Assembly: GCA_002450035.1 (NCBI GenBank)
Contig: DJYF01000043.1
Span: forward strand, 11,522 to 75,521
Source: Caryophanales bacterium UBA6985
Lineage (GTDB): Bacteria > Bacillota_I > Bacilli_A > RF39 > UBA660
DNA: 64,000 nt
Direction: 5' to 3'
Shown here: piece after piece, positions 1 to 64,000 of the stretch
Layout: every line of letters starts with the position of its first letter
How positions within the stretch are numbered: position 1 is the stretch's first letter
Position numbers and translations under genes: made by a program
The notes under the pieces: model-generated
Database searches by the model: none
Seen by the model: only the letters and a program-made list of their open reading frames with translations
Told to the model about the DNA's origin: nothing

Positions 1-483
1 AAAGAAAAGAAACATGAATCACATCATGATCATAAAAACCACGAAAAAGTTCAAAAACTTGAAACTGAGTTAGCACAAGAAAAAGAAAAAGCACTTAGAA
101 TTCAAGCTGAAATGATGAATTTTAAAAGAAGAAGTGAAGAAACTATGGCTACTTTTAAAAAGTATGCTAACGAAGATATCTTAAAAGAACTTTTAACAGT
201 TCAAGATAACTTTGAAAGAGGTTTAACACTTGAAAGCGAAGAAAACAAAGAATTATTAAAGGGGTTTAGAATGATTTATCAAAATATTGGTAAGATTCTA
301 GAAGAAAATGGCGTAACTGAAATAGTCGCTGAAAATGTAGAATTTGATCCTAATGTACATCAAGCAGTTATGACTGGTAAAGTTGATGGTGTAGCACCAG
401 GAATGGTAATACAAGTTTTACAAAAAGGATATAAATATAAAGAAAGAGTACTAAGACCAGCCATGGTTAAAGTATCTGAATAA
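1..483 (+). CDS. grpE: Nucleotide exchange factor GrpE (5' end outside window)
   Basis: GrpE releases ADP from DnaK and so drives the chaperone cycle in the cytoplasm. The frame is open from base 1, so the start lies upstream; about 160 residues are visible. The visible N-terminal part is a highly charged helix with a His-rich stretch ([10 protein letters not shown]), as expected of the GrpE coiled-coil stalk. The C-terminal half ([30 protein letters not shown]) is the typical beta-domain ending. It lies 19 bp before dnaK. A partner hrcA and any CIRCE operator would be upstream and cannot be seen. Confidence 0.95.
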
Positions 484-502
484 TAAGAAAAGAGGAATTA
501 TA

Positions 503-2323
503 ATGGCAAAAATAATTGGTATTGACTTAGGTACAACAAACTCTTGTTGTGCAGTATTAGAAGGTGGTTCTCCAGTAGTTATTGCTAACTCAGACGGAGA
601 TAGAACTACTCCTTCTGTAGTAGCATTTAAAAATGGAGATGAAATAGTAGGTATTCAAGCTAAAAGACAAGCTATAACTAATGCTGATAATACTATTGCT
701 TCTATTAAAAGAGAAATGGGAACATCTCATAAAGTAAAAGCTGAAGGTAAAGAATATACTCCTGAAGAAATTTCTGCAAAGATTCTTATGAAGATCAAAC
801 GTGATGCAGAAGCATATTTAGGAGAAAAAGTAACTCATGCAGTAATTACTGTTCCAGCATATTTTAATGATGCTCAAAGACAAGCAACTAAGAATGCAGG
901 TAAAATTGCAGGATTAGAAGTAGACAGAATTGTTAATGAACCAACAGCAGCTGCACTTGCTTATGGTTTAGATAAACAAGATAAATCTCAAACTATTTTA
1001 GTATATGACTTAGGTGGAGGTACATTCGATGTATCAATCCTTGAATTAGGTGATGGTGTATTCGAAGTTAAATCTACATCTGGTAATAATAAATTAGGTG
1101 GAGATGATTTCGATGAAAGAGTATCTAAATACTTAATTGATGAAATCAAATCTCAAACTAAAGCTGATGTTTCTAAAGATTCAATGGCTTTACAAAGAAT
1201 TAAAGACGAAGCTGAAAAAGCTAAGAAAGCTCTATCTACTTCAACAACTACAACTATCAGCTTACCATTCATTGGTATGGTAGATGGTTCTCCAGTTAAC
1301 TTCGAAATGGATTTAACTAGAGCTAAGTTTGAAGACTTAAATAAAGATTTATTTGATTCTACATTAGTACAAGTTAGAAATGCACTTAAAGATGCAGGAC
1401 TATCAAGTAGTGATATAGACCAAGTCGTTCTTGTAGGTGGATCTTCAAGAATTCCATATATTCAAGAACTTGTTAAGAAAGAATTAGGTAAAGAACCTAA
1501 CAAAGGTGTTAACCCAGATGAAGTAGTAGCAATGGGTGCTGCTATTCAAGGTGGTGTTTTAACTGGTGAAGTTAATGATTTAGTATTATTAGACGTAACT
1601 CCATTATCACTTGGTATTGAAACTTTAGGAGATGTAATGACTGTATTAATTCCAAGAAATACAACTATCCCAACTTCTAAATCACAAGTATTCTCAACTG
1701 CTCAAGATAATCAACCAGCTGTAGATATTCACGTATTACAAGGTGAAAGACCAATGGCTGCTGATAATAAGACTTTAGGAGAATTCCAATTAACAAATAT
1801 TCCACCAGCAAGACGTGGAGTACCTCAAATTGAAGTTACATTTGATATCGATGCAAATGGTATCGTAAATGTTAAAGCTAAAGACTTAGGAACAGGAAAA
1901 GAACAAAAGATTACTATTACTAATAATACAAATCTATCTGATGAAGAAATCGATAAGATGATGAAAGAAGCTGAAGCAAATAAAGAAGCAGATGAAAAAC
2001 GTAAACAACTTGCTGATGCTAAGAATGAAGCTGAACAAGCAATATTCGCTGCTGAAGGTGCTATAAGAGATCTTGGAGATAAAGTTAAAGATGATGAAAA
2101 GAAAGACGTTGAAGAAAAGACTGAAGCTCTAAGAAAAGCACTTGCTGAAGAAAAACCTGAAATCGATGACATCAAAGAAAAGACTAAAGCTCTACAAGAT
2201 GTAGCAATGGCTTTAGCTGGCAGAGTATATGAGGAAGCATCTAAGAATGCAAATAATGATTCTGCTGATGCATCAAATGACACTGCTGAAGAAGCTGAAT
2301 TTGTAAATAAAGAAGATAAATAA
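503..2323 (+). CDS. dnaK: Chaperone protein DnaK (Hsp70)
   Basis: ATP-dependent Hsp70 chaperone. The 606-residue length is normal for the family. Phosphate loop 1 (GIDLGTTNS) is at residues 6-14 and phosphate loop 2 ([10 protein letters not shown]) near residue 170. The adenosine motif VGGSSRIP and the linker [13 protein letters not shown] lead into the substrate-binding domain. A charged helical lid and an Asp/Glu/Asn-rich tail end the protein. The start is set by GAGGAATT ahead of the ATG. It follows grpE in the same unit and is closed by a perfect hairpin. The only odd point of context is pepF between dnaK and dnaJ. Confidence 0.98.
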
Positions 2324-2327
2324 GAAA

Positions 2328-2356
2328 AAAAGTTCTAGATAGTCTAGAACTTTTAA
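2328..2356 (+). terminator. Terminator hairpin after dnaK
   Basis: A perfect 12-bp inverted repeat (2328-2339 with 2343-2354, loop TAG) ends in TTTT. The T-run is short, so it may only attenuate transcription into pepF and dnaJ; no convincing promoter separates it from pepF. Confidence 0.7.
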
Positions 2357-2373
2357 CTATGGAGGATGAATAA

Positions 2374-4167
2374 ATGGATAAATACAAGAATCGAAACGAA
2401 GTTCCTTCAAAATATAAATGGGATTTAAGTGATTTTTATAAAAATGATGAGGAGTTAGAGAGAGACTTTAAAAAGGGAGAAGAACTAATAAACCTTCTTC
2501 CTTCTTATAAAGGCTTTTCTAAAGACTCTAAAAAGACATTAGAATTATTAAAACTTATAATAGATGCAAATATAGTTGTAGAAAACCTTTATGTTTATAC
2601 ATATTTAGTTAACGATCAAGAATTAGGATTATCAAAGAGTATTAAGAATAAAGCAAGAGCAGAAAATCTTATGTCTTTATTCTCCGTTAACACTAGTTAT
2701 TTTGAACCTGAACTATTAAGTTTAAGTGAAAGTGAATATGAAGATTTATTTAAAGAAGATGGTTTAAAAGAATTTAGAGCAATGCTTGATCAAATCTATA
2801 GGGAAAAAGAACATGTATTAAGTGATGCAGAAGAGAAAATAATTGCATCTCTTACTCATGCAGCCGATCACTATGATGATATGTCATCAACTATGCTTAA
2901 TAGTGAACATGACTATGGTACTGTAGAAATAAATGGTACTCCTACAACTATTACATCAACTAATTATAGAAGTTTAATGAAAAATGACTCAAGAGAGTTA
3001 AGAAAAGAAATAAGAGAGAAATACTCTAAGACTTTAGAACAATATGGTGCATCTTCTGCAATGTTCTTAAGTACATATGTTGCACTTAATGAAACAGAAG
3101 CACGTATTCATAAGTTTAATTCTGCTTGGGAAAGAAAAATGTTTGGTCTAAATATGAGTGAAGATGTATTTAGAACACTTGTTAGTACAGTTGAAGAACA
3201 TGTAGGCTCTCTTCAAAACTATTTTAAACTTTATAAAAGTGAATTAGGTCTTGATGAATTACATCAATATGATACTTCTTTAGAAATGAGTAAAAATACT
3301 AAAGAATATACTATTGAAGAAGCTCAAGATATTATTTTAAAAGCACTTAAACCATTAGGTGAAGATTACCTAAAACATATTAAAAAAGTATTTGATAATC
3401 ATTATATAGATTATTGTGAATATAAAGGAAAATGCTCAGGTGGTTATTCATTCTCAACAATTGACCACGATTCTAGAATTCTTTTATCCTTCAATGGTAA
3501 CTTAGATGATGTATCAACTATTGCTCATGAAGGTGGTCATAATGTACATCATCAATATGTTAAAGATTCAAATCCTCCAGAGTATAGAGAACTTCCATCT
3601 ATAGTATGTGAAGTAGCATCTCTTACAAATGAGTGCCTATTATCTAGTTATTTAGCTGATAATGGAGAAACTAAAGAAGAAAAACTTGCTGGTATAGATA
3701 ATATACTAGGAGTAATTATATCTAATCTATTTGGTGCTGTAAGAGAAGGTAAGATTGAAGAGGATATGTATAAAGAGTACTCTAAAAATGGTGCTGTAAC
3801 TAAAGAATTTATGGATAAAGAAGTAATTGATTCATTTAAGAAGTACTATGGAGATACTCTAGTTTTAGATGATTACTCAAATGTTTCATGGATGAGAAGA
3901 AGCCACTATTACATGAATTACTATTTATATAGTTATTCAATATGTATAAGTGTGGCATCATTCGTTGCAAAACATATCTTAGATGGAGATAAATCAATGT
4001 TAGATAAATACTTAAACTTCTTAAAAACAGGAGGAGATAAATATCCAACTGAGATATTTGAAATATTAGGTATAGATCTAACTAAAAAGGAAGTATATGA
4101 AGATGCTATTAAGTATTTTGATAGCATGATTGATAAATATAAAGAAATAAGTAATACAAGAAAGTAG
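2374..4167 (+). CDS. pepF: Oligoendopeptidase F (M3B family zinc peptidase)
   Basis: Cytoplasmic zinc oligopeptidase that degrades short peptides. The 597-residue length fits the PepF/M3B family. The zinc-binding, catalytic HExxH is HEGGH at residues 385-389, inside IAHEGGHNVHHQY. The family-typical C-terminal YxxSYxxxxSVASF-like region is present (YLYSYSICISVASF). GGAGG precedes the ATG at normal spacing. Its position between dnaK and dnaJ is unusual and suggests coupling of peptide turnover to the heat-shock unit. That link is inference from position only. Confidence 0.93.
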   Translation: MDKYKNRNEVPSKYKWDLSDFYKNDEELERDFKKGEELINLLPSYKGFSKDSKKTLELLKLIIDANIVVENLYVYTYLVNDQELGLSKSIKNKARAENLMSLFSVNTSYFEPELLSLSESEYEDLFKEDGLKEFRAMLDQIYREKEHVLSDAEEKIIASLTHAADHYDDMSSTMLNSEHDYGTVEINGTPTTITSTNYRSLMKNDSRELRKEIREKYSKTLEQYGASSAMFLSTYVALNETEARIHKFNSAWERKMFGLNMSEDVFRTLVSTVEEHVGSLQNYFKLYKSELGLDELHQYDTSLEMSKNTKEYTIEEAQDIILKALKPLGEDYLKHIKKVFDNHYIDYCEYKGKCSGGYSFSTIDHDSRILLSFNGNLDDVSTIAHEGGHNVHHQYVKDSNPPEYRELPSIVCEVASLTNECLLSSYLADNGETKEEKLAGIDNILGVIISNLFGAVREGKIEEDMYKEYSKNGAVTKEFMDKEVIDSFKKYYGDTLVLDDYSNVSWMRRSHYYMNYYLYSYSICISVASFVAKHILDGDKSMLDKYLNFLKTGGDKYPTEIFEILGIDLTKKEVYEDAIKYFDSMIDKYKEISNTRK

Positions 4168-4176
4168 GCAGATTAT

Positions 4177-5304
4177 ATGGCAGATAAAATGGATTACTAT
4201 GAACTACTTGGTGTAAGTAAAACTGCTAGTGATGCTGAGATAAAATCAGCATTTAGAAAACTTGCTAAAAAATATCACCCAGATAACAAAGAAACTGGAG
4301 ATGAAGCTAAATTTAAAGAAATTGGTGAAGCATATGCTGTTTTAAGTGATAAACAAAAACGTGCTCAATATGATCAATTTGGACATCAAGCATTCACTAA
4401 TGGTGGTGGATATGCAAATGGTGCCGGAGGATTTGGTGGTTTTGACTTTGGAGACTTTGACCTAGGAGATTTATTCGATATGTTCGGAGGAGGTAGCTTC
4501 GGAGGATTCGGAAGAGGATCTAGAAGTCACTCAAACTCTGCATCCAAGGGTGCTGATATAGAAGTAAATATTGATTTAACATTTGAAGAAGCTGTATATG
4601 GCTGTGAAAAAACTTTCAAAGTTAAATTATTTGACTCATGTTCTGAGTGTAATGGCAAAGGTGGTAAAGGAGAAAAAACATGTGCTACTTGTCATGGAAG
4701 TGGAAGAGTAGTAACTCAACAAAGAACAATTCTAGGTGTTGTACAAACTCAAACAACATGTCCAGATTGTCATGGTAAAGGTGAAACATTCTCTGAATCA
4801 TGCTCTGAATGTGGAGGTAAAGGTATTGTTGAATCTTCTAAAGAAATTAAATTACGTGTTCCAAGAGGCGTTGAAAGTGGAGACACTATGCGTATGGCTG
4901 GAAAAGGTAATGCTGGTTTAAATGGAGGTCCAAGAGGAGATATCTATATTAACTTCACAGTTAAAGAACATGAATTATATAAAAGAGATGGAAGAGATAT
5001 TTATATCAACATTCCTCTTACTATTACAGAAGCAGTTCTAGGATGTGAAAAAGATGTACCAACTATTCATGGAACAGTTGTTACAAAGATACCTGCAGGT
5101 ACTCAAAACCTAGAAAAATTCAGATTCAAAGGTAAAGGTGTTGATGATGAGAAGTCAGGTAAACTAGGAGATGCATATGGTATTATTAATATCATTATTC
5201 CTACTAAACTTGATAAGACTCAAAAAGAACTATTTAAAGAATTAAGTGAAACATCTTTAGATAAGAATCCTGAATTTAAAAACTATTATAAATATACAGA
5301 ATAA
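4177..5304 (+). CDS. dnaJ: Chaperone protein DnaJ (Hsp40, type I)
   Basis: Co-chaperone that delivers unfolded clients to DnaK and stimulates its ATPase. The J-domain with the HPD triad (KYHPDNKE) lies in residues 1-70. A Gly/Phe-rich linker follows (about 75-125). Four CxxCxGxG zinc repeats are intact: CSECNGKG, CATCHGSG, CPDCHGKG and CSECGGKG. The C-terminal beta-domains follow. The 375-residue length is normal. It starts 9 bp after pepF, so it is probably co-transcribed with it and possibly with grpE-dnaK by read-through. Confidence 0.97.
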   Translation: MADKMDYYELLGVSKTASDAEIKSAFRKLAKKYHPDNKETGDEAKFKEIGEAYAVLSDKQKRAQYDQFGHQAFTNGGGYANGAGGFGGFDFGDFDLGDLFDMFGGGSFGGFGRGSRSHSNSASKGADIEVNIDLTFEEAVYGCEKTFKVKLFDSCSECNGKGGKGEKTCATCHGSGRVVTQQRTILGVVQTQTTCPDCHGKGETFSESCSECGGKGIVESSKEIKLRVPRGVESGDTMRMAGKGNAGLNGGPRGDIYINFTVKEHELYKRDGRDIYINIPLTITEAVLGCEKDVPTIHGTVVTKIPAGTQNLEKFRFKGKGVDDEKSGKLGDAYGIINIIIPTKLDKTQKELFKELSETSLDKNPEFKNYYKYTE

Positions 5305-5340
5305 AAGAAAATCAATTTAATGATTTTCTTTTTTTATTTT
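5303..5340 (+). terminator. Terminator after dnaJ
   Basis: A perfect 12-bp stem (5303-5314 with 5321-5332, 6-nt loop) leads into a long T-run. The stem begins inside the dnaJ stop codon. Confidence 0.85.
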
Positions 5341-5354
5341 CTACTTAAAATATA

Positions 5355-5363
5355 TGCTATTAT
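5355..5363 (+). promoter_or_regulatory. Extended -10 promoter for the first HExxH gene
   Basis: TGCTATTAT is an extended -10 box about 21 bp before the start codon at 5385. No clear -35 is seen. Confidence 0.5.
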
Positions 5364-5384
5364 ATACTAAAGGAATGATTAAGT

Positions 5385-6308
5385 ATGAGTGATAGAGTAG
5401 AACATTTTGAAATAACTAGACCTAGAATAGAAAGAGTAGAAGAAGTATTTCAAAGCGATAATGAATATATAAAAATGTTTTATAAAGAACTAAGTAACCT
5501 TGATACTGAAATTCCTCTTTTCTATAAAAATCTTAGTACATTAACTTTTGAAAAAGATGATACTTTGTATAGTAGAAGAAAATCATCTTCATATTATGAC
5601 GCCCTTACTAATAATATAGTTACTAATTCAAAAGAGATGGATCAACAATTATCTCATGAACTATTACATATGTCGTCCTCTATTGTTGAAGGCGATACTA
5701 TTCATGTAGGATTCTATCAAGCAAATAGGAAAGACGGATATCAAATAGGTGAAGCACTTAATGAAGGATTTACAAACTCACTTGATTATAGATTATTTAA
5801 AGATATAATACCTGGTAAAGAAAAAACAAAAATAGATATATACCCAATTACTACTAAAATATCTGAAGATTTAGAATCTACTTTAGAGACTAAAAGAATG
5901 TTAGATTGCTATTTTAAAGCTGATTTAAAGACAATTTACAACTATTTATCAAGATTGATGGGTAAAGATAAGTCTTTAATATTTTTATATTCATATGATG
6001 CTCTATTACATTGTAGTGATGACTGTTCTAGATTTAGACCAATTATGCTTCATCTTTTATACCCTGATATACAAATCTTTGTAGTTGAAGCTTTTTATAC
6101 TAAAATTACTGATTGTTATAGAGCTGGAACTCTAGATAGAAATTCTTATAAAGCTTATCTTGAATTAGTGAAAATAATGTTACTTGAAAAAGTAACTATC
6201 ATGGGTATACCACTTACTCCAAAGTTAAAAGAAGCATATCCATATATTGAAAAAAGATATGATGGAAAATATAAAATAAGAGAAAAAAACAACTGCTTAG
6301 TAAAGTAG
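5385..6308 (+). CDS. Putative gluzincin-like metalloprotein, copy 1
   Basis: I recognise no named family for this 307-residue protein. Residues 91-95 read HELLH (QLSHELLHMSS), an HExxH zinc motif. An NEG triplet follows at 126-128 (EALNEGFTNSLDYR). The E127 spacing of about 32 residues fits gluzincin-type peptidases, where this Glu is the third zinc ligand. No signal peptide or membrane segment is visible, so it is probably cytoplasmic. It is clearly homologous along its length to the protein at 7140-8069, down to a shared C-terminus (REKNNCLVK against REKNNCLIK). Peptidase activity is inferred from the motif; the substrate is unknown. Confidence 0.6.
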   Translation: MSDRVEHFEITRPRIERVEEVFQSDNEYIKMFYKELSNLDTEIPLFYKNLSTLTFEKDDTLYSRRKSSSYYDALTNNIVTNSKEMDQQLSHELLHMSSSIVEGDTIHVGFYQANRKDGYQIGEALNEGFTNSLDYRLFKDIIPGKEKTKIDIYPITTKISEDLESTLETKRMLDCYFKADLKTIYNYLSRLMGKDKSLIFLYSYDALLHCSDDCSRFRPIMLHLLYPDIQIFVVEAFYTKITDCYRAGTLDRNSYKAYLELVKIMLLEKVTIMGIPLTPKLKEAYPYIEKRYDGKYKIREKNNCLVK

Positions 6309-6310
6309 TT
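6291..6310 (+). other. Stem-loop over the 3' end of the first HExxH gene, without T-run
   Basis: The arms 6291-6298 and 6303-6310 pair (one G-U) across the last codons and the TAG stop. It matches the terminator stem of the paralogue at 8050-8073, but AATTATTTAT follows in place of a T-run, so it looks like a decayed terminator. Confidence 0.5.
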
Positions 6311-6331
6311 AATTATTTATCTACTCCATTA

Positions 6332-6340
6332 TGTTATAAT
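6332..6340 (+). promoter_or_regulatory. Extended -10 promoter
   Basis: TGTTATAAT upstream of the gene at 6369. It matches the extended -10 consensus repeated through this window. Confidence 0.65.
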
Positions 6341-6368
6341 AATTGTTAATTGTTAGGAAGAAGATAAT

Positions 6369-7121
6369 ATGAGAAGTATATCAGCATTAAGTAATCCAGA
6401 AATAAGACGTATTTTCTTAAAACTAAAAGAACATGGTTGGCCTACATCTAATTATTTAAATAATGTAGATGGAATAAATTTAATACCTATGTCACAAGAA
6501 GAAATTGATGAGATATATCATAGAAGAGATATAGAACATTTACTTAGAAACAATATTTTCTATATACCAGGTAATGAAACTTTCTTAAGAAGAGAACTTA
6601 TAAGATGTGCTCACTCAAAAACAATGTATATGTTGCCTGATGAGTATCGAAAATTAGTTGATAATGATTATAGTTTATTTAAATATCCATCAGTCATGGG
6701 ATTTGAAAGATATGCAGTAAATTACTTTGCATCTGAACTTTTTCTTGATGAGTATGAACTATTTGATGCATATCAAATAAGTCCTAATCGTACAACAATC
6801 ATGGGAGCTATTATAAATACTATAGGAATAGAAAAATTTGCTAAGATGTTTTTTACTGGAGATAATCATTGCCTAACAACGGAAATTTTAAACAAATTAG
6901 GAGAAGATTTTACTAAAGAGTTACTTGATTACTTTAGCATATATAATTCAGATGATGATTATGTAATCGAAGATTTTTTTCATTATTTGAATAAATTTCT
7001 TTATTATTTACCAGGTAATGGTTATATTGATGAAGTAATAGAAAAATACAAAAAATATCAAGATTATCAAAATGAAAAAATAAGAAGCTTAGGTAAAAAC
7101 ATTATTCCATTTAGAAATTAA
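6369..7121 (+). CDS. Unknown protein between the HExxH paralogues
   Basis: I do not recognise this 250-residue soluble protein. It has no signal peptide, membrane span or zinc motif. It sits 60 bp after one HExxH paralogue and 18 bp before the other, and is co-transcribed with the second. Some stretches recall its neighbours: RRELIRCAH could align with SHELLHMSS with both metal-binding His replaced by Arg, and LTTEILNKLGEDFTKELLDYF resembles the YNYLSRLMGKDKSLIFLYSY region in pattern. It may therefore be a decayed third paralogue. That alignment was made by eye and is weak. Confidence 0.55.
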   Translation: MRSISALSNPEIRRIFLKLKEHGWPTSNYLNNVDGINLIPMSQEEIDEIYHRRDIEHLLRNNIFYIPGNETFLRRELIRCAHSKTMYMLPDEYRKLVDNDYSLFKYPSVMGFERYAVNYFASELFLDEYELFDAYQISPNRTTIMGAIINTIGIEKFAKMFFTGDNHCLTTEILNKLGEDFTKELLDYFSIYNSDDDYVIEDFFHYLNKFLYYLPGNGYIDEVIEKYKKYQDYQNEKIRSLGKNIIPFRN

Positions 7122-7139
7122 TGTGAAAGGGTGGTTTAA

Positions 7140-8069
7140 ATGGATAAAGTGTGGTTAAATGATTTAGAAATAGATAGATCTCCTAAAATAGAAGTAGATC
7201 ACGTATTAAAAAATACTGATAATGATGTTGTTAGATATTATGAGACTGTCTCTAAACTAGGAGTTAATTTAGACTATTTCTTTCATAATGAGAAGACACT
7301 TAAAATATATCCTATGTTTGTAAATGATAAAAAGGTTGTTAAGGCTGCTTATCACTTAATTAATAATCAAATCATAACTCCAATTGGTGATTATAGTGAA
7401 GAAATAACACATGAGTTAACACATATGGCAACAACTTATTTTGATAAAGAAAAAAATAAAGTGTATTCAGGTTTTCATCAAGTAGATTTAAATAAGAACA
7501 TGCAAGTTGGAGTAGGACTAAATGAAGGATATACAGCTTTATTCGATTTAAGATATTTTGCTGATTATACAGGTAATAATGGTAAATACAAAAACACGGT
7601 ATATCCAATTATTAGACCTGTTGCTGATTACATGGAAATGATTATTTCTAGAAGTGATATGGAAAAAGCTTTTTTTAATGCTGACTTAAAATATATTAAA
7701 GACTTTCTTTCACTTCTTATGGGTGAAGAATTAGCTTTATCATTCCTTTATTCATTAGATGCTTTATATCACTCAATGGAAAACGGAAGAAAGAGGCTAA
7801 TTATAGCAAAATTTATATATGAGGAAATACAACTTTTTTGTGCAGAAGCATATTATACTAAAATAACTGATATGTATAGAGCTGTTACATTATCACAAAG
7901 TGATTATAAATATTTTCTAGATGTTCCTAAAATGATTCTTATGGATAGAATAAAACTGTTTGGCAAGATAAACTTAACAAAAGATATGTTTAATGCATTT
8001 CCGTATATAGAAGAACGTTATAATAATAAATATTTAGACAGAGAAAAAAACAACTGCTTAATAAAGTAG
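7140..8069 (+). CDS. Putative gluzincin-like metalloprotein, copy 2
   Basis: This is the paralogue of the gene at 5385, nearly the same length (309 residues). It has HELTH at 91-95 and LNEG at 127-130 (GVGLNEGYTALFDLRYF), so both zinc signatures are in register with copy 1. Other shared blocks are ADLKYIKDFLSLLMG and AYYTKITDMYRAVTLS. GGGTGG lies ahead of the ATG. It is probably a cytoplasmic zinc peptidase or a former one; this is inferred from motifs. The last 12 bp overlap the convergent regulator gene at 8058, and the hairpin that ends the transcript is built into the final codons. Confidence 0.6.
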   Translation: MDKVWLNDLEIDRSPKIEVDHVLKNTDNDVVRYYETVSKLGVNLDYFFHNEKTLKIYPMFVNDKKVVKAAYHLINNQIITPIGDYSEEITHELTHMATTYFDKEKNKVYSGFHQVDLNKNMQVGVGLNEGYTALFDLRYFADYTGNNGKYKNTVYPIIRPVADYMEMIISRSDMEKAFFNADLKYIKDFLSLLMGEELALSFLYSLDALYHSMENGRKRLIIAKFIYEEIQLFCAEAYYTKITDMYRAVTLSQSDYKYFLDVPKMILMDRIKLFGKINLTKDMFNAFPYIEERYNNKYLDREKNNCLIK

Positions 8070-8080
8070 TTGTATTTTTT
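8050..8080. terminator. Bidirectional terminator inside two overlapping gene ends
   Basis: The stem 8050-8059 with 8064-8073 (one G-U pair) is followed by TATTTTTTT on the plus strand. On the minus strand it is followed by GTTTTTTT. It covers the last codons and stops of both convergent genes. Confidence 0.8.
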
Positions 8081-8693
8081 TACCTCTTTTTTCTATCATA
8101 CCCTCATCTCTAAGGTTTCTAAGTTCTCTCATCATTGCACATCTATCTATACATAAGTATGATGCTAATTGAGATAAAGACATAGTTAATTCGAATGATT
8201 TAGTTTTAGCTTCTTCTTTAGTTTGTTGATTGAAATATGTTAAAAGTTTATCACGAATAGATTTTTTACTAATAACTTCAATTCTTTTATTTTTAATTGA
8301 TATTTGATCAAAGATAATTGTAAGCAAATTCTGTACAAATGTTATATAAAACTCAGACTTTATAAAGTCAGCATTAGTAATCTCTGCATAGTCTATGAAT
8401 GTAATAGAAGTGTTTTCTTTAGTAATAATAGAACACTCTGGATTAAGTACAGTAGAGTAGATCATAGAACCAAATAAGTCATTTTGATTTAATTCATCAA
8501 TTAATGTAATATCTCCTTCATAGTCTGTGATTAATATATCAACACTTCCTTCATCAACAATTCCTATAGTATTAGTTCTATCCATATAAGAAATAATATT
8601 AATACCTTTTGTAAACTTTACAGTACTTGCTTTAAAAATTTTAAATAGCTTTTCCTTGTTTTTATCCGTTATATCGGCAAATAAATTTTTCAT
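8058..8693 (-). CDS. Crp/Fnr-family transcriptional regulator
   Basis: The 211-residue protein has the Crp/Fnr layout: an N-terminal cyclic-nucleotide-binding-like beta-barrel (about 15-115), a dimerisation helix (about 118-145) and a C-terminal winged helix with recognition helix (LSQLASYLCIDRCAMMRELRNLRDEGMIEKRG). There is no N-terminal cysteine cluster, so it does not carry the FNR iron-sulfur motif and its ligand is unknown. It is transcribed divergently from nrdD, with a 30-bp near-palindrome between them placed as a class II activator site for nrdD. A role in anaerobic or redox control of deoxynucleotide synthesis is inferred from this arrangement. Confidence 0.85.
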   Translation of the reverse strand: MKNLFADITDKNKEKLFKIFKASTVKFTKGINIISYMDRTNTIGIVDEGSVDILITDYEGDITLIDELNQNDLFGSMIYSTVLNPECSIITKENTSITFIDYAEITNADFIKSEFYITFVQNLLTIIFDQISIKNKRIEVISKKSIRDKLLTYFNQQTKEEAKTKSFELTMSLSQLASYLCIDRCAMMRELRNLRDEGMIEKRGKKIQLLY

Positions 8694-8727
8694 ATTTCAT
8701 CATCTCTAAAAAAAGTTTATCAAATTT

Positions 8728-8757
8728 ATGTAAGTGTTGCAAATGCAACAATACATA
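8728..8757. promoter_or_regulatory. Operator palindrome, probably for the Crp/Fnr regulator
   Basis: TATGTA-g-TGTTGCA-aa-TGCAACA-a-TACATA is symmetrical over 30 bp with one mismatched pair. The core is 8735-8750. Its centre (8742.5) falls near -42 from the predicted nrdD transcription start. On the minus strand TTGCAA inside it, followed after 17 bp by TAAACT, could be the -35 and -10 of the regulator gene, allowing autorepression. Confidence 0.7.
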
Positions 8758-8772
8758 AAATATAAAAAATAA

Positions 8773-8778
8773 TATAAT
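8773..8778 (+). promoter_or_regulatory. nrdD -10 box
   Basis: TATAAT with no good -35 box, as expected where an activator bound at about -42 replaces -35 contacts. Confidence 0.65.
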
Positions 8779-8828
8779 TTAGGTGTGATAAGTAATCATA
8801 GAAGAAAATGGGAAGAGGTAAAAAAATT

Positions 8829-11021
8829 ATGAAAGTTATCAAAAGAGATGGCCACATGGTCGATTATAGCCCTGACAAAATCGAGCAAGCGATTGAAAAG
8901 GCTAATGCTGAAGTTGAAGAGGAATTCCAAGCTAGCCCTGTTCAAATCAGAAACATCATCAAGTATATCGAAAAATTAGGAAAGAAGAGGATCCTAGTTG
9001 AAGATATCCAAGATATTATCGAAACAAAATTAATGTCTATTGGTAAATATGAACTTGCTAAACATTATATTACATATAGATACACGAGAGAACTTGTAAG
9101 AAAATCTAATTCTACTGATCTTGCTATCAAAGAATTAATTGATGGAGAATCAGAATACTGGAATACTGAAAATTCTAATAAGAATGCTAAAGTAGTAACT
9201 ACTCAAAGAGACTATCTTGCTGGTATTACTAGTACAGATATTACTAAACGTTTCTTACTTCCTGAAGACATTGTAAAAGCTCATGAAGATGGTATTATTC
9301 ACTTCCATGATGCTGACTACTTTGCTCAAAATGCTTTACATAATTGTGACTTAATCAATCTAGAAGATATGTTACAAAATGGAACAAATGTAAATGGAGT
9401 AATGATTGAAAAACCTCATAGATTCTTAACAGCTATGACTATCGCTACTCAATTAATTACAGCAGTTTCATCAAGTCAATATGGTGGTGCTACAATTACA
9501 CTTACACATTTAGCTCCATTTATTAGACAATCAAAAGAAGCTTATGAAAAGAAGTATAAAGAAAGAAAATTAACTAAAGCTCAAATTGCAAAATTTGTTG
9601 ATGAAGATTTAAGAAAAGAAATAACAGATGGAGTTCAAACTTTCCAATATCAAATAAATTCCATGACTACTACAAATGGTCAAGCACCATTCTTAAGTGT
9701 TAACATGTATTTAGGTGAAACTGAGGAATACAAAGAAGAACTTGCAATGTTAATTGAAGAATTCTTAAAACAAAGAATTCAAGGTATGAAGAATGAAAAT
9801 GGAGTTTATATTACTCCAGCATTCCCTAAATTACTTTATGTACTAGAAGAAGATAATATTAATCCAAAAGGAAAATATTATTATTTAACTAAGTTAGCTG
9901 CTGAATGTACAGCTAAACGTATGGTACCAGATTATATTTCTGAAAAAGTAATGAAAGAATTAAAGATTAATGAACTTGGTGAAGGAGAATGTTATCCATG
10001 TATGGGATGTCGTTCATTCTTAACACCAGATAGAGGTATTACAAGAGGTAATGTTGCTAAAGCTAAAAACTATGTTCCTGGTAAAGGAAAATACTATGGT
10101 AGATTTAACCAAGGTGTTGTTACTATTAACTTAGTTGATGCTGCTTTATCTAGTGATAAAGATATGGACTACTTCTGGCAAATTATGGATGAACGTCTTG
10201 AACTATGCCATAGAGCACTTCAAATTAGACATAAACGTTTATCTAAAGTAACAAGTGATGTTGCTCCAATTCTATGGCAACATGGTGCACTTGCTAGACT
10301 TGATAAGGGTGAATCAATCCATGAATTATTACATGGAGGATATTCAACTATTTCACTAGGATATGCAGGACTTTATGAATGTGTTAAATACATGACTGGT
10401 CACTCACATACTGATGGTGGTAAAGGTTATGAATTTGCTATTCAAGTAATGCAAAAATTAAATGATAAATGTAAAGAGTGGAAAGATGCAGAAGATATTG
10501 ATTATTCTGTATATGGTACTCCAATTGAATCAACTACATATAAATTTGCTAAATGCTTAAAAGAAAGATTTGGTGTAATTAAAGGTATTACAGATAGAAA
10601 TTATATTACTAATTCATACCATGTACCTGTATTTGAAAAAATTGATGCCTTTACAAAATTAAAATTAGAATCTGAATTCCAAAAATTATCTCCAGGAGGT
10701 GCTATTTCATATATTGAAACAGCAAATCTTGCAAATAATATTCCAGCAGTAATGGAAGTTATTAAATTTATTTATGATAATATTATGTATGCTGAACTTA
10801 ATTCTAAATTCGATTATTGTAAAGCATGTGGTTACACAGGAGAAATATTAATAGATGATAATCTTGAATGGTATTGTCCAAACTGTGGTAACAGAGATCA
10901 TGATAAATTAAACGTTGCTCGTAGAACATGTGGTTATATTGGATCTAACTTCTGGAACAAAGGAAGAACTCAAGAAATAAAAGAAAGAGTAATTCACTTA
11001 GATAACGAAAAAGCTGAATAA
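8829..11021 (+). CDS. nrdD: Anaerobic ribonucleoside-triphosphate reductase
   Basis: Class III ribonucleotide reductase, which makes deoxynucleoside triphosphates without oxygen using a glycyl radical. From the N-terminus there is an ATP-cone (MKVIKRDGHMVDYSPDKIEQ onward), the large catalytic barrel, a C-terminal zinc site (CKACGY and CPNCGN) and the glycyl-radical loop RRTCGYIGSNFWN. I chose the ATG at 8829 (MKVIKRDG) because it matches the family start and has GGAAGAGGT upstream; an in-frame ATG at 8808 would add seven residues. nrdG follows 13 bp later. Expression is probably under the Crp/Fnr site at 8728. Confidence 0.96.
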   Translation: MKVIKRDGHMVDYSPDKIEQAIEKANAEVEEEFQASPVQIRNIIKYIEKLGKKRILVEDIQDIIETKLMSIGKYELAKHYITYRYTRELVRKSNSTDLAIKELIDGESEYWNTENSNKNAKVVTTQRDYLAGITSTDITKRFLLPEDIVKAHEDGIIHFHDADYFAQNALHNCDLINLEDMLQNGTNVNGVMIEKPHRFLTAMTIATQLITAVSSSQYGGATITLTHLAPFIRQSKEAYEKKYKERKLTKAQIAKFVDEDLRKEITDGVQTFQYQINSMTTTNGQAPFLSVNMYLGETEEYKEELAMLIEEFLKQRIQGMKNENGVYITPAFPKLLYVLEEDNINPKGKYYYLTKLAAECTAKRMVPDYISEKVMKELKINELGEGECYPCMGCRSFLTPDRGITRGNVAKAKNYVPGKGKYYGRFNQGVVTINLVDAALSSDKDMDYFWQIMDERLELCHRALQIRHKRLSKVTSDVAPILWQHGALARLDKGESIHELLHGGYSTISLGYAGLYECVKYMTGHSHTDGGKGYEFAIQVMQKLNDKCKEWKDAEDIDYSVYGTPIESTTYKFAKCLKERFGVIKGITDRNYITNSYHVPVFEKIDAFTKLKLESEFQKLSPGGAISYIETANLANNIPAVMEVIKFIYDNIMYAELNSKFDYCKACGYTGEILIDDNLEWYCPNCGNRDHDKLNVARRTCGYIGSNFWNKGRTQEIKERVIHLDNEKAE

Positions 11022-11034
11022 ATAGGTAAAGCCA

Positions 11035-11526
11035 ATGAGATACAATACAATTAGACAAACAGATATTTCTAATGGTCCAGGAATAAGAGTATCAATTTTT
11101 ATGCAAGGATGCGTATTTCATTGTAAGAACTGTTTTAATCCAGATACTTGGGATTTTAAAGCAGGAAATGAATTCACTGATGAAACCATAGAAAAAGTCC
11201 TTAACTTATGTGAACCATCATATATAAAAGGACTTTCTATTCTAGGTGGAGAACCAATGCATCCTAAAAATATAGAAGGAACTACTAAACTTGCTCGTAT
11301 GTTTAAAGAGAGATTCCCTGATAAGACTATTTGGTCTTGGACAGGTTACTTATTTGATGACATTAAGGATAATGAAGTATTTAAATATATAGATGTTTTA
11401 GTAGATGGTAGGTTTGTTGATGAACTTAGAAACCCAAACCTTAAATGGAAAGGTTCAAGTAATCAAAGAGTAATAGATGTACAAAAATCTCTTAAAAAGG
11501 GAGAAGTAGTACTTTCAAAAGAATAG
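11035..11526 (+). CDS. nrdG: Anaerobic ribonucleotide reductase activase (radical SAM)
   Basis: NrdG uses S-adenosylmethionine and a 4Fe-4S cluster to place the glycyl radical on NrdD. The radical-SAM motif is CVFHCKNC (C26, C30 and C33; CX3CX2C), preceded by NGPGIRVSIFMQG. LGGEPM is the glycine-rich SAM-binding motif. The 163-residue length is normal. It sits in an operon with nrdD and a dUTPase gene. Confidence 0.95.
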   Translation: MRYNTIRQTDISNGPGIRVSIFMQGCVFHCKNCFNPDTWDFKAGNEFTDETIEKVLNLCEPSYIKGLSILGGEPMHPKNIEGTTKLARMFKERFPDKTIWSWTGYLFDDIKDNEVFKYIDVLVDGRFVDELRNPNLKWKGSSNQRVIDVQKSLKKGEVVLSKE

Positions 11527-11537
11527 ACGGAGTGAAA

Positions 11538-11996
11538 ATGAAAACAAGAGGATTTGAAATTGCAAAAGGCTGGGAAGATAGAGATATAAATTTTCCAGTT
11601 AGAAAAACATTACATGCAGCAGGATATGATGTAGAAGCTGCAGAAGATACAGTTATTCCTCCATTTGAAAGAGGTTGTAAACCAACACTTATTCATACAG
11701 GATTAAAAGCTTATTGCCAAGATAATGAATGGTATATGCTTGCAAATCGTTCAAGTAATCCTGGTAAGAAAAAGTTAGTTCTTGCAAATGGAATAGGTAT
11801 AATTGATGCCGATTACTATGGTAACCCTGATAATGATGGAGAATTCATGTATGCATATTACAATATGAGTAATGAAGATGTTGTTATCAAGAAACATGAT
11901 GTAATTGGTCAATTAGTATTCATGAGTTATTTAACTGTGGATGAAGATAAAGCTGAAGGTGTAAGAACTGGAGGATTTGGTTCAACTGATAAATAG
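11538..11996 (+). CDS. dut: dUTP diphosphatase (trimeric dUTPase family)
   Basis: Hydrolyses dUTP to dUMP, keeping uracil out of DNA and feeding thymidylate synthase. Family motifs are visible: AAGYDVEAAED (motif 1), ANRSSNPGKKKLVLANG (motifs 2-3), GIIDADYYGNP with the catalytic Asp (motif 3), GQLVFM (motif 4) and the C-terminal GGFGSTDK lid (motif 5). The 152-residue length is normal. I chose the ATG at 11538; an in-frame GTG at 11532 is part of the ribosome-binding region. It follows nrdG closely, so this operon makes dNTPs and sanitises them. Confidence 0.88.
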   Translation: MKTRGFEIAKGWEDRDINFPVRKTLHAAGYDVEAAEDTVIPPFERGCKPTLIHTGLKAYCQDNEWYMLANRSSNPGKKKLVLANGIGIIDADYYGNPDNDGEFMYAYYNMSNEDVVIKKHDVIGQLVFMSYLTVDEDKAEGVRTGGFGSTDK

Positions 11997-12018
11997 TACC
12001 ATTTGGTACTATTTTTTA
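11992..12018 (+). terminator. Terminator of the nrdDG-dut operon
   Basis: A perfect 9-bp stem (11992-12000 with 12005-12013, loop ATTT) is followed by T6. The left arm contains the stop codon. Confidence 0.9.
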
Positions 12019-12065
12019 GTTAATAAACACATTTACACATTATGTATATTATGCTCTTTAAAAAT

Positions 12066-12094
12066 TTGACTAAAAGCCTTAAAACGAGTAAAAT
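12066..12094 (+). promoter_or_regulatory. Sigma-A-type promoter
   Basis: TTGACT, 17 bp, TAAAAT, upstream of the gene starting at 12122. Confidence 0.65.
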
Positions 12095-12121
12095 ATGTAA
12101 CTATTGAAAGGAGAAAGTATT

Positions 12122-13015
12122 ATGATTAGAACAAATACATTTGAAAAGAAATACAGCATACTAGCTCCTTATATAACTGATGAAGGCGTTAGAAAAAATA
12201 TGCTTCAAAATAAAGACTTAATTAGAAAATATGAATCTAATATGTTTATGATTAAAGCATATATAACTGAACTAGATAAAAGATTTGACAAACTTACTAT
12301 TAATAAATTTATTGTAGATACAATATTTAAATTTCCTGATGAAGTATTAGTATCATTTATAACAGCTTATCTTAATAGTAGCGAGGAATCTAAAAATAAT
12401 TTAAATGTTGTACAATTCTATAAAAAAGTATTATCATTTGGACCTGATGTAATTAAATATATTGAAGATCATGGTATTGTTACAAATCGTGAATGTAAAA
12501 AGTTACCTCAAAAGATTATAAATGATAGATTTAATTGTTTAGAACGTGGATTAACTTATAATGGTCTTCCTTTAAAAGAAGCATTTGATTTTCTTTCTCC
12601 AAACGAAAAAGAAATCTTAGTTGAATTTTTACAAACTAATAATTATTCCTTATTAGATGAATTATTTGGAAATTACTTTAATCTAAAAACACTTCTAAAT
12701 TTACTAAAACATACAGGTATTTCTACAGATATTATTAATAAAAATAATTATAATGCTCTAGGTGGTGAAGGATTACAAATGATTGTAATAGTTCTATTCT
12801 CATCTCTAGGAGATATAAATATTAAGAATACTATTAATAATATTAAAACGTTACTTGATAATAAGAGATATGATTTAATTCATTCCTTACTTGCAAGCAA
12901 CATGCTAATATATGCACATTATATAGATACAACAAATGTTGAATCTTTAAGCGAAGAAGAAATGCTTGATCACATAAATGTATCTCGTGTAATCTTAGAA
13001 AAGACTGCAGCTTAA
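12122..13015 (+). CDS. Unknown helical protein
   Basis: I do not recognise this 297-residue protein. It is predicted soluble and mostly helical, with no signal peptide, membrane span, cysteine cluster or known catalytic motif. The start at 12122 (MIRTNTFEKKY) is preceded by GAAAGGAG at normal spacing; a TTG 18 bp upstream lies before the ribosome-binding site and is unlikely. It is a single-gene unit with its own promoter and terminator, between the nucleotide operon and the SWIM protein. Confidence 0.7.
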   Translation: MIRTNTFEKKYSILAPYITDEGVRKNMLQNKDLIRKYESNMFMIKAYITELDKRFDKLTINKFIVDTIFKFPDEVLVSFITAYLNSSEESKNNLNVVQFYKKVLSFGPDVIKYIEDHGIVTNRECKKLPQKIINDRFNCLERGLTYNGLPLKEAFDFLSPNEKEILVEFLQTNNYSLLDELFGNYFNLKTLLNLLKHTGISTDIINKNNYNALGGEGLQMIVIVLFSSLGDINIKNTINNIKTLLDNKRYDLIHSLLASNMLIYAHYIDTTNVESLSEEEMLDHINVSRVILEKTAA

Positions 13016-13042
13016 ATGAACTATTTAATAGTTCATTTTTTT
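13014..13042 (+). terminator. Terminator
   Basis: A perfect 11-bp stem (13014-13024 with 13028-13038) starts inside the stop codon and ends in T7. Confidence 0.9.
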
Positions 13043-13043
13043 A

Positions 13044-13052
13044 TGGTATTAT
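13044..13052 (+). promoter_or_regulatory. Extended -10 promoter
   Basis: TGGTATTAT lies directly after the T-run of the preceding terminator and 23 bp before the ATG at 13076. Confidence 0.6.
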
Positions 13053-13075
13053 ATCCATTGAAATGAAGTGATTAT

Positions 13076-14104
13076 ATGGAAAACATTAATAATAAAGATG
13101 CATACTTAGAAAAAGTAAAACAAATACAAAAAAGATTTAAAAAAGATGAATTAATTTATGATTCTTTATTTATCAATTATCAAAATATGTCTATTTATGT
13201 AGGTCTATTCTTTATTAAAAAACTAAAATGCTATAAACTTATTTGGATTGATTTAGATGATTATAATAATAGATACTTTAATAGATATATAAACTTAGTA
13301 CGTGTAAGTAATTATTATGTTAATTTACTTTTAAGTTTCTTAAGCACATATGATGGATTGACTGAAATATCAGATGTTACCTCAGATGATAAAATATTCT
13401 CATTTTATTGTTATAAGAAAACAGGAGATAATAAAAACATTAATATTTCTGTTAATAGATTCCTTCCAAGAGAAGCTTTTAAACTATGTGATTTAATTCT
13501 TTCAATGGGAGAGTATTTACCACATAACTTATATTCACTTTTTGATGAATTACTTGCTCGTATAAATAATAAGGTAAATAATCAAGATTATTTAGAAGAC
13601 TATGAAATAGATATCATGAATTGTAATCTTGATGATGTATATGGATCTAAGATATCTAAGGATGGTGAGTCTTTTTATTCTAAAGACAAAATTAAATTTT
13701 TAGAAAAAATTGGAGATGAGTACTATGCGTATATAGAAGATAACGATGAAGTTTATACTGTAATTATTACACCAGATGAAAAGCGTGGTACTACTCAAAT
13801 ATATTGTTCTTGTCCAGGAGAATATTTATGTAAACACTCAAATGCAGTTATTAGAGCGATAAGAGATAAGAAATGGAAAAGATTTGCAAAAATAGTTTAT
13901 ATGAATCCAAACGTACCTGCAATTGAACGTATAGAAGACTTTAATTATTTCTTATGTGTAGATGTCGTGGATGATAAATTTGTTGTAATCAATCATGAAG
14001 GCAAGATTGATGAAATAGAAATATATGATCCAGGAAGAGTATGTAACTGGAAAATAATATCTGATACTAAAGATAAAATGCTTAAAAATAAATTAAATAT
14101 ATAA
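13076..14104 (+). CDS. SWIM zinc-finger protein
   Basis: The 342-residue protein carries a SWIM-type zinc motif (CSCPGEYLCKHSNAVIRA; CxC then CxH) near residue 240. The motif follows a beta-rich lead-in (YTVIITPDEKRGTTQIY), the usual SWIM setting. SWIM domains bind DNA or proteins and often accompany SNF2 or MULE enzymes, but no such partner domain is seen here. The N-terminal half (1-180) is helical and unrecognised. It is an isolated gene just upstream of tRNA-Arg. The function is unknown; nucleic-acid binding is an inference from the motif. Confidence 0.7.
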   Translation: MENINNKDAYLEKVKQIQKRFKKDELIYDSLFINYQNMSIYVGLFFIKKLKCYKLIWIDLDDYNNRYFNRYINLVRVSNYYVNLLLSFLSTYDGLTEISDVTSDDKIFSFYCYKKTGDNKNINISVNRFLPREAFKLCDLILSMGEYLPHNLYSLFDELLARINNKVNNQDYLEDYEIDIMNCNLDDVYGSKISKDGESFYSKDKIKFLEKIGDEYYAYIEDNDEVYTVIITPDEKRGTTQIYCSCPGEYLCKHSNAVIRAIRDKKWKRFAKIVYMNPNVPAIERIEDFNYFLCVDVVDDKFVVINHEGKIDEIEIYDPGRVCNWKIISDTKDKMLKNKLNI

Positions 14105-14119
14105 TTTATAAACTTTTGG

Positions 14120-14148
14120 TTGCATTTTGCTGCGAATTATTATATAAT
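14120..14148 (+). promoter_or_regulatory. Promoter of tRNA-Arg
   Basis: TTGCAT, 17 bp, TATAAT. It shares TTGCATTTT at the -35 with the promoter of the structured RNA at 35112. Confidence 0.8.
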
Positions 14149-14168
14149 CAATTTGTTCGCAGTGATAT

Positions 14169-14245
14169 GTCTGGGTAGCTCAGCTGGATAGAGCATCCGC
14201 CTTCTAAGCGGCAGGTCAGGAGTTCGAATCTCCTCCTGGACACCA
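14169..14245 (+). tRNA. tRNA-Arg (anticodon TCT)
   Basis: A cloverleaf is visible. The 7-bp acceptor pairs 14169-14175 with 14235-14241 and has two G-U pairs. A GCTC/GAGC D-arm follows. The anticodon loop CTTCTAA gives TCT, which reads AGA. A 5-bp T-stem carries TTCGAAT, and CCA is encoded at 14243-14245. The outer anticodon-stem pair (27-43) is a T-C mismatch. AGA is the common Arg codon here, so this is a major tRNA. Confidence 0.95.
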
Positions 14246-14255
14246 TTTTGAATAT

Positions 14256-14283
14256 AAACCAATCATTTGATTGGTTTTTATTT
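14256..14283 (+). terminator. Terminator after tRNA-Arg
   Basis: The inverted repeat 14256-14265 with 14268-14277 is followed by a T-rich run. Confidence 0.8.
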
Positions 14284-14321
14284 TTGCTTTAAAAAAGCAT
14301 TTATGAACTTAGATTTTAGTT

Positions 14322-14348
14322 GTTAAATAATTATTTAACTATTATAAT
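14322..14348 (+). promoter_or_regulatory. Promoter with an 18-bp perfect palindrome
   Basis: GTTAAATAATTATTTAAC (14322-14339) is a perfect palindrome. It lies immediately before the TATAAT at 14343-14348 and occupies the -35/-10 spacer, a repressor-type position for the TPR gene. Confidence 0.6.
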
Positions 14349-14376
14349 AATAAACAACAAACAGGGAGTGATTACA

Positions 14377-16275
14377 ATGGCAATGGAGCAATATACTGTT
14401 CTAAAATCTTTGATGGGGGAGGCAACAGTTCAAAGACTAATTTCTTTAGAAAAGATTAAAAAAGAAGCAGACGATTATATTGTTACAGATTCTAATCTTT
14501 TAGAACAACTATTTGTACAATGTTTAGACTTATCACTTAATCCAAAGTTTTTACTTGTTCCTGATTCTTGTAAAGAAGATAAATTATTAAATTCTATTTA
14601 CGTTTATACAATTGAAAAAAATTACTCTCTTGCAATTGAAGCTTTAATTGAGTTATATAAAGTAGTTCCAACTTTAGGAATTAAATTATTAATAGAAGCA
14701 TTTAAAAAATATGATGATGAAAATATTTATATATTAAAAGATAATGTTATGAAAGATCCTGCTGTAACAGAAGGATTACATAAAGTTGAAAGAAAACTAT
14801 TAATAAATATTGATATGTACAATGTAGCAGAAGCACAAAAATTATCAGATATATTAATAAATTCTTATGGTGAAGATGTAAAAACAATGTTTTTTATTAA
14901 TATGAAGTTGATGGGAGACATAGGTACTAAACTTTCACTTGATCCTACATATCAAGGTTCATTTGATAGAAATCAATACATGGGAGACCCTGCTTCAATT
15001 TTAAATGCTGTTCTTAAGTCTGAAGACCTTTATAGAGCAATAGAAATTGTTAATAAAGGAGTTGAAGATAATCCTAATTCTATTGAATGGCGCCTATATT
15101 CAAATACTATGAAACAACTAGAAGTATTACTTGAAAAGAATTCTAAATCTTCACAGTTAAAATCAATGGTTAATGCATCAGTTGCTAAATCATATAGTGA
15201 TGTTTTTTCAAACACACCATATCCAGGTTTTACTGTATCTCAAATAGATGAAATAGAAACATTTGATTTAAAAGAATTTGAAAACGAAGACTTCTTTGAA
15301 AAATATGAAGATGCATTCTTTAAAGAACATGATTATAATAAAGCAAGAGTATATTTACTTAAAGCTATAAAACAACAAGCAATAAATGGAGAAAGTGATT
15401 CATTTGATTATCTTATGGAAGAATTAGATAAGCTTATTATGAATGAAGAAAACGGTGTAGATTTACATAATTATAATGTTGCATTTGATTTTGCATTAAG
15501 TTATATAGATAAAGAAGAATATGATAAAGCACTTCCTTATGCTTCTAGAATGGCTAATGAACTTACATATAGTACAGGAAGAGCATACTCATTACTTGGT
15601 ATTTGCTATGCTAATCTTGGAGATAAAGAAAAAGCTGCAAAATGGATATTTGCTGCTATTAATAATGGTGTTGCTCCATCATTTATAGAAGAATATATTG
15701 ATGTTTTATATGATGCTGGTAAATATAATGAAGTAGCTATTGCAGCAAATAATTATGTAGCATATTCAAATGAGGATAGTGTTAAAGTACTTTATGTATT
15801 TGCAGCAGCTTTATTAAAAATTGGTGAATATGATGAAGCACTTATAGAATTAGATGAATGTGCCGCAATACTATCGGATGAATATAATTTAGATATATCA
15901 TTTGAAGAAGAAAGAAATGCTATTGAAGAATCTCGAAGAGGTAACACTAAAGATTTCTCTTATGCAGATTATATAGATTACACTCTAGATGATGTTGCAA
16001 TTGAATTAACAGATTCAATAGATCAATGTTACAAGGAAGCAGAAGATATATTAGTTAATTTAAATAAAGAAAGTGATCCTTCAAGAATAAATATGCTTGT
16101 AGATCATTTATTTACTGTTACTAGAATGTTATTTTATAAAGAAGATGTTAATAGAGCAGTTAATATTTTATATGGTATTGAACCATATCTTGATGAAAAA
16201 ATACTTCCAAAGGAAAAAGTTAAAACATACAAAAAAATGTTTAAAGATTTAACAATTAGACCAAAAAAGAGATAG
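14377..16275 (+). CDS. Tetratricopeptide-repeat protein
   Basis: The 632-residue soluble protein has TPR-like helical pairs, clearest at GRAYSLLGICYANLGDKEKA and VLYVFAAALLKIGEYDEAL in the C-terminal half. The rest is helical, acidic and unrecognised. The ATG at 14377 has GGGAGTGAT upstream; a TTG 57 bp earlier lies within the promoter region and is unlikely. TPRs make protein-interaction scaffolds, so a partner-binding role is likely, but the partner cannot be inferred. It is a single-gene unit with a palindromic operator candidate, so it may be specifically repressed. Confidence 0.75.
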   Translation: MAMEQYTVLKSLMGEATVQRLISLEKIKKEADDYIVTDSNLLEQLFVQCLDLSLNPKFLLVPDSCKEDKLLNSIYVYTIEKNYSLAIEALIELYKVVPTLGIKLLIEAFKKYDDENIYILKDNVMKDPAVTEGLHKVERKLLINIDMYNVAEAQKLSDILINSYGEDVKTMFFINMKLMGDIGTKLSLDPTYQGSFDRNQYMGDPASILNAVLKSEDLYRAIEIVNKGVEDNPNSIEWRLYSNTMKQLEVLLEKNSKSSQLKSMVNASVAKSYSDVFSNTPYPGFTVSQIDEIETFDLKEFENEDFFEKYEDAFFKEHDYNKARVYLLKAIKQQAINGESDSFDYLMEELDKLIMNEENGVDLHNYNVAFDFALSYIDKEEYDKALPYASRMANELTYSTGRAYSLLGICYANLGDKEKAAKWIFAAINNGVAPSFIEEYIDVLYDAGKYNEVAIAANNYVAYSNEDSVKVLYVFAAALLKIGEYDEALIELDECAAILSDEYNLDISFEEERNAIEESRRGNTKDFSYADYIDYTLDDVAIELTDSIDQCYKEAEDILVNLNKESDPSRINMLVDHLFTVTRMLFYKEDVNRAVNILYGIEPYLDEKILPKEKVKTYKKMFKDLTIRPKKR

Positions 16276-16294
16276 ATAATTATCTATCTTTTTG
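16270..16294 (+). terminator. Terminator built on the stop codon
   Basis: AGATAGATAA and TTATCTATCT are contiguous perfect inverted arms (16270-16289), followed by TTTTTG. The TAG stop lies in the left arm. Confidence 0.8.
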
Positions 16295-16339
16295 TTTTAC
16301 ATAGAAAACACACCAAAACTATTAAAAAATAATGAAAAA

Positions 16340-16348
16340 TGGTATAAT
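16340..16348 (+). promoter_or_regulatory. Extended -10 promoter
   Basis: TGGTATAAT lies 20 bp before the ATG at 16369, with GGAAGTGAT in between as ribosome-binding site. Confidence 0.7.
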
Positions 16349-16368
16349 TTATACATGGAAGTGATTTT

Positions 16369-17391
16369 ATGAGCTTGGTTAAATACGCATTAAGTGGAAG
16401 TATTAAAAGATTTAGTGATAAACTTGAAGTTATCTCTAAAAAAACAGGAAAATCTAAAAAACAATTATTTAGACATTTTCTTCATTGTTTTAGAATAACA
16501 GGTGGAGGTTATAGTGATTACCTTAACTATGAGTTTTATAATAAAACAGATAAAGAAATAAAAGAGTATGCTACTATTAAAACTCAAGATGTTTTCTATA
16601 GTATTGTATCTCCTGGAGCATATAAAGATTTTTTTTCTGTTAAATCTAATTTTTTAAAAAACTTTTCAAAATATATAAAAAGAGATTCTTTTTATAAAGG
16701 AACTAAAAAAGAATTAAAAGAGTTCCTAGAAAGAAATAAAAAAATAGTCTATAAACCAGTTACAGGTCTTGCTGGAGACTCTGTAAAATCAATTGTTACA
16801 AAGGATATTAAAGATATAGACGCGTTTTATAAAGAAATTACAGAAGAAAAAGATATCTTACTAGAAGGATTTGTAGAACAACATCATGAAATATCTGAGT
16901 TTGCAAGTAAGAGTTGTAATACTATAAGAGTAATGACTTTTGGTTATAATGGTCACTCAGAAATACTATGTGCAATCATGCGTTTTGGTAATGGAGAAGC
17001 AGATGTTGATAATTTCCATCAAGGTGGCATGGCATGCTTAGTAGATGTTGAAACAGGTACTCTTGTAGGAGATGCTATTAATAAGAATGTAGAACATTTT
17101 AAGAAACATCCAAAAAGTGGTAAAAAGTTTGATGGATTTAAGATTCCTAACTGGGATATAGTTAAAAAGACATGTCTAGAAGCAGCTTTAGTAAGTGATA
17201 AGATTCATGTAGTAGGTTGGGATGTAGCAGTTACTGAAGATGGATGTACATTTATTGAAGGAAACAGAAGAGCAGGATTTGATCTTGTTCAAGTACTTTA
17301 TCAAACTGGTAAAAAAGATATCATGAGATATGTATTATCGGAGATGAATAAAGAAGGAGAATTTAAAGGTCAAATAAAGGTGAAAATATGA
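16369..17391 (+). CDS. Sugar-transfer-associated ATP-grasp protein
   Basis: The 340-residue protein fits the ATP-grasp family found in polysaccharide and cell-wall gene clusters. Visible elements are the nucleotide-binding KPVTGLAGDSV (near 125), LLEGFVEQHHEISEF, the arginine strand CNTIRVMTFG and the metal-binding GWDVAVTEDGCTFIEGN near 290. It likely activates a carboxylate with ATP to form an amide or similar bond on a surface glycan; the substrate is unknown. Its TGA stop overlaps the ATG of the flippase gene (ATGA), so the two proteins are translationally coupled and probably act on the same lipid-linked precursor. TGA is rarely used as a stop in this window. Confidence 0.8.
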   Translation: MSLVKYALSGSIKRFSDKLEVISKKTGKSKKQLFRHFLHCFRITGGGYSDYLNYEFYNKTDKEIKEYATIKTQDVFYSIVSPGAYKDFFSVKSNFLKNFSKYIKRDSFYKGTKKELKEFLERNKKIVYKPVTGLAGDSVKSIVTKDIKDIDAFYKEITEEKDILLEGFVEQHHEISEFASKSCNTIRVMTFGYNGHSEILCAIMRFGNGEADVDNFHQGGMACLVDVETGTLVGDAINKNVEHFKKHPKSGKKFDGFKIPNWDIVKKTCLEAALVSDKIHVVGWDVAVTEDGCTFIEGNRRAGFDLVQVLYQTGKKDIMRYVLSEMNKEGEFKGQIKVKI

Positions 17392-19034
17392 AAAAGAATG
17401 GGTTTGTAGAAGGAACAGTTATAGCTACAGCCATCATCATATTAGTTAAGCTACTAGGAATGCTTTATGTTATTCCTTTCTATGAAATAGTTGGCTCAAG
17501 AGGAGGCGCACTTTATAGTTATGGATATAATATTTATTTATTATTCCTTGGAGTATCAAGTGCAGGTCTACCTGATGCTATAGCAAAAATAATTTCCGAA
17601 TATAATGCTCTTGGTTATGAAGATGCCAAGAGAAGAGCATATAAAATAGGAAGAAACTTAATACTTTCTATCTCTGTTATATCATTTGTAATACTTATGG
17701 TATTTGCAGAAGAAATAGGAATGTTTATAATTGGTGAACTAAAAAATGGTAATACTTATAAAGATATTGCTTTTGTAGTAAGATGTGTTGCACCATCTGT
17801 ACTATTAATTCCATTTTTAAGTATTACAAAAGGATACTTACAAGGACATAACTTCATTGCTGCTTCTTCTATGAGTCAATTAATTGAACAAATAGTTAGA
17901 ATTTTTACTATATTAGTTGGTTCATATTTAGTAGTAAAAGTTTTTTCAGGAACAATTTCTTTAGCAATAGGTGTTGCTATGACTGGTGCCTTCTTTGGGG
18001 GCTTATTTGCATACCTTTACTTAAGATATGCGATTAATAAAAATAAGAAGGAACTTGATTTAAAAGAAAAAGCTAAAGAAGATAAAATAACTAATAAAGA
18101 AATAACTAAAAAGATATTTAAATATGCTATTCCTTTTATAGTTATTTCTATAGTTACTAATATATATAATTCAACAGATCAAATATTAGTACTAAGAACA
18201 CTTGAATATTTAAAATTTGATACTGATACTGTAGAATTTTGTGCAAGTGCTATAAGTACATGGTCACCTAAGATATGTATGATTATTAATGCCATGGCTA
18301 TGGGTATGACAATGTCACTTGTACCAACCATAGTAAGCGCATATGCTAAAAATGATTTTAAAGATGTTGAAAAAAGAATAAATCAGTCTCTTACTATGAT
18401 AGTATTTATTTCATTACCACTTAGTATTGGATTAAACTTTTTATCATATAATTTCTGGACTGCATTCTATGGTTATAGTGATATAGGTGGAACAATTCTT
18501 AAAGTAACATCATTCAGTGCATTATTTGGTAATCTATATATGGTTGTTTCAACTATTTGTCAAAGTTTAAATAAATACAGCGCCGTATATAAAATATCAG
18601 CAGCAGGTTTTATTTTAAATGCACTATTAGATGTACCAATTATGCTTTTATATCATAAGATTGGTATTCCTGTTTACTTAGGAAGTATAACAGCATCTAT
18701 TATAGGATTCTCAACATCAACGCTTGTTGGTCTTGCACTAATTAGAAAAGCAGGAAGACTATCTTATAGACAAACTTTAAAAACAAGTTTAAAAATACTT
18801 GTACCAGCTCTTATTATGTTAGGAAGTCTTTACTTAGTGAAATTAGTTATTCCATCATTTGAAACTACATCAAGACTTTGGTCAGTAATAAATATTGCAA
18901 TATATGCATTTGTAGGAGCAATAGTATATATATTTACTTCCTATAAAACAGGTTTACTAGAAGAAGTATTTGGTAGAGACTTGCTTAATAAAATATTATC
19001 CAAAATTACTTTTGGTAAAATACAAGTTAAATAA
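17388..19034 (+). CDS. Lipid-linked oligosaccharide flippase (MurJ/SpoVB-type, MOP superfamily)
   Basis: The 548-residue polytopic membrane protein has about 14 hydrophobic segments. It opens with the typical FVEGTVIATAIIILVKLLGM and RGGALYSYGYNIY. The family-typical ISSAGLPDAI-like (VSSAGLPDAIAKIISEYNAL) and KGYLQGHNFIAASSMSQLIEQ regions are present. It should flip lipid II or a teichoic or polysaccharide lipid across the membrane. The nearest known relatives are YtgP/MurJ-like proteins of Firmicutes. It overlaps the ATP-grasp gene by 4 bp, which suggests that the ATP-grasp enzyme modifies the flipped precursor. Confidence 0.88.
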   Translation: MKKNGFVEGTVIATAIIILVKLLGMLYVIPFYEIVGSRGGALYSYGYNIYLLFLGVSSAGLPDAIAKIISEYNALGYEDAKRRAYKIGRNLILSISVISFVILMVFAEEIGMFIIGELKNGNTYKDIAFVVRCVAPSVLLIPFLSITKGYLQGHNFIAASSMSQLIEQIVRIFTILVGSYLVVKVFSGTISLAIGVAMTGAFFGGLFAYLYLRYAINKNKKELDLKEKAKEDKITNKEITKKIFKYAIPFIVISIVTNIYNSTDQILVLRTLEYLKFDTDTVEFCASAISTWSPKICMIINAMAMGMTMSLVPTIVSAYAKNDFKDVEKRINQSLTMIVFISLPLSIGLNFLSYNFWTAFYGYSDIGGTILKVTSFSALFGNLYMVVSTICQSLNKYSAVYKISAAGFILNALLDVPIMLLYHKIGIPVYLGSITASIIGFSTSTLVGLALIRKAGRLSYRQTLKTSLKILVPALIMLGSLYLVKLVIPSFETTSRLWSVINIAIYAFVGAIVYIFTSYKTGLLEEVFGRDLLNKILSKITFGKIQVK

Positions 19035-19058
19035 AGTAGACATAAGTCTGCTTTTTTA
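19035..19058 (+). terminator. Terminator
   Basis: A 7-bp stem with one G-U pair (19035-19041 with 19046-19052) and T6. The T-run abuts the next -35 box. Confidence 0.75.
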
Positions 19059-19087
19059 TTGTTATTGGGTAGTCTATGTTTTATAAT
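19059..19087 (+). promoter_or_regulatory. Promoter of the surface protein gene
   Basis: TTGTTA, 17 bp, TATAAT, upstream of the ATG at 19111. Confidence 0.65.
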
Positions 19088-19110
19088 TACCATAGAGTAG
19101 GATGTTTAAT

Positions 19111-20952
19111 ATGAAGAAGTTTATGATTACAGTTTTAGCCTTGCTAGTATTCTTACCATCAGTGGTAAGCGCAAGAAACTATCGTTTAGTTAATACAAAG
19201 TTATATGGTGGATCCTTAGATGACCAAGGAATAGATTTTATACGTTTAGAAGATGGAGGATACGCCATAGCAGGATTAACATATAGTACAGATATCCCAG
19301 GTCTTACGAATCTTGGTGAATATGACGGTCTATTATTTGTAGTTGATTCCAACTATGATGTTTTATGGAAAACAAATATAGGGGGAACAAAAGGTGACTA
19401 TTGTACTGATATTATTGAATATCATGGATATTTAATAACAACAATTAGTTCACATTCTTCCCAATATACAAATAATGCAAACCCTGGAATGGGAGTTTTA
19501 CGTTATAACAAAGATGGATCATATATAAGGGGATTTTCGTATCATAATTCATCGCCAACAAAATCTTTTGTATATGATGATAAAGTATTTTTTTCATATA
19601 CAAAATATGATGGTAGTTATATTGCCTCATTTACTGATACTAATCCTGAATTAAATGATTTTGATACAAAATACAAAATTAATTCTTCAAATTATTTTGA
19701 AAACTATATATTTTTCCCAAAAGGAGACAATAAGTTTGATATCATTGGAAATTCTTACGGAGCCTTAAATGGTAACATAGGAACAAATATGGGTGATCAA
19801 TTTGTTACAATTACCAGTCATACATTTAATAACCTAAGTGATGTAACAATTAAGCCTTATGGTGGTACAGGATATGATGCTGCATTTGGTGCTGTTGAAG
19901 ATGATGAATATTACTATATAGCTGGTACAACAAATTCTACTGATTTTAATGGTGCATCCACTCACGGAAATTATGATGTATTCTTACTTAAGGTAAGAAA
20001 AGATGATAAGTCTGTTGTTTGGAATAAGATGTTTGGAGGAACAGAACGTGATACAGGTGGTGAAATCGTTAATCTACCAAACGGGAATATGCTAATTAAT
20101 ATTATGACATCTTCTAATTTGCCTAATCATGAGTCTCAAGGATATGATATATATCTATTAGAAGTTGATAAAGATGGTAACGTGGTAAACGAATGGTTCT
20201 ATGGTACACAAGGGTTAGATTCAATTAGAAATCTAATAGTAAATCCTGATGGTTCATTAACATTGGTTGGTTATACTGACGCTCCTACATTTAATAACGT
20301 AAGTAACCATGGAGGGGCAGATATATTCTTAACAGATGCTTACCCTGAGTATATTGTTGATGTTTCAAATACAACTCATGGTACAGTTACTACTGATAAA
20401 GAAAATGGTATCTTAAATGAAGATATTACAATTACTACAACTCCAGATGAAGGCTATGTTTTGGATTCTCTTATTGTAGTTGATAAAGAAGGTAATATAG
20501 TAACAGTTACTAATAATGTATTTAAAATAAGCAATAAAGATGTAACAGTATATGCTACATTTAAACCTAGTCTATATAAATTTGAAGAAAAAGATTTAAA
20601 GTATCAAAATAAAGCTATGTCATTTACTCTAGATGTTTCCACATCTTTGATTTCTAAAATATACATGAATGATTTAGAACTTGTAAGTGATAACTATACT
20701 TTAGAAGAGAATACTATAACTCTTAAAAACGAATATTTAACTACACTTGAAGATGGTGTATATACTTTAAAAGTAGAGTTTAAAAATGGAACATTTATAA
20801 CTACAGAAATTTCTAAAGAACCAGAAGAAAAAATAGTTAATCCAAATACAGGATTAGATATAACTATTGTTTATGTTTTACCATTTATATTAGGTATTTT
20901 AATTCTTTTATTTAAGAATAAGAATAAATATACTTTATTTAAAAGATTATAA
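19111..20952 (+). CDS. Secreted, probably sortase-anchored repeat protein
   Basis: The 613-residue exported protein opens with a signal peptide (MKKFMITVLALLVFLPSVVSA). A beta-propeller-like repeat region (to about 405) shows recurring GG-x-D and DxxLLxVDxxxxVxW patterns. An InlB-B-like repeat (near 410-470, THGTVTTDKENG, PDEGYVLDSLIV) and a CBM_X2-like beta-domain (about 475-575) follow. It ends in a wall-anchor signal: NPNTG, a hydrophobic span and a KNKNKYTLFKRL tail. NPNTG departs from LPxTG. The ATG at 19111 fits the ribosome-binding site better than one 9 bp upstream. It is probably an adhesin or glycan-binding surface protein. Confidence 0.8.
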   Translation: MKKFMITVLALLVFLPSVVSARNYRLVNTKLYGGSLDDQGIDFIRLEDGGYAIAGLTYSTDIPGLTNLGEYDGLLFVVDSNYDVLWKTNIGGTKGDYCTDIIEYHGYLITTISSHSSQYTNNANPGMGVLRYNKDGSYIRGFSYHNSSPTKSFVYDDKVFFSYTKYDGSYIASFTDTNPELNDFDTKYKINSSNYFENYIFFPKGDNKFDIIGNSYGALNGNIGTNMGDQFVTITSHTFNNLSDVTIKPYGGTGYDAAFGAVEDDEYYYIAGTTNSTDFNGASTHGNYDVFLLKVRKDDKSVVWNKMFGGTERDTGGEIVNLPNGNMLINIMTSSNLPNHESQGYDIYLLEVDKDGNVVNEWFYGTQGLDSIRNLIVNPDGSLTLVGYTDAPTFNNVSNHGGADIFLTDAYPEYIVDVSNTTHGTVTTDKENGILNEDITITTTPDEGYVLDSLIVVDKEGNIVTVTNNVFKISNKDVTVYATFKPSLYKFEEKDLKYQNKAMSFTLDVSTSLISKIYMNDLELVSDNYTLEENTITLKNEYLTTLEDGVYTLKVEFKNGTFITTEISKEPEEKIVNPNTGLDITIVYVLPFILGILILLFKNKNKYTLFKRL

Positions 20953-20984
20953 AAAGATATAAGAAAACACTTATATCTTTTTTA
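20952..20984 (+). terminator. Terminator
   Basis: A perfect 12-bp stem (20952-20963 with 20970-20981) and a T-run. Confidence 0.88.
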
Positions 20985-20990
20985 GTTTTA

Positions 20991-21019
20991 TTTACATAAT
21001 GTATTAAATTTTATATAAT
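20991..21019 (+). promoter_or_regulatory. Promoter
   Basis: TTTACA, 17 bp, TATAAT, upstream of the PfkB-like gene. Confidence 0.65.
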
Positions 21020-21045
21020 TAATCTAAAGAATAGGGATGAAGAAA

Positions 21046-22146
21046 ATGGAAATAATAACAGTAGGAAAACCAGCCATTGATGTGTATTTAAACTTAGTAG
21101 AATTCCCAATGGAAGGTGACGTATTCAGAATAAATAAGAAGGTAGAATCAGTTGGTAATGCATCTGCTACTTCTGCAGTTATGTTAGCTAAATGGGGATT
21201 CCATGTTAACTTTGTAGGTAGTATAGGTGACGACGGTTATGCTGATAAAATCCAAAATGTATTAAAAGAACATAAAATAAATACTAAATACATGGAAACA
21301 GACTATGAAGGTGGATGTGCAGTAAATAACTTTATTGTTGATTTAAAAAATAAAGCTATTACTAAAATCCTTTATTCATCTGATACATCTGCATGTAAGA
21401 GATTTAAATATGATTTTAATCCAGACTGGGCTGTTTTCGATGGAACAGATATTCCAGCAACCCTTGGTGTAATTAATACTAACCCAGGTTTAAAATCCGT
21501 TTTCTATCTTAATACAATTAATAAAGATATTAATAATATAGCAAAGAAATGTACTTGGATTATTACTAATCAAAATTATGCTGTTAATTTAACTAAAGCA
21601 ACACTTGATGGTTCTGCTGAAGCATATGTTGCTATGTACCAACAACTAGTTGATGAAAATGGTCAAAGTAATTATATTATTCTTCTTAATAATCATAAGA
21701 TTCTTTATTGTGAAGATGGTAAAGTAAAAATGCTTCCAGATTTACAATTTAATGTAGAAGATGTTTCAAGTTATGAATCTATTTTCACAGGTGCATTTAC
21801 ATTTGGTCAAATCCTTGGAATGAGTTTAGATGAATCAATTAAATTTGCTAATACAGCAACTTCTCTAGGATTTAGTAAAATTGGAGAAGTAGATGCTATT
21901 CCTGAGTTAGATGTAATCTTAGAAAACTGTTCTATGAAAGAACGTTTCGAAGAACTAAAACTTAAGATTAATCAAGAGCAAGGTATTTTGGCTAACTATG
22001 TTCCTGAGAAAAAAGGACCTGTTGCAACTCAAGTAAATGCCCAAACTGCAGCAGCAGCTACTTCTAATGAAGTTCATCATGAAAATACTGTTCAACAAGC
22101 AGCTGTTAATGCTTTAACTCCTCCTCCAAATAATCCAAATGTTTAA
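21046..22146 (+). CDS. PfkB-family protein, probable pseudokinase
   Basis: The protein has the ribokinase/PfkB fold signature at the N-terminus (ITVGKPAIDVYLNL, the GNASATSAVMLAKWG sugar-binding glycine loop, FVGSIGDDGYADKI). The second PfkB motif, normally DTxGAGDxFxGAF with the catalytic Asp, reads DVSSYESIFTGAF, so the GAGD anion hole and catalytic base are gone. A low-complexity Ala/Gln/Asn/Pro tail (after about residue 310) follows. The ATG at 21046 is preferred over one 9 bp upstream that touches the AGGG site. It overlaps the Smr gene by 8 bp and precedes obg. It is probably a non-catalytic sugar- or nucleotide-binding protein. Confidence 0.75.
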   Translation: MEIITVGKPAIDVYLNLVEFPMEGDVFRINKKVESVGNASATSAVMLAKWGFHVNFVGSIGDDGYADKIQNVLKEHKINTKYMETDYEGGCAVNNFIVDLKNKAITKILYSSDTSACKRFKYDFNPDWAVFDGTDIPATLGVINTNPGLKSVFYLNTINKDINNIAKKCTWIITNQNYAVNLTKATLDGSAEAYVAMYQQLVDENGQSNYIILLNNHKILYCEDGKVKMLPDLQFNVEDVSSYESIFTGAFTFGQILGMSLDESIKFANTATSLGFSKIGEVDAIPELDVILENCSMKERFEELKLKINQEQGILANYVPEKKGPVATQVNAQTAAAATSNEVHHENTVQQAAVNALTPPPNNPNV

Positions 22147-22402
22147 AAGAATAGATCCTTTTACAGTATTTTTACCACAGTTAGATGTTCATGGTTATAC
22201 CCGTGATATCGTTATGACTGTGGTAAATGACTTTATATATGAAAATTATCGAATGGGTAAAAAGAAAATAATTGTTATTCACGGAAGAAGTGGAGGAGTA
22301 CTTAAAGATACCATTCATAAGAATCTTAAAAAGAATAAATATGTTAAAAACTTTTACTTGTATAATATGAATACAGGTTGTACAATAATCGAGTTATTTT
22401 AG
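22139..22402 (+). CDS. Small Smr-domain protein
   Basis: An 87-residue stand-alone Smr domain. LDVHGYTRD at the N-terminus and IHGRSGGVLKDTIHKNL in the middle are the two conserved Smr motifs, and TIIELF is the terminal strand. Smr domains bind or nick nucleic acids; the MutS2-linked version acts on collided ribosomes or branched DNA, but a lone domain has no assigned job. Its start lies inside the end of the PfkB-like gene, and obg follows 15 bp later, suggesting a ribosome-associated context. Confidence 0.85.
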   Translation: MFKRIDPFTVFLPQLDVHGYTRDIVMTVVNDFIYENYRMGKKKIIVIHGRSGGVLKDTIHKNLKKNKYVKNFYLYNMNTGCTIIELF

Positions 22403-22417
22403 AAAGGAGAAATTATT

Positions 22418-23689
22418 ATGTTTGTAGATGAAGTTACTTTAAAAGTTGAAGCCGGTAAAGGTGGAGATGGTTGTACATCATTTAGACGTGAAAAATTTGT
22501 TGATATGGGTGGACCAGATGGTGGTAATGGTGGTAAAGGTGCCTCAGTTAAACTAGTAACTGATCCTGGTCTTAAAACTTTAATAGATTTAAAAATGATG
22601 AAACACATTAAGGGTGAAAAAGGTGTAAATGGTAAAGGTTCTAATAGAAATGGAGCTAATGCTGATGATGTAGTTATTAAAGTTCCATGTGGTACTACTA
22701 TAACAGACGTAGAAACTGGAGATGTAATTGCAGACCTTACTAAAGCAAACGAAGAAGTAGTTATTGCTAGAGGTGGAAGAGGAGGACTTGGAAACCGTGC
22801 ACTTGCAAGTCACGAAAATGTTGCACCTAAGATGTCAGAGCTAGGAGAACCCGGTGAAAAGATAATTATTAAATGTGAACTTAAAGTTCTTGCTGATGTT
22901 GGTTTAATAGGTATGCCATCAGTAGGAAAATCTACTTTAATTAATATGATTAGTAATGCTAATGCTAAAATTGGAGCATATCACTTTACTACACTTAATC
23001 CAAACCTTGGAGTAGTATTTGCACCAAAGGGAACATTTGTCATGGCAGACTTACCTGGTTTAATTGAAGGTGCCTCTGAGGGTGTTGGTCTTGGATTAAA
23101 GTTCTTAAAACATGCTATGCGTACAAAGGTGCTTGCTCATGTAATTGACATGGGTGCTGAAGAAGGAAGAAATCCAATAGAAGACTACGAAAAGATTAAA
23201 AAAGAAGTAGAAAATTATGGTAATGATCTATCAAAGAAACCTACTATAGTTGTAGCAAACAAGATGGATTTACCAAATGCTAAAGAAAACCTTGAAGCAT
23301 TTAAAAAGGCTTATCCAGACTTAAAAATATTTGAAATATCAGCACTTAATAATGAAGGATTAAAAGACTTAATTAATTATCTTGCAGAAGAAGTTGCAAA
23401 GATTGATGAAGTTGAATTATATAAACCAAGTGAAATAGAATCACATATTCTATTTAAATATAAACAAGAAAAACCATTTACTATTCACAAGAATGGAAAT
23501 ATTTGGGAACTATCTGGAAAAGAAATTGAAACTCTATTCTATATGACTAGATTCACAGAAGATGAAGCAGTACAAAGATTTGGACGTAAGCTAAAAGGCA
23601 TGGGAGTAGATGCTGCCTTAGAAGAGGCTGGAGCTAAACGTGGAGATGAAGTTAAGATCCTAGATTATATATTTATATTTAAAGATTAA
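22418..23689 (+). CDS. obg: GTPase Obg
   Basis: Essential ribosome-assembly and stress GTPase. The glycine-rich Obg fold fills residues 1-158 (GKGGDGCTSFRREKF, GGPDGGNGGKG). The G domain has the P-loop GMPSVGKSTL, the switch II DLPGLIEGA and the base-specific NKMD. A C-terminal OCT domain closes the 423 residues. AAAGGAG precedes the ATG. It is co-transcribed with the PfkB-like and Smr genes. Confidence 0.97.
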   Translation: MFVDEVTLKVEAGKGGDGCTSFRREKFVDMGGPDGGNGGKGASVKLVTDPGLKTLIDLKMMKHIKGEKGVNGKGSNRNGANADDVVIKVPCGTTITDVETGDVIADLTKANEEVVIARGGRGGLGNRALASHENVAPKMSELGEPGEKIIIKCELKVLADVGLIGMPSVGKSTLINMISNANAKIGAYHFTTLNPNLGVVFAPKGTFVMADLPGLIEGASEGVGLGLKFLKHAMRTKVLAHVIDMGAEEGRNPIEDYEKIKKEVENYGNDLSKKPTIVVANKMDLPNAKENLEAFKKAYPDLKIFEISALNNEGLKDLINYLAEEVAKIDEVELYKPSEIESHILFKYKQEKPFTIHKNGNIWELSGKEIETLFYMTRFTEDEAVQRFGRKLKGMGVDAALEEAGAKRGDEVKILDYIFIFKD

Positions 23690-23690
23690 G

Positions 23691-23716
23691 GAATGTATAA
23701 AATACATTCTTTTTTT
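23691..23716 (+). terminator. Terminator after obg
   Basis: GAATGTAT and ATACATTC (23691-23698, 23702-23709) form a perfect stem, followed by T7. Confidence 0.9.
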
Positions 23717-23736
23717 GTTATAATTAAATAGGTGAT
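23717..23736 (+). promoter_or_regulatory. Compact -10 plus ribosome-binding module
   Basis: TATAAT (23719-23724), TAAAT, AGGTGAT and then ATG at 23740. The transcript would start at or just before the ribosome-binding site. The same TATAATTAAATAGGTGATT string occurs at 62552. Confidence 0.7.
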
Positions 23737-23739
23737 TAT

Positions 23740-24360
23740 ATGAAAAAGAATATAAGTAGACTTTTATCATTTCTTTTAGGAATGTTTATTTTTATTCCTA
23801 ACACTTTTGCTAAGACATTAGCAGAAACTTCATATAAATCAGCAAAAGAAATAGAAGCAATAAATAATTATAAAGGAACTATCACCTTTGGAGACATCTT
23901 TGTTTATTTACTTGTAATCATTTTAATAGGCATATATATTTATTATTTATTAAAGTGTAAGAATAATAGTATTAGATTAAAGTCACTTATTATTCCAATT
24001 AGTAGTCTTTTTACTATATTTATTCAAACATCAGTATATTCATATACTAAATATAAAGTACTAACATGTTTAATTGTTATAACTCTTTTAATATTATTAG
24101 AACTATTCTTAATTATTTATAATAAGTATTCTTTGAAGAAAAATATACCTGAGATGAATCCTAAGCATTTATCTATATACATATATATAATAGATATATT
24201 CTTAATCCTAGTATCATTTATCAAGTCAATTGGAACTATCTTTAAAGTAATTGGTATAATAGAACTATTACTATTTAGTTTAATATACTCATATAATAAT
24301 AAGAGATTTAATAAGATATATAAAAGAAAGGTGAAGATGGTGATGCTAGATGAAGAATAA
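23740..24360 (+). CDS. Unknown membrane protein
   Basis: A 206-residue protein of unknown function. It has a signal-peptide-like start (LLSFLLGMFIFIPNTFA) and then about five hydrophobic helices separated by short Lys/Asn loops. It ends in a basic cytoplasmic tail. It overlaps the next membrane-protein gene by 11 bp, so the pair is translationally coupled and probably forms a complex. Both members start with a similar signal sequence ending in Ala-Lys. Confidence 0.65.
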   Translation: MKKNISRLLSFLLGMFIFIPNTFAKTLAETSYKSAKEIEAINNYKGTITFGDIFVYLLVIILIGIYIYYLLKCKNNSIRLKSLIIPISSLFTIFIQTSVYSYTKYKVLTCLIVITLLILLELFLIIYNKYSLKKNIPEMNPKHLSIYIYIIDIFLILVSFIKSIGTIFKVIGIIELLLFSLIYSYNNKRFNKIYKRKVKMVMLDEE

Positions 24361-25324
24361 ACTAAGAACATTACTTACACTTCTCATTCTTTATATACCA
24401 AATGTATATGCTAAACCATTAACATCCTCATGGTTTTTAAATGTCTTATTCTTTATAGTTATAAGTGTTATTCTTTTAGTAGTTGCGTATTTTATAAATA
24501 AAAGAAAAAATATAACTTATAAAGATTTAACATTTAAGAATAAATACTTACTAATAGAATCAATTATTTATTTAGTAGTATTTTTGGCAGTTGATATATG
24601 TGAATTTGTATTAGCACTTAACTTACTTGTAGTTCTTTATTCATATCAAGACTATAACAATAAGAAAATACTAGATAATATTACAGATGATAGACTTATA
24701 GTTAAAAAAATAACAGTATTCTTTTTAAAATATTTATTTTTAATATTTATAGTAGATCTTATTTTTAGCTTCTTTGCTGGTTTTAAAGCAATTGGTATAT
24801 TCTTTATCTACTTCCTTGTAATTACTTTAATAGTAGCCTTTAAAATAGTAAAGAAGACAAGTGAAGAGGATACATATAAAGTTAAAACAAAAGAAGAAAT
24901 AAGTAAGTTACTAGGTAACTATGATGTTAATAAATTATATAAGATGTGTTTTGATGAATATATAACAATTGAGGCTAATTTAACAACATACACTATTGAT
25001 AATGTAAAAACTTATTTAGATGACAATATGTATAATTCTTATAAAGAAGAACAAACAAGTCTTTTAAATAAGAATGAAAAACATGTTTTAATTAATCCAA
25101 CATTTGTATCTGGTGGTTTAATAGATTATAAAGTAGTAGGTAACATACAAGAGTTTCAATTAGAAATAGTTTTTAATACTATAGAATATACTGTTAATTT
25201 AGAAACAGGAACTATTACATCAGGATCAACTACGAGAGTTAAAAAGTATACTTATGTATTTACTTTTAATTATGAAAATAACATTTTAAAACTAGTAAAC
25301 AAAAAGAAATATAAAGAAGAATAA
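24350..25324 (+). CDS. Membrane protein with possible Tim44-like domain
   Basis: The 324-residue protein has a signal-like start (LTLLILYIPNVYA), four or five hydrophobic segments to about residue 165, and a soluble C-terminal domain. That domain (YKMCFDEYITIEANLTTYTIDNVKTYLDDNMYNSY onward, split here as a long helix then beta-strands) resembles the Tim44/NTF2-like fold seen in small Firmicutes membrane proteins. The family call is by pattern and moderate. It is coupled to the preceding membrane gene. The function is unknown; a membrane-tethered binding cup is the simplest inference. Confidence 0.6.
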   Translation: MKNKLRTLLTLLILYIPNVYAKPLTSSWFLNVLFFIVISVILLVVAYFINKRKNITYKDLTFKNKYLLIESIIYLVVFLAVDICEFVLALNLLVVLYSYQDYNNKKILDNITDDRLIVKKITVFFLKYLFLIFIVDLIFSFFAGFKAIGIFFIYFLVITLIVAFKIVKKTSEEDTYKVKTKEEISKLLGNYDVNKLYKMCFDEYITIEANLTTYTIDNVKTYLDDNMYNSYKEEQTSLLNKNEKHVLINPTFVSGGLIDYKVVGNIQEFQLEIVFNTIEYTVNLETGTITSGSTTRVKKYTYVFTFNYENNILKLVNKKKYKEE

Positions 25325-25334
25325 AAATTTCGTC

Positions 25335-25362
25335 AAAAGGAGTAAATGATACTCCTTTTTTT
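25335..25362 (+). terminator. Terminator
   Basis: A perfect 10-bp stem (25335-25344 with 25350-25359) and T7. Confidence 0.9.
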
Positions 25363-25363
25363 A

Positions 25364-25392
25364 TTGAAATATGCACTTTTAAAATATATAAT
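25364..25392 (+). promoter_or_regulatory. Promoter of helD-like gene
   Basis: TTGAAA, 17 bp, TATAAT. Confidence 0.7.
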
Positions 25393-25419
25393 GAAACTAT
25401 TGTTGGGAGGTTGATATAA

Positions 25420-27423
25420 ATGGCTATAAGTGCCCAAGAAATGGCATTAGAAGAGAAAAAACTAAAAAACGTAGTTGGTATCATTGATGAGCAATTATCA
25501 TCCGCTGGTTCTAATTTATTTGAAGAAGAGCAAGAATTAAAAGAATTTCAAAAGCTCATGTGGGAATCACAACAAGAAATGGACGAAGAAGAACTTGCAT
25601 CATTTCTTTATGAAAATGAAGGTAAAGTTGATAGACTTGATGAAAAATTAAAAAAATTAAGAAAACTTGTAAAAGTTAAAGACAAACCTTACTTTGGTTC
25701 TATAGTATTTAATCAAGAACCAATTTATATAGGTATTACTTCAGTTAAAAAAGATTTAGATTATCATGTATATGACTGGAGAGCTCCTATTTCAACAATG
25801 TTTTATGATTATGATGAATTAGGAGAAGCACAATATAAAACTCCTGGAGGAATTGAAAGAGGAGTTATAACAAGAAAAAGACAATATCAAATAGAAGAAG
25901 GAAAAATTAAAGAAGTATTTGATACAGGTCTTAACATTCAAGATGATATGTTACAAACAGTATTATCTCAAAGTAAATCAGATAAGATGCGTAACATAGT
26001 TAATACAATACAACAAGAACAAAACCAAGTTATTAGAAATGAAAGAAGTAAAAATATCGTAGTTCAAGGTATAGCAGGATCTGGTAAAACATCTGTTGCC
26101 CTTCATAGAATTGCCTTTTTACTTTATAGATTTGAAGTATTAACTTCACAAAATGTACTTATCTTTTCTCCAAACCAAGTATTCTCTGAGTACATTTCAA
26201 ATGTACTTCCAGACTTAGGAGAAGAAAATACATTACAAACAACATTCCATGAGTTTGCATCCTCATTTATAAGTGAATATTACTCAGTAGAACCTTATTC
26301 ATCTTTTGTTGAACGTTACTACAAAGGTAATAAGCAAGATAATAGTTTAATTAAATTCAAACTATCAGATAAAATGGGAGAAGCAATAGAAGAGTTTGTT
26401 AAATACTATGCAAAAGCATCGAAGTTTGTAAAAGATATAGAACATAAAAATAAAGTTATTCTTGCTGAAGACTTAAATGATTTATTACATAATAGATATG
26501 CTAATAAACCTTTATTTGAAAGACTTGAACTAATTGGTGAAAAAATAAATAACTCTATGTTCAAGGGTACAAAAATGGATTTAAAATCAATTATTTCTAA
26601 ATTAAAGAAAGCAGCTAACTTTACAACTGATTATAGAAAGATTTATAAAGCTTTCTTTGATTCAGCAATATTTAATAAAATGTATAACAATAGTTTTAGT
26701 AGAATAGAAAATAATTCAAACCTAAGTGAACATGTGCTTCCTTATGAGGATTCAACTCCTTTTATTTACATGAAATGTTTACTTGAAGGATATCCTTATA
26801 AAGTAGCAATGAAACATGTAGTAATAGATGAAGCTCAAGACTATACATATTCTCAATATAAGATGATTAGAAAAATATTTAAAAATGCTAATTTTACTAT
26901 CCTAGGTGATATTAATCAAACAGTTAATCCATTTTATAAATATGATGACTTAAAAGTATTATTAAATCTATTTGAAGATGGAGAATATATAGAACTTAAT
27001 AAAACATATCGTTCTTCACCTGAAATAATAGAATATGCTAATAAGATACTTGGCCTTAAGCATGTAAGTGCAATTAGAAGAGACCAAAATCTACCAGTTA
27101 TTAAAAGACCTATAAGTGATCTAAAACACATTGGTAGAGATATTAATTACTTACATAAAAAATATAAAAGTGTTGCAATTATTACTAAGAGTATAGATGA
27201 AGCAAAAGCTATAGTAAAAGCTTTTGAAAAGAGTTATAAGATTATATCTTTAATAGATATTAATACTGAATCCTTTAATACAGAATTAGTAGTATCTCCT
27301 GCATATGGAGTTAAAGGATTAGAGTTTGATGCTTGTGTAATTGTTAATAATTTCTCAAGTGATCCTTATCTATATTATGTTGCAGTAACACGTGCTCAAC
27401 ATGAGCTAATAGTTTATGAATAG
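25420..27423 (+). CDS. helD: HelD-like RNA polymerase-recycling helicase (UvrD/Rep superfamily)
   Basis: HelD is an SF1 ATPase that removes stalled RNA polymerase from DNA. The 667-residue protein has an N-terminal coiled-coil arm (1-90). The HelD-specific YDWRAPISTMFYDY follows near 125. Next come Walker A (GIAGSGKTSVALHR, near 218), the DEAQD Walker B (near 473), motif III (GDINQTVNP) and C-terminal motifs (YGVKGLEFDA, YVAVTRAQHEL). It is somewhat shorter than Bacillus HelD. It is a single-gene unit. Confidence 0.88.
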   Translation: MAISAQEMALEEKKLKNVVGIIDEQLSSAGSNLFEEEQELKEFQKLMWESQQEMDEEELASFLYENEGKVDRLDEKLKKLRKLVKVKDKPYFGSIVFNQEPIYIGITSVKKDLDYHVYDWRAPISTMFYDYDELGEAQYKTPGGIERGVITRKRQYQIEEGKIKEVFDTGLNIQDDMLQTVLSQSKSDKMRNIVNTIQQEQNQVIRNERSKNIVVQGIAGSGKTSVALHRIAFLLYRFEVLTSQNVLIFSPNQVFSEYISNVLPDLGEENTLQTTFHEFASSFISEYYSVEPYSSFVERYYKGNKQDNSLIKFKLSDKMGEAIEEFVKYYAKASKFVKDIEHKNKVILAEDLNDLLHNRYANKPLFERLELIGEKINNSMFKGTKMDLKSIISKLKKAANFTTDYRKIYKAFFDSAIFNKMYNNSFSRIENNSNLSEHVLPYEDSTPFIYMKCLLEGYPYKVAMKHVVIDEAQDYTYSQYKMIRKIFKNANFTILGDINQTVNPFYKYDDLKVLLNLFEDGEYIELNKTYRSSPEIIEYANKILGLKHVSAIRRDQNLPVIKRPISDLKHIGRDINYLHKKYKSVAIITKSIDEAKAIVKAFEKSYKIISLIDINTESFNTELVVSPAYGVKGLEFDACVIVNNFSSDPYLYYVAVTRAQHELIVYE

Positions 27424-27424
27424 A

Positions 27425-27451
27425 AGAGTGATTAAATAATCACTCTTTTTA
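27425..27451 (+). terminator. Terminator after helD
   Basis: AGAGTGATT and AATCACTCT (27425-27433, 27438-27446) and T5. Confidence 0.85.
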
Positions 27452-27475
27452 TTGGTTATTTCTTATAGAGTAAAG

Positions 27476-27502
27476 AGATGGTTTTTAAAGCCGTCTTTTT
27501 TA
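27476..27502 (+). terminator. Second tandem terminator
   Basis: A 9-bp stem with two G-U pairs (27476-27484 with 27488-27496) followed by T6, with no gene between it and the first terminator. Confidence 0.65.
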
Positions 27503-27523
27503 TTTATATATTAAATATATAAC

Positions 27524-27552
27524 TTGTTAATTAACCTTATTTCAAGTATAAT
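27524..27552 (+). promoter_or_regulatory. Promoter of yneF unit
   Basis: TTGTTA, 17 bp, TATAAT; AAGGAGTGAT follows before the ATG at 27574. Confidence 0.7.
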
Positions 27553-27573
27553 ATTCACGAAGGAGTGATTAAT

Positions 27574-27783
27574 ATGTTGCATGATATTTTAATGGTATTA
27601 ATTGGATTAATAATTGGTGCTATTGCAGGTTTCTTTATTGCAAGAACACTTATGAAAAAATATATGGAAAAGAACCCACCTATTAATGAAAAGATGATTG
27701 AAGTAATGATGTCATCTATGGGTAGAAAGCCTAACCAAAAACAAATAAGACAAGTTATGGCTCAAATGAATAGAGTTAAATAA
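27574..27783 (+). CDS. yneF: YneF-family small membrane protein
   Basis: A 69-residue protein with one N-terminal membrane helix (ILMVLIGLIIGAIAGFFIA) and a conserved cytoplasmic tail (NPPINEKMIEVMMSSMGRKPNQKQI). Both match the YneF/UPF0154 family of Firmicutes, whose function is unknown. The ATG at 27574 is set by AAGGAGTGAT; a GTG 9 bp upstream is inside that site. It is followed after 1 bp by the yceD-rpmF pair. Confidence 0.88.
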   Translation: MLHDILMVLIGLIIGAIAGFFIARTLMKKYMEKNPPINEKMIEVMMSSMGRKPNQKQIRQVMAQMNRVK

Positions 27784-27784
27784 T

Positions 27785-28198
27785 ATGAATATAGATATTT
27801 ATAAGTTTAATGGAAATTCCAAAGTATTTGTTGATCAAGATGTAGTATTTCCAAGCGAATATACTACAGATGATATAAGTGAATTAAAAAATGTTCATGT
27901 ATCAGGTTATTTTGATATAGATGAATATGATAATTTAAATTATGATTTCACTATTACAGGTACTATGGTATTAAAAGATAGCCTTACATTAGAGGCTGTA
28001 GATTATGATTTTGAATCTATATGTGAAGATTCAGCAGGTAATTATGAAAATTATTTAAATAAAACTCGAAATTTACTTGATATTTTACCTATTTTATGGG
28101 AGAATATTGTTTCGGAAGTTCCTATTCAAGTGAAAAACGAAGGAAGCACATTACAAAAGTTAAGTGGTAATGGATGGGAATTTGAAAGTAATGAATAA
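27785..28198 (+). CDS. yceD: YceD/DUF177-family protein
   Basis: A 137-residue protein of the YceD (DUF177) family, linked in other bacteria to 23S rRNA accumulation. Family features are the beta-rich N-terminus, the central GTMVLKDSLTLEAVDYDFE strand pair and the C-terminal RNLLDILPILWENIVSEVP helix. The family cysteines are absent. The strongest support is position: it lies 25 bp before rpmF, the near-universal yceD-rpmF arrangement. Confidence 0.82.
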   Translation: MNIDIYKFNGNSKVFVDQDVVFPSEYTTDDISELKNVHVSGYFDIDEYDNLNYDFTITGTMVLKDSLTLEAVDYDFESICEDSAGNYENYLNKTRNLLDILPILWENIVSEVPIQVKNEGSTLQKLSGNGWEFESNE

Positions 28199-28223
28199 TT
28201 AATTACGAAAGGAGTGAATGAAG

Positions 28224-28409
28224 ATGGCAGTTCCATTTAGAAGAACAAGTAAAACTAAAAAGAGAATGCGTCGTACTCATTTAAAGAAAGAATTACCAGG
28301 TATTACTACTTGCCCAAATTGTGGTGCAGCAATTAAACCACACAGAGCTTGTACAGTATGTGGTCAATACAAAGGTAAAGAAGTAATCGCTGTTAAAGAC
28401 GCTGAATAA
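28224..28409 (+). CDS. rpmF: Ribosomal protein L32 (bL32)
   Basis: A 61-residue large-subunit protein. It opens with [19 protein letters not shown] and has a four-cysteine zinc finger ([18 protein letters not shown]). The ATG at 28224 gives the conserved N-terminus and sits 9 nt after AAAGGAG; the ATG at 28218 is too close. The zinc-binding C+ form is the only L32 visible in this window. Confidence 0.97.
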
Positions 28410-28424
28410 TCTTTAAAAAGTATT

Positions 28425-28452
28425 AAAACGAGAAGTAATTCTCGTTTTTTTG
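28425..28452 (+). terminator. Terminator after rpmF
   Basis: A perfect 10-bp stem (28425-28434 with 28439-28448) and T7. Confidence 0.92.
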
Positions 28453-28478
28453 TGTAAATATAAATTTTTTTTGATTTT

Positions 28479-28511
28479 GTAACTTAGTTGTAACTTTTGG
28501 TAACTTATAAT
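28479..28511 (+). promoter_or_regulatory. Triple direct repeat and -10 box before the ABC exporter
   Basis: GTAACTT occurs at 28479, 28490 and 28500, spaced 11 and 10 bp (one helical turn). The third copy runs into TATAAT (28506-28511). This is the layout of an OmpR-family response-regulator site, and such a regulator is encoded downstream. Confidence 0.7.
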
Positions 28512-28540
28512 GGGTATGTAAAAAGGAGAGAAAAAACAAA

Positions 28541-29212
28541 ATGGAAATTTTAAAAGTTGAAAATTTAACAAAAGTATATGGAAAAAATACATCTAAAGTC
28601 GTAGCACTTGATAATGTATCATTTACAGTTAATAAGGGTGAGTTTGTAGCTATAGTAGGAGCGTCTGGTTCAGGTAAATCAACACTTCTACATTTACTTG
28701 GAGGTGTAGATAGACCTACAAGTGGTAAAGTATTTATTGATGGAGAAGACATTTATAATTTAAATGATGATGCTCTAGCAATATTTAGAAGAAGACAAGT
28801 AGGTTTAATTTATCAATTCTATAATTTAATACCTATATTAAATGTAGAAGAAAATATTACATTACCTCTTGCTCTTGATAATAGAGAAGTAGATAAGAAA
28901 GAACTTAATGATTTAATCGAAACTCTAGGTTTAACTAACAGAAAGAAACACTTACCTAATGAATTATCAGGTGGACAACAACAAAGAGTATCAATTGGTA
29001 GAGCTTTAATTACAAGACCAACTATAGTTCTTGCAGATGAACCAACTGGTAACTTAGACTCTAAGGCAAGTGATGAAATAGTAGCTTTACTTAAGAAAAT
29101 GAATAAAGAAATGAAACAAACTATTATTATGATCACTCATAACTTAGATATTGCATCTGAAGCAGATAGAATTATTAAAATAGAAGATGGACATATAGTT
29201 AAGGAGGATTAA
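28541..29212 (+). CDS. ABC transporter ATP-binding protein (MacB/LolD/BceA type)
   Basis: The 223-residue ATPase has Walker A GASGSGKST, Q-loop region YQFYNLIP, signature LSGGQQQRVSIGRAL, Walker B VLADEPTGNLDS and a switch His (MITHNLD). This subfamily powers FtsX-type permeases that move peptides, lipids or antibiotics by mechanotransmission. It ends 1 bp before the permease gene. The promoter repeats suggest control by the two-component system encoded just downstream. Confidence 0.93.
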   Translation: MEILKVENLTKVYGKNTSKVVALDNVSFTVNKGEFVAIVGASGSGKSTLLHLLGGVDRPTSGKVFIDGEDIYNLNDDALAIFRRRQVGLIYQFYNLIPILNVEENITLPLALDNREVDKKELNDLIETLGLTNRKKHLPNELSGGQQQRVSIGRALITRPTIVLADEPTGNLDSKASDEIVALLKKMNKEMKQTIIMITHNLDIASEADRIIKIEDGHIVKED

Positions 29213-29213
29213 T

Positions 29214-31832
29214 ATGAACTTACTTAACAGATTAACAATTAAGAATTTAAAATTAAATAAGAAACGTACAATAGTAACTATAATTGGTATCATGTTATCT
29301 GTTGCACTTTTAACAGTTATGTCTACTGTATATTCAGGTGGAGTTAAGTCTTTAATAGAACTTGAAAAGAACTTACAAGGAAACTTCCATGTAGCATTCC
29401 TTGATGTTCCTATCACGGAAGTTAAAAAAATTGAAAAGAATCAAGGAGTAGAAAGCGTATATTTTTCAAGAAAAATAGGATATGCATCTATTCCTTCTAA
29501 AAATGATGCCAAACCTTATGCTTATATAGCAGCATTTGATGATGTTTCTATTAAAAACTTATCAATTAATTTACTTGAAGGAAGATATCCTAAAAATGAT
29601 TCTGAAATATTAATTCCTTCTCACTTAGAATCAAATGGTAGAGTAAAATACAAAGTAGGAGATACAATTACTCTAAATATAGGTAAAAGAGTCTCTACTG
29701 AAGATGGTGCCGAGTTAACTCAAGATGATGACTTCTCGGAAGATTCCGAAAAAATAACTGATACACATCCAAAAGAATATAAAATTGTTGGTAAGATAGC
29801 TAGACCATCAAACAAAGTAGAAAACTTTAGAGCACCTGGTTATACATTTGTAACTTACTATGAAGGTAATAGTACAGAAGGTAATACTACCATGTACGTA
29901 TTACTTAATAAATATGGTAGAAAAAATTACTATAAAATAGTTGCAAATATATTAGGTATTGATGAAGTAGCATTCCAAAAATTATATGAAGGTGACTATG
30001 AAAGCACCGAAGAATATGATGCTATCTCAAAAGAAGTCCAGAAAGCTAAATATGAAATATTATTTAACAAATATTTAATATTACTAGAATCTAATCCATT
30101 TGATAAAAAATCTTTAGGTGGACTTGCTACATTATTCATGATAGTTGTAATAATTACTATTGTTGCATCAGTATTCTGTATAAAGAACTCCTTTGATATA
30201 TCTGTAACAGAAAAAATTAAACAATATGGTATGTTAAGAAGTGTAGGAGCAACTAAAAAGCAAATTAGAGCAAATGTCTTTAGAGAAGCAACTATACTTG
30301 GATTAATTGGTATTCCTTTAGGTGTAGTTCTTGGATTAGTTGCTGATATTATCTTTACTGCTGTAAGTAATACACTTATTGGAAAAATTAATATGCAAGA
30401 TGGCTTTAAATTATATTTAAGTTTTAGACCAATGTTTATAGCAATTGCTATTATCGCTGGAATTATTACAGTATATTTATCAGCACTATCAAGTGCAATT
30501 AAATCAGGTAGAATTACACCAATAAAGTCAATTACTAATGCTGATGATATAAAGATCAAAAGAAATAGCATTCGTTCACCTAAAATAATTAAAAAGATAT
30601 TTGGTATAGGTGGAGATATTTCATATAAAAACTTAAAGAGAAGTAGAAAAAAATATAGAACGACAGTTATTTCTATCGTAGTATCTGTTGCTATATTTAT
30701 AGCGTTATCTTATTTCATGGTTTCTCTTGTGAATGTAACTAAAGACACTGTTGGAGGGTCTGATTATGATATTCATTACACTACTACAGTTTATAAAGCT
30801 CCAACAGCACCAGAAAAGATCCTTAAAACTTTAAAATTAGATGGTATTAAAGAGTATTCAATTAGAAGAGAAAACTCTATTAACTTAAGTTTATCTTATG
30901 TTGATAAAAAAGTATTATCAGGTCTGTCATATGTACCAACCGATGGTGAAGGAAAACTATATGCTAAAGTTGTTGCTATTGGTGAAGATGCTTATAAAAA
31001 TTATATAAAAACTCTAAATTTAAAATATGAAGATGTTAAGAATAAAGCAATTCTTTATAATTATTTCTCATATACTACAGAAGATGGTAAGAAACACTTT
31101 AAAGAACTTCTTTCTCTTAAAGGAGGAGATAAAGTAGATGTTACAAGTATAGATGATTTAAAGTTTACTTTAGATATAGAAACCACTACTAAAGAACTTC
31201 CTTTAGGTGGTAACTTTGATAATGAAATTGTATTCATTGTATCTGATGAATTATATGATTCAATTAAGTTTGATTCTCAATATGAATGGGAAGTATATTT
31301 AACTTTAGAAGATAAAAAAGATGCTTCTAAGATTCAAGATGAAATAGATAAAATATTACTTGATGAACAATATAACTTAACAAATGTAATAGAACAAAAT
31401 GAACAAACTGAAAGTGTTGTACTTCTAATTGGTATTACTTTATATGGTTTTATTATTGTAATATCTTTAATTGGTATAACTAATATATTTAATACAATTA
31501 CTACTAACATGGAATTAAGAAGAAGAGAATTTGCAACTTTAAAGTCTGTTGGTATGACTAAAAAAGAATTTAATAGAATGGTTAGACTAGAGTCTTTATT
31601 CATGGGAGTAAAATCTCTAGTATTTGGTACTATACTAGGATTCTTAATATCATTCTTAATGTATAAAGTATTATACAAAGATGAAGTAGATGTAGAATTC
31701 TTATTCCCTTATAAATCAGTTATAATTGCAAGTATTGCTGTATTTATAGTTATATTTGCAATCATGAGATATTCTATTAAAAAGATTGAATCTCAAAATA
31801 TAATTGAAACAATTAGAAATGAGAATATATAA
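29214..31832 (+). CDS. FtsX-family ABC permease
   Basis: The 872-residue membrane protein has an N-terminal span (TIVTIIGIMLSVALLTVMST) and a large extracytoplasmic domain (about 45-295). Three spans of the first FtsX unit (about 300-440) follow. A second copy of the same architecture begins near 475 (RTTVISIVVSVAIFIALSYF) and ends with three more spans (about 735-860). This duplicated layout matches MacB/LolCE/Bce-like exporters. With its ATPase and the two-component system it forms a likely detoxification or envelope-stress module. The substrate is unknown. Confidence 0.88.
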   Translation: MNLLNRLTIKNLKLNKKRTIVTIIGIMLSVALLTVMSTVYSGGVKSLIELEKNLQGNFHVAFLDVPITEVKKIEKNQGVESVYFSRKIGYASIPSKNDAKPYAYIAAFDDVSIKNLSINLLEGRYPKNDSEILIPSHLESNGRVKYKVGDTITLNIGKRVSTEDGAELTQDDDFSEDSEKITDTHPKEYKIVGKIARPSNKVENFRAPGYTFVTYYEGNSTEGNTTMYVLLNKYGRKNYYKIVANILGIDEVAFQKLYEGDYESTEEYDAISKEVQKAKYEILFNKYLILLESNPFDKKSLGGLATLFMIVVIITIVASVFCIKNSFDISVTEKIKQYGMLRSVGATKKQIRANVFREATILGLIGIPLGVVLGLVADIIFTAVSNTLIGKINMQDGFKLYLSFRPMFIAIAIIAGIITVYLSALSSAIKSGRITPIKSITNADDIKIKRNSIRSPKIIKKIFGIGGDISYKNLKRSRKKYRTTVISIVVSVAIFIALSYFMVSLVNVTKDTVGGSDYDIHYTTTVYKAPTAPEKILKTLKLDGIKEYSIRRENSINLSLSYVDKKVLSGLSYVPTDGEGKLYAKVVAIGEDAYKNYIKTLNLKYEDVKNKAILYNYFSYTTEDGKKHFKELLSLKGGDKVDVTSIDDLKFTLDIETTTKELPLGGNFDNEIVFIVSDELYDSIKFDSQYEWEVYLTLEDKKDASKIQDEIDKILLDEQYNLTNVIEQNEQTESVVLLIGITLYGFIIVISLIGITNIFNTITTNMELRRREFATLKSVGMTKKEFNRMVRLESLFMGVKSLVFGTILGFLISFLMYKVLYKDEVDVEFLFPYKSVIIASIAVFIVIFAIMRYSIKKIESQNIIETIRNENI

Positions 31833-31860
31833 AAAGAGATTAATTATAATCTCTTTTTTG
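31832..31860 (+). terminator. Terminator between exporter and regulator genes
   Basis: A perfect 11-bp stem (31832-31842 with 31847-31857) and T6 whose end is shared with the next extended -10 box. Confidence 0.88.
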
Positions 31861-31867
31861 TTATAAT
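31859..31867 (+). promoter_or_regulatory. Extended -10 promoter of the two-component operon
   Basis: TGTTATAAT directly after the terminator T-run, then AGGTGAT and the TTG start at 31887. Confidence 0.7.
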
Positions 31868-31886
31868 TATAGATGAGGTGATTGTT

Positions 31887-32537
31887 TTGAATATACTACT
31901 TATAGAAGACAATGAAATCATTTCTAAAAGTTTAAAATATAATCTAGAACTAAATGACTATAAAGTTGCAATTGCACCTGATATTATTACTTCTAAAGAA
32001 TATTTAAATAATAGTATTAATTTAATTATATTAGATTTAAACTTACCTGATGGATCAGGAATTGATCTTTATAAAGATACTATTAAGGAGTTATCTATTC
32101 CTACAATTATTCTTACAGCTGTAGATGATGAAGACAGTATAGTTGATGCACTTGATTTAGGTGTAGAAGAATATATGACTAAACCATTTAGTACTAAAGA
32201 ACTTCTTGCTCGTATTAAAAGAGTTATTCTAAAGAATACTTCTTCTTCGTTAATAAAAATAGATGATATTTCTTATAACGTTGATAAGATGGAAGTGTAT
32301 GAAAAAGAAAGGCAAATAACTTTATCTTCTCTTGAATTAAAGCTTGTTAACTTACTATTTATGAATATCAATAAAGTAGTAAGTAGAAATGAAATACTTG
32401 ATAAGATTTGGGAGTGGACAGGTAATGATGTAGATGATCATACTGTTACAGTATATTTTAAAAGAATAAGAGAAAAGTTTAATACAGATTTTATTAAAAC
32501 CGTAAAAGGAATAGGTTATAGAATAGATGAAAAATAG
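31887..32537 (+). CDS. Response regulator, OmpR/PhoB family
   Basis: The 216-residue regulator has a receiver domain with acidic pocket (LLIEDN), phospho-acceptor Asp (LIILDLNLPDGSG), switch Thr (IILTAV) and Lys (MTKPFS). A C-terminal winged helix follows (VSRNEILDKIWEWTG, DDHTVTVYFKRIREKF, IKTVKGIGYRI). I place the start at the TTG at 31887 (MNILLIEDN), 5 nt after AGGTGAT; the GTG at 31878 is part of that site. It overlaps the kinase gene by 11 bp. The probable target is the exporter promoter at 28479. Confidence 0.92.
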   Translation: MNILLIEDNEIISKSLKYNLELNDYKVAIAPDIITSKEYLNNSINLIILDLNLPDGSGIDLYKDTIKELSIPTIILTAVDDEDSIVDALDLGVEEYMTKPFSTKELLARIKRVILKNTSSSLIKIDDISYNVDKMEVYEKERQITLSSLELKLVNLLFMNINKVVSRNEILDKIWEWTGNDVDDHTVTVYFKRIREKFNTDFIKTVKGIGYRIDEK

Positions 32538-33732
32538 AATAGAAAATAAAAATGTATTAATTCTATCAATTATTATATTTTTAACAGGTTTAGTAACTTT
32601 CTCAGCATTTAATATATACGAGTATCACTCATATAATAAAAACTTTAATAAAAAGCTCCTAGAAGTAGTAACAGCTATAAGAAATAAATACCCTGATATG
32701 GGAGAAGATGAAGTTACAGATATAATTCTTTCTGATAATCTAGATGAAGAGTTAGTAACTGCGTATTCAATTGATTTACCAACATCAAATCTTTTAAAAG
32801 AAAATAGTATATTACATACTAAATATTTAATTTATACTTTATTATTGTTCTCTTTATTTATATTATTAATAATATTTATATATACTATCTATAATAAAAA
32901 GAGAAGCAATAAGATAAACGATATTGTATCCTTAATAAAGAAAATAAATAATAAAATATATGATATAGATATAAGAGATATGAGAGAAGATGAAATATCT
33001 ATATTAAAAAGTGAAATTTATAAAACAACAATCATGTTAAAACAAGAGGCAGAAAACTCTACAATTGATAAAGTAGAACTTAAAAAATCTTTATCTGATA
33101 TATCTCATCAATTGAAAACTCCTCTTACATCTATATCTATTATTCTAGATAACTTACTAGAAAATGAGGCCATGGACGCAGAAACTAGAAATATATTCTT
33201 AAGAGAAATAAAAAGAGAAACTATTAATATAAACTTCCTAGTACAAAATATACTTAAACTATCTAAATTAGATACTAATACAGTTATATTTAATAGTAAT
33301 ACTCATACTTTAGAAGAACTTATTAATAGTTCTTTAAAAAACATATCTATAATAAGTGAAATAAATGAAGTTAAAGTAGTTACAGATATAGTTAAAACTA
33401 CTCTTAAAATTGATTTAAAATGGCAATCTGAAGCTATTTCTAATGTACTTAAGAATTCTATAGAGCATTCTCCAAAAGGAAGCGTTATTGAAGTTACTAC
33501 AAGAGATACATCAGTATTTACAGAAATAAAAATAAGAGACCATGGAACAGGAATAGATGAGACTGACTTAAATCATATATTTGAAAGATTTTATAAAACA
33601 AAGAATGCTAAAGGTGATTCCATAGGAATAGGTTTATCTTTAACTAAATCTATTATAGAAAAAGAAAATGGTTCCATAAGCGTCACATCAAATAACAAAG
33701 GAACTACATTTAAAATCAGATATTATAAATAG
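32527..33732 (+). CDS. Sensor histidine kinase
   Basis: The 401-residue kinase has two membrane helices (about 12-32 and 98-120) flanking a 65-residue extracytoplasmic sensor loop. A HAMP-like linker and the H-box (LSDISHQLKTPLTSIS) follow. The catalytic domain shows the N-box (VLKNSIEHSPKGS), a G1 box (DHGTGIDETDLNHIFERFYK) and GIGLSLTKSI. The short sensor loop suggests that it may sense through the partner exporter, as in Bce systems. That is inference. It is translationally coupled to the response regulator. Confidence 0.92.
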   Translation: MKNRIENKNVLILSIIIFLTGLVTFSAFNIYEYHSYNKNFNKKLLEVVTAIRNKYPDMGEDEVTDIILSDNLDEELVTAYSIDLPTSNLLKENSILHTKYLIYTLLLFSLFILLIIFIYTIYNKKRSNKINDIVSLIKKINNKIYDIDIRDMREDEISILKSEIYKTTIMLKQEAENSTIDKVELKKSLSDISHQLKTPLTSISIILDNLLENEAMDAETRNIFLREIKRETININFLVQNILKLSKLDTNTVIFNSNTHTLEELINSSLKNISIISEINEVKVVTDIVKTTLKIDLKWQSEAISNVLKNSIEHSPKGSVIEVTTRDTSVFTEIKIRDHGTGIDETDLNHIFERFYKTKNAKGDSIGIGLSLTKSIIEKENGSISVTSNNKGTTFKIRYYK

Positions 33733-33760
33733 ACATCATCATAATAGATGATGTTTTTAT
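33733..33760 (+). terminator. Terminator
   Basis: ACATCATC and GATGATGT (33733-33740, 33747-33754) followed by TTTTATTTT. Confidence 0.85.
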
Positions 33761-33785
33761 TTTGTAGAATTAAATAAATATATGT

Positions 33786-33793
33786 TGTATAAT
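33786..33793 (+). promoter_or_regulatory. -10 box
   Basis: TGTATAAT about 21 bp before the ATG at 33815. No good -35. Confidence 0.5.
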
Positions 33794-33814
33794 ATTTAAG
33801 AAAGGTAGAATATC

Positions 33815-34171
33815 ATGAATAAGAATAAACAAATATTAAAACATTGTCCTAACTTTTATAAAATAATTAATTTTGATTATTATGAAGATGATGATTTATC
33901 TGAAAAGATAATAGATATTTATCAAAAATATGTATTCGTGGTAAATCCTTCAAAAGAAAAAGAAGTTAAAAAATTAGAAGAATTAGATTATATAATTAAT
34001 AAATATATTGATGATTATTTCTTTAGGAAAGAACTAAGAGCTTGGATGACTAATATTCAAGTTAGAAAAGGTGAAGACATCATGGAAGCAATAGTTTCTT
34101 GGATCATCAATGTATTTGATAATTATGAGGTTGGCTATACAAAGAATATTTATTTATCGAGGTGGATTTAG
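33815..34171 (+). CDS. Unknown small protein
   Basis: I do not recognise this 118-residue protein. It is acidic and aromatic-rich (FYKIINFDYYEDDDL), predicted helical, with no signal peptide or membrane helix. The next gene begins on the base directly after its stop, and the ribosome-binding site of that gene (AGGTGGAT) lies inside its end. The two are therefore translationally linked, and it may be a cytoplasmic partner of the membrane-anchored neighbour. Confidence 0.6.
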   Translation: MNKNKQILKHCPNFYKIINFDYYEDDDLSEKIIDIYQKYVFVVNPSKEKEVKKLEELDYIINKYIDDYFFRKELRAWMTNIQVRKGEDIMEAIVSWIINVFDNYEVGYTKNIYLSRWI

Positions 34172-35059
34172 ATGGAAGATTATTACTACGAGGCTACTAG
34201 CAAAAAAGAAGTTATATTTAAATTATTCTTAGGATTAGTAATAGTTGCATGTTTCGTTTTATTAATTATTTTTATGATTAATAAAGATAATGTTTCTATT
34301 AAGAAAAATATAGAATTAGAAGCAGGAGAAGTACTTCCTAAAGATGTTAGTTTTTATGTTAGTTCCAAAATAACTAATGAAAGTGATTATACTGTTACTG
34401 TTAAAGACCTTACTTTAGGAGAAAAAGCAACTACTGCAGGAAAGTATAACTACAAGGTAGAATACAAAGATAAAGTATTAAAAGGTACTATTACAGTAAA
34501 AGATACTACTCCTCCAAGAGTAGAAGTAAGTGATTTAACAATTGGTGTTGGTGAAGATTATAACCCAGATGAGTTCCTTTCAAAATGTGAAGATTATTCA
34601 AAACCATGTACAGTAGTTATGAAAGATGAAAAAGATGAATCTCTTAATACAAAAGTTGGAGAATACAAGGTTGAACTAATAATAACTGATGCATATAACA
34701 ATAAGACTACTAAAACTGGTAAACTAATTGTTAAAGAAAATTACTCAAAAGAAGAAGCAGCTAAGAAAGATACTACATTTGTAGCAACTAATCCTGAAGT
34801 AGAAGATATTACTACAAAAGATGCATTTAAAATGTATGACCATGCATTTATAGATGATCCTCATGAAAGCAAAGAATATGAAGATATCTATGAAGTACTA
34901 GAAACTGACCTTAGAGAATATTTACCAGAAGAATACTCAGGACTAAATATAGTAAATCAAGAAATTATATATATGTATAATAGACACGGATTTATTGTAG
35001 GATTTGCTGTAAGAGTACAATTATCAAGTGGAGAAACAATATATCTTCATAAAAATTAA
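34172..35059 (+). CDS. Membrane-anchored protein with Ig-like domain
   Basis: The 295-residue protein has a short cytoplasmic N-terminus and one membrane helix (about 16-38, LFLGLVIVACFVLLIIFMI). The rest is extracellular. Residues about 110-190 (DTTPPRVEVSDLTIGVGEDY to KTTKTGKLIV) look like a DUF5011/Ig-like surface domain with a likely disulfide (CEDYSKPC). The C-terminal 100 residues are unrecognised and contain DLREYLPEEYSG. It is probably displayed on the cell surface. The function is unknown. Confidence 0.7.
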   Translation: MEDYYYEATSKKEVIFKLFLGLVIVACFVLLIIFMINKDNVSIKKNIELEAGEVLPKDVSFYVSSKITNESDYTVTVKDLTLGEKATTAGKYNYKVEYKDKVLKGTITVKDTTPPRVEVSDLTIGVGEDYNPDEFLSKCEDYSKPCTVVMKDEKDESLNTKVGEYKVELIITDAYNNKTTKTGKLIVKENYSKEEAAKKDTTFVATNPEVEDITTKDAFKMYDHAFIDDPHESKEYEDIYEVLETDLREYLPEEYSGLNIVNQEIIYMYNRHGFIVGFAVRVQLSSGETIYLHKN

Positions 35060-35077
35060 AAAAAGTTAAATTTTTAC

Positions 35078-35105
35078 TTGCATTTTATTCTCAAAAGAGT
35101 ATAAT
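35078..35105 (+). promoter_or_regulatory. Promoter of a structured RNA
   Basis: TTGCAT, 16 bp, TATAAT. The -35 and flank (TTGCATTTT) match the tRNA-Arg promoter at 14120. Confidence 0.75.
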
Positions 35106-35111
35106 GATTAT

Positions 35112-35276
35112 TTGTGGGCGTCATTTACCCGGAAGAACATAGATAATAACTTAAACACTTAATTATTTCTTTATACACAACTTAAATTATCTATATATAA
35201 CATCCTAGACCTAACAACTTAAGATTCTTCCAAACAAATGGTTATATAAATTCTAGAGTTTAGCTCTAGTTTTTTT
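35112..35276 (+). ncRNA. Candidate structured non-coding RNA, family unknown
   Basis: A transcript of about 165 nt is defined by a strong promoter and an intrinsic terminator, with no open frame. Its 5' part is much more GC-rich than the surroundings. Possible helices are TTTGT/ACAAA (35111-35115 with 35234-35238), GGG/CCC (35116-35118 with 35128-35130), GGAAGAA/TTCTTCC (35131-35137 with 35225-35231) and TAGATAAT/ATTATCTA (35140-35147 with 35186-35193). ACTTAA recurs four times in the loops. It lacks T-box, SRP, tmRNA and RNase P signatures. A 6S-like or novel RNA is possible. Confidence 0.6.
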
Positions 35277-35277
35277 G
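35253..35277 (+). terminator. Terminator of the structured RNA
   Basis: CTAGAG and CTCTAG (35253-35258, 35264-35269), with a further T-G pair, followed by T7. Confidence 0.85.
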
Positions 35278-35308
35278 TGCTCAAAAATATAAACTTTTTC
35301 TATTAAAA

Positions 35309-35337
35309 CGAACAAATATTTGATAGAATGTTATATA
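35309..35337 (+). promoter_or_regulatory. polC promoter with a LexA-like box
   Basis: The extended -10 TGTTATATA (35329-35337) is preceded at 35309-35322 by CGAACAAATATTTG, one base away from the Bacillus-type LexA consensus CGAACRNRYGTTYG. The geometry resembles the ruvA promoter. Confidence 0.4.
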
Positions 35338-35355
35338 GGAAATGGAAGATGAAAA

Positions 35356-38300
35356 ATGGATGAGAAGTTAATCAGATTTTTTAAAAAAATTGGATTTAAT
35401 GATATTGTTTCTTTTGAAAATGCGAGCCTTGAATCTTGTACTGTTCATAAGAAAACATCTACTTGGACAATTAAGATTAAAGCACCAGAACTAATTCCTT
35501 TATCATCTATTTTAAGTCTTAAAAAACTTTGTAAAGAAGGAGTAGACTCAGTTAAATCTATAGATATTATATTAGATTATAGTTCCTTAAATGAAGAACT
35601 AGTTTTAGAGTATTTTAAATACTTCTTTAATCTTGTAACTAGAGACTTAGTAAGTCTCTCAGGTATTAATAAAGATACTATTAGCATTGATGGGAACTAT
35701 ATTTCAATAGATGTTACTTCTAAGATGGAAGAAACTAATATCAAAAAGGTAGAAAAAAGACTATTAACTCTTTTAAGTGAATGTGGTGTAACTGGTTTTA
35801 AGATTAAATGTAATTTAAATGAAGAAGCAGAAAAAGAAGTTCAAAAGACTATTAAGAAAACTATTGATAATGTTGTTTTACCTAAAGTAATGGTGTCTCC
35901 TCAAACAACTACTAAATCATGGACTCCAAAGAAAAAAATTGAGTATCAAAGAGAAGGAGTAGTTCCAATTAAGACTCTTACTAAAGAAGAAAATGCTGTT
36001 AACTTAGAAGCTTATGTAATAGATCTTGAAGGAATGGTTAGAACTAAGAAAACAGGCGGAGAGTTTTATTTAATAAATATTAAACTATCTGATAACTCAT
36101 CTTCTATATTAGGAAAATACTTTGCAAGTGATTCAGATGAGTTTGAGAAAGTATGTAAAGAACTTAAAAAAGGTAATTGGTATCACTTCACAGGTCAAGT
36201 AAGAGATGATGCTTATGCTCATGATCTTGTTTTTAATATGCGTACATATGAAGCAATTGATAATCCAATTGTTAAGAGAATTGATGAAGCCGATGAAAAA
36301 AGAGTTGAACTTCATGCACATACAATGATGTCTCAAATGGACGGAGTTATCAATGAAGAAGATTTAGTTGATCAAGCAATTAAATGGGGACATAGAGGTG
36401 TTGCTATTACTGACCATGATTGTTGCCAAGCATTCCCTCATGTATTTGATAAAGTAACTAAATATAATAAAAGTAAGAAAAAAGAATTTGATGAAAAAAT
36501 AAAAGCTAATGAAGAAACTATCAAAGAGTTAAGTGACTCAGGTAATATTGAAGGAGTAAAAGCTCTTGAAGAAATGAATAATGAGTTACGTGAAGAAAAG
36601 AAGAACTATGTTCCTTTTAAAGCTGCTTATGGTGTAGAACTTGATATGTTTGATTCTTTCCTTAATGTTTGTTTCAATGCTGATGATAGAGATATAAATA
36701 AAACTGAATTTGTTGTATTCGATACTGAAACAACAGGATTTAATCCTGGTATTGGAGACTCTATGATTGAAATAGGTGGAGTACGTATTAAAGATGGAGA
36801 AGTAGTTGATAGATTTGATGAACTTATTAATCCAGGTCATCATATTGATGAAGCAATAACAAAAGTAACGGATATATCCGATGATGATGTAAAAGATGCT
36901 GATAACGAAGAAAATGTTACTAAACGTTTTAAAGAGTGGATAGGAGACTTACCACTTGTTGCTCACAATGCTAAATTCGATAAAAATATGCTTGATATGG
37001 CATATCATAAATATAATTTAGGAGAACTTAAAAACCCTATTATTGATACACTTAATTTATCTAGAGTAATTAATTTAGATTTAAAACGTCATAGTCTTGC
37101 TGCTTTAGGTAAAAACTATGGTATTGATACAGGAGAAGCTGACACTGGAGATGAAGAAGAAAGTGATTCTTCTGTAACTTTAGTAGATATTCCTGAAGAA
37201 GTTGGTGCCTTACTTGAGGATATTAAACTAGATGGAGTATCTATTCTAGAAGTTACATCTATAGAAAATGATGTAAAAGATATAGCAACTGAAACTGTAG
37301 TAAAGGGATTCAAGAAAAAATATTCTATATCTAATGCATTCAGAGCATCTAAAACTGATTCAGTAGAGTTAGAAGTAATATTAAATAATATAGATTTTAG
37401 TGTTGTAAGCCCAACTGGTGTTATAAAGTTGCATCCAGCTTCTAATGATATTTCTATAGATATTACAAATGGATTACAAGAATATAACATTACATTTAAT
37501 ATCTATGTTGGACAACACCATGGTGCTGATGTCGACTCTGAAAATACTGCTTTAATATTTAATAGTATGTTAAAGCAAATAAAAGGAATTAATACTTTAA
37601 ATGAACTAAATGACTTAGGTTTATTAGAATCTATTTCAATAAAGAATAATCCTAAGTATTTAAAGAATATACAAGATCTTATTTCTTATAAGAATTATAT
37701 AAAAATTCAGATGGATAGTGACACTAACAAAGAAAATCCATTTGAAGAATATGGAGTAAATGGATACTCATGGAAGTTTGACTGGTGTCATAAAGATCAC
37801 CTTCAAATGTATGAAAATATACCTGCTGAAAGTTTTACAGAAAACATAGCAAATGAATATGATGGTACAAAGCATATTACACTTATAGCTAAGAATCATG
37901 ATGGCTTAAAGAGTCTATTTAAGATTATTTCCTTTGCTAATACAAACTTCTTAAGTAAGAATGCAAGAATACCTAGAAGATTAGTTAATGAGTTAAGAGA
38001 AAACATTCTTGTTGGAAGTGCATGCTTAAATGGTGAAATATTTAATATTGCACTTACTCGTAGTGATGAAGAGTTAAAGAAAGCAATGGAGTTCTATGAC
38101 TATATAGAAGTTCAACCTTTAGATAATTATCGCTTTCTAATTGCAAGCCACGATATAGATTCAGAAGCACATTTAAAGAAAGTAATTAAGAAGATTATTA
38201 AGTGTGCTAAAGAAGTAGGTAAGATGATTGTTGCAACAGGAGATGTTCATAATCTAAATCCTGAAGATGTTTTATCAAGAGAGATTATAGTTAATCAAAA

Positions 38301-41109
38301 TGTACCTGGAAAAGGTAGACATCCTCTTGCAAGATGTCTAAAACCAAAAGCTAAAAATAATACTAATAAAAAGAATATTGCTGATGCAATAGAAAAAGCT
38401 AAGAAGAATGGTGTAGAACTAAATCCAACAGATATAAAAGTACTTAAATATATCTACACAATGACTGCGTTTAAAGACATTCCTATTACTGCTTCAACTA
38501 TTCTTGATATATATGCAACACCTAAAGGTGATAAAGCAAGTGACGAAGTAGAAGTATTAAAGACTGATGATGATAAGAAGTATAGAATAGAAAGTTCTCT
38601 ACGACGCTTACAAATTGCTGGTGTTCTTACAATTAACTTTGCAGATGGCACTTATAAATTACTTTCTAAATACTCATCAACTGGTTCTACCGTTCATGGT
38701 GATATACCTAATCAATACTTTAGAACTACGAGCGAAATGTTAGAAGAGTTTGCATTCTTAGAAGATAAAAAGTTAGTTAAAGAAATAGTTATTGATAACC
38801 CTAATAAGATTATTGATATGATGGACGAAATAGAGGTAATTGTTTATCCTGAAAAACCTTACTCTCCAATTATTGAGCATTCTCAAGAAATATGTCGTGA
38901 TTTAGTATTTGACAAAGCACATTCTATGTATGGAGATCCACTTCCAAGAAACATAGAAGAGCGTATTGCTCAAGAGTTCTATGGAGATAAGATAACTGAT
39001 TTAGTTAAAGCTCATATGGATAGTGAATATCCAGATATGAGTGAAGAAGAAAAACAAGAGAAGTTCTCTAGTTACTTACATGATGTAATCATGTCAGGAT
39101 ATGATGGAGTAGTAAAATTAAAAACAGAAGAGGTTAAGTCTCAAGAACCAGACTTAAGTGAAAAAGATGCTATAGAAAAAGCTAAGTTATTATTAACTGG
39201 TATCATAGGTGGAGGTTTTGACGTTATCTACCTTATAGCTCAAAAACTGGTTAAACACTCAAATGACGATGGATATTTAGTTGGTTCCCGTGGTTCTGTA
39301 GGTTCATCATTTGTTGCATCAATGATGGGTATTACAGAGTGTAATGGTCTTCCAGCTCATTACTATTGCCCTAAGTGTTGCCATAATGAATTTACTGATA
39401 AAGATGGTAATCCATTATCAGAAGCATATCCATCTGGATATGACTTACCTAATAAAAAGTGTCCTGAATGTGGAGAAATGATGGTTCATCAAGGAAATGA
39501 CATGCCATTTGCAACCTTCCTAGGTTTTGCAGGTGAGAAAGTTCCTGATATAGACCTTAACTTCTCGGGAGATAACCAAGCAAGTGCCCATGCTTATACA
39601 AAAGTACTATTTGGTACTGATAATGTATATCGTGCGGGTACAATAGGTACAGTTGCAGATAAGACAGCATTTGGTTATGTTCAAGGTTTCTATGAAGATC
39701 AAATGTTTAACGATCTTCAAAATGAAGCAAAAACATATGGTATAAAAATAGCTTCTAAAGATGACTTAAAGAAGAAAAAATTAATTAAATGTAATATAAG
39801 AGATGTTGAAATTGAACGTCAAGCAATTGGTTGTACAGGTGTTAAAAGAACAACTGGTCAACACCCAGGTGGAATCGTTGTAGTTCCAGGTTACAAAGAT
39901 GTCTGGGATTTCACACCATTCCAATATCCTGCTGATGATCCAACTGCTGAATGGAGAACAACACACTTCGATTATCATAAGATTGAAGCAGATCTTTTAA
40001 AACTTGATATACTTGGTCACGATGACCCAACAGTTCTAAGAATGTTACAAGATTTATCAGGCATGGATGTTACAACAATTGATTTAGGTGATAAAGATAC
40101 TATGTCTATTTTCACAGGTCCTGAGATTCTCGGCGTTAAACCTGATCAATTAAGAGGATTAACAAAAGATGGACGTAAATACTGTCCAACAGGAACTCTT
40201 GGTATCCCTGAATTTGGTACATCATTCTTACTTGGAATGCTTGAAGAAACAAAACCAACAACATTTGCAGAACTTATAAAAATATCAGGTTTATCGCATG
40301 GTACAGATGTATGGTTAGGTAATGCTCATGACCTATGTACACCTGATGAAAATGGTGACATAAAAGTACCATTTAAAAATGTAATTGGTTGTCGTGATGA
40401 CATCATGGTTAATCTTATACAATGGGGTCTTCCTGCTGGTAAAGCCTTCAAAATCATGGAGTTTGTTCGTAAAGGTAGAGCAAGTAAAGACCCAGCTACT
40501 TGGAAAGAACATGCAGCCTACATGAAAGAACATAATATTCCTGATTGGTATATTGAATCATGTAGTAAGATTAAATACATGTTCCCAAAAGCACACGCAA
40601 CAGCATATGTAACAAGTGCATTTAGAATTGCATGGTTTAAAGTACATCATCCAATTTGGTATTATTCAGCATACCTTTCAATTCGTAAAGATAAATTTGA
40701 TATTGCATCCATGGTAGGTGGAGAACAAGCAATAAGAGATAGAATTGATGAGATGGATATGGATCCAAACTTAAGTGATGTAGATAAAGAAAAACGTGAT
40801 ACTTTATACATTTGTCTAGAAATGTGTGCACGTGGATTTAGATTTGAAAATATCGATATTGAGAGAAGTGATGCACGTAAGTTCCTTATAACTGAAGATG
40901 GAAAAGGTTTAATTATTCCTTTCAGTGCTCTTGATGGTCTAGGTGAAAACGTTGCTTTAAAGATTATTGAAGAACGTAAGAAAGCGCCATTTATATCACA
41001 AGAAGATTTACATGATCGTGGTAAATGTCCAACAAGTGCTATGGAAAAATTAAAAGAACTTGGATGTTTCAAGAACTTAAGTGAATCAAATCAATTATCA
41101 TTATTTTAA
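35356..41109 (+). CDS. polC: DNA polymerase III alpha subunit, Gram-positive type PolC, with large insertions
   Basis: Replicative polymerase with built-in 3'-5' exonuclease. At 1917 residues it is about 480 longer than usual. The N-terminal OB region comes first. The PHP domain (VELHAHTMMSQMDG from 317) is split by the DEDDh exonuclease: DTETTG at 456, VAHNAKFD, and HHGADVD at 721-727. The palm follows (YLVGSRGSVGSS; KVPDIDLNFSG with D1398 and D1400), then a zinc site, the fingers and a C-terminal clamp-binding QLSLF. Extra segments lie at about 369-418 (coiled coil), 592-719 (inside the exonuclease), 990-1115 (winged-helix-like) and 1212-1272 (helical). All catalytic motifs are kept, so it should be active. 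Confidence 0.97.
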   Translation: MDEKLIRFFKKIGFNDIVSFENASLESCTVHKKTSTWTIKIKAPELIPLSSILSLKKLCKEGVDSVKSIDIILDYSSLNEELVLEYFKYFFNLVTRDLVSLSGINKDTISIDGNYISIDVTSKMEETNIKKVEKRLLTLLSECGVTGFKIKCNLNEEAEKEVQKTIKKTIDNVVLPKVMVSPQTTTKSWTPKKKIEYQREGVVPIKTLTKEENAVNLEAYVIDLEGMVRTKKTGGEFYLINIKLSDNSSSILGKYFASDSDEFEKVCKELKKGNWYHFTGQVRDDAYAHDLVFNMRTYEAIDNPIVKRIDEADEKRVELHAHTMMSQMDGVINEEDLVDQAIKWGHRGVAITDHDCCQAFPHVFDKVTKYNKSKKKEFDEKIKANEETIKELSDSGNIEGVKALEEMNNELREEKKNYVPFKAAYGVELDMFDSFLNVCFNADDRDINKTEFVVFDTETTGFNPGIGDSMIEIGGVRIKDGEVVDRFDELINPGHHIDEAITKVTDISDDDVKDADNEENVTKRFKEWIGDLPLVAHNAKFDKNMLDMAYHKYNLGELKNPIIDTLNLSRVINLDLKRHSLAALGKNYGIDTGEADTGDEEESDSSVTLVDIPEEVGALLEDIKLDGVSILEVTSIENDVKDIATETVVKGFKKKYSISNAFRASKTDSVELEVILNNIDFSVVSPTGVIKLHPASNDISIDITNGLQEYNITFNIYVGQHHGADVDSENTALIFNSMLKQIKGINTLNELNDLGLLESISIKNNPKYLKNIQDLISYKNYIKIQMDSDTNKENPFEEYGVNGYSWKFDWCHKDHLQMYENIPAESFTENIANEYDGTKHITLIAKNHDGLKSLFKIISFANTNFLSKNARIPRRLVNELRENILVGSACLNGEIFNIALTRSDEELKKAMEFYDYIEVQPLDNYRFLIASHDIDSEAHLKKVIKKIIKCAKEVGKMIVATGDVHNLNPEDVLSREIIVNQNVPGKGRHPLARCLKPKAKNNTNKKNIADAIEKAKKNGVELNPTDIKVLKYIYTMTAFKDIPITASTILDIYATPKGDKASDEVEVLKTDDDKKYRIESSLRRLQIAGVLTINFADGTYKLLSKYSSTGSTVHGDIPNQYFRTTSEMLEEFAFLEDKKLVKEIVIDNPNKIIDMMDEIEVIVYPEKPYSPIIEHSQEICRDLVFDKAHSMYGDPLPRNIEERIAQEFYGDKITDLVKAHMDSEYPDMSEEEKQEKFSSYLHDVIMSGYDGVVKLKTEEVKSQEPDLSEKDAIEKAKLLLTGIIGGGFDVIYLIAQKLVKHSNDDGYLVGSRGSVGSSFVASMMGITECNGLPAHYYCPKCCHNEFTDKDGNPLSEAYPSGYDLPNKKCPECGEMMVHQGNDMPFATFLGFAGEKVPDIDLNFSGDNQASAHAYTKVLFGTDNVYRAGTIGTVADKTAFGYVQGFYEDQMFNDLQNEAKTYGIKIASKDDLKKKKLIKCNIRDVEIERQAIGCTGVKRTTGQHPGGIVVVPGYKDVWDFTPFQYPADDPTAEWRTTHFDYHKIEADLLKLDILGHDDPTVLRMLQDLSGMDVTTIDLGDKDTMSIFTGPEILGVKPDQLRGLTKDGRKYCPTGTLGIPEFGTSFLLGMLEETKPTTFAELIKISGLSHGTDVWLGNAHDLCTPDENGDIKVPFKNVIGCRDDIMVNLIQWGLPAGKAFKIMEFVRKGRASKDPATWKEHAAYMKEHNIPDWYIESCSKIKYMFPKAHATAYVTSAFRIAWFKVHHPIWYYSAYLSIRKDKFDIASMVGGEQAIRDRIDEMDMDPNLSDVDKEKRDTLYICLEMCARGFRFENIDIERSDARKFLITEDGKGLIIPFSALDGLGENVALKIIEERKKAPFISQEDLHDRGKCPTSAMEKLKELGCFKNLSESNQLSLF

Positions 41110-41136
41110 AGACAATAATTATTTATTGTCTTTTCT
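41108..41136 (+). terminator. Terminator after polC
   Basis: A perfect 10-bp stem (41108-41117 with 41124-41133) starting in the stop codon, then TTTTC. Confidence 0.8.
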
Positions 41137-41140
41137 TATG

Positions 41141-41165
41141 TGCTATAATAGATACTACAGGTGAT
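41141..41165 (+). promoter_or_regulatory. Compact extended -10 and ribosome-binding site
   Basis: TGCTATAAT (41141-41149), 9 nt, AGGTGAT (41159-41165), then ATG at 41169. Confidence 0.75.
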
Positions 41166-41168
41166 AGT

Positions 41169-41522
41169 ATGAAATATTCAACTAAGGACTTATATCTTGC
41201 ACGTCTTGGAAAAGTAACAAGTATTAAATTTTTATCATATGACCATTATAGAACTTATTATGATAAACTTAATAGATTTATATTTGCTAGAAAAGATGGG
41301 CTTTATTATTATGACATTTTTACAGGTACAGAGTATCGAGATTTATCTCATCTAAACGATGAAGGAGATATAATTATTGTTGAGAAAACTCCTATTTCTA
41401 TTAATCAAAAAAAGGTATCTAAAGAAACACTTGAAAAGATAGTAGCAGAGTGTAATCCAAATGTTTTAATTATAAAAGAAAGTCCATTACAAAGTATTAA
41501 ACAACGTTTATTAAGAAAATAG
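41169..41522 (+). CDS. Unknown small protein with YYDIxTG motif
   Basis: I do not recognise this 117-residue protein. It is beta-rich at the start and basic at the end (LQSIKQRLLRK), with no signal peptide or membrane span. The segment DGLYYYDIFTGTEYRDL resembles DGKYYDIKTGLPYEF in the protein at 55497, which has a similar length and a basic tail, so the two may be paralogues. Its stop codon lies in the left arm of the terminator that follows. Confidence 0.6.
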   Translation: MKYSTKDLYLARLGKVTSIKFLSYDHYRTYYDKLNRFIFARKDGLYYYDIFTGTEYRDLSHLNDEGDIIIVEKTPISINQKKVSKETLEKIVAECNPNVLIIKESPLQSIKQRLLRK

Positions 41523-41542
41523 TAGGAATACTATTTTTTTAT
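41518..41542 (+). terminator. Terminator built on the stop codon
   Basis: AATAGTA and TACTATT (41518-41524, 41529-41535) followed by T7. Confidence 0.82.
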
Positions 41543-41568
41543 TTATCTAAACAATACATTTATATATA

Positions 41569-41594
41569 CGAAAGTATGTTTGGTATGCTATAAT
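41569..41594 (+). promoter_or_regulatory. ruvA promoter with LexA-type SOS box
   Basis: CGAAAGTATGTTTG (41569-41582) differs at one base from CGAACRNRYGTTYG. It lies just upstream of the extended -10 TGCTATAAT (41586-41594). ruvAB is LexA-controlled in Bacillus. Confidence 0.65.
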
Positions 41595-41613
41595 TAACTA
41601 GGAGATGATAAAT

Positions 41614-42165
41614 ATGTTTAACTACATAATTGGAACAATAACTGAAGTTACTGCAAGTGGAATAGTAGTTGATAATAATGGAATTGGATATGACATTTTT
41701 GTACCTAATCCATATGCTTTTGAAGAAGGAAAAGAATCTAAAGTATATTTATATCATCAAATAACTGAAAATGGACAAGCCTTATTTGGTTTTAAAAATA
41801 AAGATGAAAAAGAATTATTCTTAAGACTTATTAATGTAAAAGGACTAGGCCCAAGAATAGCTCTACCAATGTTTGCAACTGGTTCTGTAGATGGAATAAT
41901 TGATGCTATTGATAGAGAAAATGTTTTATATTTAACTAAATTTCCTAAGGTAGGAGATAAGTTAGCAAGACAAATAATACTTGATTTAAAAGGAAAACTT
42001 GCTCCAACTAGTTCAGGTGATATTGTAGATTCTGGTGAACTTGTTGAAGTATTATTAAATCTTGGTTATAAGAAACCTGAGATTAAGAAAGTATTACCTA
42101 ATATAGATTATTCAAAGAGTCTTGAAGAACAAATTAAAGACGCTTTAAAACAAATGCTTAAATAG
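41614..42165 (+). CDS. ruvA: Holliday junction helicase subunit RuvA
   Basis: RuvA tetramers clamp the Holliday junction and load RuvB. The 183-residue protein has the N-terminal OB fold ([27 protein letters not shown], given here from its first residues), the helix-hairpin-helix domain ([34 protein letters not shown]) and the C-terminal RuvB-binding domain. The ATG at 41614 follows AGGAGATGAT; the ATG 9 bp upstream overlaps this site. ruvB follows after 8 bp. Confidence 0.96.
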
Positions 42166-42173
42166 GAGATAAT

Positions 42174-43175
42174 ATGGAGAGAATAATTGATAATGAAAAA
42201 CTATCAGAAGATTTTGAAAGTGATCAATTTATAAGACCTCAGACTCTTGATGAATATGTAGGTCAAGATGAAGTTAAAAATAACTTACATGTCTTTATTG
42301 AAGCTGCAAAATTAAGAGATGAACCTCTTGATCATGTTTTACTATATGGTCCTCCAGGACTTGGTAAAACAACACTTGCTCATATTATTGCAAATGAACT
42401 TGGAGCTAAGTTTAAAACTGCATCAGGTCCTTCAATAGAAAAGTCAGGGGACTTAGCAGCAGTTCTTTCAACTCTTGAACCAGGTGATGTATTATTTATT
42501 GATGAAATACATAGATTACCTAAGTTCATAGAAGAAATGTTATATCCTGCCATGGAAGACTTTGAACTTGATATTGTTGTAGGAGGTGAAGGAAGTTCTA
42601 GATCGATTAAAATTGATTTACCACCTTTCACATTAGTCGGAGCAACTACTCGTGCTGGAGATGTATCAAGTCCTCTAAGAGATAGATTTGGTATTGTTAA
42701 TAAACTTAATTACTATACAGATGAAGAATTACAATCAATTGTAAAAAGAACTAGTAGAGTCCTAGAAATGCCTATTAATGATGATGCAGCCATGGAACTT
42801 GCTAAACGCTCAAGAAAAACACCAAGAATTGCTAATAGATTATTTAAAAGAGTAAGAGACTTTGCTTTAGTTGATGGAGATAATGAAATTAGTTTTGATT
42901 TAACTAAAAAAGCTCTTGATAGATTAAAAGTAGATAACTATGGTTTAGACCAAATAGATATTGAATACTTAACTGCATTAATTGAAAAATTTAATGGAGG
43001 TCCAGTTGGTGTTGAAACTATTTCAAGTGCAATTGGTGAAGAAATATCTACTCTTGAAGATGTTGTAGAACCTTTTCTTATGCAAGAAGGTTTTATTAAA
43101 CGTACTCCTCGTGGAAGAGTAGTAACTGAAAAAGCCTATCAACATATGGGTATTACAGAAGGTAGATTGTTTTAA
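42174..43175 (+). CDS. ruvB: Holliday junction ATPase RuvB
   Basis: Ring-shaped AAA+ motor for branch migration. The 333-residue protein has the start motif [11 protein letters not shown], Walker [13 protein letters not shown], Walker [10 protein letters not shown], sensor 1 GATTRAG, the arginine-finger region PLRDRFGI and the C-terminal winged helix ([18 protein letters not shown]). It is co-transcribed with ruvA under the SOS-type promoter. Confidence 0.98.
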
Positions 43176-43177
43176 TT

Positions 43178-43207
43178 AAAGAAATATAGATTATATTTCT
43201 TTTTTTA
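43178..43207 (+). terminator. Terminator after ruvB
   Basis: A perfect 11-bp stem (43178-43188 with 43192-43202) and a T-run. Confidence 0.9.
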
Positions 43208-43270
43208 TGGATAATATATGTAAATTAATAATTAATTAAAATCTAAATTAAATAATATATTTGCATATTT

Positions 43271-43278
43271 TGTATAAT
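43271..43278 (+). promoter_or_regulatory. -10 box
   Basis: TGTATAAT 19 bp before the ATG at 43298. The upstream 60 bp are almost pure A/T without a clear -35. Confidence 0.5.
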
Positions 43279-43297
43279 ATAAATAGGATGTGTTTTT

Positions 43298-44350
43298 ATG
43301 AAAATTAGTACTAAGTATTTATATCCAGGGATGGAATTAAATGAAGAAATTAAAACATATGAAGGAGACCTTTTTTCTAAGGGTACACTTATTAGTAAAA
43401 ATATAATAAATACTATTATTAAAAACGATTATAGTGAAATAGATATCTTAATAAGTAATTCTAATGAAACTTTCAATGGGAACTTTAAAGAATACATAAA
43501 AAATGCTATTAAAGATAATAATATTGAATTACTTAAATATATTTCTACATTGTTTGAAAGAATCTATCATAATATAAGTTTTAATATAGACTTATCTAAA
43601 TATACTTCTAAAGAGTATGATTTATATGATCATATTGTTAATATGATAATATTTGCAACAAGAGTTGCAACTCTTTATAACGTTAATGCTCCTAAAGATA
43701 AACAAATAGATATAAGTGAACTTGCTTTATCGTGTATGTTATCTAAATATGGTAAACGTTGTAAGAATGAAGAATATTTTAAGAAAACTAGAGAACACAT
43801 GAACTTTTGGGATAAAGAAAAGTTTCCTAATATAAAAGCAGAAGACTTCTATAAATATAATGATAGAGTTAATACTTTATATGCATACATTTTGCTTGAT
43901 GAATTTGATATAGATGAAAATGTAAGAGAAAACATCTTACTTTCAAATGAATACTATAATAATCCATCATCTCCTCTTGGAGCAAAACTACTTGATTATG
44001 GTTTTTCCTCATATGTAGCATCTTTAATAAGTGTTGCAGATACATATGATATGTTACTTATAGAAGGTGCCTTAAAAGATAAAAATGAACCATTTAAAGA
44101 AGTGGTATCAAAGATTAATAAATATGTATCTATTGGATACTTAAATCCTTTCTGGACTAAGTTTATACTATATGATATTCCTCTTTATAAGGAAGGGGAT
44201 AAAGTAATATTAACTGATTCTACAATTGCTTATGTTAAATTATACGATCCTAAAGATCCTCTTAGACCTAAGATAACAGATAAATCAGGAAATATTATAG
44301 AATATAAAGATGATTTAAGAGTATTAAGATTAGTGGATACAAGTTACTAA
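43298..44350 (+). CDS. Degenerate HD-GYP-like protein
   Basis: The 350-residue protein has the layout of HD-GYP cyclic-di-nucleotide phosphodiesterases. The N-terminal module LYPGMELNEEIKTYEGDLFS with KGTLISKNIINTI, a first His (YDHIVNM) and a late SLISVADTYDML helix are all recognisable. The HD dyad position reads MLSKYGK where LLHDIGK is expected, and no HHE or GYP motif remains before the ADTYD helix. Metal binding and catalysis are therefore unlikely. It may still bind a nucleotide or partner. It stands alone between ruvB and queA. Confidence 0.65.
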   Translation: MKISTKYLYPGMELNEEIKTYEGDLFSKGTLISKNIINTIIKNDYSEIDILISNSNETFNGNFKEYIKNAIKDNNIELLKYISTLFERIYHNISFNIDLSKYTSKEYDLYDHIVNMIIFATRVATLYNVNAPKDKQIDISELALSCMLSKYGKRCKNEEYFKKTREHMNFWDKEKFPNIKAEDFYKYNDRVNTLYAYILLDEFDIDENVRENILLSNEYYNNPSSPLGAKLLDYGFSSYVASLISVADTYDMLLIEGALKDKNEPFKEVVSKINKYVSIGYLNPFWTKFILYDIPLYKEGDKVILTDSTIAYVKLYDPKDPLRPKITDKSGNIIEYKDDLRVLRLVDTSY

Positions 44351-44355
44351 AACAT

Positions 44356-44384
44356 TTGTAAATACTTAAAAAAAGAAGTATACT
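44356..44384 (+). promoter_or_regulatory. Promoter of queA-tgt operon
   Basis: TTGTAA, 17 bp, TATACT. Confidence 0.7.
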
Positions 44385-44412
44385 AGTGTAACGATTTAAA
44401 GGAGAGAAAGAC

Positions 44413-45444
44413 ATGAGAACTGATGACTTTGATTATTATTTACCTGAAGAACTAATTGCACAGTCTCCACTTATGGATAGAGACTCATGTAAATTACTTG
44501 TTCTACATAAGAATACTGGAGAAATTGAACATAAAGTATTCTCAGATATCATAGATTATTTACGCCCTGGAGATGCTTTAGTAATTAATGATACTAAAGT
44601 AATTCCAGCAAGAATAATTGGAGAAAAAGAGGATACTCACGCTGTTATAGAGTTACTTCTTTTAAAAGATTTAGGTAAAGACGAATGGGAATGTTTATCT
44701 AAACCTCAAAAACGTTTACATGTTGGAACAACTCTTACATTTGGAGATGGTTCCCTAAAAGCAGAAGTAACGGAAATACTTCCAGATGGTATTACTCATG
44801 TTAAATTACTTTATAAAGGTATTTTAATGGAAATACTTGAACGTCTTGGAACTATGCCACTTCCTCCATATATTCATGAAAAACTAGATAAACAAGATAT
44901 GTATCAAACAGTTTATGCTAAGAATTATGGATCAGCAGCAGCACCAACAGCAGGTCTACATTTTACTCCTGAGTTACTAGAAAATATTAAGAATAAGGGT
45001 GTAGAAATAGTACCTGTTACACTTAATGTTGGTCTAGGTACATTTAGACCCGTACAAGTAGAAGATGTAACCAAACATGTAATGCACACTGAAAGTTATG
45101 TTTTATCTAAAGCATCATGTGAAAAACTTAATGAAATCCGCTCTAAAGGAGGACGTATTTTTGCTGTTGGTACAACATCAACAAGAGTACTAGAAACTAA
45201 TAGAAGTAGATTTGATAAGTTTACTCCAGAAGTAAGTGAAACAAATATATTTATTTATCCAGGATTTGAATTTAAAGGAATAGATAATCTTATTACAAAC
45301 TTTCATTTACCAAAGAGTACTTTAGTTATGCTTGTTTCAGCACTTGCTGGAAAAGATAATATAATGAAAGCCTATAAAGAAGCAGTTGATAATAAATATA
45401 GATTTTTCTCCTTTGGAGATGCTATGCTTATAATAGAAGATTAA
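44413..45444 (+). CDS. queA: S-adenosylmethionine:tRNA ribosyltransferase-isomerase QueA
   Basis: Transfers the ribose of SAM to preQ1 at tRNA position 34, giving epoxyqueuosine. The 343-residue protein shows the family start [33 protein letters not shown] and the highly conserved [35 protein letters not shown] is near the end. GGAGAG precedes the ATG. It shares an operon with tgt, with one small unknown gene between them. Confidence 0.97.
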
Positions 45445-45466
45445 TTTAAAAATAGGTGGTGTTTAT

Positions 45467-46992
<1,526 letters not shown>

Positions 46993-47001
46993 ATTTATTA
47001 A

Positions 47002-47010
47002 TGATATAAT
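47002..47010 (+). promoter_or_regulatory. Extended -10 promoter
   Basis: TGATATAAT ahead of the GTG start at 47045. Confidence 0.6.
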
Positions 47011-47044
47011 TACCTTAGAAATAAAAGCATGAAGGAAGATATAC

Positions 47045-47371
47045 GTGAAAAAAGGTCAAAATATAATTACATTCTTACTTGTAATAGGTCTATTAGCTAT
47101 ATTCTTAACAATTAAAGTATATAAAGAATATGATAAAGATTATAAAGCTAAAAGAACTATATCAATTAAGAATCAAATAACATATAAAGCTAAAAGATGT
47201 TTTATAGAAAGTAAATGTGAAAATAATTCCACGATAAGTGATTTATATAAAAATGGTTATTTAAAAGATAATATTATTAGTCCTAAAACAGGAAAATATC
47301 TAAATTTAGATACTAAGTTACAATATGATAATGGAGTAGTTAAAGTTCTTTGGAACGAAGATGAAATATAA
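47045..47371 (+). CDS. Small membrane-anchored pilin-like protein
   Basis: The 108-residue protein has one N-terminal hydrophobic helix (IITFLLVIGLLAIFLTIKVY) followed by an extracellular domain. That domain resembles the C-terminal head of short pseudopilins: a helix with paired Cys (KRCFIESKC), a GYLKDNIISPKTGKYL strand-turn and a final YDNGVVKVLW strand. There is no prepilin-peptidase motif (Gly before Phe-Thr-Leu-x-Glu), so it is not a canonical pilin. GTG is the likely start, after GAAGGAAG. The function is unknown. Confidence 0.6.
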   Translation: MKKGQNIITFLLVIGLLAIFLTIKVYKEYDKDYKAKRTISIKNQITYKAKRCFIESKCENNSTISDLYKNGYLKDNIISPKTGKYLNLDTKLQYDNGVVKVLWNEDEI

Positions 47372-47374
47372 GTA

Positions 47375-47403
47375 TTGCATGAATTAAAAAAACATGCTAT
47401 ACT
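47375..47403 (+). promoter_or_regulatory. Promoter of rplS
   Basis: TTGCAT, 17 bp, TATACT with a TG extension. Confidence 0.75.
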
Positions 47404-47409
47404 AACGTT

Positions 47410-47495
47410 GCTTTGTGAAAAAAGCTAAATGTAATCCGCTGGGAAATGTGTTCTATGATTATGTGGGTGTAATTTAAAAGAAAGGATGGTTTTTT
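47410..47495 (+). promoter_or_regulatory. Probable L19 ribosomal-protein leader
   Basis: The 5' untranslated region of rplS starts with a GCTTT/AAAGC hairpin (47410-47425) and then contains AATCCGCTGGGAAATG, unusually GC-rich for this genome. Firmicutes rplS genes carry an autoregulatory L19 leader in this position. The family assignment rests on position and general form. Confidence 0.65.
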
Positions 47496-47834
47496 ATGAA
47501 TTTAGTTGATAAAGTAAATGCTAAATCTGTAAGAAAAGATATTCCTGAGTTTCGTGTTGGTAATACTGTAAAAGTAGACTACAAAATTAAAGAAGGTAAC
47601 AAAGAAAGAATTCAAGCTTTCCAAGGTATCGTTGTAGCTATTAAAGGTGGATCAGTAGGTAAAACATTCACTGTTAGAAAAAAATCTGGTAGTGTTTGGG
47701 TAAAAAGAGTTTTCAAAGTAAACTCACCATTAATTGATTCAATCCAAGTAGTTAAAAAAGGTGTAGTTAGAAGAGCAAAACTTAACTTCATTGACAATAT
47801 GTCAAAGGAATATAACGCTAAAGAAGGAGAATAA
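47496..47834 (+). CDS. rplS: Ribosomal protein L19 (bL19)
   Basis: Large-subunit protein at the 30S-50S interface. The 112-residue sequence matches L19: DIPEFRVGNTVKVDYKIKEG, ERIQAFQGIVVAIKG, FTVRKKSGSVWVKRVF and the basic end VVRRAKLNFI. AAAGGATGG precedes the ATG. It is a single-gene unit with its own leader and terminator. Confidence 0.97.
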   Translation: MNLVDKVNAKSVRKDIPEFRVGNTVKVDYKIKEGNKERIQAFQGIVVAIKGGSVGKTFTVRKKSGSVWVKRVFKVNSPLIDSIQVVKKGVVRRAKLNFIDNMSKEYNAKEGE

Positions 47835-47850
47835 TATTCTTCTTTTTTTG
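47825..47850 (+). terminator. Terminator after rplS
   Basis: An 8-bp stem with one G-U pair (47825-47832 with 47836-47843) and T7. The left arm is coding. Confidence 0.85.
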
Positions 47851-47863
47851 TTATATAAATTAT

Positions 47864-47892
47864 TTGATAATTTATTAATTCTTTATTAAAAT
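47864..47892 (+). promoter_or_regulatory. Promoter
   Basis: TTGATA, 17 bp, TAAAAT, ahead of the gene at 47915. Confidence 0.55.
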
Positions 47893-47914
47893 AAAATTGA
47901 AAGAAGGAATGTAT

Positions 47915-48334
47915 ATGGAAAAACTAGAATATAATGTTAATACTTTACTTGCTATTAAAGAAAAATTAAAGTCTCACAAATATATTAGAGTTGTAGGAGA
48001 AGAGTATGCCAATATAGAAGAGTTTAAAAGAAAATTATTACTATTTAGAAAAGGATTCATGCCTTTTAAAACAGTTGTTGATTTTCCTCCTTTATACTAT
48101 ATAATTGATAAAATAATAACTGGTAGTCCAATAGAAAAGGATAACTTCTATACACTTTACCTAAAAAACTCTACAGAAGAAGAACTATATGCATTTCTAG
48201 ATAAAGAAATTAATAATATTAATTTTGAAGAATTAAATAAAATACACAATAAAGCATTAGAAAATATACAAGTTATTAAACAAGAAAAACCAAATCTATT
48301 AAGTAGATTTAAGAAAAGAAAAAAGATAGATTAA
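47915..48334 (+). CDS. Unknown small protein
   Basis: I do not recognise this 139-residue protein. It is helical and charged, ends in a strongly basic tail (RFKKRKKID), and has no signal peptide or clear membrane span. The ATG at 47915 is 7 nt after AAGAAGGA; an ATG at 47909 is too close and a TTG at 47897 lies before the site. It is convergent with plsC, and the two stop codons share the bases TTAA. Confidence 0.6.
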   Translation: MEKLEYNVNTLLAIKEKLKSHKYIRVVGEEYANIEEFKRKLLLFRKGFMPFKTVVDFPPLYYIIDKIITGSPIEKDNFYTLYLKNSTEEELYAFLDKEINNINFEELNKIHNKALENIQVIKQEKPNLLSRFKKRKKID

Positions 48335-48353
48335 TTTCTATCTTTTCTTTTTG
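48321..48353. terminator. Bidirectional terminator between convergent genes
   Basis: AAAAGATAG and CTATCTTTT (48321-48329, 48338-48346), with T-rich flanks on both strands. The shared TTAA stops lie in the loop. Confidence 0.8.
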
Positions 48354-48933
48354 GTGTTCTTTTTCTTACTTGTAATTCTCTAACTTTTTCTTCAAGTACT
48401 TGATCATATTCTTTTCTATCATACTTGCTTAAATCAATTGGTTCTCCAAAGTTAATTTGAAGTCTAGCACCAGGGATATAGCTACCATTTATACCAAATG
48501 GAACAAGCTTAGCTTTTCCGAGTAGAGAAATAGTAGGAACACCATTTTTAAAAGGAACATATACTTTATATTTATGAGTTTTTCCTTCAGGGAATATTAC
48601 AACATTATTCTTTTCTTTTAAAAGATCTACTGCAGTTCTAACAGCTTTTAAATCACTTTTATCTGGATCAATTGGGAAAGTACCAACTCTTGTAAAGAAG
48701 TTTTTCCATGATTTATATCTATATAACTTTTTATCTACCATGAATCTTAAATTATCATCTAAAGCTGTAACAAGCAACCAAGAATCTAATATATTTAAAT
48801 GATTTCCAGCAAATAAATTAACTTCATTTAAATCTACATTTTCAAGACCATTTACTTCAATTCTATATACGAAATTCATAATCTTCTTTACACGACGTCT
48901 AAAATTTTTATAGTATTCGATATCATACTCCAT
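48331..48933 (-). CDS. plsC: 1-acyl-sn-glycerol-3-phosphate acyltransferase (PlsC family)
   Basis: Adds the second acyl chain in phosphatidic acid synthesis at the membrane surface. The acyltransferase block I is GNHLNILDSW (NHxxxxD), block II is near FTRVGTFPIDPDKSD, block III is VVIFPEGKTHK and block IV is KLVPFGINGSY. The 200-residue length is normal. AGGGGGAT precedes the ATG. Its extended -10 promoter is back-to-back with that of lepB. Confidence 0.9.
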   Translation of the reverse strand: MEYDIEYYKNFRRRVKKIMNFVYRIEVNGLENVDLNEVNLFAGNHLNILDSWLLVTALDDNLRFMVDKKLYRYKSWKNFFTRVGTFPIDPDKSDLKAVRTAVDLLKEKNNVVIFPEGKTHKYKVYVPFKNGVPTISLLGKAKLVPFGINGSYIPGARLQINFGEPIDLSKYDRKEYDQVLEEKVRELQVRKRTPKRKDRN

Positions 48934-48959
48934 AACAAAATCCCCCTAAATTGAGTACT

Positions 48960-48968
48960 ATTATAACA
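48960..48968 (-). promoter_or_regulatory. Extended -10 promoter of plsC
   Basis: TGTTATAAT on the minus strand, 26 bp before the plsC start. Confidence 0.7.
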
Positions 48969-49020
48969 TATTTAATTAAACGAGGAAATTTTTATGTATT
49001 ATTTAACTTTTATCAAAATA

Positions 49021-49041
49021 TGTTATAATTTTATTGGTGAT
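49021..49041 (+). promoter_or_regulatory. Compact extended -10 and ribosome-binding site of lepB
   Basis: TGTTATAAT (49021-49029), 6 nt, GGTGAT (49036-49041), then ATG at 49046. Confidence 0.75.
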
Positions 49042-49045
49042 TTAA

Positions 49046-49744
49046 ATGGCTACAAGAAGACGTAGAAAAAATAAAAATAAAGAAGAAGTAAATAATATAA
49101 AAGCAGTTGAAGAAACAAAAGAAGAAACTAAAGAAATTGTAGAACTACCTCCTAAGAAAAAACACTCTCAAGAAGAAATAGATGAAACCACTAAAAAAGC
49201 TGAAAGAGATACTATAAAAGAAATACTTCCATATATAATAATTATTATATGTGTAATAATTATAAGAACATTTATAGCAACTCCGGTTGATGTAAATGGA
49301 GACTCTATGAACCCAACACTAAAAAATGGGGATATTATGCTTCTATATAAATTAAGACTTAAAACAGTAGGTATTAATAGATTTGATATAGTTGTTATAA
49401 AAACGGATGATGGAAAGCTAATTAAAAGAGTAATTGGTCTACCTGGTGAAAAAGTAAGATATGAAATTGATGAAGATAATCAAAAAGGTATTCTTTATAT
49501 TAATGACAAAAAGGTGGAAGAAAACTTCTCAGATGATGCTCATTTAGTTCAAACTTGTAAATTTGTATCAGAGCTATGTGGAGATGGTATAACTGTTCCA
49601 GAGGATGAATATTTTGTAATGGGAGATAATCGTGGAAACTCCAAAGACTCAAGAATGCTTGGAACAATAGAAAAAGATGATATACAAGGTATAACATCAA
49701 TTGTTTTATTCCCATTTAATAGATTTGGTAATGTTAATAAATAA
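49046..49744 (+). CDS. lepB: Signal peptidase I
   Basis: Cleaves signal peptides from exported proteins such as the one at 19111. The 232-residue protein has a long charged cytoplasmic N-terminus (1-60) and one membrane helix (about 62-80). The catalytic Ser is in NGDSMNPTLKNGD, the catalytic Lys in KLIKRVIGLPGE, and the conserved box is MGDNRGNSKDSR. The 60-residue Lys/Glu-rich N-terminal extension is longer than in most small LepB proteins. Confidence 0.95.
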   Translation: MATRRRRKNKNKEEVNNIKAVEETKEETKEIVELPPKKKHSQEEIDETTKKAERDTIKEILPYIIIIICVIIIRTFIATPVDVNGDSMNPTLKNGDIMLLYKLRLKTVGINRFDIVVIKTDDGKLIKRVIGLPGEKVRYEIDEDNQKGILYINDKKVEENFSDDAHLVQTCKFVSELCGDGITVPEDEYFVMGDNRGNSKDSRMLGTIEKDDIQGITSIVLFPFNRFGNVNK

Positions 49745-49745
49745 T

Positions 49746-49770
49746 AGAAGAAGTAATTCTTCTTTTTTAT
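49746..49770 (+). terminator. Terminator after lepB
   Basis: AGAAGAA and TTCTTCT (49746-49752, 49757-49763) and T6. Confidence 0.85.
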
Positions 49771-49776
49771 TTAATT

Positions 49777-49793
49777 TATAATATAATTATAAT
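49777..49793 (+). promoter_or_regulatory. Overlapping -10 boxes for the sirtuin gene
   Basis: Three overlapping TATAAT hexamers (starting at 49777, 49782 and 49788). The one in use cannot be chosen from sequence. Confidence 0.5.
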
Positions 49794-49805
49794 GAAGGTG
49801 AGAGA

Positions 49806-50522
49806 GTGGACGAGAAAATAAAACAAATACAAAAAATAATAGATGAATCAGATAATATAGTATTCTTTGGAGGTGCAGGTGTTTCTACAGCATCAGGTAT
49901 TAAAGATTTCAGAAGTGTAGATGGCTTGTATTCTATTAAATATAAGTATCCTCCCGAAGAAATGTTAAGTATTGATATGTTAGAAAGAAATCCTAAAGAC
50001 TTTTATGATTTTTATAAAACATATTTAAACTGTTTGGATGTTGAACCTAATGTGACGCATTTCTATTTGAAGTCACTGGAAGATAAAGGTAAATTAAAGG
50101 CAGTAGTTACTCAAAATATAGACGGACTTCATACTAAAGCAGGATCTACTAATGTTCTTGAAATACATGGAACAATTTATAAAAACTATTGTATGAAATG
50201 TGGTAAAAAATATAAACCTGAATATGTATTTAATAGTGAAGGTGTTCCTACATGTGAATGCGGAGGTATTATTAGACCTGAAGTAACTTTATATGGGGAG
50301 GCCTTACCACCTGCATTTGATGAAGCTATAAGAGCAATAACTTATGCAGATACATTAATAGTTGCCGGTACATCTCTTTTGGTTTATCCTGCAGCTAATC
50401 TAGTAAGATACTTTGGAGGTAAACATCTAATACTAATTAATAAAGAAAAAACTCAATATGATGATATAGCAGAAATAACTGTGCATGGAGATATGAAAGA
50501 CATATTTAGTAAATTAAAATAA
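49806..50522 (+). CDS. cobB: NAD-dependent protein deacylase (Sir2 family)
   Basis: Sirtuin that removes acyl groups from lysines using NAD. The 238-residue protein shows the NAD loop GGAGVSTASGIKDFR, TQNIDGLHTKAG, the catalytic His in LEIHGTI, the zinc site (CMKCGK and CECGG) and the late motifs VAGTSLLVYPA and INKEKT. GTG is the likely start, after AAGGTGAG. It is a single-gene unit. Confidence 0.93.
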   Translation: MDEKIKQIQKIIDESDNIVFFGGAGVSTASGIKDFRSVDGLYSIKYKYPPEEMLSIDMLERNPKDFYDFYKTYLNCLDVEPNVTHFYLKSLEDKGKLKAVVTQNIDGLHTKAGSTNVLEIHGTIYKNYCMKCGKKYKPEYVFNSEGVPTCECGGIIRPEVTLYGEALPPAFDEAIRAITYADTLIVAGTSLLVYPAANLVRYFGGKHLILINKEKTQYDDIAEITVHGDMKDIFSKLK

Positions 50523-50532
50523 AGCACATTTC

Positions 50533-50558
50533 AAACTGAGTATTTAAACTCAGTTTTT
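50533..50558 (+). terminator. Terminator
   Basis: AAACTGAGT and ACTCAGTTT (50533-50541, 50548-50556) with a short T-run. Confidence 0.8.
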
Positions 50559-50573
50559 ATTAGTTTTAAAAAA

Positions 50574-50588
50574 TGAAAATTGTTTTCA
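50574..50588. promoter_or_regulatory. Fur-family box 1
   Basis: TGAAAATTGTTTTCA matches the 7-1-7 Fur/Zur/PerR type box with one mismatched pair. It lies just upstream of the -35. Confidence 0.7.
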
Positions 50589-50596
50589 ATTTATTA

Positions 50597-50625
50597 TTGA
50601 CTATATTTTTACATTAACATATAAT
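50597..50625 (+). promoter_or_regulatory. Promoter of the Fur-family operon
   Basis: TTGACT, 17 bp, TATAAT; a strong consensus promoter flanked on both sides by Fur-type boxes. Confidence 0.8.
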
Positions 50626-50631
50626 ACAAAA

Positions 50632-50646
50632 TGAAAATTATTTTCG
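50632..50646. promoter_or_regulatory. Fur-family box 2
   Basis: TGAAAATTATTTTCG at the predicted transcription start, a blocking position. Confidence 0.7.
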
Positions 50647-50665
50647 ATTTAAGGAGACACATTAT

Positions 50666-51046
50666 ATGAGAACAGAAACATATAAGACTAAACAAAAAGA
50701 AAGTATTAATACAGTTATAAAATCACTAAATAAAGATTTTACAATCAAAGACTTATATACAAAACTAAATTCAAGTGTTGGTCTAACTACACTTTATAGA
50801 TATGTAGATAAACTACTAGAAGAGGGAAGAGTAATTAAACTAGATGATACTCATTACCAATATCTAGAAGAGTGTGAAGAAACTAATCACTTCTATTTAA
50901 AATGTACATCATGTGGATCTCTTATTCATATTGATTGTGACTGTGTAAATGACTTATTTAGTCATATTACAAGTAATCATGACTTTTTACCAGAAAGTAA
51001 AAATATAATTATAAATGGTACATGTAAATTATGTGGAGGCAAATAA
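50666..51046 (+). CDS. Fur-family metalloregulator (Zur/Fur type)
   Basis: The 126-residue repressor has an N-terminal winged helix (FTIKDLYTKLNSSVGLTTLYRYVDKLLEEGRV) and a C-terminal dimer domain with a structural zinc site (CTSC and CKLC) and a His/Cys-rich sensor segment (HIDCDCVNDLFSH). Which metal it senses cannot be told; Zur is plausible. Two boxes flank its own promoter, so it is autoregulated. Its stop overlaps the start of a permease gene (TAATG), which should share the metal signal. Confidence 0.88.
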   Translation: MRTETYKTKQKESINTVIKSLNKDFTIKDLYTKLNSSVGLTTLYRYVDKLLEEGRVIKLDDTHYQYLEECEETNHFYLKCTSCGSLIHIDCDCVNDLFSHITSNHDFLPESKNIIINGTCKLCGGK

Positions 51047-51888
51047 TGATAGACGTATTACTAGATGCTTTAATGGATACTTTAAAAATAGTTCCATATT
51101 TATTCATAACATATCTAATATTAGAGTTATTTGAACATAAACTAAATAAAAAAACAGAAAATGCTATAACAAAATATAAAGCTGCTGGTCCAATTGCTGG
51201 GGGTATCCTTGGTGCTCTTCCTCAATGTGGATTTGGAGCTATGTGTGCAAGTTTATTTTCTTCAAAAGTAATTACAGTTGGTACTTTAATAGCTGTATTC
51301 TTATCTACAAGTGATGAGATGCTACCAATTATGTTAGGAGAAAAAACAAATATTAAAACTCTTTTACTTATTATTCTATTTAAAGCAGTAATAGGTATTA
51401 TAATTGGTTTCTTAGTAGATTTATTTATAAATAAAAAGACTGATAACAAAAAAGAAAAAATACATGAAATATGTGAACATGATCATTGTGATTGCAATCA
51501 TCATGGAATTATTTTATCAAGTATAAAACATACTTTAACAGTAACTTTATTTATACTAGCTGCTAATGTAATAATTGGTTTACTAATAATGTTTATAGGA
51601 GAAGATGCTATATCAAATATACTACTTCAAAAGAATATTTTAGTATATTTACTAGCTAGTTTAATAGGTTTAATACCAAACTGTGCAGCATCAGTTATTA
51701 TAACTGAATTATACTTAGGTGGTTTTATTACTATAGGTGTTACAATGGCTGGCTTATTAACCGGATCAGGAATTGGACTATTAATGTTATTTAAAACAAA
51801 TAAAAATTTAAAAGAAAATATGACTATATTATCAATAGTATATTTATCTGGAGTTATAATTGGATTCCTAGTAGACTTATTTATTTAA
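51046..51888 (+). CDS. Putative heavy-metal permease (ArsP_2-like)
   Basis: The 280-residue membrane protein has about eight hydrophobic segments in two similar halves. Each half carries a Pro-x-Cys motif (GALPQCGFGAMCASLFSSK and GLIPNCAASVIITELYLGG), as in ArsP_2-type putative manganese or heavy-metal exporters. A cytoplasmic-looking loop rich in His and Cys (HEICEHDHCDCNHHG, about 141-155) should bind metal. The ATG at 51046 follows GGAGG; an earlier ATG inside the regulator gene is unlikely. Coupling to the Fur-family repressor supports a metal-transport role; metal and direction are unknown. Confidence 0.8.
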   Translation: MIDVLLDALMDTLKIVPYLFITYLILELFEHKLNKKTENAITKYKAAGPIAGGILGALPQCGFGAMCASLFSSKVITVGTLIAVFLSTSDEMLPIMLGEKTNIKTLLLIILFKAVIGIIIGFLVDLFINKKTDNKKEKIHEICEHDHCDCNHHGIILSSIKHTLTVTLFILAANVIIGLLIMFIGEDAISNILLQKNILVYLLASLIGLIPNCAASVIITELYLGGFITIGVTMAGLLTGSGIGLLMLFKTNKNLKENMTILSIVYLSGVIIGFLVDLFI

Positions 51889-51900
51889 GTCTACTTTTTT
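51871..51900 (+). terminator. Terminator inside the coding end
   Basis: GTAGACTTA and TAAGTCTAC (51871-51879, 51886-51894) and T6. The left arm is coding and the right arm begins with the stop. Confidence 0.88.
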
Positions 51901-51940
51901 GTAAAGGAAAGCATAATAATAAACAAAACGGCATATTTAT

Positions 51941-51949
51941 TGCTATAAT
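51941..51949 (+). promoter_or_regulatory. Extended -10 promoter
   Basis: TGCTATAAT, followed by GGGAGTGAT and the ATG at 51973. Confidence 0.7.
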
Positions 51950-51972
51950 ACTATTAATAGGGAGTGATATAT

Positions 51973-52356
51973 ATGCAAGAAAATTATAATAATGCAAACT
52001 TAGAAGTTGATAGAGAAAAATTAGAAAACTATAAAAAAGTTAAAAAAGGATTTGGAATAGCTAAAGCTGCAGTAGATACAGTTGGTACTATTGCTACAAT
52101 TGTACTTGTTGCAATTCCTATGGATGGACCAGTTGGAGAATTAATTGCTCTTGCAGCAACTGGAGTATTACATGGACTAGTCGCTGGAGCAGAAAAGATA
52201 TATGATGCAGCAATGGATATACCAAACCCAAATACTGATGTAGCTGATAATATAAATGATATAAATAATACTATAGCTGAGAATTCAGAAAACATAAGAA
52301 AAGTAATAAGTGCTGTACAAAAATTTACGCCAGCAAGTGAAGGAAGATCAAGATAA
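51973..52356 (+). CDS. Unknown small protein with a glycine/alanine-rich hydrophobic core
   Basis: I do not recognise this 127-residue protein. A charged N-terminus (1-27) is followed by about 60 residues rich in Ala, Gly, Val and Ile (GTIATIVLVAIPMDGPVGEL, ALAATGVLHGLVAGAEK) and then by an Asn/Asp-rich tail. The core could form a helical hairpin in a membrane. There is no cleavable signal. ATG at 51973 follows GGAGTGAT; a GTG 9 bp upstream is inside that site. The next gene starts 1 bp after its stop. Confidence 0.6.
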   Translation: MQENYNNANLEVDREKLENYKKVKKGFGIAKAAVDTVGTIATIVLVAIPMDGPVGELIALAATGVLHGLVAGAEKIYDAAMDIPNPNTDVADNINDINNTIAENSENIRKVISAVQKFTPASEGRSR

Positions 52357-52357
52357 T

Positions 52358-52609
52358 ATGGATAATGTAAGAGAATATATTGATGAAAATGGTAATAAAA
52401 TAACAGTAGAAGTAATTGAAACTTTTAGATTACCTAATTTAAATAAAACATTCATGGCTTATACTTTAAATGATGATGGACTTTCTTCTAAAGTTACAGT
52501 TCGTTTTGTTGAAATACTTGATGTTGAGTCATCTACACCACATATTAAAGCTGTAGATGATAGAGATGTTGAAGCAGTGCAAACTGCCTTTAAAACATTA
52601 CTAGGTTAA
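52358..52609 (+). CDS. DUF1292-like small protein
   Basis: The 83-residue acidic protein opens with the DUF1292-type pattern (YIDENGNKITVEVIETF, then FMAYTLNDD) and continues with VTVRFVEILDVE. Members of that Firmicutes family (for example YrzB) have no known function. The match is by pattern over a short sequence. The start at 52358 lies 1 bp after the upstream stop; a TTG within the upstream gene would add 16 residues that do not look conserved. Confidence 0.65.
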   Translation: MDNVREYIDENGNKITVEVIETFRLPNLNKTFMAYTLNDDGLSSKVTVRFVEILDVESSTPHIKAVDDRDVEAVQTAFKTLLG

Positions 52610-52633
52610 GAGCATATTATATGCTCTTTTTTT
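52608..52633 (+). terminator. Terminator
   Basis: AAGAGCATA and TATGCTCTT (52608-52616, 52620-52628) and T7. Confidence 0.92.
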
Positions 52634-52645
52634 ATTAAACAAGTG

Positions 52646-52674
52646 TTGATTATTTTCTTTTGCTATCATATAAT
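52646..52674 (+). promoter_or_regulatory. Promoter of the TetR-family gene
   Basis: TTGATT, 17 bp, TATAAT. AGGTGAT precedes the ATG. Confidence 0.65.
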
Positions 52675-52693
52675 AATTACCTGAGGTGATAAT

Positions 52694-53242
52694 ATGGATA
52701 AAAGAATAGAACAATCACAAAAAAGAATAAAAGAGACTTTTATAAGTTTACTTGAAAAGAAAGACATTAGTAAAATAACTGTAAGTGAAATCTGTAAAGA
52801 TGCTAAAGTTAATCGTGCAACATTTTATAAATACTATGAAGATCAATATGATTTATTAAATAAAATACAAACTGAGTATATTAATCAATTAAAAAACATA
52901 CCACCATCAGCTGGTAAGAAAATACACCTTTTTGTAACTGAAATTCTTGATATTATCTATAAAAATAGAAGAGAAGTAGAAATGTTTAGTAAGGTAAGTG
53001 GTATTTATTTCTTAAACCCATTTGTGGAAACATGTTATAACATTTGTTATGATCTATGGAAAACACGTAATCCAAAACTAAGTGATGATGAAATATCTAG
53101 AGCAGTAGTATTTTTATTTAATGGTTCACTTGGAGTAATTGCTTGGTGGATGGCAAGGGACTTCAAAGATGACAAAGATGAAATAGCTCAAATAATTGAA
53201 AACTTATCTTATCGTGGTATAAAAAATACTTTAAAACTTTAA
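52694..53242 (+). CDS. TetR/AcrR-family regulator
   Basis: The 182-residue protein has a TetR-type N-terminal helix-turn-helix (ISKITVSEICKDAKVNRATFYKYYEDQYDLL, cited here from residue 25 on) and a helical ligand-binding C-terminus of the DhaS/TetR_C_8 kind (SLGVIAWWMARDF). It sits just upstream of a NatAB-type exporter, with a palindrome over the exporter promoter, so it likely represses that operon. Its final codons form one arm of its terminator. Confidence 0.88.
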   Translation: MDKRIEQSQKRIKETFISLLEKKDISKITVSEICKDAKVNRATFYKYYEDQYDLLNKIQTEYINQLKNIPPSAGKKIHLFVTEILDIIYKNRREVEMFSKVSGIYFLNPFVETCYNICYDLWKTRNPKLSDDEISRAVVFLFNGSLGVIAWWMARDFKDDKDEIAQIIENLSYRGIKNTLKL

Positions 53243-53255
53243 AGTATTTTTTTAT
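53223..53255 (+). terminator. Terminator inside the coding end
   Basis: AAAATACTTTAAA and TTTAAAGTATTTT (53223-53235, 53238-53250). The left arm is coding and the right arm carries the stop. Confidence 0.85.
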
Positions 53256-53265
53256 TGGTTAAATA

Positions 53266-53284
53266 TGCTATAATCATGATTGTA
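53266..53284. promoter_or_regulatory. Extended -10 with overlapping operator palindrome
   Basis: TGCTATAAT (53266-53274) overlaps TATAATCATGATTGTA (53269-53284), whose core AATCATGATT is a perfect palindrome. A repressor here would block the exporter promoter. Confidence 0.6.
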
Positions 53285-53294
53285 GGTGATAAAT

Positions 53295-54185
53295 ATGGGA
53301 TTAAAAGTAAAAAACGTATGTAAGTCATACGGAAATAAACGTGTAGTTAATAAGATATCCTTTGAACTTGAAAAACCAGGTATATTTGGTTTACTTGGAA
53401 CAAATGGCGCTGGTAAAACTACAACTTTAAGAATGATTCTAGGTATTTTAAATAAAGACGAAGGTGAAATATCTTGGAATGATTCTCCAGTTAATAGAAA
53501 AAATATCAATTTTGGTTATCTTCCTGAAGAAAGAGGTCTATATCCAAAATCAATAATAATGAATCAATTATTATACTTTGCTGAATTAAAAGGAATGAGT
53601 AAAGAAGAAGCTACTAAGTCTATCAATAAATGGGCTAAAATTCTTCAAGTAGAAGAGTATTTAAAAGTAACTCCTGAAAAGCTATCTAAAGGTAATCAAC
53701 AAAAGATTCAATTTATGATAGCAATTATTCATGATCCTGATTTAATAATTTTAGATGAACCTTTCAGTGGTCTAGACCCAGTTAACTCATCAATTATTAA
53801 AGATGTAATTATAGATTTAATTAAAAAAGGTAAATATATTATTATGTCTGCTCATGAAATGCATACGATTGAAGAATTCTGTACAGATTTACTTATTCTT
53901 AATAAAGGTAAAACTGTTTTACAAGGTAATTTAAAAGAGATAAGAAATTCTTATCCTGCTAATAAGTTATTTATAGAAACAGAAGAAGATATTTCTAAGT
54001 TTATTAAGAGTAATAAATTAAAACTAATAAAAGAACACGATAATATCTATGAAATATCAATAAATGAGGAAAAAGAAGCTCATAAGTTAATTAAAGATTT
54101 AATAAGTAAAAATATATTGATTAATAGATTTGAAATTGCTAAACCATCTTTAAATGATATATTCATAGAAAAGGTAGGTGAGTAA
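53295..54185 (+). CDS. ABC transporter ATP-binding protein (NatA-like)
   Basis: The 296-residue ATPase has Walker A GTNGAGKTTTLRM, signature LSKGNQQKIQF, Walker B LIILDEPFSGLDP and the switch His (SAHEMHTIEE). A C-terminal regulatory domain follows (after about 215), typical of NatA and drug-exporter ATPases. The ATG at 53295 follows AGGTGAT; a GTG upstream lies inside that site. The permease follows after 1 bp. Confidence 0.9.
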   Translation: MGLKVKNVCKSYGNKRVVNKISFELEKPGIFGLLGTNGAGKTTTLRMILGILNKDEGEISWNDSPVNRKNINFGYLPEERGLYPKSIIMNQLLYFAELKGMSKEEATKSINKWAKILQVEEYLKVTPEKLSKGNQQKIQFMIAIIHDPDLIILDEPFSGLDPVNSSIIKDVIIDLIKKGKYIIMSAHEMHTIEEFCTDLLILNKGKTVLQGNLKEIRNSYPANKLFIETEEDISKFIKSNKLKLIKEHDNIYEISINEEKEAHKLIKDLISKNILINRFEIAKPSLNDIFIEKVGE

Positions 54186-54186
54186 T

Positions 54187-55416
54187 ATGAGAGATACATT
54201 TATAGTTGCTAAGTATACAATTAAAGAAATGCTTAGAAGAAAATCATTCATTATTACTACTATAATTATTCTTTTAATGATTGTTTTAGGATTTAATATT
54301 CCTAATATAATTGAAAGTTTTAATTCAAGTGAAGAAGACGAAGGATTAAATACTACATTAGTACAAGACTACGATAATGTATTTGGTTCAGCTTTTAATG
54401 AAGATATAAAGTTCCCATCAAATGTAGTTCAAAAAACTGATCTAAGTATTGATGAGTTAAAGAAAAAGGTAAACGATGAGGAAATAGAAGATGCTCTTAT
54501 TATTAATTTTGATGAGGAATCTAAAACAGTAAAATATGAGTACATTGTTAAAGATGCAACATATATATCTGGACTACCTAGTGAATTAGAAGAAACTTTA
54601 AAAGAACTATATCAATATAATAAAATCTCATCATTTGGTTTAGAAGATGAAAAAATAGAATCTTTATATCCAAATTATGAAACAACTGTAACAGCAGTAG
54701 AAGAAGAACCTAAAGGTAATATATTCTTAATGATGTTATTATCAATTGTATTATTCTATGCTATATACTTTAATGCATTCCAAGTAAGTTCATCTATTAC
54801 AACTGAAAAGACTAGTAAGATAATAGAAACAATTGCAACATCTACTAGTCCAACTAATATTGTAATTGGTAAAACATTAGGAACTGGATTTGTTGGTTTA
54901 GTTCAATTAATGTTAATAGTTGGAACTGCTTATATAAGTGCATTCTCATTCATGGATAAAAACCTACTTAATAGTATGCTTGATACATCTACTTTAACTA
55001 TTGGTTTTGCATGTATTCTATTTGCATATTTTATACTAGGATATTTATTCTATTCATTTATATATGCTCTAACAGGATCTACAGTATCTAAACCAGAAGA
55101 TGTACAAACTGCAAATCAGCCTGTTGCTATTATTACAGTAATTGGTTTCTATTTTGCATATTTCACTTTAATAAATCCAACAAGTACTCTAAATAGTATT
55201 GCAGCAATCGTACCTTTATCAAGTCCATTCTGCATGCCTTTAAGAGTTATGATGGGCTTATCTAGTACAGGAGAAATAATTACATCTCTAGTAGTATTAG
55301 CATTAACAAGTGTACTAATAGCATATATTTCAATTAGAATATACACAAATGCTATTCTTAACTATGGTTCTAGATTAACTATAAAAGATTTAGTAAAAAT
55401 GTTTAAACAAAGATAG
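54187..55416 (+). CDS. ABC-2-type permease (NatB-like)
   Basis: The 409-residue protein has one N-terminal membrane helix (SFIITTIIILLMIVLGFNIP), a large extracytoplasmic domain (about 45-180) and five or six C-terminal helices. The ABC-2 export signature region (SSSITTEKTSKIIETIATST) is present. This is the NatB/ABC2_membrane_3 layout, which exports sodium or antibiotics. The ATG at 54187 follows AGGTGAG; a GTG at 54178 lies inside that site. It is paired with the NatA-like ATPase under probable TetR control. Confidence 0.88.
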   Translation: MRDTFIVAKYTIKEMLRRKSFIITTIIILLMIVLGFNIPNIIESFNSSEEDEGLNTTLVQDYDNVFGSAFNEDIKFPSNVVQKTDLSIDELKKKVNDEEIEDALIINFDEESKTVKYEYIVKDATYISGLPSELEETLKELYQYNKISSFGLEDEKIESLYPNYETTVTAVEEEPKGNIFLMMLLSIVLFYAIYFNAFQVSSSITTEKTSKIIETIATSTSPTNIVIGKTLGTGFVGLVQLMLIVGTAYISAFSFMDKNLLNSMLDTSTLTIGFACILFAYFILGYLFYSFIYALTGSTVSKPEDVQTANQPVAIITVIGFYFAYFTLINPTSTLNSIAAIVPLSSPFCMPLRVMMGLSSTGEIITSLVVLALTSVLIAYISIRIYTNAILNYGSRLTIKDLVKMFKQR

Positions 55417-55437
55417 ATTTTTAAATCTATCTTTTTA
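55411..55437 (+). terminator. Terminator built on the stop codon
   Basis: AGATAGATTT and AAATCTATCT (55411-55420, 55423-55432) and T5. TAG lies in the left arm. Confidence 0.85.
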
Positions 55438-55438
55438 T

Positions 55439-55467
55439 TTGACAATTGAATATTACTTTTTTATAAT
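55439..55467 (+). promoter_or_regulatory. Consensus promoter
   Basis: TTGACA, 17 bp, TATAAT: a perfect sigma-A consensus and the strongest-looking promoter in the window. Confidence 0.85.
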
Positions 55468-55470
55468 AAA

Positions 55471-55492
55471 AAACACTTAGAAAGAAGTGTTT
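55471..55492 (+). promoter_or_regulatory. Leader hairpin over the ribosome-binding site
   Basis: AAACACTT and AAGTGTTT (55471-55478, 55485-55492) form a perfect stem at the predicted 5' end of the mRNA. The only purine-rich site (AGAAAGAAG) lies in the loop and right arm, 4 nt before the ATG. Confidence 0.55.
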
Positions 55493-55496
55493 ATTT

Positions 55497-55823
55497 ATGA
55501 AAATATATAATGTTAGAATAGATAAGTTTGAAAGTATTCTTCATAGTGAATATAGTTATAAATTCATATATGCTGATAATACTTCAAGAAGAATTGAATG
55601 TATTAAAGTTGATGGTAAGTACTATGATATTAAAACAGGTCTTCCTTACGAATTTATTAAGGACGAAGATAATAAATTTATTACTAATCCTAAAGAAGTA
55701 AAAGAAAATGTCTTTTATGCAGTAGATGTTCGTCCTATGTCAAGTGAAGACTCAGTAGTAGAACATATTGTTAATCAAGTAAGAGCAAAACGTGTATTAT
55801 CTAGAATTAAAAAGAATAAGTAA
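55497..55823 (+). CDS. Unknown small protein with YYDIxTG motif
   Basis: I do not recognise this 108-residue protein. Beta-like strands in the first 75 residues contain DGKYYDIKTGLPYEF, similar to DGLYYYDIFTGTEYRDL in the protein at 41169. The end is helical and basic (VNQVRAKRVLSRIKKNK), as in that protein. A perfect-consensus promoter and a leader hairpin suggest strong but controlled expression. No signal peptide or membrane helix. Confidence 0.62.
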   Translation: MKIYNVRIDKFESILHSEYSYKFIYADNTSRRIECIKVDGKYYDIKTGLPYEFIKDEDNKFITNPKEVKENVFYAVDVRPMSSEDSVVEHIVNQVRAKRVLSRIKKNK

Positions 55824-55826
55824 TTA

Positions 55827-55848
55827 GAGTTAGAAATAACTCTTTTTA
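55827..55848 (+). terminator. Terminator
   Basis: GAGTTA, GAAA loop, TAACTC (55827-55842) and T5. Confidence 0.82.
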
Positions 55849-55871
55849 TTTTAAAAAAATCTAATAAGTTA

Positions 55872-55877
55872 TATAAT
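55872..55877 (+). promoter_or_regulatory. -10 box
   Basis: TATAAT 17 bp before the ATG at 55895; GAGGAG lies between. Confidence 0.5.
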
Positions 55878-55894
55878 TAACATGAGGAGATTTT

Positions 55895-56305
55895 ATGAAA
55901 AGATATAATGGTTTATTTGTAAAAACATATAGAGATTTTAAAAATAAGAGGCTTATTCATAGTTTTAAGTATGCATTCTCAGGTATTGGTTCTGCATTTT
56001 TGTCAGAAGCTAATATGAGAATACATGTGTTAGTAATGATACTTGTAATACTAGCAGGAGTTTTATTAAAGATATCAACTCTTGAGTGGATTATATGTAT
56101 AGCTTTATTTGGATTAGTAATATCAGCAGAATTATTTAATACTGCAATAGAATATGTAGTAGATATTGCATCCCCTGAAAAGCAAGAAAAAGCACGTCTT
56201 GCAAAAGATATTGCAGCTGGTGCAGTACTTATTACAGCAATTGCTGCTGCAATAATAGGACTAATAATTTTTCTACCTAAAATAATTAATTTATTCAATA
56301 ATTAG
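55895..56305 (+). CDS. dgkA: Undecaprenol/diacylglycerol kinase (DgkA family)
   Basis: The 136-residue membrane kinase has three hydrophobic helices. Family residues are in SFKYAFSGIGSAFLSEANMR and the catalytic AELFNTAIEYVVD (Glu and Asn). In Gram-positive bacteria this enzyme phosphorylates undecaprenol and so recycles the wall-lipid carrier, which uppS at 63259 makes de novo. A basic cytoplasmic start precedes the first helix. GAGGAG is the ribosome-binding site. Confidence 0.92.
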   Translation: MKRYNGLFVKTYRDFKNKRLIHSFKYAFSGIGSAFLSEANMRIHVLVMILVILAGVLLKISTLEWIICIALFGLVISAELFNTAIEYVVDIASPEKQEKARLAKDIAAGAVLITAIAAAIIGLIIFLPKIINLFNN

Positions 56306-56312
56306 TAAAATA

Positions 56313-56330
56313 TGATAGAATAGATTCTAT
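56313..56330. promoter_or_regulatory. Extended -10 overlapping a short palindrome
   Basis: TGATAGAAT (56313-56321) overlaps ATAGAAT-AG-ATTCTAT (56315-56330), a perfect 7-2-7 inverted repeat just before AGGTGGTGAT. Confidence 0.45.
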
Positions 56331-56344
56331 TAGGTGGTGATGAT

Positions 56345-57076
56345 ATGGGTTATTATAAAGATTTATCGGTTCTAACTGGTGAAAATGGTGTAAAAATTAA
56401 GCCAGGAAAACTCATAAAATCTTCAAGAGTAAGCAAATATAAAAGCAAAGCTCTTAAATTAAAAAAGATTGTAGACCTTAGAACACCAATGGAAATAAAA
56501 CATCAACCTGATCATTACACAAGTTCAACTACTTATAAAAATATCCCTATGTTTGATATGAGACTAACAGGTATTGAATTTGATAAAAATACTATCCTAA
56601 ATGAACTAAATAATATAAGTACTATTGAAGAAGCTTATATTGAAATGGTTACAAATAAAAAATATGTAAATAATTTAAGTAATATAATAAAAGAAATTAT
56701 TTCATCAGAAGAATTCCCAGTTTTATATCACTGTACTCAAGGAAAAGATAGAACAGGAGTAACTACATTTGTTCTTTTATCTATTCTTGGATTTGATAAG
56801 AAAACTATAATAAAAGATTATCTATCTATTAAAGATATGAATAGAGTTAAGTCTAACTTAGCATTCTTATTTGTATTATTAATAAAAAGAAACTTAAAAA
56901 CAGCTTATAAAATAAAGAATTTTCTACGTGCCGAAGAAAAATTTATACAAGCAGCCATTGATGCAATAGAAGAAACATATGGTTCAACTGAAAACTTTAT
57001 AGCAAACGCTTTAAATATATCAGATGAGGAAATAACTACATTTAAAAATAAAGTTTTAGAGAAAAAGAACAAGTAA
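56345..57076 (+). CDS. Tyrosine/serine protein phosphatase (Y_phosphatase3 family)
   Basis: The 243-residue protein has the CX5R phosphate loop HCTQGKDRTG near residue 128. It is preceded by the family-typical VDLRTPMEIKHQPD (near 40). DYLSIKD and the C-terminal AIDAIEETYGSTENFI match this family of bacterial tyrosine phosphatases (PtpB/LipA-like). It probably removes phosphate from Tyr, Ser or phosphoinositide; the substrate is unknown. No signal peptide, so it should act in the cytoplasm. Confidence 0.85.
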   Translation: MGYYKDLSVLTGENGVKIKPGKLIKSSRVSKYKSKALKLKKIVDLRTPMEIKHQPDHYTSSTTYKNIPMFDMRLTGIEFDKNTILNELNNISTIEEAYIEMVTNKKYVNNLSNIIKEIISSEEFPVLYHCTQGKDRTGVTTFVLLSILGFDKKTIIKDYLSIKDMNRVKSNLAFLFVLLIKRNLKTAYKIKNFLRAEEKFIQAAIDAIEETYGSTENFIANALNISDEEITTFKNKVLEKKNK

Positions 57077-57101
57077 AGAAGCAAAAAATTGCTTCTTTTT
57101 A
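57075..57101 (+). terminator. Terminator
   Basis: AAAGAAGCAA and TTGCTTCTTT (57075-57084, 57089-57098), beginning in the stop codon. Confidence 0.88.
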
Positions 57102-57103
57102 GT

Positions 57104-57132
57104 TTGCAAATTACTATAAAAGAAAGTATAAT
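57104..57132 (+). promoter_or_regulatory. Promoter
   Basis: TTGCAA, 17 bp, TATAAT. Confidence 0.68.
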
Positions 57133-57151
57133 TTTTACGTGGTGATGTAAT

Positions 57152-59218
57152 ATGTTAGGCTTATACTTAAGCATAATTATATTAATTGTTTTAATTGTTT
57201 CTTTGATTCTTACTCAAGGACATACATCTTACTTTAGATTTGCCATCAAAGTATGGGTAGTATTAATGATAGTAGAAGGTACATTATTTAATTTAAGTTA
57301 CTTTACTACTAAAAATTATAAAGAAATTAATATTACTAACTTTGAAATAGCAGAAGGAATTAGAATTAATAACGATAATAGTTTAACTGTTATTGATACA
57401 AAATATAGATATATAGACATAAAGAATATTAATGAACATTTAGATAATATTTATATTAAGCTATCTAATGCTAATGAAAAAGATACAAAAATGAATATAG
57501 CATTTGGTTTTACAGATGCTGCTAATTCTAAATTTAAAAGTACTCCTGCAAGAGATGTCTTACTAAAAGATAATCTAGGAGAAACTATTAAACTAAATCT
57601 AGTTGGTAAAACAAAGAAATTTAGAATCTACTTCAATGGAGCAGAGAACTTTAATTTTAGAATAGATAAGATATCATTTAATAAGCCTGTAGAATATAAT
57701 TTCTCAGCTATTAGAATCATGGTTATATTTCTATTTATTTCTCTTCTTTATGCACTTAAGAATAGTCAAATATTTAAATATAACTTACAAGATAAGAGAA
57801 GTAAAAAACATATTATTACAGCTTTAATTTTACAAATTGTATTCTTTACTTGTATGTTTCCTATGAATGGTTACTTTATAGCAGAAAATTTTGAAGAAAC
57901 TGCTCCTCAAAGAAACCAATATAAACTACTTGCAGAAAGTTTAAGTAAAGGTAAAGTAGAACTAGATGTAAAACCTAGTCAAATACTAAAAGATTTAAAA
58001 AATCCTTATGATACAAAACAAAGAAAAGATGCTTTCCAAGATACTGAAGATACGTATTTGTGGGATGTAGCTTTCTTTAATAATAAATACTATGTTTATT
58101 TTGGTGTGGCACCAGTTATAATTTATTATTTACCTTTTTATTTAATAACTGGAACACACATTAAAACATGTATATGTGACTATATAACAGGTATATTACT
58201 AGTAATAGGTATATTTATACTTATTAAGAAAATAGCTTCTATTTGGTTTAAAAATACTTCTTTAGGTACATATCTATTCTTAACTTTAATGATGATTAAT
58301 GGATGTGGTCTAATGCAAGTATTTGGACGTCCTGATCACTATTTCTTACCAATAGTAATGGGTGTAACATTTGCTGTATATGGTTTAATTAGCTGGTTAA
58401 AAGCCTATGAAACAGATAAGTATAGATATTATTTTCTTGGAAGTTTGTGTATGGCATCTATTGCAGCCTGTAGACCTCAGTTATTACTTGCTGCATTCCT
58501 TTCAATTCCTTTATTTATAGGTAAGTTGAAAGAAGGAATATTTAGTAAAAAGAATATAAAAAGATATATAGCATTCTTAACACCATTTATTATGATTGCT
58601 ATACCTTTGATGTATTATAATTATATCCGTTTTGCATCCCCATTTGATTTTGGTGCTAATTATAACTTAACAACAAATGATATGACTAAAAGAGGTTGGG
58701 TATTTAGAAGAATTCCTTTAGGTTTATTCTATTACTTATTTAATCCTATTAACTTTAGTTTAAAATTCCCATTTGTATATAGAACAGCCTTACAAACTAA
58801 TTACATGGGTACAACTATATATGAGAACATGGGAGCTGGTTTCTTAATAACTAATGCTGTTACTTTATGTGCATTTACAATATTTAATAAGAGTAAGAAA
58901 TTTAAAGATAAGACTCCATGGATTGTTGGAACACTTTGTACAATATTTGCTGTAGTAATAATGATAGTAGATACTCAGATGGCAGGAATATTACCTAGAT
59001 ATTTCTTAGACTTTGGTTTCTTCTTATATATTGCTGCGATTATTAGTATATTTGCATCCAATAAAGAAATAAACTCAGACGAGAAGTATTTAAAGATATT
59101 AAAAATCCTATTAGTATTCTTAGTAGTATATAATGTATTATTTCAATTAAGTGATAGCTTAATGGTTAAATATGGATATTATTACTATGTAAGATCATTA
59201 TTTGAATTGTGGGCATAA
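57152..59218 (+). CDS. Large polytopic membrane protein, possibly GT-C glycosyltransferase-like
   Basis: The 688-residue protein has two N-terminal spans and a soluble beta-rich extracellular domain (about 55-175). A membrane domain of about ten helices follows. The first large loop after helix 4 contains acidic positions (ENFEETAPQRNQY, DTEDTYLWDVAFFNNKYYVY), as in GT-C enzymes that use polyprenyl-linked sugars. PFDFGANYNLTTNDM lies in a late loop. The GT-C call is by topology and weak. It may act on wall or surface glycans, which would suit the nearby undecaprenol genes. Confidence 0.6.
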   Translation: MLGLYLSIIILIVLIVSLILTQGHTSYFRFAIKVWVVLMIVEGTLFNLSYFTTKNYKEINITNFEIAEGIRINNDNSLTVIDTKYRYIDIKNINEHLDNIYIKLSNANEKDTKMNIAFGFTDAANSKFKSTPARDVLLKDNLGETIKLNLVGKTKKFRIYFNGAENFNFRIDKISFNKPVEYNFSAIRIMVIFLFISLLYALKNSQIFKYNLQDKRSKKHIITALILQIVFFTCMFPMNGYFIAENFEETAPQRNQYKLLAESLSKGKVELDVKPSQILKDLKNPYDTKQRKDAFQDTEDTYLWDVAFFNNKYYVYFGVAPVIIYYLPFYLITGTHIKTCICDYITGILLVIGIFILIKKIASIWFKNTSLGTYLFLTLMMINGCGLMQVFGRPDHYFLPIVMGVTFAVYGLISWLKAYETDKYRYYFLGSLCMASIAACRPQLLLAAFLSIPLFIGKLKEGIFSKKNIKRYIAFLTPFIMIAIPLMYYNYIRFASPFDFGANYNLTTNDMTKRGWVFRRIPLGLFYYLFNPINFSLKFPFVYRTALQTNYMGTTIYENMGAGFLITNAVTLCAFTIFNKSKKFKDKTPWIVGTLCTIFAVVIMIVDTQMAGILPRYFLDFGFFLYIAAIISIFASNKEINSDEKYLKILKILLVFLVVYNVLFQLSDSLMVKYGYYYYVRSLFELWA

Positions 59219-59245
59219 GAGAGAATTTTATTCTCTCTTTTTTTG
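59217..59245 (+). terminator. Terminator
   Basis: AAGAGAGAAT and ATTCTCTCTT (59217-59226, 59230-59239) and a T-run. Confidence 0.92.
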
Positions 59246-59276
59246 TAAAAGTCAAGTCTTATATTTTTAAAACTAG

Positions 59277-59304
59277 TATGATACTATTTAGGAGGATAGG
59301 AGGT
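59277..59304 (+). promoter_or_regulatory. Weak -10 and duplicated ribosome-binding site of thyA
   Basis: TATGAT (59277-59282) is a candidate -10. AGGAGG occurs twice (59290-59295 and 59299-59304) before the ATG at 59312; the second has normal spacing. Confidence 0.5.
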
Positions 59305-59311
59305 TAAATAA

Positions 59312-60352
59312 ATGATAGGTACAAAGGGAGATCAGTTTGCAAAACAAACAATTGAAAAAATTTTAAGGGATGGAACATGGGATAAAAACCCACGTCCTCA
59401 TTATGAAGACGAATATAATGGTATATATTATCCACTTGATAGAACTATCGTAACAACAGATAATAAAGAAATTTATTTACAAGATAATCAAATAATAGCA
59501 AGCGATAAAGACGGTATTATTACAGTTCATACACCTGCTCATACAAAGTCAATCAATCATATCGAAGTAACTTATGACTTACATAAGGGAGAATCCCCAC
59601 TTATAACAAGAAGACCGATTGCAACACAGACAGCCTGGGCAGAGCTTCTTTGGATTTTCCAACAAGAAAGTAATGACTTAGTTGAGTTTGATAAACTACT
59701 TGGTAAAAACACTTGGATAACTGACGGGGAAATCTTTAACTGGTGGAAAAAATGGGCACTAAGAAATCAAGATGGATCATACAAGTTAAATAGAAAAGGA
59801 CATCCTTATATTGGTGCTTGTTATGGAGGAACTGTTCATGATCATAAGTTAATGAAAGACTTCATGCATGAAATGGCTGAAGATCCAGATAGCAGAAGAC
59901 ATCAAATAGATCTATGGCAAGTTGATGATTTTAGAAAGCCTCATGCTTTAAAGCCATGTGCATTCCTTACTGAATGGAATGTTCGTCATGAGAAAGATGG
60001 AAAAGACTATCTAGATTTAAAACTAGTTCAACGTAGTAGTGATTTCATGACTGCTGGCTGTATTAATCAAATTCAATATGTTGAATTACAATATGCTATT
60101 GCTCGTCACTTTGGTTATAAAGTAGGAAGATTTACTTGGTCAGTAGATAATGTTCAAATATATGATAGACATATCAAACAAGCAGAAGAACTAATCGAAA
60201 GAGAACCAATTGATTGTGAACCAGCAATCTGGGTAAATGAAGCTAAAGATGACTTCTATGATTTAAAACCAAAAGATGTTAAGGTAGTAAATTATCCAAG
60301 AGAAAAGATTCTAAAGAAAAATCCTCAAATGGATTTACCATTGGCAGTATAA
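59312..60352 (+). CDS. thyA: Thymidylate synthase (divergent ThyA)
   Basis: Methylates dUMP to dTMP with methylene-tetrahydrofolate. The core is clear: PDSRRHQIDLW, the catalytic Cys in LKPCAF, LVQRSSDFMTAGCINQ and HFGYKVG, ending DLPLAV. At 346 residues it is longer than the usual 264-280. The N-terminal RTGTG phosphate loop is not recognisable, its place taken by about 60 extra residues. The dUMP-contact motif DAHLYxNH reads NVQIYDRH, so its His is Gln. PCA in place of PCH is also seen in Bacillus ThyA. folA follows; dUMP comes from Dut at 11538. Confidence 0.9.
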   Translation: MIGTKGDQFAKQTIEKILRDGTWDKNPRPHYEDEYNGIYYPLDRTIVTTDNKEIYLQDNQIIASDKDGIITVHTPAHTKSINHIEVTYDLHKGESPLITRRPIATQTAWAELLWIFQQESNDLVEFDKLLGKNTWITDGEIFNWWKKWALRNQDGSYKLNRKGHPYIGACYGGTVHDHKLMKDFMHEMAEDPDSRRHQIDLWQVDDFRKPHALKPCAFLTEWNVRHEKDGKDYLDLKLVQRSSDFMTAGCINQIQYVELQYAIARHFGYKVGRFTWSVDNVQIYDRHIKQAEELIEREPIDCEPAIWVNEAKDDFYDLKPKDVKVVNYPREKILKKNPQMDLPLAV

Positions 60353-60355
60353 TAT

Positions 60356-60838
60356 ATGAGTAATATAACAATAATTGCAGCAATTGGTGAGAATAGAGAA
60401 CTAGGCAAGAATAACTCATTAATATGGTATTTACCTGAGGATTTAAAGTTCTTTAAAAGTGTAACTATGAATCATCCTGTTATCATGGGTTACAATACGC
60501 TTTTAAGCCTTCCTAAAAAGTTACCTGGAAGACCATATATAGTACTTACATCTAAAGATTTAAAAAATGTAGACTATAAAGTAGTACATTCAATAGATGA
60601 ATTACTCGAATATGTAGAAACACTTGATACAGAAGTCATGGTAATAGGTGGTTCATCAGTTTATAAAAGTATGCTTGATTATGCAAACACTTTATATTTA
60701 ACAGAAGTAGAAGCAAGCGATAAGGAAGCTGACTGTTTTTTTCCTGAATTCAACAAAGATGAATGGAATATTGAAACACTATCTAGTCATGAGTCTCCTG
60801 ATGGTATAAAATATAAACATAGGAAATATACTAGGTAG
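60356..60838 (+). CDS. folA: Dihydrofolate reductase
   Basis: Regenerates tetrahydrofolate after thymidylate synthesis. The 160-residue protein shows IIAAIGENRELGKNNSLIWYLPEDLKFF (cited in parts: AAIGENRELGK, WYLPEDL with the substrate Asp/Glu), PVIMGYNT, LPGRPYIVLTS and VIGGSSVYKSML. The position normally held by the Arg that contacts the NADPH 2'-phosphate (GRxT) reads GYNT. The start 3 bp after the thyA stop has no clear ribosome-binding site, so it may rely on translational coupling. Confidence 0.94.
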   Translation: MSNITIIAAIGENRELGKNNSLIWYLPEDLKFFKSVTMNHPVIMGYNTLLSLPKKLPGRPYIVLTSKDLKNVDYKVVHSIDELLEYVETLDTEVMVIGGSSVYKSMLDYANTLYLTEVEASDKEADCFFPEFNKDEWNIETLSSHESPDGIKYKHRKYTR

Positions 60839-60846
60839 GTGAGGGA

Positions 60847-61317
60847 ATGTTTTATAAAACAATAAGTGGTAGAACTATCACATTTCTAGGTTGTGAAAAG
60901 TCTCCAAATGTAAAAGTTAAAAATGATAACTTTAAAGGTATTAATAGTCTAGAAGAACTATTTAAAATACTATTAGAGTCTGGTTGGACAAAAGACACTG
61001 TCTCTAATTATTATAGGGATAAATATAATAGAGACATTAATCCAACAGAAGGTCAGTGTACTATAACAGGTATACTTGTTCAAGAAATCTTTGGTGGAGT
61101 TATAAGAGAAGTTAAAGTTGGAGAAGGATACCACACATTTAATGAAATAAATGGACACTTTTACGACTTAGCAAAAGATCAATTTGATATAAAAGGTATA
61201 AATATAGATTATACAAATACTAATATACTTAGTAGAGAAGAACTATTAAGTAATGAAGATATAAATAGAAGATATAATATTTTAAAGAATAATGTTTTGT
61301 CTTCTTTAAATAAGTAA
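60847..61317 (+). CDS. YunG-like protein
   Basis: The 156-residue protein contains NPTEGQCTITGILVQEIFGG and then EGYHTFNEINGHFYDLAKDQF and a late RRYNILKN. This resembles the YunG family of Firmicutes (GQC, HxWN and QF blocks), whose function is unknown. The Cys and His arrangement recalls papain-like folds but no activity is established. It follows folA by 8 bp in the same operon and ends at a terminator shared with the convergent gene. Confidence 0.65.
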   Translation: MFYKTISGRTITFLGCEKSPNVKVKNDNFKGINSLEELFKILLESGWTKDTVSNYYRDKYNRDINPTEGQCTITGILVQEIFGGVIREVKVGEGYHTFNEINGHFYDLAKDQFDIKGINIDYTNTNILSREELLSNEDINRRYNILKNNVLSSLNK

Positions 61318-61331
61318 TTTTGAAGAAATAA

Positions 61332-61361
61332 AAAAGGAACAATCAAGTTCCTTTTATTTTT
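61332..61361. terminator. Bidirectional terminator
   Basis: AAAAGGAAC and GTTCCTTTT (61332-61340, 61347-61355) with T- and A-runs on both sides; it serves both convergent genes. Confidence 0.88.
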
Positions 61362-62496
61362 TATAAATAATAGCTGTCGGAATAGGTCTAGTTTTATGTT
61401 CAAGACTAGCATTAATCGGGGTATTAATCATCTTATTATTTTCGATCATTACACTTGAAGTTCCTCCATCTAAAGCAATTGCATTAATTGCTCCATAGTT
61501 ATATAAAATATCAGCAACTTCAACTATTGAGGCCCCTCCTGTTCTAAATTCATTTGTATCTATTACAAGCATTAAAATGACTCCATCTTTTCTTTGACCA
61601 ATTGCTGTTCTTGCAGTAACTCCAAATCCACCATTACCTTCCATATAAGTTTTTTCTCCATTAAGTATAAGAATAGGAGTAGAAGTAACAGCATTAATAA
61701 CACCATCATCTAGTATTTCTTTAGCACTTTTATGCTTATATAAAGACATAACACCATCTTTGTTAAAACCAACTACAGCTAAATTATAATACTCATAATC
61801 AGTTATAACCTCACCATTAACTATTGTTACTCCTTCTGGGTTACCACCAAGACTTGATCCTGCTGGGTCAATAAACCTTCCTCCATTTATGGCAACTAAA
61901 GCATCTAATCTCCGAGCCATATCTATTACATATTCTCCAGAGTTAAGGGCATATTTAGATAAGGCTACTTCTATTTTACTTGGGTTATATATTGCAGCCA
62001 AATAGGCATTTGCTTTTCTATGTTTAAACTTAATTATTCTGTATTCTTCATTATCTTTTAAATTATCAAATAACTGTTTTTCGTATTCATTAGTTTCATC
62101 ATATTTAATATCTCCTGAGAGAGTTACCAAACTATCATCAACATCATCATTTGGTTCAATATAAAAGTTTTTATCTAATACATTCTTAATAGTTGCCTCA
62201 TTATAAAAGAATTTAGTTATGTATTGATGACGCATAGTATTAATAGAAGTTGTTATTAAAAAATCTCTTATATTGTTAATTGGTCCATATAAAAGAAATA
62301 AGAATATAAAACTAATAAGATATATAAATATACTAAATATATTAAAAAGATGCTCACGTGCTTTAAAAACAAGTAAAAAAGCTATAATAAAAAGTAGTAA
62401 TGCACTTATATTAAAAAGAGTATAACTACTGTTAGCCCCAATTACAATAAATACAAATAAACAAGAAATAATTATATTTAATAACCTATACTTCAT
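61354..62496 (-). CDS. Phosphodiester glycosidase-family protein (NAGPA domain), membrane-anchored
   Basis: The 380-residue protein has three or four N-terminal membrane helices (to about residue 90) and an extracellular NAGPA/phosphodiester-glycosidase domain. Visible motifs are ALVAINGGRF, GGNPEGVTIVNGEV, GFGVTARTAIGQRKDGVILM and AIALDGGTSSVMI. In other bacteria such domains cleave sugar-1-phosphodiesters in exopolysaccharide or cell-wall polymers. The ATG at 62496 (MKYRLLNI) is preferred; a GTG 9 bp upstream lies in the ribosome-binding region. It is convergent with the folate operon and divergent from the PPP phosphatase gene. Confidence 0.85.
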   Translation of the reverse strand: MKYRLLNIIISCLFVFIVIGANSSYTLFNISALLLFIIAFLLVFKAREHLFNIFSIFIYLISFIFLFLLYGPINNIRDFLITTSINTMRHQYITKFFYNEATIKNVLDKNFYIEPNDDVDDSLVTLSGDIKYDETNEYEKQLFDNLKDNEEYRIIKFKHRKANAYLAAIYNPSKIEVALSKYALNSGEYVIDMARRLDALVAINGGRFIDPAGSSLGGNPEGVTIVNGEVITDYEYYNLAVVGFNKDGVMSLYKHKSAKEILDDGVINAVTSTPILILNGEKTYMEGNGGFGVTARTAIGQRKDGVILMLVIDTNEFRTGGASIVEVADILYNYGAINAIALDGGTSSVMIENNKMINTPINASLEHKTRPIPTAIIYKK

Positions 62497-62511
62497 AATA
62501 ATCACATGATA

Positions 62512-62520
62512 ATTATAACA
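62512..62520 (-). promoter_or_regulatory. Extended -10 promoter (minus strand)
   Basis: TGTTATAAT on the minus strand, followed by GTGAT and the start at 62496: another very short leader. Confidence 0.7.
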
Positions 62521-62551
62521 TATAAAGATTTATTAAACTTGATAAATATCT

Positions 62552-62569
62552 TATAATTAAATAGGTGAT
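62552..62569 (+). promoter_or_regulatory. Compact -10 plus ribosome-binding module
   Basis: TATAAT (62552-62557), TAAAT, AGGTGAT (62563-62569), then ATG at 62573; identical in sequence to the module at 23719. Confidence 0.7.
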
Positions 62570-62572
62570 TGT

Positions 62573-63256
62573 ATGAAGACCATCATAATTGGAGATATAC
62601 ATGGTTGTATTGAAGAACTAAAAGAACTAATAACTCTAGTTAACTATAAATTAGAAGATAAACTTATTTTACTAGGTGACTATATAGACCGAGGTCCATC
62701 TTCTCTTAAAGTTTTAGAATACATTAAAGAGTTAAAAAATAATAGTAATAATGTATATTTACTACTAGGTAATCATGACTATCGTTTTATAAATGATAAT
62801 ATTATGTTTATAGATAATATTGCTTGGATACTAACAGGTAAATATAAAACTTTAAAAGATATAGGAGATAGGGAAGAAGAGTATAAAAAATGGTTAAAGA
62901 AAAATACCATTAAGTATTATGAAGATGAGGCTTTTCAATGTGCTCATGCATCTATAAAAAAAGAAAAAATAAAGAATAATTCTCTTTATACACTTATATA
63001 TGATCACTTCTCATCTAAAGCAAACACTTACTCAGGTCGTCTTACTATCGTAGGGCACTCATCAATGAAGGAACCTAGATATTATCCTGGTGAAGGTAAA
63101 AAAATAGAGTTCTTAAAGTATGATTTGGAGTATGTTTTACCTAAGAAAGGTATAATTCACTTAGACACAGGATGTGTATATGGTAATAAACTAACAGCAA
63201 TGATAATACAAGATAACAAATTTGTGTTAAAATATATAAGCAGGAAAGCAGGGTAG
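62573..63256 (+). CDS. PPP-type metallophosphoesterase (serine/threonine phosphatase-like)
   Basis: The 227-residue protein carries the PPP signatures in order: GDIHGC, GDYIDRGPSS and LLGNHDYRF, then GHSSM and a final DTGCVYG block. These residues bind two metals. Bacterial members hydrolyse phosphoproteins or Ap4A-type nucleotides. The substrate is not predictable. The ATG follows AGGTGAT. uppS starts 2 bp after its stop, so the two are co-transcribed. Confidence 0.88.
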   Translation: MKTIIIGDIHGCIEELKELITLVNYKLEDKLILLGDYIDRGPSSLKVLEYIKELKNNSNNVYLLLGNHDYRFINDNIMFIDNIAWILTGKYKTLKDIGDREEEYKKWLKKNTIKYYEDEAFQCAHASIKKEKIKNNSLYTLIYDHFSSKANTYSGRLTIVGHSSMKEPRYYPGEGKKIEFLKYDLEYVLPKKGIIHLDTGCVYGNKLTAMIIQDNKFVLKYISRKAG

Positions 63257-63258
63257 GT

Positions 63259-63960
63259 ATGGATGAATTAAAAATACCAAGACATATTTCTATTATCATG
63301 GATGGAAATGGTCGTTGGGCAACTAAAAGAGGATTAAAAAGAAGTGAAGGTCACTTAGCAGGAAGTAAGATGCTTGAACGTCTTGCACTTCATGCAATTG
63401 ACTTAGGAGTAGAAGTATTAAGTGTATATGCTTTTTCTACAGATAACTTTAAAAGAAGTGAAGAAGAAGTAAATTATTTAATGAATCTATTTATTAAAAT
63501 GTTTAAGTCTAAATTTAAAACACTTAATAAAAAAGGTATAAAAGTAACTTTCTCTGGAAGAAAGGAACCTTTAAGAGAAGATGTGTTAAAGTCTATGGAA
63601 AGTATTAAAGAATTAACTAAAAATAATACTAAAGGTACTTTAAATATATGTCTTAACTATGGAGGACAAGAAGAAATAGTTGATGCTATTAAGAAAATAG
63701 TAAATGATAAAGTAGATATTAATACTATTGATAAAAATACTTTATACAAGTATTTATATAATGATTTACCTCCAATAGACTTACTTATTAGAACAAGTGG
63801 TGAATTAAGAGTATCTAATTACATGATTTATGAAATGGCTTATTCAGAGTTTTATTTCACAGATACACTTTTCCCAGACTTTGATGAAGCTGAACTTGAT
63901 AAAGCAATCGAAGCTTATAATGGAAGAGATATTAGACTAGGTGGTAATAGTAAAAAATAG
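63259..63960 (+). CDS. uppS: Undecaprenyl diphosphate synthase
   Basis: Cis-prenyltransferase that makes the C55 carrier lipid for cell-wall precursors. The 233-residue protein shows IMDGNGRWA with the catalytic Asp, KRSEGHLAGSK, VYAFSTDNFKRS, ICLNYGG, DLLIRTSGELRVSNY and YSEFYFTDTLFPDFDE. All active-site positions are present. It links to the undecaprenol kinase at 55895 and the flippase at 17388. It is co-transcribed with the PPP phosphatase gene. Confidence 0.96.
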   Translation: MDELKIPRHISIIMDGNGRWATKRGLKRSEGHLAGSKMLERLALHAIDLGVEVLSVYAFSTDNFKRSEEEVNYLMNLFIKMFKSKFKTLNKKGIKVTFSGRKEPLREDVLKSMESIKELTKNNTKGTLNICLNYGGQEEIVDAIKKIVNDKVDINTIDKNTLYKYLYNDLPPIDLLIRTSGELRVSNYMIYEMAYSEFYFTDTLFPDFDEAELDKAIEAYNGRDIRLGGNSKK

Positions 63961-63990
63961 GTAGAAATTTATTCTACTTATTTTTTTATA
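63961..63990 (+). terminator. Terminator after uppS
   Basis: GTAGAA and TTCTAC (63961-63966, 63972-63977) followed by TTATTTTTTT. Confidence 0.82.
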
Positions 63991-63999
63991 TGTTAAAAT
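63991..63999 (+). promoter_or_regulatory. Extended -10 promoter at window edge
   Basis: TGTTAAAAT, probably for a gene that starts beyond the window. Confidence 0.4.
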
Positions 64000-64000
64000 A

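Follow-up and report, generated by a model that had tools for sequence, protein, structure and literature searches.

A probable Ig-like domain inserted in the proofreading exonuclease of PolC in a lineage of uncultured Bacilli

The window, a 64,000-nucleotide stretch of DNA from Caryophanales bacterium UBA6985, carries at positions 35356–41109 of the forward strand, on which all parts of PolC described here lie, a polC gene encoding a PolC-type DNA polymerase III of 1,917 amino acids. The frame is open throughout and the whole-protein profile scores (NF001688, 1530.4 bits; TIGR01405, 1358.6 bits) exceed their cut-offs of 873 and 1043.45, respectively. The N-terminal domain (PF14480) likewise exceeds its cut-off (26.3 versus 22 bits), while the OB domain (PF01336) reaches 20.4 bits against a cut-off of 27 in a region alignable with the canonical PolCs of Enterococcus faecium (9qpc) and Geobacillus kaustophilus (3f2b). 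With these two enzymes the window PolC shares the N-terminal domain, a PHP domain with an inserted DEDDh exonuclease, the polymerase core and the HhH region, as well as the catalytic residues and the fold of the exonuclease core. All five DEDDh residues are kept: D456, E458 and D542 in the N-terminal part of the exonuclease (residues 449–591; 36700–37128), and H722 and D727 in motif III, HHGADVD (37516–37536). Set against short PolCs of related genomes, the protein differs by six extra stretches, including about 124 residues ahead of motif III.

That a segment of about 128 residues sits inside this exonuclease had been proposed in the initial annotation, and the comparisons bear this out: LAALGKNYGID ends at residue 591 (position 37128), HHGADVD starts at residue 721, and the segment between them (residues 592–719; 37129–37512) is flanked by the full complement of exonuclease acids and the His. 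Aligned stretches of the solved E. faecium PolC (9qpc_A) end at query position 592 and restart at 814. Nor is the segment ordinary in PolC, as the strictly extra part, residues 596–719 (124 amino acids), corresponds to columns that are empty in 42 of the 43 short PolCs encoded by related genomes; the exception (L062) has 12 residues there. By contrast, all 38 long PolCs (the window's and 37 loci on other contigs) hold at least 97 residues at the site. An assembly artefact was rejected, since residues 560–730 are spanned fully by every one of the 120 listed homologues, among which is the protein of the window itself.

Structure prediction of the insert, whose confidence is known from pLDDT and pTM (0.69) alone, gives an all-beta domain with a disordered tether. 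The tether (residues 592–612; 37129–37191), mostly predicted to be disordered, matches the acidic opening described initially; averaged over 33 sequences, the tether has a net charge of −6.6 and the domain one of −7.9. The domain itself (residues 613–719; 37192–37512) is probably an Ig-like beta-sandwich: Ig-like neighbours were found for it, and weak Ig-like Pfam matches include FixG_C, to which 5 of the 38 members match at E values down to 2.5e-4. The window's own insert falls below every Pfam cut-off (best PF22349, 16.4 bits; cut-off 26), and matches across the members scatter over 45 families, most of the 25 listed having E values above 0.01 and one member matching nos_propeller at 6e-4. 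The last strand is predicted to lead almost directly into the segment with H722 and D727, motif III lying immediately C-terminal to it. The all-beta prediction and the retained exonuclease core thus support the earlier suggestion of a folded appendage beside the proofreading site. The junction residues TGE, which start the tether, and YVG are invariant in 38 aligned rows, and conserved patches (SKT and LHPAEN) lie within an otherwise variable domain.

The initial annotation was right about this insertion and incomplete about the protein, as comparison with the 43 short PolCs revealed five further extra stretches. Residues 381–420 in the PHP domain (36496–36615), with the look of a charged helical hairpin judging by sequence only, occur in several other branches and are shared by two of the 43 short PolCs. 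The others are a post-exonuclease insert (residues 761–832; 37636–37851), an insert after PHP metal ligands (residues 994–1111; 38335–38688) that appears winged-helix-like from its sequence pattern and weak matches only, a basic insert in the polymerase region (residues 1450–1479; 39703–39792) and a 9-residue insert (residues 1600–1608; 40153–40179). An older insert (residues 1209–1279; 38980–39192) also occurs in many of the order's short PolCs and was therefore left outside the clade-specific set. On average the six stretches are filled to 0.92–1.00 in the 38 long PolCs (window included), gaps being confined to frames truncated where a contig stops (L030, L031 and L033). At the PHP site, a 37-residue insert is also found in separate branches of the order (L057, L105, L106, L107, L116, L119 and L170); because these branches add to the window's clade, the site may repeatedly gain inserts. 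The 1450–1479 site is likewise a recurrent insertion site, with 65 residues in L170 and 84 in P0143, P0160 and P0203, all of which lack the exonuclease domain.

Both nuclease sites appear intact in these enzymes. The DEDDh set is complete in all 33 long PolCs inspected, and as PHP ligands 32 of them have HHDHEHCDH and the remaining one HHDKEHCDH. Three exonuclease motif patterns were matched in 117 of 120 insert-bearing homologues (the best 120 of 121); P0020 and P0029 fall outside the patterns with DVE as motif I, both acids being retained, and P0074 is the third non-matching homologue. The alignments demonstrate that the PHP–exonuclease half of PolC has been remodelled in a lineage of uncultured Bacilli with the PHP (HHDHEHCDH) and DEDDh signatures intact. 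HHDHEHCDH is the string scored as an active PHP site in passages of a 2026 survey (PMC12926913), and it is also present in 4 of 4 sister PolCs and in 69 of 72 other PolCs from the order and neighbouring lineages, besides 32 of the 33 long ones. These counts contrast with the statement in the same passages that PHP is often inactive in PolC+DnaE3 systems.

A search with residues 560–730 recovered 121 proteins at E ≤ 0.01 among 1,342 candidates, and 118 of the best 120 are 1,875–1,949 amino acids long (exceptions: P0062, 1,093; P0093, 1,692). Records of the loci are mostly labelled uncultured Bacilli or Bacillales, with some Erysipelotrichales, Tenericutes or Firmicutes, and the habitats, where readable, are the rumen or other animal gut. 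With the insert profile, matches appeared in 22 of 385 genomes of the order and in 21 of 291 family genomes, 19 in each set being judged real; among 395 genomes of the class there were 2 (G001 and G037), and among 392 of the phylum there was 1 (G001 itself). Weak matches in three genomes of the order (G175, G189 and G299; the first and last also in the family set) were dismissed as chance, being partial, with E values of 2e-4 to 6e-4, and lying in frames of 235, 450 and 732 amino acids. Because 274 of these 291 family genomes contain the PolC polymerase region, only a minority of the family carries the insert; the profile, made from large inserts only, may miss minimal domains.

The phylogeny orders these proteins by the length of the loop. 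The main tree was based on 1,401 columns without the inserts and 43 hand-picked rows (16 of them from 95 new proteins, with the best 120 of 5,011 matches considered); the partial frames L016, L024, L030, L031 and L033 were excluded from all trees. Within a 31-row clade (bootstrap/SH-aLRT 100/100), the outermost row, L168, is without an extra loop. The L166/P0137 group (loop of 6–8 residues) then branches off within a 30-row clade (100/100), the L062 group (13–16 residues) within a 25-row clade (98/94) and the P0143 group (13 residues) within a 22-row clade whose support of 93/90 is under the tool's star threshold. All 20 domain-bearing rows form a single clade (100/99) made up of the P0172 group, with inserts of 87–90 residues, and the window's clade (15 rows, 100/100). 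In the latter, the insert measures 97–100 residues in two early branches and 112–124 in the others (up to 125 in another alignment). The branching order is the same in a 79-row tree (79 of 109 rows kept after removal of rows at least 90% identical to a kept row) and in a tree of 29 hand-picked rows, for the rows they contain, the latter placing the L062 group as sister to the domain clade (90/86).

The sister short PolCs (the L166, L062 and P0143 groups) thus share with the window PolC a neighbourhood in the tree and a mostly acidic loop of 6–16 residues at the insert site; they differ in that the loop is too short for a domain and in being without the 994–1111 insert. The minimal-domain PolCs (P0172, P0176, P0184, P0199 and P0214) stand closer, with an insert of 87–90 residues at the same site, a related 994–1111 insert and a 30-residue polymerase-region insert, whereas their domain is smaller, the 1209–1279 and 1600–1608 stretches are absent and the post-exonuclease insert spans 25–28 residues, compared with 3–11 in the sisters (alignment-dependent figures). 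Comparison along the tree therefore shows the acidic loop before the catalytic-His motif to give way here to a tether plus a predicted domain of about 70, later about 110, residues. The similarity between minimal and large inserts is modest (hhalign gives a score of 29.7 with a probability of 59%, and 30 column shuffles reach 19.4 at best) and leans on their common position, while the 994–1111 inserts of the two clades appear clearly related (score 83, probability 98%; 30 shuffles at or below 17.6). From the tree order and the shared inserts, the domain and the 994–1111 insert would have arisen together and later than the acidic loop. The distribution of some stretches is less simple: the P0143 group, which has 84 residues at the 1450–1479 site, lacks the PHP insert, and several groups lack 1209–1279.

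Three features were seen only in the window's clade: the 1600–1608 insert, the larger post-exonuclease insert and a change in motif III. The motif reads HHGADVDSE in 117 and HHGADVDAE in 3 of the 120 listed homologues; HHRADYDAE is kept in all 5 minimal-domain PolCs and in 4 of 4 sister rows, and HHRADYDAE or HHRGDYDAE is found in 57 of 72 other PolCs.

Searches for a source of the insert gave no stand-alone relative at E ≤ 0.01 in a profile search of 4,043 candidates, a search that detects only proteins with shared short words and similar length, so that a distant source is still possible. There was no match to PDB sequences at E ≤ 10 or to PHROGs at E ≤ 1, and the insert profile had none at E ≤ 10 in 80 viral loci (of at least 151 confirmed), some of whose matches extend beyond query residue 152, where the insert starts, as far as 212. 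Capture from the gene just upstream of polC (34172–35059) was rejected: a relative was found in only 3 of 80 polC loci, 67 of which include at least 1,500 bases upstream of polC, and hhalign against the insert profile scores 10.9 (probability 0.09). That gene has a weak Ig-like match (PF16403, E value 0.046), and its product, with relatives found only in L001–L003 of these polC loci, has an N-terminal hydrophobic stretch and, by eye, one predicted membrane segment. In L015, L019, L036 and L060, tblastn spans of 7.5–8.5 kb around polC reflect an extra segment upstream; an intron inside polC was rejected, as the frames are intact.

Substitution rates (Nei–Gojobori, 13 pairs) gave dN/dS of 0.07–0.38 for the domain in the 12 estimable pairs and 0.03–0.14 for the exonuclease core in all 13, values that are rough because some dS exceed 1; tether and domain evolve faster than the core. 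Across 126 of 150 rows, the rate of the domain covaries most with the NTD+OB region (r = 0.48; reached in 0 of 300 permutations), ahead of the post-exonuclease and 994–1111 inserts (0.31 each) and the polymerase core (−0.20), a pattern that may reflect shared fast evolution. An OB–Ig signal in a first covariation run was set aside as partly due to gapped columns; low-gap runs (columns with at most 2% gaps; 126 rows, 111 rows with the full insert, and two halves of 55) leave one recurring pair, OB 226 and insert 703, which is in the top list of inter-domain pairs of the insert in 5 of 5 runs and hints at a coupling. Ig–OB pairs above threshold amount to 3.1, 1.7, 1.0, 1.8 and 2.2 per mille in the five runs, near the 2 per mille of all pairs, so that no clear enrichment emerges for the OB region overall, and the effective number of sequences is only 11–43, depending on weighting.

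We tentatively favour, at somewhat less than even chances, a reading in which the domain acts as an intramolecular bracket and gate. It would brace the mobile exonuclease against adjoining PolC domains on the OB/PHP side, while its negative charge at the active site would disfavour DNA entry outside the proofreading conformation; tethered near the 3′-end binding site, the acidic domain would hinder idle DNA entry, and bracket and gate together would tune the switch from polymerase to exonuclease. We count in favour its position, the intact core, the all-beta prediction with its disordered tether, the Ig-like neighbours and weak Pfam matches, acidity, conservation, selection, the length series, the motif III change, the covariation with NTD+OB and the 226–703 pair. 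A brace between peripheral domains is plausible because OB and Exo are peripheral in E. faecium PolC, as described in parts of a paper that also reports 3-nt ssDNA in the exonuclease site (PMC12592400). Against it, the prediction does not establish how the domain is oriented with respect to the exonuclease core, faster evolution than the core would also be expected of a loosely constrained appendage, and all 5 minimal-domain PolCs have a domain without the motif III change. Frame lengths of DnaX, DnaN, HolA and DnaE show no sign of a co-acquired replisome partner: their ranges in 8 long-PolC genomes overlap with those in 7 others, with no matching gain in the former, which mildly favours an intramolecular role; DnaX (above cut-off in 14 of the 15 genomes, not G263; HolA in 13, not G006 or G263) even tends to be slightly shorter in long-PolC genomes (526–574 versus 553–586).

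Two other readings are not far behind the bracket and gate. The domain may be a neutral or merely stabilising elaboration, a tolerated loop expansion that folded and is kept since its loss would destabilise the protein, with no role in proofreading. We regard this as rather less probable: graded loop lengths among relatives, evolution faster than the core and the other insertions in these PolCs (the PHP insert in several branches, 65 or 84 residues in the polymerase region) would fit it, while dN/dS below 0.4 in every estimable pair, the invariant TGE and YVG junctions and a motif III altered in all 120 listed homologues speak against it. A shade less probable still, the domain could be a docking platform that recruits a separate protein (clamp, SSB, a repair factor or an unknown lineage-specific protein) to the proofreading site. 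Ig-like sandwiches are common protein-binding modules, an acidic domain is unlikely to bind DNA directly, and SKT and LHPAEN stand out as conserved patches; the lack of a matching length gain in the four replisome proteins, and in these four only, weighs on the other side. An intein, mobile element or assembly error, suggested by an extra stretch within an essential gene, is extremely improbable given the lack of Cys in residues 596–719, as the initial annotation had also held, and of any intein family among the matches listed, together with the open frame, the spanning homologues, the 37 other contigs and the relatives with graded lengths.

A bolder proposal, which we consider unlikely though worth stating, is birth of the domain in place: a loop of acidic residues would have lengthened into a folded beta domain that has no relatives elsewhere and today serves as a gate or brace for proofreading, and the intermediate stages would persist in living lineages. 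Among the PolCs compared, no insert has a length between 16 and 87 residues, so that recruitment of a domain into an acidic loop already in place accounts for the series as well as gradual lengthening does.

The architecture, a probable Ig-like domain inside the PolC exonuclease, was not recognised among the openly licensed papers searched. Passages of a 2013 survey describe PolC as evolutionarily compact, with a fairly narrow length range, and give an OB duplication in two Lactococcus PolCs as one example of domain expansion (PMC3919608); passages of the 2026 survey, whose scope is complete genomes, describe no such PolC, and its main text is without the terms ‘insertion’ and ‘Ig-like’ (PMC12926913). 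The nearest parallel, by analogy only, is PARN, in which, according to parts of the papers cited, a small R3H domain is inserted within the RNase H-like fold of a DEDDh exonuclease (PMC3985635; DEDDh assignment, PMC10493513) and helps to stabilise the protein (PMC10493513). There the domain is R3H rather than a probable Ig-like sandwich and the enzyme an RNA deadenylase rather than a replicative polymerase; what appears new is a PolC with an extra domain in its exonuclease, the insertion of small domains into DEDDh nucleases being already known in principle. Because this essential polymerase bears an acidic domain close in sequence (a few residues) to the catalytic His of its proofreading site, keeps its catalytic residues and has relatives with shorter versions, a handful of natural PolCs could be used to study the origin of a folded domain within a conserved enzyme as well as the possible tuning of the polymerase-to-exonuclease switch.

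Other variation in length and gene content was also seen. The PolCs of L102 and L103 (1,702 and 1,689 amino acids) are long without any measured insert, their extra length being located elsewhere. One genome (G008, C38:63904-66639) has a second DnaE-like frame of 1,045 amino acids besides DnaE (977) and PolC (1,936), and P0132, P0133 and P0208 (1,631–1,643 amino acids) carry an extra precomputed Pfam domain, PF21762, unseen in the other PolC rows listed.
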